A stretch of 33,549 nt of DNA, from assembly GCA_945898055.1 (NCBI GenBank), contig CAMDGV010000046.1, positions 1 through 33,549 on the forward strand, in the 5' to 3' direction. The position numbers and the translations under genes are program-made. Positions within the stretch are counted from its first letter, which is position 1; every line of letters starts with the position of its first letter. Source of the stretch: Akkermansia muciniphila (lineage in GTDB: Bacteria > Verrucomicrobiota > Verrucomicrobiia > Limisphaerales > UBA9464). A model generated the notes under the pieces. It made no database searches and was not told the DNA's origin. It saw only the letters and a list, made by a program, of their open reading frames with translations. Below are positions 1 through 33,549 of the stretch, piece by piece.

Positions 1-160
1 CCAGGACGTTCAGTTTACCGGCCTCGATCTTTTGGATCGTTCGGGGATTCACGCCCATCAGTTCCGCCAGCGCTTCCTGCGTGAGCTTACGCGCGGCTCG
101 CAGTCGAACGATGGTGAACGATGGTGAGTGACTGCGCAGCGCTTGCCGAGTTACCCTCAC
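1..160 (-). CDS. Xre-family helix-turn-helix protein, 3' end outside window
   Basis: Minus-strand reading gives a typical HTH_3/Xre DNA-binding core: LRAARKLTQEALAELMGVNP followed by RTIQKIEAGKLNVL, with the recognition helix around NPRTIQKIEAG. The gene runs off the left edge, so the last part of the domain and any C-terminal region are not visible. A GTG at 160-158 opens the frame, but an upstream start in the same open frame cannot be excluded. It lies divergently next to the broken pRiA4b-like gene that begins at 165. A diverged, broken copy of the same HTH core lies at 1245-1440. Small proteins of this kind are usually autoregulatory repressors or antitoxin-like regulators. The HTH identity is clear; the role and the start are inferred. 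Confidence 0.7.
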   Translation of the reverse strand, partial: MRVTRQALRSHSPSFTIVRLRAARKLTQEALAELMGVNPRTIQKIEAGKLNVL

Positions 161-164
161 AACA

Positions 165-836
165 ATGACTGACGTCAACCTGTCAGGCACCGCCGGACGA
201 TCTTCTGCAAACCGCGACTTCTGCGTCCTTACCGTCGAACTGGAAGGGATTCACCCCACCCTCTGGCGCAGCGTGATCATCCCCAAGTCAGCAAACCTCG
301 GCTGATTTCACACCGTCATCCAGGTCGCCATAGGCTGGAGCAACAGTCACCTGCACCAATTCCGCCTCGGCGACCGCATCTTCTCCGACCCCAGATTCGA
401 CTTGAACGAATTCGAAAATGATCCCCCAGTGACCGACGAGAACACGGTTACGGTCGAGTAGGTCTCCAAGGGGAAGATTCCGGCTCGGGTGTACGAGTAC
501 GATTTTGGCGACTCGTGGAGCCACCTCCTTACCTTTAGCCCACTTTCCGAGGGACAGTCTGCGGTCGAAAACCGAGCGGTCTCCGTCGAAGGAAGTCGTG
601 CCTGTCCTCCGGAGGATTGGGGCGGCATTCCCGGGTACGAGGACCTGCCCGAAGCCCTCGGGAACAAGAAGCCCCCGGAACATTGCGCCATGAAGCAGTG
701 GATCGTCCGTCCTTACGACCCGGAGGCCTTCTCAGTCGATAAGGTCAATCGCTTCCTCGCCAAGCTCCGTTGTCCTGCGGTCAGCCTCCCTCAGTTCGGC
801 AAGGTCCTCGCGGCGTTGCACCGAGCGAAGACGTGA
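165..836 (+). pseudogene. pRiA4b ORF-3-like protein (IS1096 passenger TnpR-like family), two in-frame stops
   Basis: One reading frame from the ATG at 165 to the TGA at 834-836 encodes a recognisable plasmid pRiA4b ORF-3-like domain. The N-terminus shows LEGIHPTLWRSVIIP, the middle shows FHTVIQVAIGWSNSHLHQFR, and the C-terminus shows YEYDFGDSWSHLLTF and CPPEDWGGIPGYEDLPEAL. The frame is interrupted by TGA at 303-305 and TAG at 459-461, with family-like sequence before, between and after both stops. The 115-codon piece from 489 is therefore the C-terminal half of a dead gene rather than a gene of its own. The family is small, often carried near mobile elements, and has no established biochemical activity that I can assign. 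Later genes in the window use TGA as a normal stop, so stop-codon reassignment is unlikely. Confidence 0.8.
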
Positions 837-869
837 AACCGGCGAAGGATTCCGATATTTCAACCGCCC

Positions 870-1241
870 ATGGCCTCCGCTGCATTTCCAACCCGGAAGA
901 TCTCCGAGACGATCATCGACTTCGCTCAGCCGATGTTGGCGCAGGTTGACTCTACAACGTCCCAAGAGTCCATCCGACAGGGGTTCATGATCGCCGTGAC
1001 GATCTGGAACGTCTTCGTCCTGGACCGGGTCAACGGAAATTCTGACTACCAGACCCTGATGCGAAAGCAGTTAGGTGCGCAGTGGGAGGCGAACCCGGTG
1101 ATCAAGGCCTTGGTGGAGCGCCGATTAAAGAACTTCGCCGACGACATGCGCTGTATCAGCGATCACCACGTCTCGTTCAATGCCGACGGATACAATCTCC
1201 GGGCAACAGCCAGCGATCCGTACGCTTCGAAGAAGCGGTGA
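870..1241 (+). CDS. Conserved-looking hypothetical protein, 123 aa
   Basis: This intact 123-residue ORF begins 33 bases after the broken pRiA4b-like gene and ends in TGA. It reads as a soluble, largely helical protein: KISETIIDFAQPMLAQVD, then a helix with IAVTIWNVFVLDRVNG, then VIKALVERRLKNFADDMRCI and a C-terminal GYNLRATASDPYA. There is no signal peptide and no membrane segment. The layout recalls small uncharacterised proteins found beside pRiA4b ORF-3-like or SEC-C genes, but that link is from memory and cannot be checked here. No catalytic motif stands out and no function is proposed. It is the only intact gene between the two HTH copies, so it may be under selection while its neighbours decay. 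Confidence 0.7.
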   Translation: MASAAFPTRKISETIIDFAQPMLAQVDSTTSQESIRQGFMIAVTIWNVFVLDRVNGNSDYQTLMRKQLGAQWEANPVIKALVERRLKNFADDMRCISDHHVSFNADGYNLRATASDPYASKKR

Positions 1242-1244
1242 CGG

Positions 1245-1440
1245 CTACAAAGAATCGTTCATCAGGTCATCCCAATTGCATTTCAAGGCGACCTTGAGGC
1301 GCTCAAGGGTGATGGCCAGGACGTTTAGTTTGCCGGCTTCGATTTTCTGCACGGTCCGTGGATTAACTCCGACCCTTTCGGCAAGACGTTCCTGGCTGAG
1401 CTTTCAGACAACCCGCAGACTGCGAACATTGCATCCAATC
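1245..1440 (-). pseudogene. Xre-family HTH protein, broken by an in-frame TGA
   Basis: The minus strand reads VRSLRVV, a TGA at 1406-1404, then KLSQERLAERVGVNPRTVQK, IEAGKLNVLAITLERLKVAL and KCNWDDLMNDSL, ending in TAG at 1247-1245. Apart from the stop this is a complete HTH_3 domain, including the C-terminal helix that the copy at the left window edge lacks. The stop sits where the other copy has the Arg codon before Lys-Leu, so a CGA to TGA change is a simple explanation. No good start codon lies between the stop and the HTH core. The 5' end is uncertain. The two copies are clearly related at DNA level across the core but diverged, so this was an old duplication or two separate family members. 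Confidence 0.7.
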
Positions 1441-1481
1441 CCTACAAATTGGACAAACCCCGAGCCGGAGTTGATGCCTCC

Positions 1482-1847
1482 TTATCGTATTTCGTCGTCC
1501 CGCCCCGAAGGAACGATCGGACCCGGGGGATAGTTGCCGAAGCAAATCCACGCCGCCTTGACGGTTCCTTCAGACAGCGTCACCCGGGTCAAATATCGTC
1601 GGGAGTAACTTCAATGGCCCTCCAGTGCGTCGAGATCTGCAAACGTGGCATCGTCCATCAGGTAAAGCTCACCGTAGATGGGTGACATCGGATTGTTTCG
1701 GTCGACCATCGGCAACCCATCCACATGCAACGCGTCGCTTGCCACCGTAACTGCCTCCCCAAGAAAGGTGGAGTCCTCCAATTGCCTGTGGTTTCCGTGC
1801 CCCCGCTTCAATGTGCCGTAGGCGAAAACGGGGATGGGGTTGGGCAT
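1482..1847 (-). pseudogene. Gamma-glutamylcyclotransferase-like (AIG2-like) protein with in-frame TGA
   Basis: The frame opens with MPNPIPVFAYGTLKRGHGNH, the classic glycine-rich YGTLKRG substrate loop of the GGCT/AIG2 fold. It continues through ALHVDGLPMV and IYGELYLMDDATFADLDALE, which contains the conserved acidic residue of the DALEG motif. A TGA at 1613-1611 stops translation right after LEGH. The same frame carries on with family-like sequence (SYSRRYLTRVTLSEGTVKAA, then WICFGN) to a TAA at 1484-1482. The upstream 78-residue product would lack the last strands of the barrel. These enzymes cyclise gamma-glutamyl or related side chains to release 5-oxoproline. It is called broken because homology continues past the stop; a sequencing error is the alternative. 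Confidence 0.75.
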
Positions 1848-2010
1848 TTCAGTCCATCAACGGTGTGAATTCAGAGATCTGCATACTTGCCATATCTGAG
1901 CTATAAAGGCAGCTATCCTAATGCCACAATGCCATCCTGAAACAAGACTGGATGGACTCAGCCCCCCTTTGCGTCTCCGCGTCCTTGCGTGAGACCTCAT
2001 CCGCCCTGTC
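1848..2010. other. Gene-free stretch with a recurrent-looking intergenic tract
   Basis: No gene is supported here. Bases around 1962-1992 read as a tract of the type TTTGCGTCTCCGCGTCC followed by TTGCGTGAG. I recognise this as resembling a low-complexity intergenic repeat seen in many large bacterial genomes. That recognition is from memory and would need a genome-wide count. The remainder shows no promoter, hairpin or RNA gene that I can support. Confidence 0.35.
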
Positions 2011-2318
2011 CCCTCCCCGTCAAAAAGCAATTTCCTTACTAAAGGAGTCAGTTCTTGATATTAAATACTCGTCGCCCAGCTTCCTCCGGCGAGACAAGAG
2101 AGGGTTCAATCGCGCGGGCCCATCGCCAGACGCTCGGCGATCCACCCCACCGTCATCGTCGTCTCTGCCCGCCAGCGCGCCGCCAAAACCACCTTTACTG
2201 AACGGACGTTTCGACGGCGCGAGCAAGTACGCCGGCCAACTGCTCCAGGCAAAACTCTGCAAGGGCGCATCCGCCGCCGCCCGTTTATTGATAGAAATTT
2301 GCTTTTTGACGCGGAGGG
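2011..2318. repeat. 308 bp non-coding segment bounded by 20 bp inverted repeats (MITE-like)
   Basis: The left arm at 2011-2030 reads CCCTCCCCGTCAAAAAGCAA on the plus strand. The right arm at 2318-2299 reads CCCTCCGCGTCAAAAAGCAA on the minus strand. That is 19 of 20 identical, both pointing inward, and similarity continues loosely inward into TTTC. No ORF between them looks real. The right end abuts an RHS reading frame exactly where its family similarity stops, as expected of an insertion into that gene. A related right-arm-like sequence lies at 30961-31001. No target-site duplication is obvious. A decayed non-autonomous transposon or another dispersed repeat are the two readings. Confidence 0.5.
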
Positions 2319-2950
2319 TAAAGTCTCTCTTCTAGGATTTGCCACCGGTCGAAGTAGTGGAAGTGGGTGGTGTTGCTGCCCACCCACTTGGTCACTCGAC
2401 GGGTGGCTCCGTCATAGCGGTAGGTGGCCACCGTTGTGGTCCCATTCTTCAACTCCACCCTCCGGTTCCATGCGTCGTACTGGGCCGTGTACCTGTTGGC
2501 CAAGGATGCCGACTGCGGCATCGTGGTCAGGTTTCCGACCGCAGTGTACGCCGGGGTGCGGCCCACCCTGTACCGGTGGTGGTGGTGGTGAAGTAGGTAA
2601 TTTCGTTGACCGGATTGTTGCTGCGATGCTGGTCGAGGTCGGTGACTCCGTTGTGGCGAGTGACGTAGCCACAACTGGAGCCATGCCTGTTACCGGTAGG
2701 ATCGAAGGTGAAGTTCTCCTGCCGCACCGGGTTGCCCGCGATGTCCGCTCGTCCGGCATTCAGATTCCCGCGCTTGAGCACCGTGAGTTGGTTCAGGTTG
2801 TCATAGGAGTCGTATTCGTCCTGTCCCGAACTGGCCACTAAGTTGTCTCGGAACAACCGATTGCTGTTCCGATCGAACCCGTATTGGATGCGATCCAAGG
2901 CAGTACTGGAACTGGTGACCAGCCAGCACTGGTCACAGACTCGGCCGGCG
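2319..2950 (-). pseudogene. RHS/YD-repeat protein fragment with frameshift
   Basis: Two minus-strand frames together read as an RHS core. The first gives DRIQYGFDRNSNRLFRDNLV, GQDEYDSYDNLNQLTVLKRG and NPVRQENFTFDPTGN. The second gives PAYTAVGNLTTMPQSASLAN, YDAWNRRVELKNGTTTVATY and YRYDGATRRVTKW with HFHYFDRWQILEERL. The switch between frames falls in the GC-rich stretch near 2551-2570, consistent with a one-base indel. RHS proteins are very large secreted or cell-surface polymorphic toxins and wall proteins. Only an internal piece of about 210 residues remains, with no N-terminus and no RHS core-closing motif or toxin tip. The 3' end is cut at the inverted-repeat element; the 5' boundary near 2950 is approximate. 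Confidence 0.8.
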
Positions 2951-3462
2951 ACGGAGCGCGACTGTGTCGGCGAGACCCGCCGCAGTAACTGCAAAACTTC
3001 AACTCGCGTGGATTTTTCTCGCCGCAAACACAGCCTTCGAGAGTCTCGAGCTTTTAAATTCAGCGATCCGTCGTTGGATTTCAGCAAGACCACGACGCTT
3101 CCAAGACGGTACCATTGAGTTCAGCCGCGCAGGCTAGACCCAAGTAGGACGCATTGGGAACCCTCGGGTTGGGCGTACGCTTACGATTCAGCAACAGCGT
3201 TGGAGCATTGATAACCGCACGCATCACACCTTGAAGGTGCCGCATCGAGAGGACTAGAGTCGGCTTCGAAAAGTCAACGCGACAGCGGTTCTGCGCATTT
3301 TTCAACCTCTTTTTAATGTCCCAAAATAGGACTGAGCTAAGAAGCGTCCCGTTTGCCGTCTCGTTGGTCCGTCGGGGCCTGAGGCAGATCTAGCTGATAA
3401 TCGATAGAATTTTTTTAGAGTTCACCCCTCGTCGTGAAATAAGTATTTTCAAACCTTAGTCT
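2951..3462. other. Gene-free stretch upstream of the dehydrogenase gene
   Basis: About 500 bases without a gene I can support. Short open frames exist on both strands but show no family signature. The right end, just before 3463, is AT-rich and probably holds the promoter of the dehydrogenase gene, but no clear -35/-10 pair or ribosome binding site can be named. Confidence 0.4.
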
Positions 3463-4437
3463 ATGAATGCACTCCGCATCTTTGTTGATTTCACCCCTTC
3501 AACTGAAGCCTTGATCCTGTTGAAAGAGTCCGCTCAGGGCCACGAACTTTGCTTTGCTCGGTCGCCCATTACTTCGATATTGGCCCAAGGTGAGCCAGAT
3601 CCACAAATCAACAGTGCCGACATTGCTTTCGGTCAACCAGAGGTGACCGCCCTTCTAGAATCTCCACGCCTTCGGTGGGTTCACATTAGTTCTTCTGGGA
3701 TAACTCGCTACGATACAGCGAAATTTCGTGCTGAGCTCACTGCCCGCAAGGTGATCTTATCCAATAGTTCCTCGGTCTACGAGGAAGCCTGCGCCCTTCA
3801 AGCTTTGGCCTTTATATTGGCAGGTGCTCGCTGTTTACCGGAGTCCCTAAGAGCCCGGTTTGCCAACGGTACTCCAGAATGGTCCACCCTTCGAGGAGCC
3901 TGTCGACCGTTGCGTGGACAGCGAGTGCTGATTGTCGGCTATGGTGCAATTGCTCGCCGACTCACCACCTTTCTTCATCCACTGGGACTCGAAATTATGG
4001 CTTATCGACGTCGAGTTCGAGGAGATGAGTCGGTTCCAGTGATAACTGCCGCATCCCTTTCAACCGAATTAGCCCGTGCAGACCACATTATAAATATTCT
4101 GCCGGAGAGTGGTGAAACTCGGGGTTTCTTTTCTGCTCAACTCTTTGCGGCCTTCAAACGCGGGGCACTGTTCTACAACATCGGCCGTGGGGCAACTGTC
4201 CAGCAGGAGGCCCTTCTTGCGGCCCTTCGCTCGGGGCAGATTGGGGCAGCCTGGTTAGATGTCACAACACCAGAACCTTTACCCGAAGGTCACCCACTTT
4301 GGCTCGAGTCAAACTGCTTTATAACCCCTCATATTGCTGGAGGTCACACGGCAGAAGAGATGAGCTTAGTTCGGCACTTTACAGCTAATTTGGCTCGCTT
4401 TATTGACGGTAAAGCTTTGGTCGATCAAGTCACCTAA
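3463..4437 (+). CDS. D-isomer-specific 2-hydroxyacid dehydrogenase
   Basis: A 324-residue NAD(P)-dependent dehydrogenase that would interconvert a 2-ketoacid and a D-2-hydroxyacid in the cytoplasm. The dinucleotide-binding fold starts at residue 155 with VLIVGYGAIARRL, a GxGxxA/G phosphate loop. The catalytic set is complete: Arg242 in NIGRG, Glu271 in TPEPLPEGHPLW and His290 in ITPHIAGG. Length is normal for the family (about 310-340). The ATG at 3463 is followed directly by the first beta strand LRIFVDF. It stands alone, separated by 70 bases from the convergent TPR gene. The exact substrate (glyoxylate, hydroxypyruvate, phenylpyruvate or a sugar-derived acid) cannot be read from sequence. 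Its codon choice appears AT-richer than genes right of 24 kb. Confidence 0.9.
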   Translation: MNALRIFVDFTPSTEALILLKESAQGHELCFARSPITSILAQGEPDPQINSADIAFGQPEVTALLESPRLRWVHISSSGITRYDTAKFRAELTARKVILSNSSSVYEEACALQALAFILAGARCLPESLRARFANGTPEWSTLRGACRPLRGQRVLIVGYGAIARRLTTFLHPLGLEIMAYRRRVRGDESVPVITAASLSTELARADHIINILPESGETRGFFSAQLFAAFKRGALFYNIGRGATVQQEALLAALRSGQIGAAWLDVTTPEPLPEGHPLWLESNCFITPHIAGGHTAEEMSLVRHFTANLARFIDGKALVDQVT

Positions 4438-4507
4438 AGATCCAAATCAAACCCCAACTAAGAAGCCAAATTTCTCATCGAACGTTGTGCTTATAGAGTG
4501 ACTTGCC

Positions 4508-5296
4508 TCAGTCCAATCGAGCCCGTAAGGCTTTTGCACGCCCCACCCAAATTCGATCTCGTTTCTTCTGAAATGCCATACCGTGCTTCTCGTCAGCAAT
4601 CACTTCATCGACTTCCTTTCGCGCCCCAGCTCTATCGCCCGCCTTGGCTAATAATTCCGCATATTGAACTTTAGCTCTCGAATAACTATTGGTCTCTAGA
4701 ACCTTTCGCCAAGAAATCTGCGCTGACTCCGGATCGCCTAAGGCCGTCTGAGCTTCTGCCAAGGCCATTAAACTAAAACTGAAATTGTGCCGAGGCTCTT
4801 CCAAAATCACCGCTTCAAGAATTGGCCGAGCCTCCGCTGCTCGTTCTTGAAGTAACAAGCACTCAGCAAAATGGCTCCGAATATCAATGTCGTCGGGATC
4901 CCGTGCCAATGCCTGACGATAAGATGCTTCAGCTTTACTTAACTTGCCAAGATCGCGGTAAACGTCGGCTAAATCCGCATGATCACGCGCCTTATCCAAG
5001 TGATGGATACGACTCTGAAGCTCCTTAATACGCCGACGTTCCGCCCCTCCCGGCAGCTCAAAACTTCGTAATCCGAACCTTTTCCCTTCACCCACTGGAC
5101 CACTCGACCAATAGACCATAAAAAAGTAAAAAACGGCGCTCAGAACTGAGAACACTAAAATACATCCGGCCCAAATCCATTCCTCGCGTCGGATTGCATC
5201 GACTAGCATCCAGATCTGAAAAGCGACACCGATCCAGATCAGTGGATGGGTGGCATAATTGGAAAGTGAAAATAACTCCTGAAGTAACCCGAACAT
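4508..5296 (-). CDS. Membrane-anchored tetratricopeptide-repeat protein
   Basis: Starting from MFGLLQELFSLSNYATHPL, the protein has two membrane segments: one around HPLIWIGVAFQIWMLVDAI and one around WIWAGCILVFSVLSAVFYFF. A basic linker and TPR units follow, for example ADLADVYRDLGKLSKAEASY with RQALARDPDD, then RSHFAECLLLQERAAEARPI, then SLMALAEAQTALGDPESAQI. The soluble repeats are likely a protein-interaction scaffold at the membrane. The frame stays open to 5389, but that longer start lies on top of the thrB start and adds a polar, unlikely N-terminus, so 5296 is preferred. It is divergent from thrB with a 92-base shared upstream region. No enzymatic domain is present. Membrane topology and partner are unknown. 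Confidence 0.8.
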   Translation of the reverse strand: MFGLLQELFSLSNYATHPLIWIGVAFQIWMLVDAIRREEWIWAGCILVFSVLSAVFYFFMVYWSSGPVGEGKRFGLRSFELPGGAERRRIKELQSRIHHLDKARDHADLADVYRDLGKLSKAEASYRQALARDPDDIDIRSHFAECLLLQERAAEARPILEAVILEEPRHNFSFSLMALAEAQTALGDPESAQISWRKVLETNSYSRAKVQYAELLAKAGDRAGARKEVDEVIADEKHGMAFQKKRDRIWVGRAKALRARLD

Positions 5297-5388
5297 TTCT
5301 GCTACTCTACAAAAACTTCCCCCAGTGAGCCAGCCTTCAGACAAAGATCGTTGAGAGTCCGTTCTATTTTTTGTTTCATCGGCCTGCA

Positions 5389-6282
5389 ATGAACTCAGTT
5401 ACCGTCCGCATTCCTGGCACCACAGCCAACCTTGGCTCGGGTTTCGATACTCTGGGTCTCGCTATCGCTCTGCACAATAAGGCCCAATTGGCTCGCCGAA
5501 CCGGTCGCGGCCCTCTGATTACGTCTCCGATCTCCGACGACGCCCGTGATGGTGCGACCGCTCTTTTCCGTTCTTCCGCCCAAGCTTTCTTCCGACGAAC
5601 TCGGATTCCTGCCTTCGGCTTCGAGATTCATCTCGAGGGCGCTGTTCCCATCGCACGGGGCCTCGGATCCAGCGTCACCGCTCGTCTCGGCTGCATCGCT
5701 GGTTTGAACGCCCTGACTGGCAGCACCCTCGATCGCCACGCATTGCTCGATTTAGTTTCTGCCGAAGAAGGCCATCCCGACAATGCTGCTCCCGCGGTTT
5801 TTGGAGGTTTTACCGCCGCTGGCTTTGTCGGTAAGAAGGTCCGCTGCATCCGCACGCCTATCAAAAACAGCATCCGGTTTATAACGCTCATTCCCCCATT
5901 TGAAGTCAGTACTCCTGAAGCGCGCCAATTGGTTCCTCTCTCCTTCTCCAAAGCTGATACTATCCATTCACTCAACCGAACGGCCTTGATTACCGCCGCC
6001 TTCACCAGCGGCAATTACACCGCTCTCCAGGGCTGTTTTGATGACCGTATTCACCAACCTTGGAGAGCCAAACTTATCCCTCAATTGGATGCGGTCATTT
6101 CGGCAGGTGTTAAAGCGGGCGCGATCGGAGGATGGCTCAGTGGCAGCGGATCAACCCTGATGTGCCTTGCCACAAAAGGTGCCGACACGGAGGCGATCGC
6201 CACGGCGATGCTTCGGAGACTTCCGGGTTCGGCAGTCTATGTGCTGAAACCGGATAATGACGGGGTGCAGGTGAGTGTCTAA
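5389..6282 (+). CDS. thrB: Homoserine kinase
   Basis: A GHMP-superfamily kinase of 297 residues that phosphorylates L-homoserine with ATP in threonine biosynthesis. It opens with VTVRIPGTTANLGSGFDTLG, the usual ThrB N-terminus. It has the ATP-binding GHMP loop PIARGLGSSVTAR, the EEGHPDNAAPAVFGGF motif and the C-terminal WLSGSGSTLMCLA glycine loop. A TTG at 5371 would add six residues, but the ATG at 5389 matches the family N-terminus. It is divergent from the TPR gene and ends 4 bases before the convergent end of mqnD. No other threonine genes are adjacent, so it is not in a thr operon here. Confidence 0.95.
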   Translation: MNSVTVRIPGTTANLGSGFDTLGLAIALHNKAQLARRTGRGPLITSPISDDARDGATALFRSSAQAFFRRTRIPAFGFEIHLEGAVPIARGLGSSVTARLGCIAGLNALTGSTLDRHALLDLVSAEEGHPDNAAPAVFGGFTAAGFVGKKVRCIRTPIKNSIRFITLIPPFEVSTPEARQLVPLSFSKADTIHSLNRTALITAAFTSGNYTALQGCFDDRIHQPWRAKLIPQLDAVISAGVKAGAIGGWLSGSGSTLMCLATKGADTEAIATAMLRRLPGSAVYVLKPDNDGVQVSV

Positions 6283-6286
6283 GTGT

Positions 6287-7132
6287 CTAAATCACAAATT
6301 CGAGCGCGGGCGCTTTTGGAAAAGCTCCCAAGGCTTCGCCGCGTGCGAGGAATCTACGAATACTCTCTCGCCCGCGTTCGCCGTAATCGAGGGTCCAGTG
6401 ATTCACATACATTCCTACAAACCGATCGGCTAGATCCTGCCCCATATCGCGGGCCCATTGCATCGAATGAACCACCGCCGCCTCTCGGTGATCGAGACTG
6501 TACTGAATACTACCAGTCAAAATCGCGCTCACTTGGCGCCTCAATTCGGGGGCATGTCGTTTATGGATCACGTTGCCACCGAGGGGCAGCGGTAACCCTT
6601 GATTTTCGCGCCCCCACCACACCCCGAGATCTTCGCAAACAACCAATCCCTCGTTGGCATAAGTCAATTGTCCTTCGTGGATAATCAACCCAACCTCCGC
6701 TTGCCCAGACCGAACAGCGTCGAAAATCTGATCAAAGGGGACGACAACAAACTGGATATCCCGCGCAGGCCGGCCCATCCACAGTTGCAACGCCAAAAAG
6801 GCGCTGGTCATCACCCCGGGCACTGCAATCCGTACCTTTGCCATTTCGTCACGGCTGTAATGACGCTGGGCCACTAGGATAGGTCCATACCCATCGCCCA
6901 TACTAGCGCCACTCGGCAACAATGCGTACTGATCGCACACCTGAGCGTAGGCATGGATACTAATCGCCGAAATATCCAATTCACCGCGGCCAGCCCGTTC
7001 ATTTAAGGTCTGGATATCCTGCAAAATATGTTCAAACCGTAGACCTGGCGTCGGTAAAAGTTCCTTCGCCAAACCATAAAACATAAAGGCGTCGTCCGGA
7101 TCCGGCGAATGTCCAAGCGTTAGTGTCAGCAT
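6287..7132 (-). CDS. mqnD: 1,4-dihydroxy-6-naphthoate synthase (futalosine pathway)
   Basis: A 281-residue periplasmic-binding-protein-like enzyme that converts cyclic dehypoxanthine futalosine to 1,4-dihydroxy-6-naphthoate in menaquinone synthesis. Diagnostic features are the N-terminal GHSPDPDDAFMFYGLAKELL, the central DISAISIHAYAQV, the GYGPILVA stretch and the VGLIIHEGQLTY motif. The SPDPDD start and overall length fit MqnD better than the MqnA dehydratase, which shares the fold. The ATG at 7132 is preceded by no strong Shine-Dalgarno. It is convergent with thrB and lies downstream of the PDZ gene on the same strand across a 117-base gap. Its presence implies menaquinone is made by the futalosine route rather than the classical Men route; the other mqn genes are outside the window. 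Confidence 0.93.
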   Translation of the reverse strand: MLTLTLGHSPDPDDAFMFYGLAKELLPTPGLRFEHILQDIQTLNERAGRGELDISAISIHAYAQVCDQYALLPSGASMGDGYGPILVAQRHYSRDEMAKVRIAVPGVMTSAFLALQLWMGRPARDIQFVVVPFDQIFDAVRSGQAEVGLIIHEGQLTYANEGLVVCEDLGVWWGRENQGLPLPLGGNVIHKRHAPELRRQVSAILTGSIQYSLDHREAAVVHSMQWARDMGQDLADRFVGMYVNHWTLDYGERGRESIRRFLARGEALGAFPKAPALEFVI

Positions 7133-7228
7133 AGCAACCGTGCAATCCTACCTCGGATTCTGGTGAAGTCGAGTTTGCGCACCACCTCGCTGAAACTCCT
7201 TTTCGAAATCAAACGGACTTCAGAACAA

Positions 7229-7258
7229 AGCTCCCTACTCCGAAGCTCCCTACTCCGA
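7229..7258. repeat. Perfect 15 bp tandem duplication covering a stop codon
   Basis: AGCTCCCTACTCCGA occurs at 7229-7243 and again at 7244-7258 without a mismatch. On the minus strand it encodes Ser-Glu-stop at the end of the PDZ gene. Because the unit is 15 bases, it places a second in-frame Ser-Glu-TAG (stop at 7237-7235) five codons after the first (7252-7250). Confidence 0.85.
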
Positions 7259-9406
7259 ATTCCCAGTCGTTAAAGCTTTGATCGTTACAATCCGACCTTT
7301 GGACATCCTTTTCATCGTCAACTTGAGCTCCGCACTCCCTGCTGTGAGTCGCGCAAAGTCAGCCACAGAACTCACCTCTTGATCGTCAATATGAGTCACC
7401 AACTCGTAGGGCTTTACCCCGGCAACACTCGCCCGTCCTCCTGCTTCAATCCGAGACACCACCACTCCAGGTTCCTTCTCTCCTCGTTGAATGTAGCGCC
7501 GGACATCGTAGGTCAAATCGCGCACGGTCACTCCCAGACTTTCCGATTTAAATCGCTTCGCCGCTTCGTAATGCAACGGGCCCGCTTCAACCACAAAATC
7601 AACCTTCAAAAGCCGCCCTTCATCCAAAAATTCCGCGCTGAACTTTGTACCAAATCCGAGATCGGTTAAGGCGCGGGTGAAGACCGTCTCGGCCGGTGGC
7701 CACGGGGTGGGAATTCTCTCGAAAAATTGATCTCGAATTTCATCTAATCGCTCCCAGGGAAATCCTTGGGCCCGCGCAAAATCTTCCTCTAATTGGACCT
7801 CAATGGGTGACGGTTGCTTCGCTGATCGGAGCCGCAACAAAATCATGCCCGGCTTAATGCCCGCCTTTGCCCCTGGGGATTCCCGATGAACGTAGGTAAT
7901 TAAACCGCCAGATTGCCCGTCTCGGGTTTGGTTCGAGGCCCCGTTGGCTCGCGCTAGTTCGCGACTCAAGGGCTGCATCTCCACTCCGATCCAAGCCAAA
8001 CGATTCTCATCCGCCTCCGAGACCGGAACATTCGCTGGATCCGCCGACTCGGGTAAGCGGCGAACCGCACTTTCCAAAAGTCGTGCCGTGGTCAACTGAC
8101 GCACCTGTGCGGCAGGTTCGCGCCCGCTCACCCCTGAGTCGCGTCGGACAATCGGTAGAGCAAAAAGCTGCCGCTCAGGGCTAAAAAGAAAGGTGTCTTT
8201 GACCTCGGGATCTGACACTTCAGGATACGGCTCTAATCGGGCTCCCACTCGGACTCCGGCAATTCGCGCCAGATGGAAATAGTTCAAGCGTGTTTCACCT
8301 TGAAGCGCGATTTCGGCTCGCAATAACAAGCGGCCCAAGAGCTCCGCCGGATGCGTCGGATCCACCGACACCACTGATGGGAGGGGCTTCTCGGTCCGGA
8401 CCACCATCACTCCGAAATCACGCAAAGAAGCTTCAAAGGTGGCAACAACCCCCTCTGTTCCACCCGAGAAAACAAGGATATGCTCCAATCGTGCGGTCGT
8501 GCTCGGCTTCATGGAAACCAAAACTGCGACCTTCCCTCCCGATAACACCAAGCCCAAGACATCGCGCTCGGTTGCTGTCTCATCTTCGCTTTCTTCCCCA
8601 TTGCGCCCTCGAAATCGCGCTTGGGTTTGACCGGGCGTCGCTTTAGGACTCCGAAAACTTAACCGCACCCGAACCAAGCTGCGGGAGGTCATTTCCTCCA
8701 AATTTTTTAAGCGACTGGAAAACTCTTCTGCCGTGATTTGAGCCCAAAGTAACGGATCGCCTCGCCAACTTTCGGCTGCGTCCAAGCGATGATTGAGCAC
8801 CAAACCCAGCACCTTTCCGTCCGCAGCCACGGCCACACCTTGGTGCTCACTTACTCGAAACTGCTTGGCCTCTTGGGTCTCAATCCAGTGTCCGCCGAAA
8901 GGTAACAACGCACGAATCATCTGACCATCCTGCCGGAAGTAACTAACCACGCCTGAGGGGACCGCGGATCGCCCTGTCTCAAAGTGAAGTGGGACCGATC
9001 CCTCGATGGGTTGATCTAAAGTCAAGACCAAAGCCCAGTGTTCTCGGAAATAGCCAGTTACTTTCGCCGTCGTTTTTCGATCTCCCTGCCTCACGACTAT
9101 ACCCTTGATGAAACGAGGATGCACACAGGGATCCATGGCGACCACCCGGTTGGATGAAACCAAAAAACCACTAGTTTCCAGTGGACGCTCTTCAGCCACC
9201 AACTCAGCCAGTGTATTCATTTTAGCCCCTGAAGAACGGGGATCCTGATCCAAAATTCCGTGCGGCGCGTCCCCTTTATCAAACTGAAGCTCAAACTCGA
9301 CTTGGATCAACCCTCGCGCCACCGATCGGATCAATCGCGCAGGATCTCGGGTCGCAGCAACCATGGGGAGGGAGACCAGAATCAGCACTAAGAAGGCTCG
9401 AATCAT
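7250..9406 (-). CDS. Exported DegP/HtrA-like PDZ protein lacking protease residues
   Basis: A 718-residue protein with a signal peptide (MIRAFLVLILVSLPMVAATR), two regions shaped like trypsin-type beta barrels (about 28-240 and 280-365) and two PDZ domains (about 470-535 and 624-700). The PDZs show SPGAKAGIKPGMILLRL and VAGVKPYELVTHID. In the first barrel, AKVTGYFREHWALVLTLD lines up with the HtrA strand that normally carries the catalytic Asp in a TDLAVLK-type motif. SEHQGVAVAADGKVLGLV lines up with the active-site loop, but there is no GNSGGP and no serine nucleophile. The second barrel also lacks a triad. It probably acts in the periplasm as a PDZ scaffold or chaperone rather than a protease. 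It is divergent from the epimerase at 9531 and ends in a duplicated stop. Confidence 0.8.
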   Translation of the reverse strand: MIRAFLVLILVSLPMVAATRDPARLIRSVARGLIQVEFELQFDKGDAPHGILDQDPRSSGAKMNTLAELVAEERPLETSGFLVSSNRVVAMDPCVHPRFIKGIVVRQGDRKTTAKVTGYFREHWALVLTLDQPIEGSVPLHFETGRSAVPSGVVSYFRQDGQMIRALLPFGGHWIETQEAKQFRVSEHQGVAVAADGKVLGLVLNHRLDAAESWRGDPLLWAQITAEEFSSRLKNLEEMTSRSLVRVRLSFRSPKATPGQTQARFRGRNGEESEDETATERDVLGLVLSGGKVAVLVSMKPSTTARLEHILVFSGGTEGVVATFEASLRDFGVMVVRTEKPLPSVVSVDPTHPAELLGRLLLRAEIALQGETRLNYFHLARIAGVRVGARLEPYPEVSDPEVKDTFLFSPERQLFALPIVRRDSGVSGREPAAQVRQLTTARLLESAVRRLPESADPANVPVSEADENRLAWIGVEMQPLSRELARANGASNQTRDGQSGGLITYVHRESPGAKAGIKPGMILLRLRSAKQPSPIEVQLEEDFARAQGFPWERLDEIRDQFFERIPTPWPPAETVFTRALTDLGFGTKFSAEFLDEGRLLKVDFVVEAGPLHYEAAKRFKSESLGVTVRDLTYDVRRYIQRGEKEPGVVVSRIEAGGRASVAGVKPYELVTHIDDQEVSSVADFARLTAGSAELKLTMKRMSKGRIVTIKALTTGNSE

Positions 9407-9530
9407 TTAGGGAAAGAGTACTCCCAAGTGAGCTCGGCTCCAATAGCCCATTTAAGACTAAATTTAGATCGCACCTGCTTTTTTGATTCCTCAGTTGCGC
9501 CACAGCTTCTTCTCTCTGTATTGGAGGTGG

Positions 9531-10343
9531 GTGCATTATTCGATCTGCAGTGAGATTTTTAAGGAGTGGCCCCTCGATCGAGCCCTTCGCTTCGCTCAGA
9601 ACACCGGGTACGCGGGTTTCGAATTCGCCCCGTTCACCCTCGCTCCATTGGTCACCGATATTCCCAACGACCGCAGGCGGGAAATCGTCCGCATGGCTTC
9701 CGATGCCGGTATCGCCATCACCGGGATTCATTGGGTCCTCGCCTTCACCGATGGAATGCATGTCAATCATCCTGATCCGATTTGGCGAAAGAGAGCAGCC
9801 GATTACTTGCGTCATTTGGTAGACTTTTGCGCCGATCTAGGTGGAACTCATCTCATCTTTGGTTCACCAAAGAGGCGTGATCTCCTCCCGGGTGTCTCTC
9901 TGGTGCAAGCTCACGAGTGGACTCTGGAAACCTTCCAACCCGCCACCGCCCTTGCTCAACAACGTCGAGTCACTCTTTGCCTCGAACCGCTCGCTCCGTC
10001 AGAGACCAATTATCTCAATACAGCCGCTGAGACCGCAGAACTCGCTTCGCGTATGAATTCACCTGCGTTTGGATTCATGCTCGATGTGAAAGCCATGGCT
10101 TCTGAACCACGCCCCATCGCCGACACGATCCGGATGCATGCTGGCCAATTCGCTTATTTTCATGCCAATGACGAAAACCTCAAAGGCCCTGGATTTGGTT
10201 CCACGGATTATAGCGCCATTGGGGCCGCCTTAAAAGAAACCAAGTATCAAGGATGGGTCTCAGTGGAAGTCTTCACCTTCGAGGAAGGCCCCGAAGTCAT
10301 CGCCACCCAAAGCCTCGCACATCTTCGAAAACATTTGGAATAG
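9531..10343 (+). CDS. Xylose-isomerase-like TIM-barrel sugar epimerase/isomerase
   Basis: A 270-residue AP-endonuclease-2/xylose-isomerase-like TIM barrel. From the GTG at 9531 it reads VHYSICSEIFKEWPLDRALR. A GGAGG at 9523-9527 sits just upstream and decides this start over the TTG at 9483. The four expected metal ligands are present: Glu152 (CLEPLAP), Asp185 (FMLDVKAM), His211 (YFHAND) and Glu246 (VSVEVF). This is the pattern of ketose 3-epimerases and related isomerases that work through a cis-enediolate on a divalent metal. It is cytoplasmic, with no signal peptide. It is followed after 52 bases by an enolase-superfamily gene on the same strand, so the two probably share a transcript and a substrate pathway. 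The specific sugar or cyclitol is not determined. Confidence 0.87.
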   Translation: MHYSICSEIFKEWPLDRALRFAQNTGYAGFEFAPFTLAPLVTDIPNDRRREIVRMASDAGIAITGIHWVLAFTDGMHVNHPDPIWRKRAADYLRHLVDFCADLGGTHLIFGSPKRRDLLPGVSLVQAHEWTLETFQPATALAQQRRVTLCLEPLAPSETNYLNTAAETAELASRMNSPAFGFMLDVKAMASEPRPIADTIRMHAGQFAYFHANDENLKGPGFGSTDYSAIGAALKETKYQGWVSVEVFTFEEGPEVIATQSLAHLRKHLE

Positions 10344-10395
10344 TCGTCACTGCCCCTTCCTTTTTTACTTAATTTGCATCGACTCTCTTTCTGTT

Positions 10396-11805
10396 ATGAA
10401 AACCTCCTTTCAAATCGTCGAAACGGCCCTCTGGTTCCTGCCTGTCACCACACGGGTGCCACTGAAATTTGGAACCGAAGCACTAACCACTGTCACCTGT
10501 GCTCGAGTCCGTCTAACGCTCCGTGCCAGCGATGGTTCCCTTTCCGATGGTTGGGGAGAAACCCCTCTCAGTGTTCAATGGGTCTGGCCTTCCACCCTCC
10601 CTTACGTCCAACGACATCAAGCACTGCTCCAACTCACTACCCGCCTGGCTGAGGCTTGGTTGACCCTCGATCCTTCCACTCACCCCATGCTCTTAGGGCG
10701 CGACGTCAATGACTTCCTCCTTCCCACAGTGCTCCAATCCTTCAATCAGCAGTGCCTAGGTGAGCGGAGTGAACCCGTGCCTCACCTTGCGGCTTTGGTT
10801 TGTAATTCAGCCTTTGATCTCGCCTTCCATGATGCTTTTGCTCGGCACCTGAACCTCCCCGTCTACCAGACTTATTCGCCCTCGTTGCTCCCCTCGACCC
10901 TCGATCAATTTCTTCAGCCGGCTCCGGGATCCGAGGTCCGTTTTCAAGGTCAATATCTTTCCCAATTCCTCGCTGTCTCGCCACGAAAACAGCTGGAAGC
11001 GTGGCATTTGGTCGGCGGACTCGACCCGCTTACTCATGCCGATCTTACAGGTTCCGAACCCAAGGATGGTCATCCCGTGCTATTAGCCGATTGGATCCAA
11101 CGGGACGGACTTCGTTGCCTGAAAATCAAGCTGAGGGGTAACGATGCCGATTGGGACTATCAACGAATCCTGAAGATCGCCCATCTTTCTCGCCCACTAG
11201 GAGTACAACATCTCACCGCAGATTTTAACTGCACGGTGCAGGATCCCGCTTATGTTTGCGGTATTCTCGACCAACTGCAGTCTGATGAGCCGGCTGCCTT
11301 CGACTCCCTTCTTTATGTCGAACAACCTTTCCCCTACGACCTCGAGGCTTACCCCATTGAAGTTCATACGGTTAGCCAGCGAAAGCCCCTGTTTCTAGAC
11401 GAAAGTGCTCACGACTGGCGCTTGGTAAAATTGGGTCGTGAACTGGGCTGGACTGGGGTCGCTCTCAAGACCTGCAAAACCCAAACGGGAGCCCTTCTCT
11501 CTGCCGCTTGGGCGCAAGCGCACGGTATGTCCCTCATGGTCCAAGATCTGACTAATCCCATGCTCGCCCAGATTCCCCATGTCCAATTGGCGGCTCACCT
11601 CCCCACCCTGATGGGCGTTGAGACGAATGCGATGCAATTCTACCCATCGGCCAGCGAAGCTGAAGCGGCGATTCACCCGGGGCTCTACACTCGGCACAAC
11701 GGTTTGCTCGACCTTTCCACCCTGTCTGGACCTGGCTTTGGCTATGCTGGAGCCGACACTGTTCGGGGCCTTCCCCCGGCCGATGTCCATAAATATCGAG
11801 GCTAG
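10396..11805 (+). CDS. Enolase-superfamily (mandelate racemase/muconate lactonizing-like) enzyme
   Basis: A 469-residue protein of the enolase superfamily, longer than the usual 370-400. Catalytic landmarks are the KxK pair Lys243/Lys245 (CLKIKLRG), metal ligands Asp276 (LTADFNCT), Glu309 (YVEQPFPY) and Asp335/Glu336 (FLDESAHD), and Lys358 and Lys361 in ALKTCKTQTG. A KxK acid/base on one side and a lysine on the other suggests the muconate-lactonizing/dipeptide-epimerase type more than the His-Asp mandelate racemase type. Such enzymes abstract a proton alpha to a carboxylate and then racemise, dehydrate or cycloisomerise. An insertion of about 50-80 residues lies between the N-terminal capping domain and the barrel (about 155-225). 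It follows the TIM-barrel gene by 52 bases and ends 48 bases before rsfS, convergently. The substrate is unknown. Confidence 0.85.
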   Translation: MKTSFQIVETALWFLPVTTRVPLKFGTEALTTVTCARVRLTLRASDGSLSDGWGETPLSVQWVWPSTLPYVQRHQALLQLTTRLAEAWLTLDPSTHPMLLGRDVNDFLLPTVLQSFNQQCLGERSEPVPHLAALVCNSAFDLAFHDAFARHLNLPVYQTYSPSLLPSTLDQFLQPAPGSEVRFQGQYLSQFLAVSPRKQLEAWHLVGGLDPLTHADLTGSEPKDGHPVLLADWIQRDGLRCLKIKLRGNDADWDYQRILKIAHLSRPLGVQHLTADFNCTVQDPAYVCGILDQLQSDEPAAFDSLLYVEQPFPYDLEAYPIEVHTVSQRKPLFLDESAHDWRLVKLGRELGWTGVALKTCKTQTGALLSAAWAQAHGMSLMVQDLTNPMLAQIPHVQLAAHLPTLMGVETNAMQFYPSASEAEAAIHPGLYTRHNGLLDLSTLSGPGFGYAGADTVRGLPPADVHKYRG

Positions 11806-11853
11806 GTCGACGCTCACCGAGCGCTTATCGTCCATCTTAAGGCCGCCGAAGCC

Positions 11854-12228
11854 TCAACTTAGTGCCACGGCTTTTCGCCGTGGGATCGTCGCCTTGACCG
11901 CATTTGCATCTGCCCAGAGGCCCTCCAAATCATACCGCTCCCTCACATCCGCCCGCATGAGATGGACAATCACATCAAAGAAATCGACCACCACCCAACT
12001 CGACTGGGCTGTCCCTTCACTTAAGGTCGGTTTTAAGCCGTGTTCCTCCTGCAATCCTCGCAAAAGTTCTCCCTCAATCGCCCGCAAATGCGGTTCACTT
12101 GTTCCCGTAGCGATCACAAAATAATCCGTCACGGTCGAAAGCTTCTTCACATCAAGAATCACGATGTTTTCCGCTTTCTTATTGTCTGCCAGATCGCGGC
12201 ACGCGAGCGCGAGCTTCTTAGAATCCAT
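11854..12228 (-). CDS. rsfS: Ribosomal silencing factor RsfS (YbeB/Iojap family)
   Basis: A 124-residue protein, the standard RsfS size, which binds L14 on the large subunit and blocks subunit joining under nutrient limitation. It reads MDSKKLALACRDLADNKKAE, then IVILDVKKLSTVTDYFVIAT with GTSEPHLRAI. The C-terminal half carries SSWVVVDFFDVIVHLM and ADVRERYDLEGLWADA. All conserved blocks are present. The frame stays open upstream to 12294, but the ATG at 12228 matches the family start. It lies downstream of purH on the same strand after about 170 bases and is convergent with the enolase-family gene. Confidence 0.93.
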   Translation of the reverse strand: MDSKKLALACRDLADNKKAENIVILDVKKLSTVTDYFVIATGTSEPHLRAIEGELLRGLQEEHGLKPTLSEGTAQSSWVVVDFFDVIVHLMRADVRERYDLEGLWADANAVKATIPRRKAVALS

Positions 12229-12398
12229 TGGTCGAAGACTATGACCACTTACGATCGAAGATAAAGACCATTCCACCGAACTCCTTCCAAACAAGACTCT
12301 TTTGACCCTTCAACCTCATCGTCTCAAATGAGCTGAGTGCCGCATCGAATCCTTGTTAAGGGGCCCTAATCTCGATTCAACAGATGATTCCAGTGCCA

Positions 12399-13946
12399 CT
12401 AGTGACGGAAGTGACGAGTACCTGTAAAGACCATTGCCATTCCCCGCTGATCGGCAGCACGAATAACCTCGGCATCGCGCATCGAACCTCCGGGCTGGAT
12501 CGCTGCGGTGGCCCCCGCCTCGCCGGCAGCCACCAATCCGTCGGCGAAGGGAAAGAAAGCGTCCGAACAGACCACGCTACCCGATAAAGCCAATCCCGCC
12601 TCGCCAGCCTTCCAAACCGCAATACGACTTGAATCCACTCGGCTCATCTGACCCGCTCCCACTCCCAATGTCCGATCTGCACTACAGTACAAAATAGCAT
12701 TCGACTTTAAGTGTTTCACCACTTTCCAACCGAAGAGCATCGCCTCCAATTCTGCGGTCGTGGGTTGACGTTGGGTCACCACTTTCAGATCCGAGATTCC
12801 AGTTATTTTCAGATCGCGTTGTTGCCACAAAAAGGAGTCGGCACCCACACTCCGGATATCGAAAGTCGAAGCTGTTACTGGGTTCCTCAATTGGCGTAGC
12901 AAACGTAAATTTTTCTTCTGACTCAAAATAGCCAAGGCTTCCGGAGTGAAATCTGGAGCAATAATTACCTCGCTGAAAATCTCGGAGAGTGCGCGAGCAC
13001 AGCCCGCATCCAATGGGTGATTCACCGCAATAATTCCGCCAAAAGGAGCCTGACGATCCGTGGCTAAAGCCCTTTGCCACGCCTCTTCCAACGAACCACC
13101 CTGTCCAACCCCACACGGATTGGTGTGCTTTAAAATAGCCAATGTCGGAGGACCACTCTCGAACTCCCCAATCAAGGCCGCGGCTGCCGTCAAATCGAGG
13201 ATATTGTTATAGGATAACTCCTTGCCCTGAAGCTGAGTGAAATAATCTGAAAAGCGCCCATATAACGCCGCTTTCTGATGCGGATTCTCTCCATAACGTA
13301 AAACCTGAGCCAGCGGCGCACTGATTGACAGGACTGCTGGAGCGGAATCAATAGCGGAAAATTCTCGAGCAAGATGGGCTGCAATTGCGGCGTCATAAGC
13401 CGCAGTTCGCGAGTAAACCTTAGCCGCTAGGGTTCGGCGCAAGGCCAAATTCGTTCCTCCATTCTCACGGATTTGCTCTGCAACTTGAGCGTAATCAGCT
13501 GGATCCACCACGACGGTCACACTCTCGTGATTCTTCGCGGCACTCCGCAGCATTGAGGGTCCACCAATATCAATATTTTCAATCGCATCATGGAGTGAAA
13601 CGCCAAGTTTCGCCACAGTCGTCTCGAACGGATAAAGGTTCACGACCACTAGATCAATGGGAGCAATGCCATGAGCCAAAGCGGTCGCCTCGTGCACTGG
13701 GTTCCCACGGAGAAAAAGCAACCCTCCATGAACCTTAGGATGCAAGGTTTTCACCCGACCATCGAGCATCTCAGGAAAGCCGGTGTGTTCCGAAATATCC
13801 TTCACCGCCATCCCTGCCTCCCGGATCGACCGCGCCGTTCCCCCGGTTGACAACAGCTCCACCCCAGCTTCAGAAAGAATTCGGGCGAAGTTAATAAGAC
13901 CGGTCTTGTCAGACACGGAGAGTAAAGCGCGCTGGATTTTAGGCAT
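12399..13946 (-). CDS. purH: Bifunctional AICAR formyltransferase / IMP cyclohydrolase
   Basis: A 515-residue bifunctional enzyme carrying out the last two steps of IMP synthesis. The N-terminal IMP cyclohydrolase domain has [31 protein letters not shown] and [11 protein letters not shown]. The C-terminal formyltransferase has [14 protein letters not shown], the catalytic KHTNPCGV (Lys273, His274), [14 protein letters not shown] and the terminal [10 protein letters not shown] and QPGGSMRD with a GTRHFRH end. The frame opens 8 codons earlier at 13970; [16 protein letters not shown] at 13946 is the natural start. It is intact and full length. It is co-directional with rsfS downstream. Confidence 0.96.
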
Positions 13947-14347
13947 ACGTGAACCGCGGAGAGTCGCCATCCAAGCGCGGACGTCAACGGTGTAGACGCA
14001 TCATCTTCCATTCTTTGCCGTTTCAAGACTTCACAACCCTCCTTTCGATCCAAAAATCAAAAGTAATAACGACTGAGACCAACAACCTGAAATGATTGAA
14101 TGCGAACTGGGCTGCTCGACCACGCTGACCCCACCACCGTTGGATAGAATCGAGTCAAAAGCTCTTCCGAGGCGGTCGACAAGGGTTGCCCCGAAGTGAC
14201 CCACTCTTAATTTTGTACACACGGCCCAAAACCCACTCGGCATCGAACTCCATTCGACTCTTCTGCTGCCCCCTACGAACCCAAGATATATTTTTACCAC
14301 ATTCCCTTCTTAGTCCTTGCGCTAAGTCACTTAGATTCGATTGGGTT
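13947..14347. other. Divergent gene-free region between purH and the propeller gene
   Basis: About 400 bases containing the start regions of two divergent genes. The plus-strand frame of the propeller gene stays open back to 14186, but the translation there is unlike a protein N-terminus. A TA-rich patch at about 14284-14302 could belong to a promoter. No convincing promoter pair, hairpin or RNA gene can be named. Confidence 0.4.
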
Positions 14348-15712
14348 ATGTTCATGATAAATCATTGGCCTGCCGCAACCCTCGTTCGATGGATAGTTAG
14401 GTTCATCACTTTACTCTGTGTTCCTCTCCACCGCACCGCCGCCGATGACTGGCCTCAATGGCTCGGACCTCAACGCGACGGCGTATGGCGCGAAACCGGC
14501 ATCGTGAAAAAATTCCCAGAGGGCGGCCCAAGGCGACTCTGGCGAACTGAACTCGGTAGTGGCTATTCCGGCCCGGCCATCGCCAACGGCAAAGTCTACG
14601 TGATGGATCGTATCGTGCCGGCGGATGCACCGAAGCCCAAGAACACTTTTGACTTTGCTCAGATTCCTGGAGAAGAACGGGTGCTCTGCCTCGACGCAAT
14701 CAGCGGTAAACTCATCTGGAAACACCAGTATAACTGCCCCTATACGGTCAGTTATGCCGCTGGACCTCGGACCACTCCCTTGGTGGCTGGCCAGCGTGTC
14801 TTTACTCTGGGGACGATGGGTAATCTCGCCTGTCTGAACGCTAAGAGTGGCGACCTGGTTTGGGAGCGAGATTTTAAAAAGGACTTCGGTCTAAAAATTC
14901 CCACTTGGGGAGTTTCAGCAAATCCCCTGCTTGATGGACAAAAGCTCATCTGTGTGGTGGGTGGCGAGGGCACCGTGGCGGTAGCCTTCGACAAAGACAC
15001 CGGCAAAGAACTCTGGCGGGCGCTCTCAGCAAAGGAACCGGGATATGCCCCACCGATGATTTATGAATTCGCTGGTCGCCGACAATTGATCCTCTGGCAC
15101 GCCGAATCGGTGAATGGTCTCGACCCTGAAACGGGCCGTGTCCTGTGGACTGAACCTTGGAAACTCAACTACGGAATGGCCATCGCTACCCCCCGAAAAC
15201 TGGGTGAGCAACTGTATCTCTCCTGCTTTTATAACGGGTCACTCATGCTACGATTCGAGGCGCCTGATAAAGCGCCCGTTGTCGCTTGGCGCACCTCGAA
15301 AATGAGCGAACGCGATACCACTCATCTCAATTGCACGATGAACACCCCGTTCATCGAAGACGGCCACATCTATGGCGCCTGCAGTTATGGTCAATATCGC
15401 TGCATTCGCGCCGACACAGGAGAACGTCAATGGGAAACCTTTGCGCCCACCAGCAGCAAATCTGAGCGTTGGGGTAATTGTTTTACGGTGAAAAATGGAG
15501 TTCGTTTTTTCCTCTTCAGCGAAAAGGGCGATCTGATTATCGCCAACCTGTCACCGACAGGTTATCAGGAGATCAGCCGTGCCCATCTTCTTGACCCAGT
15601 GAATACCGATCCAGGACGTTCTGTCGTGTGGTCACATCCTGCTTTTGCCAACCGCCGTGTCTATGTGCGGAACGATCAGGAGCTCATTTGCGTCGATCTC
15701 GCTGCGAAATAA
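14348..15712 (+). CDS. Exported PQQ-like beta-propeller repeat protein
   Basis: A 454-residue protein from the ATG at 14348, with a basic then hydrophobic N-terminus (LVRWIVRFITLLCVPLH) that looks like a signal peptide. It is followed by the characteristic DDWPQWLGPQRDGVWRETGI. Propeller blades repeat the pattern of a glycine-rich strand and a [KR]-[LV]-x-W turn: LCLDAISGKLIWKHQY, ACLNAKSGDLVWERDF, VAFDKDTGKELWRAL, NGLDPETGRVLWTEPW and RCIRADTGERQWETF. This is the secreted PQQ-binding-like (BamB/alcohol dehydrogenase propeller) family common in Planctomycetes and Verrucomicrobia. No quinoprotein catalytic residues or heme motif are obvious, so it is more likely a binding or scaffold protein. 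The esterase gene starts 84 bases downstream on the same strand. Confidence 0.85.
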   Translation: MFMINHWPAATLVRWIVRFITLLCVPLHRTAADDWPQWLGPQRDGVWRETGIVKKFPEGGPRRLWRTELGSGYSGPAIANGKVYVMDRIVPADAPKPKNTFDFAQIPGEERVLCLDAISGKLIWKHQYNCPYTVSYAAGPRTTPLVAGQRVFTLGTMGNLACLNAKSGDLVWERDFKKDFGLKIPTWGVSANPLLDGQKLICVVGGEGTVAVAFDKDTGKELWRALSAKEPGYAPPMIYEFAGRRQLILWHAESVNGLDPETGRVLWTEPWKLNYGMAIATPRKLGEQLYLSCFYNGSLMLRFEAPDKAPVVAWRTSKMSERDTTHLNCTMNTPFIEDGHIYGACSYGQYRCIRADTGERQWETFAPTSSKSERWGNCFTVKNGVRFFLFSEKGDLIIANLSPTGYQEISRAHLLDPVNTDPGRSVVWSHPAFANRRVYVRNDQELICVDLAAK

Positions 15713-15795
15713 AAACGGCTATCGATCCCTCATCCGAAAAGTTTCCCCTGCAATTTGGCCTCGATCTTGCCTCAAAAAAGGGCATTTTTAGTTCT

Positions 15796-16710
15796 GTGAA
15801 TTCCTCCTTGTTTCAGCGGCTTTTGTTGGCTGGCTTGCCAGTTTTTCTGTCCATTCAAGTTTCGGCATTCCCCTTGCCAGTGATCAATCTTTGGCCAAAT
15901 AAACCCCCGGGCGAACAGAGCATCTTGCCCGAGGAACGCGATAGCACCAAACCCTCCGATGGCCTCGTTGCCGGTAAATCGGTAATCCGACTGGGGAACG
16001 TTTCTCTCCCAACTCTTCAAGTCTTTCGTCCTCCGATCGACAAAGACAACGGTACCTCGGTCTTAGTTTTACCTGGGGGCGGGTACCATATCTTGGCGAT
16101 GGATTTAGAAGGGAGCGAGGTTTGTGAATGGCTCAACTCTATTGGAGTGACCGGCCTATTGGTCAAATATCGCGTCCCAAAACGCGACGGTCTTTCGGAG
16201 AATATCGCCCCGCATCAAGACGCCCAACGTGCCCTCAGTTTAGCCCGTTTTCACGCCAAAGAATGGGGGATCAATCCACAAAGAATAGGGGTGATGGGGT
16301 TCTCGGCGGGCGGCCATCTTGCGGCGCGCTTAAGCAACAATTTTAATGACCGTAGCTATCCGAAGATTGATGCTGCCGATCAATCAAGTTGCCGCCCCGA
16401 TTTTACGCTCTTGATTTATCCTGCATACCTCACCGACAAGGCCGCCGGTGACCGCTTGAATTCTCAACTCCCTGTTAGCAACAACACTCCTCCTACCTTT
16501 CTAGCCATCGCGCAGGATGATCCGGTGCGAGTCGAAAATGCCCTGCAGTATGCCATTGCTTTGCAGGCATCCAAGGTTCCCTTAGAACTCCACATTTATC
16601 CTAACGGCGGTCACGGTTACGGACTGCGCCGCACTCAGGAACCGGTGACCACTTGGCCCGATCGTGCTGCCGATTGGCTCGGCAGGCGCGGGCTTCTTGA
16701 GAAAAAGTAA
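15796..16710 (+). CDS. Exported alpha/beta hydrolase (acetyl-xylan-esterase-like)
   Basis: From the GTG at 15796 the protein is 304 residues with a signal peptide (SLFQRLLLAGLPVFLSIQ to VSAFP). The oxyanion-hole loop VLPGGGYHILAMD (about 91-103), nucleophile Ser170 in GVMGFSAGGHLAAR, acid Asp241/Asp242 in AIAQDDPVRVEN and His273 in NGGHGYGLR make a complete triad. The opening VINLWPNKPPGE is the hallmark of the exported BD-FAE/xylanase-B-annotated esterases of Bacteroidetes and PVC bacteria that deacetylate plant polysaccharides. A TTG at 15808 is an alternative start. The frame is open further upstream but overlaps the propeller gene. The start codon is rare and lacks a clear ribosome binding site, so it is the weakest part of the call. 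Confidence 0.85.
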   Translation: MNSSLFQRLLLAGLPVFLSIQVSAFPLPVINLWPNKPPGEQSILPEERDSTKPSDGLVAGKSVIRLGNVSLPTLQVFRPPIDKDNGTSVLVLPGGGYHILAMDLEGSEVCEWLNSIGVTGLLVKYRVPKRDGLSENIAPHQDAQRALSLARFHAKEWGINPQRIGVMGFSAGGHLAARLSNNFNDRSYPKIDAADQSSCRPDFTLLIYPAYLTDKAAGDRLNSQLPVSNNTPPTFLAIAQDDPVRVENALQYAIALQASKVPLELHIYPNGGHGYGLRRTQEPVTTWPDRAADWLGRRGLLEKK

Positions 16711-16792
16711 TCACAGGGTTCAAGGGATTGCCCCCCCCTTTGCCCCCCTCTCTCGGAGCTTAACGCACTGATGACTCCGCTCGAGCTAATGC

Positions 16793-16842
16793 AATCTTGG
16801 GTAAACCCATCGCTACCCCTTGGCCGTCAGCCAAGATTTTTT
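16793..16842 (+). terminator. Possible intrinsic terminator after the esterase gene
   Basis: AATCTTGG at 16793-16800 pairs perfectly with CCAAGATT at 16831-16838, and the stem runs straight into a T-run ending at 16842. The 30-base loop is long for a classic terminator and the stem is AT-containing, so strength is doubtful. Its position, about 80 bases past the esterase stop and before the pseudopilin gene, fits transcription termination. Confidence 0.4.
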
Positions 16843-16943
16843 CTGGGCCTCCCCCAAAGATTTTGAAACAGACCCTTGCAGATCAGCCTCTCTAAGAGTA
16901 GTCAACTAACCAGCCACTAATCCCCTCCCTCTTATCTAATCCT

Positions 16944-17753
16944 ATGCCTGCAAACCCTGTCGCCTCATTTGGAAAGCCCCATCGGCAGGGAATTCGTACC
17001 GAGGCCTTCACCCTCATAGAATTACTGGTTGTCATCGCCATTATTGCTATTTTAGCCGGCATGCTTTTACCCGCACTCTCTGCCGCCAAAGAAAAAGGAC
17101 GCCGAGCTAATTGCATCAACAACCTCCACCAACTTGGCCTCGCCAGTCATGTGTACGCTCTCGATAATCGCGACAGTGTCTTCGATGGCATCCGCAACGG
17201 TGGCGACTCCTTTCTGATGAGTATCTCCTCGGTAATGTATCATTCGATCAGCAATACCTATGGCGACAAGGTTTTTGATTGTCCCAATGTCTACCCCATG
17301 TCCCTCCCTGGAATTACCGATAATCCCAACGGACGTTTCCAAACGGGGACAGGATACTATATTGGATACCATTATCACGGCGGTCGTACGATGCCTAAAG
17401 AGGCGGGATGGCAATCGGTAAGCAAACTCACCGATACCTCCACTTTGATTAATACCAATGCACTTGCCGATGGGCAGCAATTGGTTCTTTTCTCCGACCT
17501 AAATAGTTGGGCTGCCAACGGTATTGGGGGCTACAATTGGGTTATAGCTCCGCACGGCCGCGGCGGAGCCGTTCGTCGCAATGGTCGCGTTTATCAATTC
17601 CCTATTGTTCAACCCTCAACTGCCCGCCAAGCGGGATCGGTCGGAGGTAACGTCGGCTATATCGATGGCTCAGTGCTCTGGAAACCGATCGCTCGAATGT
17701 ATGAGAAGTATTGGACTTACACCGGTGATGCTGGCCATCGAGGGGCTTGGTAG
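16944..17753 (+). CDS. Pseudopilin-type exported protein (prepilin N-terminal methylation domain)
   Basis: A 269-residue protein with a short basic leader, then [20 protein letters not shown], the prepilin peptidase site and hydrophobic helix. The residue before the cleaved Phe is Ala here instead of the usual Gly. The C-terminal domain is the DUF1559/verrucomicrobial type, with [20 protein letters not shown] after the helix and [11 protein letters not shown] near the end, the weak equivalent of the DGH motif. Such proteins are processed by a prepilin peptidase and inserted in the inner membrane or a type II secretion pseudopilus; many copies per genome are normal in this phylum. It is convergent with feoB (42 bases apart) and separate from the two minus-strand paralogues at 23-25 kb. 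Confidence 0.88.
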
Positions 17754-17795
17754 TTACTGAATGAGCCGCCCGATCGGCTTCCTTCGTTGGGTGAT

Positions 17796-20069
17796 TTAAA
17801 ATCCCAGAAAAGTTCCACCTTGGAAGGTGAGAAAGGCGGCCATCCAAGCCAAAGCCGTCATGTATAACGCCTGAAAAAGGGGCCAGCGCCACGATTGAGT
17901 TTCGCGTCGTACAATAGCAATCGTACTCACGCACTGCATCGCAAAGACATAGAAGACCATGATCGTTATTCCAGTGAGCCCTGTGTAGACCACAGTACCA
18001 TCCGATCGACGCTCCCGCTTCAAGGCCTCCGCTAAACTCGCCGTACCTTGGTCCGTCCCTTCGAACTCTCCGACATTATAGACGACCGACAAAGTGCTCA
18101 CAAAGACCTCACGCGCCGCAAATGAGGCCACCAGTCCAATGCCGATTTTCCAGTCAAATCCCAGCGGTCGGATCAACGGCTCAATCCAATGTCCTAATTG
18201 CCCCGCATACGACAGTCTTAGTTGTTCCCCTGCTCTTTCTCGTTCCAATCGGTGGATCTCCCCTTTGGCGAGCGCCCAAGCCAGATTGGTGCTTGGAGCA
18301 GAGCGCAACAGGGCCAGACCGACACCGGTCTCCAACTGTCCCGGGAGAGTTTTTAATACCACCTCAGCCAAGGATTTCCTTAAAGAACCCGCTTCTTGCT
18401 TAGGATAAGTGACCAAGAACCAGAGAAAAATATTAATTCCTAAGATGACCGTACCGGCGCGTCGTAGAAATAATTTAGACCGATCCCACATCTGCCTGAG
18501 AACCACGGTTGGCACCGGGCGTTTATACGGTGGCAATTCGAGAATCAGCAACGGCGGTTCGCCCTTCAACAGAGTTTTCTTGAAAAGCCAAGCCATCCCC
18601 AAGGCTCCCACAATGCCAAGGAGATACATGGCAAGGAGAGTTAATCCCGGGAGACCGTTTCGCTGCGGAATGCAGGCGGCAATCAAGACGGTGTAAACGG
18701 GCAATCGCGCCGAACAACTCATTAAGGGAGCCACCAAAATTGTCGCCAAACGATCCTTAGGTGTCTCAATTGTTCGTGTGGCCATAATCCCAGGAATGGC
18801 ACAAGCAAACGAGGAAAGCATCGGGATGAAACTCTTTCCGTGCAACCCCACCCGACTCATCAAACGATCCATCAGAAAGGCTGCTCGGGCCATATAGCCC
18901 GAATCTTCGAGCAAACTAATAAAGAGAAACAGCAAACAGATCTGGGGCAGAAACACCACCACCGATCCCACTCCAGAAATCACGGCGCGACTCAACAAAT
19001 CGCTTAGATCGCCGGGGGGCATGGCGCTTGATAACGCACTCGACAATCCCTCGACCAAACTTTCCAAGGCACCCATGGGATATTGAGCCAACCAGAAAAT
19101 GGACTGAAACATCAGCGCCATAATCGACACAAAGATCCCTAAACCAAAAAACCGATGGGTCAGCACTTTGTCCAGTCGATCGGACAAAGTCTCCCCAGTG
19201 AAGGAGACTTCCGAAGTGACATGTTGCTGGATAGCAAACACCCGCGCGTAACGTGACTCGATAGCGGCACTTCTCCAATCAACACCAACCATTTCCAAGC
19301 GCGTTCGAGCTTCGGCGACCTGCTTTTTTAATGCCGCCGGATACTGCTCCGGATGACCTGCAAAAACCGTGTCATCGGTCAACAGTTGCAGAGCTTCCGC
19401 CGTGGCCAAACGTTGTCGATGGGGAAACAAGGTTTCCAACTCCCGCTCGATTCCCTGGGCCTCGCGGCCAAATGCCTCGGGTAATTCATTAAACTCTCTT
19501 GGAATCACATGACGAGTGCCCGAGCGCCCCGCTCGATCCAGCAACGCCGTCCTCAGTGCATCCACTCCTTCGCCATCGCTCGCCACCATAGGAAACACCG
19601 GCACACCCAACGCTTTCGATAATCCATCGAAATCAATCTCTTGCCCATTCACTCGAGCCACATCGAGCATATTCAAAACCAAGGCCGTCGGGTGGCCTAA
19701 TTCAATTACCTGAGTGGCATAGTAAAGATTTCTCTGCAGATTAGAGGCATCTGCGACAATTAAAACGAGATCGGGTGAAGCCACCTCAGGCACCCGCTGA
19801 AAGAGGACATCGCGAGCAATCTGCTCATCCGGCGATTGCGGACTCAGAGAATAAGTACCGGGCAAATCCAAAACAGTGACCTGACTCCCCCTTCCCGCTC
19901 CAGAAAGAACGCCTTCCTTCCGTTCGACTGTCACCCCCGCATAATTACCGACCCGCGCCCGCAGACCGGTTAAGGCATTAAACAGTGTGGTTTTGCCGCA
20001 ATTCGGATTGCCGGTTAACACCACCAAGAACGGTAAATTCGAAGTCGTCTTTGGAGAAATACTAGACAT
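17796..20069 (-). CDS. feoB: Ferrous iron transport protein B
   Basis: A 757-residue GTP-dependent Fe(II) permease of the inner membrane. The N-terminal G domain is complete: G1 GNPNCGKTT at 20-28, switch I VGNYAGVTVERKEG, G3 DLPGTYSL at 68-75 and G4 NMLD at 133-136. A helical spacer domain follows. The membrane part carries the Feo core: SYMARAAFLMDRLMSRVGLH, then GKSFIPMLSSFACAIPGIMA and later VASFAAREVFVSTLSVVYN. Length is typical. It is the last gene of a minus-strand feo operon, 84 bases after feoA. All elements look intact. The end is convergent with a pseudopilin gene. Confidence 0.96.
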   Translation of the reverse strand: MSSISPKTTSNLPFLVVLTGNPNCGKTTLFNALTGLRARVGNYAGVTVERKEGVLSGAGRGSQVTVLDLPGTYSLSPQSPDEQIARDVLFQRVPEVASPDLVLIVADASNLQRNLYYATQVIELGHPTALVLNMLDVARVNGQEIDFDGLSKALGVPVFPMVASDGEGVDALRTALLDRAGRSGTRHVIPREFNELPEAFGREAQGIERELETLFPHRQRLATAEALQLLTDDTVFAGHPEQYPAALKKQVAEARTRLEMVGVDWRSAAIESRYARVFAIQQHVTSEVSFTGETLSDRLDKVLTHRFFGLGIFVSIMALMFQSIFWLAQYPMGALESLVEGLSSALSSAMPPGDLSDLLSRAVISGVGSVVVFLPQICLLFLFISLLEDSGYMARAAFLMDRLMSRVGLHGKSFIPMLSSFACAIPGIMATRTIETPKDRLATILVAPLMSCSARLPVYTVLIAACIPQRNGLPGLTLLAMYLLGIVGALGMAWLFKKTLLKGEPPLLILELPPYKRPVPTVVLRQMWDRSKLFLRRAGTVILGINIFLWFLVTYPKQEAGSLRKSLAEVVLKTLPGQLETGVGLALLRSAPSTNLAWALAKGEIHRLERERAGEQLRLSYAGQLGHWIEPLIRPLGFDWKIGIGLVASFAAREVFVSTLSVVYNVGEFEGTDQGTASLAEALKRERRSDGTVVYTGLTGITIMVFYVFAMQCVSTIAIVRRETQSWRWPLFQALYMTALAWMAAFLTFQGGTFLGF

Positions 20070-20153
20070 CAGAAAAGGATTAAATTCCAGATGGAGTCTT
20101 CTCCTTAATCGCGAGCAGTAAACTCCGTCGAAGAAAATGGATAGAAAAGCGAA

Positions 20154-20378
20154 TCACGGCTGCACCCAAATTTGTTCTGCATCTCGTTTACGCAAGGAAA
20201 GATGATACCCACGTAAACGAATCTCTAAAGGATCGCCCAAGGGTGCAAACCTCACAACATCGACCACTGTCCCCGGAAGCATTCCCATTTCCATTAAACG
20301 CACCCGTTGAGCTACCGGAATATCAATGCGCAGGACAGTCGCTTGGGTACCTGGGGCGAGTGAGGAGAGCGGAACCAT
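20154..20378 (-). CDS. feoA: Ferrous iron transport protein A
   Basis: A 74-residue SH3-like cytoplasmic protein that supports FeoB. It reads MVPLSSLAPGTQATVLRIDI, then VRLMEMGMLPGTVVDVVRFA, then GDPLEIRLRGYHLSLRKRDA. The RLMEMGMLPGT turn and the LEIRLRGY strand are diagnostic. It lies between the Cys-rich FeoA paralogue (105 bases upstream) and feoB (84 bases downstream) on the same strand, so all three are likely one transcript. Confidence 0.92.
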   Translation of the reverse strand: MVPLSSLAPGTQATVLRIDIPVAQRVRLMEMGMLPGTVVDVVRFAPLGDPLEIRLRGYHLSLRKRDAEQIWVQP

Positions 20379-20483
20379 AATTCAGCGTAACTCGGGAATA
20401 AAAGAAGCAGGGGAAATCACCTTTTCAAGGTAGACGACACTTACGCCGCTGCTTTTTCAGTTGGGGTCTTCAAAACAGGCGGC

Positions 20484-20789
20484 TTACCGCAGTTGGACGG
20501 GGTGCGGGATCGGGTTGAACGGTGCTACCAGAATGCTCTCGGCTAACTTCCAACTCAGTCCCAAGCGTGAATTACAGACCTGACAAAGGAGGTGGTTCTG
20601 CAAAGTAATCACTCGGATACGCTGTTCTTCGCCAAAACCCATTTCGCGCAAACGCTGATTAACCTCAGGTGAAGCGGTTAAGTGCTTCACGACCACAGTG
20701 GAACCTTCACGCACTTGATTCAACGGACAGACCGCTGGAACCAAGCAGCGGTCAGTTGTACAAGCAGGGATGGAACACGGTTCGATCAA
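20484..20789 (-). CDS. FeoA-domain protein with cysteine-rich N-terminus
   Basis: A 101-residue protein whose C-terminal two-thirds is a FeoA domain: VREGSTVVVKHLTASPEVNQ, RLREMGFGEEQRIRVIT, then VCNSRLGLSWKLAESILV. The N-terminus adds four cysteines, C5, C10, C15 and C21, and C69/C72 form a CxxC at the base of the FeoA turn. Six cysteines in 101 residues suggests a metal or Fe-S site and a sensing or FeoC-like role, which is inference. It is the first gene of the feo operon and the nearest gene to the tandem repeat at 20830-20871. It is not a fragment: it has its own start and a full FeoA domain. Confidence 0.85.
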   Translation of the reverse strand: MIEPCSIPACTTDRCLVPAVCPLNQVREGSTVVVKHLTASPEVNQRLREMGFGEEQRIRVITLQNHLLCQVCNSRLGLSWKLAESILVAPFNPIPHPVQLR

Positions 20790-20829
20790 TTGGTAGGTAA
20801 TTTAGTCAGCAAACCGCATCCGATCAAGA

Positions 20830-20871
20830 CTCTGTACTATCGGACAATTGCTCTGTCTTATCGGAGGATTG
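20830..20871. promoter_or_regulatory. Tandem 21 bp repeat upstream of the feo operon
   Basis: Two head-to-tail 21-base units, 20830-20850 and 20851-20871, share CTCTGT-NNN-ATCGGA-NN-ATTG, with 17 or so of 21 bases identical. They lie 41-82 bases before the feoA-paralogue start, where an operator or promoter would be. Two binding sites for one regulator on the same face of the helix (two turns apart) is a natural reading. The sequence does not match the Fur, DtxR or MntR consensus that I know. Which regulator would bind is unknown. Confidence 0.5.
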
Positions 20872-20924
20872 CCCGTCTTTGGACCACTCCGCTCGGAGGG
20901 AAGAGGCTCGATGCGCCCTTTTCA

Positions 20925-22001
20925 TTACGCGAGACCCAACCCCAATTCGTCGCGACAATAACGCAGACTCTTTTCTAGTTCACTCCGCTGACGGTCTTTA
21001 TTATTACCGTCGTAGGTATCCATCGCAGTTCCCCGTCGGACCACGGAAAGAAAGCGAGCAAACTCAGCGGCCGATTTCTTGGGGAATGCATCCCAAAATC
21101 CCTCTTCGTGATAAGGAAATTCCACGGCAAAGCCGCCGATTGTTTCAATGTTGACCGCCACACCCGGACACAATTGAGCGAACCGTGCAAAATACCGTTT
21201 CTGATCGACACACCCACCGTCACCCACTGCTGTCCATTGCACTTTACACCCTTTGTCCGTCGCCCAGATCCGAGAATCGCGTAAGCTGGTCGTCAAGGTG
21301 TACGGACCCAGCTTCTCCAAACTTTCAAGGGGATCTTCGAGTGTCCAAGCGGAGTTGCCTGAGTCCATATTGACACCGACATATTCGCGTCCTGCCGATT
21401 CAACCAACCAAACCAGTTCATCGGCGGTCATGTCGCCGGCATGATTTTCTACCGACACTTTGACCCCCAGATCCAGAGCCATATGGCGGCAGGCCTTCAG
21501 GACACGCACGGTATCCAAGATGCGTGCCTCAATGCCGCCGGGCGTTTTTCGATCGTCTCTCGAACCTAAAACTACTCTAAAAACTGGGGAACCTGCGGCT
21601 CGCGATAATTTTAATCCCAAAGCCAGATGCTCCTCAGCTGTGCCCCAGTCTTTCTTAAAGGATTTCGAGGTCGGACAAATACTCCAAGACCCCAAAAGAA
21701 GGGCGATGTTTTTGTCGTCAGCGTATTTCTTTAATTCAGAGGCCGCAGTAAGGGTCAAAGCCCCCATACCCGCCAAGTCAGTGATGAAAAGTGTATTGAG
21801 ACGCAGGCCCGCCGCATAGTCCACCAATTCGCGTCCCTTCCAACCCCAAGCACGGACCGCAAAGTTGTCCATACCCAAGGGAATACGTTTCCCTAGAGCA
21901 TCAAGAAGCGGTGCAGCATCGGCCGCTTGGGTTGGAGTGGCGGCCAAAGCCAAACCCGCCGAAGCCAAGGCGGTGGTGGAAAGAAAGTCTCGACGATTCA
22001 T
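20925..22001 (-). CDS. Tat-exported sugar phosphate isomerase/epimerase-like TIM barrel
   Basis: A 358-residue protein with a twin-arginine leader (MNRRDFLSTTALASAGLALA, ending at PTQA), so it is exported folded. The mature part is an AP-endonuclease-2/xylose-isomerase-like TIM barrel with KVSVENHAGDM (metal Glu), VGVNMDSGNSAW (metal Asp) and VNIETIGGF near the end. It runs co-directionally 77 bases after the aldo/keto reductase, and this pairing suggests a sugar-oxidation function. The expected fourth ligand is not certain. The product could be a periplasmic isomerase or a non-catalytic sugar binder; the fold is sure, the activity is not. It ends 135 bases before the feoA-paralogue start. 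Confidence 0.85.
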   Translation of the reverse strand: MNRRDFLSTTALASAGLALAATPTQAADAAPLLDALGKRIPLGMDNFAVRAWGWKGRELVDYAAGLRLNTLFITDLAGMGALTLTAASELKKYADDKNIALLLGSWSICPTSKSFKKDWGTAEEHLALGLKLSRAAGSPVFRVVLGSRDDRKTPGGIEARILDTVRVLKACRHMALDLGVKVSVENHAGDMTADELVWLVESAGREYVGVNMDSGNSAWTLEDPLESLEKLGPYTLTTSLRDSRIWATDKGCKVQWTAVGDGGCVDQKRYFARFAQLCPGVAVNIETIGGFAVEFPYHEEGFWDAFPKKSAAEFARFLSVVRRGTAMDTYDGNNKDRQRSELEKSLRYCRDELGLGLA

Positions 22002-22078
22002 GGTGCCCCCGTTTGTTGCGGAAACCGATCAGAAAGGAAACCTAGAAATTCCGAAGAATGAGATGGGTGTCGCCCGGC

Positions 22079-23011
22079 TTAATTATTTTCGATCAACCCT
22101 TCGACGTGACCTAGGTTGTGAACTGGAGCAAATAGGGCCCTCACTTCCTCCATGAGGCCTGTGTCAATGGGTTCGGAGAGCCATCGAGACCACTTACGGA
22201 TATTGTCTGGGTTCGCACTGCCAGCGATCGTTGTTGCGATATCGCCGTGCGCACATGAAAATTGAAGTGCTAACTTGGCAATATCTTCTCCGTGCGAGGC
22301 ACAGAGCGCGGCAGCCGCACGCGCCGCTGCCTTGACACTTTCGGGCTCTTTCAACCACGCCGGAAGGGGGGCGTGGGTCAAAAGCCTCGCACTAAATGGT
22401 CCCGCATTCATCACACCAATCCCTTGCTCCTTTAACCAAGGAACACTCTCATCAGCAAAGCGGGTGTTCTGAAGTGTGTACTGATTATAGCTGAGCACAC
22501 AGTCCACTGGCACTTGTTCGCAAATGAAGCGGATGATCTTTTGGGGATAGCCACTAAACCCAATATAACGGACCTTTCCAGCGTCAACCGCCTTTCGTAA
22601 AGCAGGCAAGGTCTCCTCCACAATCTGTTGCATCGGCACAAACTCGATATCGTGACACAACACTATATCTAAGTGCCCGACGCCTAATCGGTGCAACGAG
22701 ACATCGACCGATTCGGCCACTCGTCGCGCCGAAAAATCAAAGTGGCTGAGGTCATAACGCCCCAGCTTGGTGCAGAGGAGGTAACTTTCTCTCGGCACTC
22801 CTTTGAGGGCCATTCCGAGCAAAACTTCACTCATTCCGCGTCCGTAAAAGGGGGAGGTATCGATGAAATTTAACCCACAGTCGAGGGCGACTCGGACACT
22901 TCGGAGAGCCTCGTCGAGTGTGACAGAACGAAACTCTTGCCCCAGTGAACTGGCACCAAAGCCAAGAATAGGAAGTTGAAGTCCAGTTCGTCCCAACGGG
23001 CGTGTTTGCAT
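22079..23011 (-). CDS. Aldo/keto reductase, L-galactose/L-fucose dehydrogenase-like
   Basis: A 310-residue NAD(P)-dependent oxidoreductase. The AKR tetrad is complete: Asp51 and Tyr56 (FIDTSPFYGRGMSE), Lys82 (LLCTKLGRY) and His120 (DIVLCHDIE). The N-terminus MQTRPLGRTGLQLPILGFGA and the LPALRKAVDAGKVRYIGFSG block are typical. The YGRGMSEVLLG and VLSYNQYTLQN segments resemble L-galactose and L-fucose dehydrogenases, which oxidise sugars at C1, and this fits a neighbouring sugar isomerase. The NAD binding helix follows at TTIAGSANPDNIRKWSRWL. It is cytoplasmic. It lies between a pseudopilin gene (64 bases upstream) and the Tat-exported isomerase. Sugar specificity is inferred. Confidence 0.88.
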   Translation of the reverse strand: MQTRPLGRTGLQLPILGFGASSLGQEFRSVTLDEALRSVRVALDCGLNFIDTSPFYGRGMSEVLLGMALKGVPRESYLLCTKLGRYDLSHFDFSARRVAESVDVSLHRLGVGHLDIVLCHDIEFVPMQQIVEETLPALRKAVDAGKVRYIGFSGYPQKIIRFICEQVPVDCVLSYNQYTLQNTRFADESVPWLKEQGIGVMNAGPFSARLLTHAPLPAWLKEPESVKAAARAAAALCASHGEDIAKLALQFSCAHGDIATTIAGSANPDNIRKWSRWLSEPIDTGLMEEVRALFAPVHNLGHVEGLIENN

Positions 23012-23075
23012 GGGGCAGTTTGTCCAGTTTCAATGGATCTCGGCAAGTCCGTCCCACTCGAAGTCACTCAGTGCC

Positions 23076-23945
23076 TCACTGGAGTCGAACCGAAGAATGA
23101 TCGGACATATAGCGCATATCTCGATTACCACCCGAGGGCACCACTAGGGTCATGGACTTGAATAAAACAGGTTTAATGGTTCGCGGATCAATCCACTTAT
23201 GAAGTTCGGCGTGGCCGTCTGCGAAGCTCAACGCTCCAGAACTCCCATGGTTACTCGCTGGATAATCGATAATATAAACGGCGGAATCGGCAGCCCGATC
23301 GTTCATTGCCACAGCAAAATCTCCAAAGTTCACACTGTCTGGATGCTCATCGATAAAGACATAAGCTTCCGATGCTCCCATGCGGAGTAGATCACTTCCC
23401 TTACGGAAAACTACGTATTTAACTTGGGTGATAAAACTTAGCCAATCATCCCGCGAGTTCATCGCTTGGCTCATCGATAAACTACGGACCCGTGGTATCC
23501 GACGCCCGCCAATCGTCACCGTACTCCTATCTCCGGGGCAGCGATAAATCCCTGGAGCACCTGTGTACGGTGCAAGTTTAGCATATTTCGGATCACTCAA
23601 ATTGGCTAGATTTGTGTTATGCGGATTCGAAGGACTGTAGTCCAAAATTCCCCTGATCCATCCCGAACCATCGGCGGTCAAATCATTCCAGACCAAATTA
23701 TCGGCGTGATCATCGGCATACAGTTGCCAGCCTAAGGTCAACTGTTTCTGATTACTCAGACACAAAATTCCTTGAGCGCGTGTCTTAGACTTCGCCAACG
23801 CCGGCAAAAGCATTCCAGCCAAAATAGCAATGATGGCGATCACCACCAGTAACTCAATCAGTGTAAAACCAGCCCGACCCAGTCGGATTCTTCGAAGCCT
23901 GAAACTTGACTTCGTCAAAAACGGTAAACGAGGTGATGGGAACAT
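23076..23945 (-). CDS. Pseudopilin-type exported protein (prepilin N-terminal methylation domain)
   Basis: A 289-residue protein with a long basic leader (RLRRIRLGRAG) and the processing site [20 protein letters not shown]. After the helix comes CLSNQKQLTLGWQLYADDHA, then a domain with APGIYRCPGDRS, AYVFIDEHPDSVNFGDF and SFADGHAELHKWIDP, the DGH motif of DUF1559-like verrucomicrobial pseudopilins. The fold past the helix is shared with the genes at 16944 and 24281, but the body is divergent. Function is probably cell-envelope or secretion related. It is the upstream neighbour of the aldo/keto reductase on the same strand and may share its transcript. Confidence 0.88.
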   Translation of the reverse strand: MFPSPRLPFLTKSSFRLRRIRLGRAGFTLIELLVVIAIIAILAGMLLPALAKSKTRAQGILCLSNQKQLTLGWQLYADDHADNLVWNDLTADGSGWIRGILDYSPSNPHNTNLANLSDPKYAKLAPYTGAPGIYRCPGDRSTVTIGGRRIPRVRSLSMSQAMNSRDDWLSFITQVKYVVFRKGSDLLRMGASEAYVFIDEHPDSVNFGDFAVAMNDRAADSAVYIIDYPASNHGSSGALSFADGHAELHKWIDPRTIKPVLFKSMTLVVPSGGNRDMRYMSDHSSVRLQ

Positions 23946-24280
23946 TCGGTGACTCTATCAAGACCCCTTGTTCAGGCAAGCTCTGACCCTGACCAGCTAG
24001 AGAAATCTTCAAGCCGAAAGCAACTTATCATCGTCGTCAGTCCCAAGCACAAAGGCCGCTCGCTTCGGGCTAGCCCTGCGCTGGTCCCTCAGAAAATAAC
24101 GGAAGAAGGAATCAGGAATCCCGTAAGTTCGGCGGATGGCCTTCTCCGGTTCGATCCAGCAACGACTCTCCGAAGCAGAGACGGCGGAATTTGCTCCGCG
24201 ATCAACCGAGGCTCAACCGCATGGGTCTGACCCGGGTCATCTCTCGTCGTCGATTCCTCGTCTGCAGGAAAATAAACTTT
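23946..24280. other. Gene-free stretch between two pseudopilin genes
   Basis: 335 bases with no supportable gene. Short open frames here have no family signature. This is the region where sequence composition shifts from the AT-richer left part to the GC-richer right part. No terminator hairpin with a T-run, promoter or RNA gene was recognised. Confidence 0.4.
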
Positions 24281-25000
24281 TCACCACCACTTCCAATCTC
24301 GACTCGGCTTTGGATCGAAAATCCAAATCTCCATCTGCTTCGGATCCGGGAACTGATAGAACTCCACGTGACCGTCGCCGAAGAGCATGTTGAAGCGGCT
24401 CCTCCCCTTGTAGTTGTGCCAGGTGCTCTTGGCGTCCGTGTTGCCGCGATTCGCGTGCCACGCCCAGTCGCCCTGGAGGATCTTGTGCGACGCGCCCAGC
24501 GAGAGTTCCCCACTCTTGATCGGCAGATTTTCATAGCTGCCGCGCGCGGCCGCGATGTCGCCAACGACATGGCGGGTGCGGAAGGAATCGTGCTGAAACT
24601 GCGGCAGGTAGCTCGTGCCGTAGCTGAGGTAGCAGTTCTTAATGTTCGCGCCATTTAGCAAGTCCCCCTTGTCATTCGGACAGCGAAAAATTTCGTAAGA
24701 CTGCGTGTATTTGTTCAATGGTCGATTCGTGGCCGCAACGAATGCGCTGTAGGTGCCATTTGTACCGCCCGAACCGTTCCAGTCCGGTATTTGCGGAAAT
24801 GACCCGTTGCTGTCGTCGGCATACATCAGAAAAGCGAGGCCGATCTGTTTTTCATTGCTGGCGCATTTGATCTGGGTCGCCTTGTGTTTCGCCCGACCGA
24901 GCGCGGGCAACAGCATGCCAGCGAGAATGGCGATGATGGCGATCACGACGAGGAGTTCAATCAACGTGAAACCCTGCCTTTGAAATGTAATACGAGTTTT
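24281..25000 (-). CDS. Pseudopilin-type exported protein (prepilin N-terminal methylation domain)
   Basis: A 239-residue protein starting [10 protein letters not shown], then the processing site [20 protein letters not shown]. The frame opens 15 codons earlier at 25045, but the leader from 25000 is the more typical length. After the helix it has [30 protein letters not shown] and a C-terminal [16 protein letters not shown], the standard DGH motif. It ends in TGA, showing that TGA is a normal stop in this genome. Codon use is visibly GC-richer than in the two other pseudopilins of the window, suggesting a different history. Confidence 0.88.
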
Positions 25001-25308
25001 CATCGAATGAGAATGGAGTGTGGTTGCCTGCTTGAATGCCACCAAGGGTCTGCGCGGTCGAGTTGAATTGATAGGAATCCGCTTTCACCCTCCGCGACAT
25101 AGGAAAGTTGGTTTTACCGATGACGGTTTCGATGATTCCCGAAACGAAGCCAGATTCGATAGGTCAAGGATCTCAGGGCGCTGTGACCTGACCTCCTTGG
25201 CTGGACTGGCATCATGGAGGATCTCCAATCTGCAGTTTTAGTAATCTTTGGGATTTATCTTTTTTACCCGTTTAATTAGTTATATTTATCGATAAAGAAA
25301 CGCATTTT
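25001..25308. other. Gene-free stretch with a 12 bp palindrome
   Basis: No gene is supported. The right end becomes AT-rich and holds the perfect palindrome TTTATCGATAAA at 25285-25296, directly past the stop of the recombinase relic. It could be a protein-binding site, a weak hairpin or part of a former attachment site; nothing decides between these. Confidence 0.4.
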
Positions 25309-25596
25309 TTAAATTTGAAGCCGTTTTAACGCTTCGGCCGATTGACGGTTCTCAATGTGAGTGTAACCGGTGTGGCTCTTGAGGTCGGCGTGTCCCCCGA
25401 GCTGCCTTCGGAGCTCGGACGGGCTCTCTGCGGCCGCCAGCACGTCGACCCGACGACAGCTGGGTGGGCAACTATCTTTGCCCAATTTTTCGATTCGCTG
25501 AAGGGCCGACCGCGCTAGACCTCGAATTTTTGGTGGCTTCATTTTGTTTCTTTCGGCTGCGTCCGGTCCAACAATTGGATCACGGAGGTCGAACAA
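25309..25596 (-). pseudogene. Tyrosine recombinase (phage integrase) C-terminal relic
   Basis: The end of this minus-strand frame reads LRRQLGGHADLKSHTGYTHI, then ENRQSAEALKRLQI. That resembles the terminal part of tyrosine recombinases, where an LGHxxLKTT block precedes the nucleophile Tyr in YTHIE. The upstream 60 residues do not show the Arg-box or the HxxR motif, so only the last 40 residues or so are recognisable. If real, it is a fossil of an integrated element. It lies at the left edge of an AT-rich, gene-poor stretch. A chance match is possible because only one motif is present. Confidence 0.45.
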
Positions 25597-26011
25597 TATC
25601 TGATCGTTCGCGCGACTTTAATTCTCGGTAATAAACCCCGAGCGCCACAGATAGCAATTGTGCAAATAAATAGATAAAATTTTCCACGCGTTGCTTTCGC
25701 GTGAGAAAACTTAAATTATCTACGCCTAGAAATTCGGCTTTTATATCTCGGTGTATTTCGGAGTTTGATTTATTTTTTGGCCGCACCTAGCGGACGGTTG
25801 AGCTGTGTCGCTACTATTTTGAGGGAGCAACATGTATTATTAATCATATACGTTGACATATTAAGGCGTTTCTGGGTGCTTTATATTTTCAACATTTTAT
25901 AATATTAATATATAAGCATAGTTGCAAACCAAGCAATTCTTGCCGATTTTGCGACTAATTCTGGGGTGACGGAGCGCTTGCGTGCAGGCGGTAGTTGAGT
26001 AGGGTGAGCCC
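25597..26011. other. AT-rich gene-free stretch upstream of the Sel1-repeat gene
   Basis: About 400 bases of clearly AT-rich DNA, unlike the flanking genes. A small minus-strand frame at 25580-25786 has no recognisable content and is not called. A TTGACA at 25853-25858 and several TATAAT-like runs (for example 25898-25903) could serve the downstream Sel1 gene, but no pair has good spacing. A hairpin at 25680-25709 is listed separately. Confidence 0.45.
25680..25709. repeat. Hairpin-forming inverted repeat
   Basis: CACGCG (25685-25690) and CGCGTG (25698-25703) form a perfect 6-pair stem over a 7-base loop. TTTTC and GAAAA extend it by five pairs past one bulged base. On the minus strand it is followed by a short T-rich run, so it may be a terminator or the end of a former element. 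Confidence 0.4.
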
Positions 26012-26803
26012 ATGATGATTTCCCGCCTGTTCATTTCCAGTCTGGCTTTGGCGGCCACCCTGCTTGGTTGCGGGACACTGCTGGCACAAGAGACGGCCTC
26101 ACCCAAGAACACGGACCTCACCACAGCGACGACAGCGTTGATTAAAAAAGCGATAGAGGGCGATGCCAGTGCCCAGTGGCGACTCGGGTTTATGTATGCA
26201 AATGAGATCGGGGTCGTGAAGGACGAGGTAGAGGCCGTGAAGTGGTATCGAAAGGGTGCAGATCAGGGCGATGCCATGGCGCAGCTCTTTCTCGGGCGTA
26301 TGTATGAAAATGGGAACGGGGTCGTGAAGGATGAAGTGGAGGCCGTGAAGTGGTATCGCAAGGCCGCAGATCAAGGCAATGCCCGTGCGCAGGTCAACCT
26401 CGGGCTTCGGTCTTCAAATGGGAACGGGGTCGTGAAGGATGAAGTGGAGGCCATGAAGTGGTATCGCAAGGCCGCGGATCAGGGCGATACCAGAGCACAG
26501 GGCTTCCTCGGGCTTAGGTATGAAAATGGGAATGGGGTCGTGAAGGATGAAGTGGAGGCCGTGAAGTGGTATCGCAAGGCTGCAGATCAGGGCGATGCCA
26601 GAGCACAGGTCTTCCTCGGGTATATGTATGAAAATGGGAAGGGAACCGTGAAGGATGAGGTGACGGCTTACAAATGGTATTTGCTCGCTGGGGCGCAGGG
26701 AGAGGAATTCGCCAAGGAGAAAATCCCTCTCATCGAACAAGGCCTCGCCGCAACTCAGCGCATCGATGGGCAGAAGTTGGCGCGCGAGTTCAAGAAAAAG
26801 TAA
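26012..26803 (+). CDS. Sel1-repeat lipoprotein
   Basis: A 263-residue protein with a lipoprotein signal (LAATLLGC, lipobox Cys20), followed by five tandem 36-residue Sel1-like repeats at 52-87, 88-123, 124-159, 160-195 and 196-231. A typical unit reads ARAQVFLGYMYENGKGTVKD. Sel1 repeats are TPR-like helical hairpins used for protein-protein contacts, and lipidated versions sit in the envelope. Units 2-4 are nearly identical to each other, also at DNA level. The start ATG at 26012 gives MMISRLFISS; the second ATG is an alternative. No enzymatic domain is seen. It follows an AT-rich stretch with a recombinase relic and is alone on its strand, so it may have been acquired or recently expanded. 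Confidence 0.9.
   Translation: MMISRLFISSLALAATLLGCGTLLAQETASPKNTDLTTATTALIKKAIEGDASAQWRLGFMYANEIGVVKDEVEAVKWYRKGADQGDAMAQLFLGRMYENGNGVVKDEVEAVKWYRKAADQGNARAQVNLGLRSSNGNGVVKDEVEAMKWYRKAADQGDTRAQGFLGLRYENGNGVVKDEVEAVKWYRKAADQGDARAQVFLGYMYENGKGTVKDEVTAYKWYLLAGAQGEEFAKEKIPLIEQGLAATQRIDGQKLAREFKKK
26165..26704 (+). repeat. Five tandem 108 bp units encoding Sel1 repeats
   Basis: Five in-frame units of 108 bases encode the Sel1 repeats. The stretch GTGAAGGATGAAGTGGAGGC recurs exactly at three places, and GTGGTATCGCAAGGCCGC at two. The first and last units are more divergent than the middle three, the usual pattern of recent internal duplication or ongoing copy-number slippage. Confidence 0.85.
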
Positions 26804-27185
26804 TCGCAGTAGAAGCGCGATTCTTCCTAGCCGCGCTCACCGCGGTCTGAGTTCCTTCTTCTCCCGGAGGGTTGCAGTCGGGTCAGGGCTTCAATGTTGC
26901 CGTTATCCCGCCGGTCCTTGCACGGGCGCAGGACATGTGGCAAGCCTTGCCGACCGGTGCGATGGGCATCGGCAAATTCTGTGGCAAATTTGGGGCTAAT
27001 TTCAATAAAAGCTGATGAAAGTGACTGATTGGATCAGTCCCTCTGGAACTGATTCTTACCGGTCAACTCGTGAATGCTCGGCGCCTAGCCCCTCGGTTTT
27101 GGCCTTTCACCTACCCGAGCAACGAAACAGCCTCGTGACTTGTGCCTTCTTAACCGTATGGGTCCGCCCCCGTGGCCTCCCGCCT
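26804..27185. other. Convergent gene-free region after the Sel1 gene
   Basis: 382 bases with no supportable gene. A short stem CCGCG/CGCGG lies at 26831-26845, and a 7-pair inverted repeat at 27023-27039. Neither has a T-run. It separates the Sel1 gene from the convergent DUF1501 gene. Confidence 0.4.
27023..27039. repeat. Perfect 7 bp inverted repeat with 3-base loop
   Basis: GACTGAT at 27023-27029 and ATCAGTC at 27033-27039 flank TGG. The position between convergent genes fits a hairpin slowing or ending transcription from either side, but without T-runs this is weak; it could also be a dimeric protein site. Confidence 0.4.
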
Positions 27186-28661
27186 CTACGCGATGATCTG
27201 TTTAAGCACGTTGCCGCGAATGTCGGTGAGACGGCGAATGCGGCCGGCGTAATGATAGGTCAGATTTTCATCGTCGAGGCCTAGGAGATTGAGGAGCGTT
27301 GCATGCACGTCTCGAATGGGGATCGGTTCATCCGCCGCACAGAGGCTGAAATCGTCGGTCGCGCCGGCGGTGGCGCCGCCTTTCACGTCACCGCCCGCCA
27401 TCCACATGCAGAGGGCGTTACCATTGTGGTCCCGCCCGACTTTGTCGCCGACGCTTCCGTTGACGAACGACGTTCGTCCCATCTCGGAGGCCCAGACAAC
27501 GAGCGTTTCGTCGAGCAACCCGCGCCGCTGGAGGTCGGTGAGCAGTCCGGCCACAGGCAAATCCACCTCGCGACTGTGTTTGATCATGCCGTCCTTTACG
27601 TTGCCGTGATCGTCCCAACTGTCCTTACCAATCTGCACACCGTGCAGGAGGAGGGTGTGGCGCACGCCCCGCTCGACAAGGCGGCGGGCTAGGATGCATT
27701 GGCGTCCAAAGCCGGCCGTCTTTGGATTATCGAGACCGTAGAGGGCCTTGGTCTCATCCGTTTCGCCGGAGAGATCCACGAGTTCGGGCGCGGCAGTCTG
27801 CATGCGGAAGGCCAGTTCGTAGGCGCGGATCCGGGCCTCCAGTTCACCGCTCTGGTTACCGTCGCCCAGATGCCGACGATTGAGCCACTCGAGCGCGTCG
27901 AATTCCTGTCGCTGCTGTGTAGCGCTCACACCTGCCGGTCGGGCGAGATCCACGATCGGAATGCCGGTGGGGCGCAGGAAAGTGCCCTGATAGGCCGCCG
28001 GCAGGTAGCCGTTGCTCCAGACCGCTGCGCCGTTGGTCGGAGCTCCGCGCGGGTCCTGAATGACGACGTAGCCCGGCAGATTCTGGTTCGCGCTCCCGAG
28101 CCCGTATTCCACCCATGCCCCCACCGACGGGCTGCCCGGAAACTGGCTGCCCGTCGCGACGTGAAGCGTGGCGGGACCGTGATTCTGGTTATCCACCTGG
28201 ACGCCGTGAATAAACGCGAGGTTATCCACATGCCGGGCGAGGTTCGGAAACAACTCGGAAATATACCGGCGCGACTGGCCATATTGCTGAAACTTGAACG
28301 GGCTCCCCACGCATTGATGGTCAAACGTCAGACGCCCTTGCAGTTCGCCTGAGGCGATCTTGGGAACGTGTGGAATTCGTTTGCCGTGGAACTCGTTGAG
28401 CTTGGGTTTGTATTCGAACGAATCCACTTGGCTCACGCCGCCGCACATAAAAAGCAGGATGCAGTTCTTGGCCTTGCGGGGAAAAGGGGGCGCCTTGATC
28501 GCCAGCGGATCGATGATGAGAGAACTGGCCTGCGCCTCGCGCGCCAAGAGGCCCGTGAGCGCGAGTCCGCCGAAGCCGTGGAACATCCGTCCGAGAAATT
28601 CCCGCCGGCTTGGACCGTATCCCTGCGATCGCAGTGGGTCTCGAAATGAGCTATTCGACAT
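27186..28661 (-). CDS. DUF1501 protein (sulfatase-like fold), Tat-exported
   Basis: A 491-residue protein with a twin-arginine leader (SRREFLGRMFHGFGGLALTG, ending at REAQA). It has the DUF1501 hallmarks: CILLFMCGGVSQVDSFEYKP, NLAFIHGVQVDNQNHGPAT, VWASEMGRTSFVNG and GRDHNGNALCMWMAGGDVKG with IRDVHATLLNLLGLD. The fold is that of alkaline phosphatase/sulfatases, but no activity is established for the family. Planctomycetes and Verrucomicrobia carry many copies, almost always paired with a DUF1549/DUF1553 gene, and here the two overlap by 11 bases, so they are probably translationally coupled. It is likely the last gene of the operon. Full length, no defects seen. Confidence 0.93.
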   Translation of the reverse strand: MSNSSFRDPLRSQGYGPSRREFLGRMFHGFGGLALTGLLAREAQASSLIIDPLAIKAPPFPRKAKNCILLFMCGGVSQVDSFEYKPKLNEFHGKRIPHVPKIASGELQGRLTFDHQCVGSPFKFQQYGQSRRYISELFPNLARHVDNLAFIHGVQVDNQNHGPATLHVATGSQFPGSPSVGAWVEYGLGSANQNLPGYVVIQDPRGAPTNGAAVWSNGYLPAAYQGTFLRPTGIPIVDLARPAGVSATQQRQEFDALEWLNRRHLGDGNQSGELEARIRAYELAFRMQTAAPELVDLSGETDETKALYGLDNPKTAGFGRQCILARRLVERGVRHTLLLHGVQIGKDSWDDHGNVKDGMIKHSREVDLPVAGLLTDLQRRGLLDETLVVWASEMGRTSFVNGSVGDKVGRDHNGNALCMWMAGGDVKGGATAGATDDFSLCAADEPIPIRDVHATLLNLLGLDDENLTYHYAGRIRRLTDIRGNVLKQIIA

Positions 28662-30819
28662 AGATAAATTCGTTGGTGTTGAGCAGCACTCGACAAACTG
28701 CGGTTAGCCCACCGCCAGCGGTGGACGACGCGAGCGTCTGCATTCGTTTAGATTCATCGGAAGCAGGTTCGCGACCGAGCGTGATCTTGAAAGCCAGTTG
28801 GATCTGAGCCTCGAGTGATTCACCGGCCTCCTTGCGGACGCGGGCGGCAAAGTGGTTGGCTTCTTCGCTGGCGAAGCGTCCATTATACATCGCCAAAGAC
28901 TGCAATGGCGTCACCGAAGCCTGCCGCCGGTCACGCGTGGCGTCGCACACTACTGAGTCGAAGGTTTGCAAGAAAGGCAGGGTCATCGAGCGTTGCTGAT
29001 AAATGTAGATGCTGCGCTTTCGTCCTTCGGGACCCTCCTGCTTAGCCCACTTGCTCTCATCGAATTTCACCTCCTCGTCCAACCCCTCCGGTAGCGGTGG
29101 AAAAATCGGAAGTCCAAATTGTTCCGGGTTCAGTCGTCCGCTCACCGCGAGCACGGCGTCGCGCACCGCCTCGGCTTCTAGGCGCCGCGGGCGGAAATGC
29201 CAGAGCAGGACATTTTCGGGATCAGCTTCCTCCGCCTGCGCGTCGTCATGTCTGGACGATTGACGATAAGTTGCGGAGTTGAGCATCAGCCGGTGCATGG
29301 CCTTGACGCTCCATTTGGAATTGGTGAACTGCCGCGCGAGCCAGTCGATTAACTCGGGATGCGAGGCTCCGCCGCTGAGTTTGCCGAAATCGCTCGGAGT
29401 AGCCACCAGCCCCCGCCCAAAGTGCCAATCCCACAGCCGATTAACCATCACCCGTGCCGTCATTGGATTTTCGGAGCTCGCAATCCATTGGGCGAGAGCC
29501 ATGCGGCGGCTCCGGGTCGGCCACCGCTTGAAGGGATCGAGGCGGATTGGTGCCGATTTCTGATGGCCGGTGATGACGCTCGGAAAGCCAGGTTCGACGA
29601 CTTCGCCGGGCTTGTCCCAGTCGCCCCGATTAAGCACCCGCGTCTCCGGCACGCTAGGTTCGAACGGTGGCCCATACGAGTGACGCAGCGACATGGCGAC
29701 GGGTTGCAGGCGCCTGAGATCCTGTTCGAGCAGGCGGATGCGTGCTTTGGCTTTGCTCCGCTGCGCGCGTTGCTCCGACGTGAGCAGAACCTTCGGATCC
29801 GACTTCTTGCCGACGTCCTCGATCTTGTCCATCGCGGCCACGAGAGACCGCGCCTCACCAAGATCTAGGTTGCGTTGATCGGTGAGCTTCGTCGCCCACT
29901 CCTTTTCCCCCTTACGATAGAACGCCGCGGGGAGTGGTCCTCCGATTTGGAAACTATCCCCCGGCAGCGGGCGCTGGAGCTGGACCGTCGAAAAGAAGGC
30001 CTTCATCCGATAGAAATCCTTCGTCGGGATCTGGTCGTATTTGTGATTGTGGCATTGGGCGCAGCCGACCGTGAGCCCGAGGAAAACGGAACTCACCGTC
30101 GAGGTCATTTCGCTCAGCAGCTCGTGGCGGGAGGCGTCGCCGCGTGGTTCGGTGAACGGGGCCAAGCGCAGAAACGTCAGCGCGACTGTTGGCTCCGGTT
30201 TTGGCTCGGTAAGGTCGCCCGCGCCCATGATCTCCTCAATTTCATCCCCCGCAATTTGTTCGATCACAAACGTGTCATAGGGTTTGTCTTGGTTGAAGGC
30301 GTCGATGACATAATCCCGATAGCGCCAAGCGTTCGGTAGATCGGGATCGCCCTCGTAGCCGGCGGTGTCGGCGTAGCGAGCGAGGTCGAGCCAAAAACGC
30401 GCCCAGCGCTCTCCATAGCGCGGGTCGTCTAGGAGCTTGTCCACGAGCTTTGCATACGCCTTGGGATCAGGGTCATTCACGAACGCGTCCACCTCGGCGG
30501 GAGAAGGAGGCAACCCGGTCAAATCGAAGTAAACCCTACGGCCGAGAGTGCGAGCCGATGCTGCCGGTGCGAAGGTGAGATCCTTTTCTTCCAATCGGGC
30601 CAAAATAAAATTGTCGATCCCATTGGTGACCCGGTCTAAGTGCCGGACCAAGGGAGGCTGAAGGTCGGCAGGCGGGTTGAAAGGCCAGCTGCGAACGGAA
30701 TTCGTTGGCGGCGACTCCGCGAGCAGAACGTGACCAAGCAGGCAGTACGCGAGAAAGAAAACGACATTTCCAGCAATCGTGACGCGATCAAACGAGAGTC
30801 GTTTTTGCATCGGGTTCAT
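28651..30819 (-). CDS. DUF1549/DUF1553 domain protein (PSD1-type, planctomycete)
   Basis: A 722-residue protein beginning MNPMQKRLSFDRVTIAGNVV, with a hydrophobic export segment (VVFFLAYCLLGHVLLAES). DUF1549 follows with RVYFDLTGLPPSPAEVDAFV, DDPRYGERWARFWLDLARYA and the conserved GCAQCHNHKYDQIP (CxxCH, Cys253 to His257 from this start). DUF1553 occupies the C-terminal half with MTARVMVNRLWDWHFGRGLV, WSVKAMHRLMLNSATYRQSS and LQSLAMYNGRFASEEA. The N-terminal cytochrome-c domain found in many relatives is absent. The frame opens to 30918; the start at 30819 gives the better leader. It overlaps DUF1501 by 11 bases. These pairs are thought to act in exported polysaccharide or sulfate ester metabolism, but this is not proven. 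Confidence 0.92.
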   Translation of the reverse strand: MNPMQKRLSFDRVTIAGNVVFFLAYCLLGHVLLAESPPTNSVRSWPFNPPADLQPPLVRHLDRVTNGIDNFILARLEEKDLTFAPAASARTLGRRVYFDLTGLPPSPAEVDAFVNDPDPKAYAKLVDKLLDDPRYGERWARFWLDLARYADTAGYEGDPDLPNAWRYRDYVIDAFNQDKPYDTFVIEQIAGDEIEEIMGAGDLTEPKPEPTVALTFLRLAPFTEPRGDASRHELLSEMTSTVSSVFLGLTVGCAQCHNHKYDQIPTKDFYRMKAFFSTVQLQRPLPGDSFQIGGPLPAAFYRKGEKEWATKLTDQRNLDLGEARSLVAAMDKIEDVGKKSDPKVLLTSEQRAQRSKAKARIRLLEQDLRRLQPVAMSLRHSYGPPFEPSVPETRVLNRGDWDKPGEVVEPGFPSVITGHQKSAPIRLDPFKRWPTRSRRMALAQWIASSENPMTARVMVNRLWDWHFGRGLVATPSDFGKLSGGASHPELIDWLARQFTNSKWSVKAMHRLMLNSATYRQSSRHDDAQAEEADPENVLLWHFRPRRLEAEAVRDAVLAVSGRLNPEQFGLPIFPPLPEGLDEEVKFDESKWAKQEGPEGRKRSIYIYQQRSMTLPFLQTFDSVVCDATRDRRQASVTPLQSLAMYNGRFASEEANHFAARVRKEAGESLEAQIQLAFKITLGREPASDESKRMQTLASSTAGGGLTAVCRVLLNTNEFIYVE

Positions 30820-30960
30820 GGGTGATGATGCTTCGTTTTTATAAAAGAGTATTACTTTTAGTCGAGTGTCACTGATAGGAGTTTCTTTTACGCTGCGTGA
30901 TTCAGTGCTCCTTTTCATCTCACATCATGTCAAGCAATAATAGATCTCCCCAGAACCCTA

Positions 30961-31001
30961 ATTATTGATAAAGATTTGGATTCTTGACGCGGCGGGTAAA
31001 G
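30961..31001 (-). repeat. Copy of the dispersed motif seen at 2299-2325
   Basis: Read on the minus strand from 31001, this gives CTTTACCCGCCGCGTCAAGA then ATCCAAATCTTTATCAATAA. The copy at 2.3 kb gives CTTTACCCTCCGCGTCAAAA then AGCAAATTTCTATCAATAA. They share CTTTACCC, CCGCGTCAA and TATCAATAA in the same order and spacing. Both sit at the 3' end of a truncated-looking reading frame, translated in different frames, which argues for a DNA repeat rather than a protein motif. No opposite arm was found near this copy. Confidence 0.45.
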
Positions 31002-31168
31002 GCCTCGTTGGTATTGTAATACGTCGAATCCTTTCGTCCGGCCCGCTGCGCGACCCCATCCACGTCGATGATGCCAATCGGCGGCATCGTTTGCGCCGCG
31101 GCAAGGGTGAACACCGATCCAAAAATCACAACTTGGCACAGAAGCCCGCAAACAAGGTTCCTCTTCAT
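30962..31168 (-). CDS. Small exported protein, possibly truncated
   Basis: A 68-residue ORF with a signal peptide (MKRNLVCGLLCQVVIFGSVF, then TLAAAQ), followed by MPPIGIIDVDGVAQRAGRKD and a tail EAFTRRVKNPNLYQ. It begins 7 bases after the membrane protein stop, with the same strand and operon position, so it is likely translated. The last 14 residues are encoded by the dispersed repeat motif at 30961-31001, so the natural C-terminus has probably been lost. No family was recognised. It could instead be the leftover 5' end of a longer exported protein. The frame is open to 31216, overlapping the membrane protein gene. Confidence 0.5.
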   Translation of the reverse strand: MKRNLVCGLLCQVVIFGSVFTLAAAQTMPPIGIIDVDGVAQRAGRKDSTYYNTNEAFTRRVKNPNLYQ

Positions 31169-31175
31169 GGCAAGT

Positions 31176-32663
31176 TCAATCGTTCGTCCGGATGGAGGTT
31201 TTCGGCAATGAGGCACGGCGAGATTGCCAGGCGGCGGCGGTGAGCCCCAGCGCGCACAGCGCGAACACGATGGCGTTTGGGGTACGCGCCGTCCATGGCA
31301 TCCAAGGCCACGGAAAGTGGAAAAAGGCGAAGTTGAGTCCGAAATAAAGCCATGTCACCAGCAAAAGCGTGGGGCGCAAGAAGGTGTGGGCTTCGCGATC
31401 CCGATGGGCAGCGCGGGCAAACATCAACGCGGCAATGGTCGTCACGGTCAATGGCAACACCACGTAAATGAGCCAACCCGGCAGCAGCGGGATGCCACGT
31501 TCGGTGTAAACAAGCTGACGCAGAGTTTTGCCCACAATCGGCAATGCGGCAATTGGCAGCATCAGCAGATACGGCCACCAGCCTCCATGCGCGACGGCGA
31601 TGATCGGGATAAAACCCAGCACCAGCCCAAAGTCATAGAGTGCGTCCACCCACGGCACTGAGAAAAACTCCGTTGTAACGAGCAATGAGACGTGGACGGT
31701 GAGCAACAACCATTCGACCGCCGGGCGAAGTGCTTGGGACGTGTTCGCTTCGTTGCCTCCGTTGGACAACTCCGAGACCGCGATGTGCCGCCGGTTCAAC
31801 CATAAACCGAGACCAAGCACAGCGCCCATTGTGGCGCCAAAGGTGGTCTCCATGTGATTCCACCAGTTCATGTGAGGACCAAGCGTCACCCAAAAACCGC
31901 CGCGAAAAATATCCGGGTTCCAGGCGTGGAAGGCTTGCAGACACTGGCCGAGCGGAAAGCCCAGCGCTCCCCCCACTACGGCCCAGAGGCCGAGATTATG
32001 CGCGAGCGTGTCGCCGCGGACGACGAGAGTGTAGCCGAGGAGTCCGATGAGGGCGAAGAGAAGTCCGCCCCAAACTTCACGTCTCGGTTTGAGGAGCGCG
32101 CCGGGTTCCCAACGCCAGTCGTCGGAGAAGTAAATTTTCGGCAGCACTTTGTTGGCGGGATCGAAGGGGGAATTAACCACCCAATTCCCAACGAAAGACA
32201 AAGCGAGCAGACCCAGCATGAGAAAAAACAATTCGCGCGCGCGATATTTTACACCGCCGAGACCCATGCCGAAGAAGACGCCGGCGAACCCAATCCAAAG
32301 TCCGCCTTTGATGGCGAGGCCGAGCATGCCCCAACGCAACGCTGCCCAGTTGCCAATGAGCGGAGCATCATGCGTGAGACCAACGGTCTGGCCGTAAGTC
32401 ATCGAACCGCCAAAACCGATCGCGACGGTGCCCAGCGCCACTGCGCGGGCGACCGTCAGGGAGTTAGCACGTGGGCAGAAGAGCAACGTGAGAACGAGTC
32501 CGATCAACAGGCCAGCGATCATGGCACCGGTTTCGTGACCGTACTGGCCGCGAATCCCCCACCCCATGCCACCGGCCAGCGTGGCGAATAGCACCGGCTT
32601 CCAAAGCGGCATCGCGCTGCCGACCGCGTGGGCGGCAGGAGATGGTTGAACTGTTGACTTCAT
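31176..32663 (-). CDS. Polytopic membrane protein of unknown function
   Basis: A 495-residue protein with about 12 hydrophobic segments. The first is preceded by a short polar N-terminus and includes VLFATLAGGMGWGIRGQYGH, with ETGAMIAGLLIGLVLTLLF next. A periplasmic or cytoplasmic loop, SPFDPANKVLPKIYFSDDWR, lies near 165-185, and NPDIFRGGFWVTLGPHMNWW carries conserved-looking aromatic and His residues near 245-265. No transporter or enzyme signature is recognised. It is the first gene of a minus-strand set with the small exported ORF, the DUF1549/DUF1553 gene and the DUF1501 gene, so it may take part in the same exported-substrate process, for example uptake or maturation. That role is inference from position alone. 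Confidence 0.75.
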   Translation of the reverse strand: MKSTVQPSPAAHAVGSAMPLWKPVLFATLAGGMGWGIRGQYGHETGAMIAGLLIGLVLTLLFCPRANSLTVARAVALGTVAIGFGGSMTYGQTVGLTHDAPLIGNWAALRWGMLGLAIKGGLWIGFAGVFFGMGLGGVKYRARELFFLMLGLLALSFVGNWVVNSPFDPANKVLPKIYFSDDWRWEPGALLKPRREVWGGLLFALIGLLGYTLVVRGDTLAHNLGLWAVVGGALGFPLGQCLQAFHAWNPDIFRGGFWVTLGPHMNWWNHMETTFGATMGAVLGLGLWLNRRHIAVSELSNGGNEANTSQALRPAVEWLLLTVHVSLLVTTEFFSVPWVDALYDFGLVLGFIPIIAVAHGGWWPYLLMLPIAALPIVGKTLRQLVYTERGIPLLPGWLIYVVLPLTVTTIAALMFARAAHRDREAHTFLRPTLLLVTWLYFGLNFAFFHFPWPWMPWTARTPNAIVFALCALGLTAAAWQSRRASLPKTSIRTND

Positions 32664-33223
32664 GTAATTTCGAGGAACGCGAACGGGTTATATTGAGAAA
32701 CACAGTGCAGGTAAACAGCGACGAATCCAATGCGGAAACGTGATCCCGTTGTCGGTTAGATTGATCGAGGCGTCATCGATTGCCGCGCCAACCCCGATTC
32801 CAATCGGGAGCGGCTTTCGCACACACCACACATTCTGAAAGATCCAGCGTCCCGCTCACGCTTGAAAGCGCCGTCGCCGCTCCGCTCTGCCAGCGCAGTC
32901 CATGACGCTCCTACTTCCGTGCTCATCTTAGTCACCGTCTCACGCAAAGCGCGGTCATGACTGCGAGCGCCGAGGAGAGCGTGGCAGCGGGTCGGTCAGC
33001 ATGATCGGCCCAGACCGGTGTCCCTGAACTGGCTCAGACGCTCCTAAATGATCTGGCGCACTTCGCTGGCGTTATTCACGCCGCAAAACTAGGTGGAGTG
33101 AAAAAAATACTCGGAAAACAATTAGACTTTTGCTGAATTCCGGTAGATCGCGATTTCATTCCGACCTAATTTTTCTTTGTAAAACCCCTTAAACAAGAAA
33201 CAGAACAGTAGCTATCTAGTATC
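32664..33223. other. Divergent gene-free region
   Basis: 560 bases between the divergent membrane protein and the CBM9-like gene. CCCGAT (32793-32798) and ATCGGG (32803-32808) form a perfect hairpin over TCCA but no T-run follows. The stretch 32780-32920 has the uneven, GC-rich look of a dispersed intergenic repeat; I could not verify copies. The last 150 bases are AT-richer and probably hold the promoter of the gene at 33224. Confidence 0.4.
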
Positions 33224-33549
33224 ATGAGAATAACCTCGAACTCCTTTGCTCAAATCAGGCACTCCGCAAGGAAGTGCTTTACCACAATCGCTCTCGCATT
33301 TGCGACTTTGCTCTGTTTCAGCAACCAACAGAAGGCGTTCAGCCAAGCTGTGAAGCTGGAGGCAGAGTACTCGAGCAGCATTACCATCGACGGGAACCCC
33401 AGCGACTGGGCCAAGCTTCGCAGCGGTAATGCCAAAATGGACACGAAAGGAAGAGGACCCCATGGTAACTTGGGGGTCGATATTCAATACTCGTGGGATT
33501 ACACCAACCTTTACATTCTGGTCAAAGAAAACACGAACTATGCATTGGC
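33224..33549 (+). CDS. Exported protein with family-9-like carbohydrate-binding start, truncated by window end
   Basis: From the ATG at 33224 the frame is open for 108 codons to the window edge. A basic N-terminus and hydrophobic core (TTIALAFATLLCFSNQQ, then KAFSQA) form a signal peptide. The mature part reads ITIDGNPSDWAKLRSG and later DIQYSWDYTNLYILVKE. The order I-x-I-D-G-x-x-x-D-W followed by a W-D-x-x-N-L-Y strand is typical of CBM9-like/DOMON-related beta-sandwich domains on exported carbohydrate-active or surface proteins. What follows the domain is not visible, so the enzyme type, if any, cannot be named. Confidence 0.75.
   Translation, partial: MRITSNSFAQIRHSARKCFTTIALAFATLLCFSNQQKAFSQAVKLEAEYSSSITIDGNPSDWAKLRSGNAKMDTKGRGPHGNLGVDIQYSWDYTNLYILVKENTNYAL

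Follow-up and report, generated by a model that had tools for sequence, protein, structure and literature searches.

A conserved tandem repeat upstream of feo as the probable operator of an AraC-family activator in a family of Verrucomicrobiota

The tandem 21-bp repeat that precedes the feo genes in the stretch of DNA analysed here (the window, 33,549 nucleotides) is probably the operator of an AraC-family activator controlling feoA1-feoA2-feoB. Judged from comparison across the family to which the window genome belongs, the doubled 21-base sequence is a conserved control site and not a local duplication. An AraC-type protein has probably taken over the feo operon in this family, which lacks a detectable canonical Fur and a Fur-like box at feo.

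The tandem repeat and the feo promoter

The two direct copies abut, with CTCTGTACTATCGGACAATTG at 20830-20850 and CTCTGTCTTATCGGAGGATTG at 20851-20871 (plus strand); they form the tandem repeat before feo that the earlier note had described. Between the copies 17 of 21 bases match, the period is exactly 21 and the Tandem Repeats Finder score is 58. The feo genes downstream are on the minus strand, and the meaningful direction is the minus-strand reading towards them, CAATCCTCCGATAAGACAGAG-CAATTGTCCGATAGTACAGAG. Of 200 first-order Markov simulations of the window, one produced a 21-bp tandem with at least 17/21 matches, a frequency that applies to the single period scored (21), since a search over many periods would make such a tandem less rare. 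The elements are as follows.

20851..20871, minus strand: putative distal operator unit CAATCCTCCGATAAGACAGAG, with blocks RCAA and CGAYAR, in register with the family element
20830..20850, minus strand: putative proximal operator unit CAATTGTCCGATAGTACAGAG, 21 bp downstream of the distal unit and ending 2 bp before the -35
20822..20827, minus strand: -35-like hexamer TTGATC, its TTG aligned with the TTG of all 42 distinct profiled family promoters
20799..20804, minus strand: -10-like hexamer TAAATT, spacer 17, aligned with the family TAnnnT
20484..20789, minus strand: feoA1, FeoA domain (Pfam), Cys-rich N terminus, TTG start at 20789
20154..20378, minus strand: feoA2, FeoA domain (Pfam)
17796..20069, minus strand: feoB, with FeoB_N, Gate and FeoB_C (Pfam)

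Activators typically bind just upstream of the -35, and the repeat lies on that side of it. The window feo promoter is weak, with 8 of 12 consensus positions; a generic promoter scan that needs 9 of 12 found no promoter in front of feo in the window. Because the TTG start codon of feoA1 (20789) sits only 9 nt past the -10, the feoA1 mRNA may be leaderless; start codons are similarly near in relatives.

The pattern proposed in the earlier note, at up to 3 mismatches, had no match in the window beyond its two source copies (0.11 expected). With a degenerate tandem pattern applied to the whole genome, the feo site was the sole match with fewer than 2 mismatches, and 23 other matches had 2-3 mismatches, versus 15 for the reversed control.

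Elsewhere in the window, a 17-nt inverted repeat (20776-20792 and 21171-21187, 94% complementary, 378 nt apart) may be due to chance. A Sel1-repeat protein (26012-26803) contains a 108-bp tandem repeat of 4.7 copies, and three prepilin-like proteins are encoded at 16944-17753, 23076-23945 and 24281-25045, the N-terminal methylation motif being checked by Pfam for 23076-23945 alone.

Conservation and geometry of the element

The literal motif CTCTGT-N3-ATCGGA-N2-ATTG, suggested earlier as a search key, served poorly in that role: at up to 4 mismatches it matched 2 of 48 family feo upstream regions, those of the window genome and its closest relative (G020), and missed the diverged element. Alignment of 18 same-genus promoters gave CAA-N5-CGACAA-N7-CAA-N5-CGACAA-N9-TTG, which is the same architecture in another spelling. 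Across the family, the element reads RCAA-N5-CRACAA, then RCAA-N5-CGACAA 21 bp on (20 bp in four genomes), then the -35. It lies upstream of feoA1 in 50/50 family genomes, at exactly 21 bp in 46 (by pattern) and at 20 bp in G012, G046, G048 and G049; this position was checked by coordinates in 49 of the 50, and that of G006 comes from the genome-wide pattern search, its extracted stretch (L044) stopping short. The earlier note had expected the repeat to recur at feo in relatives if it mattered; the literal sequence is almost absent there, whereas the diverged element is present in all 50. Because it precedes feoA1 across all 50 genomes, in a near-fixed place relative to the promoter, sequence comparison supports the suggestion of an operator for an iron regulator not yet recognised.

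Searched genome-wide with 3 mismatches allowed, the family pattern matched 60 times, in 48 of the 50 family genomes, versus 2 matches for the reversed pattern. Fifty-eight of the 60 are at feo (46 genomes) and the other two lie upstream of an araC gene. A second copy of the element is found between feoA1 and feoA2 in 13 same-genus genomes and is absent from the window genome.

At up to 4 mismatches, 44 of 48 oriented family promoters fit the architecture; three of the others (G012, G046 and G048) are shifted by one base, and the G006 stretch does not reach the site. Two stretches (L018 and L019), left unoriented in this alignment, were scored separately. In the 42 distinct promoters, the CAA blocks and the TTG of the -35 do not vary, information in the CGACA blocks is 1.25-2 bits per base, and the bases between the blocks are mostly below 1 bit, A at position 17 being the exception; these promoters were picked at up to 4 mismatches (44/48, with L013, L028, L036 and L044 dropped), so that the invariance arises partly by selection. 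The window copy has 3 mismatches to the 22 fixed positions of the family element, and 0 of 300 shuffles were as good; its departure from the family consensus at three conserved positions is nevertheless a point against reading it as an AraC-type operator.

These data bear on whether the repeat is a chance feature or a recent local duplication without function. The restriction of the literal sequence to the window genome and G020 would fit such an origin, which we nevertheless find hardly credible, given that the same blocks, period (21 or 20 bp) and promoter distance recur across the family while most bases between the blocks vary.

The earlier note was right that the site is unlike the iron-regulator consensuses it considered, and its own candidates from the Fur, DtxR and Rrf2 families were not supported. 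Against the Fur operator consensus, the site had 10 of 19 mismatches (300/300 shuffles as good), and against the consensuses of DtxR/IdeR, FNR, IscR, NsrR and CooA operators 216 to 298 of 300 shuffles were as good; the box of sister families described below had 6 of 14 mismatches on the window site (296/300 shuffles as good). The Fur, DtxR/IdeR and Rrf2/FNR families control feo elsewhere, but an operator of one of these types is very improbable here: the repeats are direct, not inverted, the family yielded no canonical Fur, and what is likely the Fur box in sister families has a different sequence.

In the operators I1-I2 (AraC) and Pm (XylS), direct repeats stand in tandem beside the -35 with a spacing of about 21 bp, and each repeat has two blocks one turn apart. 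The feo element has the same repeat layout, although its sequence differs and its proximal unit stops short of the -35. With direct repeats spaced by about two helical turns and set upstream of the -35 or against it, the geometry in every one of the 50 family genomes appears to be that of an AraC/XylS-type operator. The blocks of each 21-bp unit, RCAA and CGACAA, are unequal and spaced by about one helical turn, as would suit a single AraC-type monomer with its two HTH motifs in successive major grooves. A pair of monomers in head-to-tail order would then occupy the DNA just upstream of the -35 and bring RNA polymerase to the weak promoter, most likely when iron is short. Activation is suggested because the site lies upstream of the -35 and the promoter is weak, and an iron signal because the target is feo and Fur is missing. 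Binding, activation over repression, and an iron or redox signal are all predictions from sequence.

The phasing would also suit an OmpR/PhoB-type response regulator, for which the element would hold four similar subsites (CAA at 0, 11, 21 and 32) occupied by two dimers upstream of the -35. The CAA at 10-11 bp phase in all four blocks counts for this, and so against the AraC assignment, and the position fits an activator. We regard it as improbable, however, as strong (CGACAA) and weak (RCAA) blocks alternate where equal subsites would be expected, and as several families show a link between the element and an araC gene.

The candidate regulator and the Fur-like box of sister families

The best candidate for the regulator is an AraC-family protein, whose orthologue is present in 47/50 family genomes. 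The orthologues are 59-69% identical to the G048 query, apart from that of G046 (95%), and G037 and G041 have a second, weaker match. The window genome has one copy.

G000:C5:39651-40577: araC orthologue of the window genome

This copy matches PF12833 (HTH_18, E=2.2e-22) and PF00165 (HTH_AraC, E=5e-17); Pfam gave no hit on its N domain, and all listed NCBIfam hits on the AraC-family protein were far below the cut-off. For a relative with 73% identity, the AlphaFold model (mean pLDDT 86.9, pTM 0.70) shows an N domain rich in beta structure and a C domain made of helices. Its best Foldseek hits in the PDB are full-length AraC-family proteins; isolated AraC N and C domains were also found, and AraC N-domain and other cupin structures are among the hits, with E about 1e-4. 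Superposition on the full-length proteins gives low TM-scores (0.28-0.34 by query) and an rmsd near 18, as may be expected when two domains orient differently. The candidate therefore has the C-terminal double HTH of AraC/XylS proteins by Pfam, PDB profile and fold hits, and its predicted structure has an N-terminal cupin-like effector/dimerisation domain. Eight residues (C55, C192, C229, C294, C295, H33, H48 and H98, A1 numbering) are invariant in 15 aligned AraC sequences, and equally so in a set of 24 taken from named records, which shares some genomes with the first; the invariant cysteines are candidate sensors.

The association of the element with this protein draws on genomic linkage and co-occurrence in the sequence data. 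The only two non-feo matches of the family pattern are directly upstream of the araC gene in the sister genomes G046 and G048, at the same distances to the promoter as at feo. Related elements with 19-20 bp spacing lie upstream of the orthologue in G006, G007, G008 and G009 (genus g3) and G012 (g4); they were found by eye among the upstream regions of 30 orthologues, and a matrix scan of the fetched orthologue upstream regions agreed, save for the 19-bp copy of G007, which was at background. A similar element thus stands before the araC gene itself in three genera. The matrix scan found no element upstream of araC in g1, g2, g5, g6, g7 and g8, the window genome included, and this presence of the orthologue without its own element in most genera weighs against the AraC assignment. 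So do three family genomes that keep the element without a detected orthologue, namely G020 (86% complete), G047 (93%) and G049 (70%). Among 49 element scores, theirs are the 6th, 2nd and 1st from the bottom. Decay or shared ancestry could account for this, since the window genome, which has the orthologue, is 4th from the bottom.

In genus g1 (e.g., L244:96-6924), two ABC-transporter genes are followed by a gene that looks Zur-like by eye, and araC comes about 4 kb downstream of it. Two metal regulators may therefore be neighbours in this genus.

Among bacterial iron regulators, Fur is the best known and occurs very widely. In the 50 family genomes, a canonical Fur query gave 27-36% identity in 46 and nothing in 4, in a search that had no positive control of its own. 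In a set of 16 family genomes, Fur-family hits were weaker (4e-21 to 1e-26), one genome having none. On a tree, three Fur-family proteins of the family fall with paralogues (100/100 support), apart from canonical Fur; the tree does not include the copy of the window genome, and the paralogue group appears Zur-like by eye. The window's family thus seems to lack canonical Fur.

The comparison set covers other families of the order: of 192 genomes with FeoB outside the family, 80 were picked by hand, and G265, too short at 103 bases, was dropped. Of the resulting 79 feo upstream regions, 39 come from genomes with the AraC orthologue (E<=1e-25; AraC+) and 40 from genomes without it (AraC-). An element score of at least 5 was obtained in 8/39 AraC+ versus 0/40 AraC- genomes, a cut-off set after the table was seen, with best reverse-strand scores of 4.6 and 4.3; the remaining 31/39 AraC+ genomes score below 5. 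The best AraC- score (4.1, G072) belongs to a borderline element resembling a variant seen in family f26. Both the low-scoring AraC+ genomes and this AraC- element count against the AraC assignment.

A Fur-like box, TTGCAACYNAGTCTCAA, was found at feo in sister families, with TTGCAA at -35 spacing before TAnnnT. At up to 3 mismatches it occurs in 18/39 AraC+ and 31/40 AraC- upstream regions (49/79; scrambled control 1 and 5) and in 1/48 upstream regions of the window's family (scrambled control 1). Its presence in 18 AraC+ genomes is a further point against the AraC assignment. The box is present in 35/36 genomes with a Fur-family hit at E<=1e-27 versus 14/43 without (Fisher 7e-10), although this cut-off was also set after the table was seen, and the p value is optimistic because the genomes are related. 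The 8 direct-repeat genomes among the 79 have neither the Fur-like box nor a high-scoring Fur. TTGCAACYNAGTCTCAA is apparently the Fur box of this order, and feo likely passed from Fur repression to AraC-type activation. As a separate observation, the box is conserved at the -35 upstream of feo in sister families (e.g., L193, L205, L212 and L231), overlapping the feo -35 in many of their genomes.

Tentatively, and with more doubt than conviction, a wider reading may be proposed, in which the whole family and parts of the sister families dispense with Fur, and a cysteine-bearing AraC-type protein (C55, C192, C294-C295) that senses ferrous iron or an Fe-S cluster took feo after the loss of Fur and became the master activator of ferrous-iron uptake.

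Known systems and sites outside feo

The Fur repressor and its box likewise place feo under iron control, but neither a canonical Fur nor the box was found in the window's family. In Pseudomonas, PchR controls siderophore genes, with a ferric siderophore as the signal. It is likewise an AraC-family iron-uptake regulator, and is named in a report on IutR from Synechocystis sp. PCC 6803, a PchR-like AraC-family activator of iron-uptake genes (PMC11221513). IutR is the nearest known case: iron uptake is under AraC-family control, and a triple mutant no longer induces feoB when iron is limiting (PMC11221513). It differs in that feoB is less affected than ferric uptake and TonB-dependent transporters are the main targets, whereas the conserved target here is feo (PMC11221513). 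Three HOMER motifs are given and the term "direct repeat" does not occur in the available text; IutR is proposed to work together with FurA, whereas no canonical Fur was found here (PMC11221513).

In the open PMC literature, we found no report linking an AraC regulator or a Fur box to feo in Verrucomicrobiota, and none on this regulator or its putative operator, on DUF6662 or on AraC/XylS direct repeats. A defined clade of Verrucomicrobiota appears to run feo through an AraC-type activator site instead of Fur, and with a Fur-like operator still visible in sister families, it offers a likely case of regulatory rewiring of a core metal-uptake operon. The named operator, the named candidate regulator and the predicted targets (feo and DUF6662 outer-membrane proteins) are directly testable.

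Outside the family, the pattern found the feo of G081. A site in G136 lies between the araC gene and a gene for a DUF6662 outer-membrane protein, and in the family genome G003 a DUF6662 gene follows a site. In 80 named araC loci (868 kb), which belong to Verrucomicrobia, several of them in subdivision 3, Pedosphaera or Limisphaerales, a matrix trained on family sites gave 28 hits at a score of at least 13 in 24 loci, and the reversed matrix gave 0; six of the 24 loci (L260, L262, L263, L266, L272 and L273) repeat sites of family genomes already counted, and others may repeat genomes of our set. A site is located within about 300 bp of araC in 17/80 loci: 6 upstream (family genomes already counted), 7 downstream, 3 divergent and 1 convergent at the 3' end. 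Nineteen of the 28 hits were examined (hits upstream of araC, overlapping second hits and L305 being left out), and 12 of them precede outer-membrane-like proteins, so called by Pfam for L289 and by eye for the remaining 11. For 9 of the 12, the start codon found lies 67-69 bases away from where the site begins.

Several targets other than feo have the -10 some 12 bp nearer to the site, which therefore overlaps the -35 region there, and the AraC-type protein may act in two ways. The same overlap would suit a protein that represses feo, or that switches between repression with iron and activation without it, and AraC itself is a dual regulator. At feo, however, the site is wholly upstream of the -35 in the scored family promoters and the weak window promoter (8 of 12) favours activation, so that we consider repression or switching unlikely and prefer an AraC-family activator.

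We set aside several further candidate sites as chance matches or as lacking support: one at aat-nuo, present in four close genomes (L059-L062), one that overlaps the gene of a sulfate-binding protein (L067), those in G093 and G268 (genomes without the AraC orthologue), those in G052 and G091, and L305, which is inside araC. DUF6662 proteins, outer-membrane-like by eye, follow an AraC-type site at L289:7016-7828, L147:1134-1988 and L066:514-1407, and may have a role in iron uptake. A second outer-membrane-like family (motif like GLDHRSSYGQ) follows a site at L303:7359-8228, and similarly in L304, L314 and L302; the L303 protein has no Pfam match. In one genome (G013, L065:1456-3001), the gene downstream of a site encodes a TonB-dependent receptor plug domain. 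Sites also lie upstream of prepilin-like genes at L145:1194 (G116), L148:322 (G265) and L299:3361, with a PepSY-TM gene next in L145.
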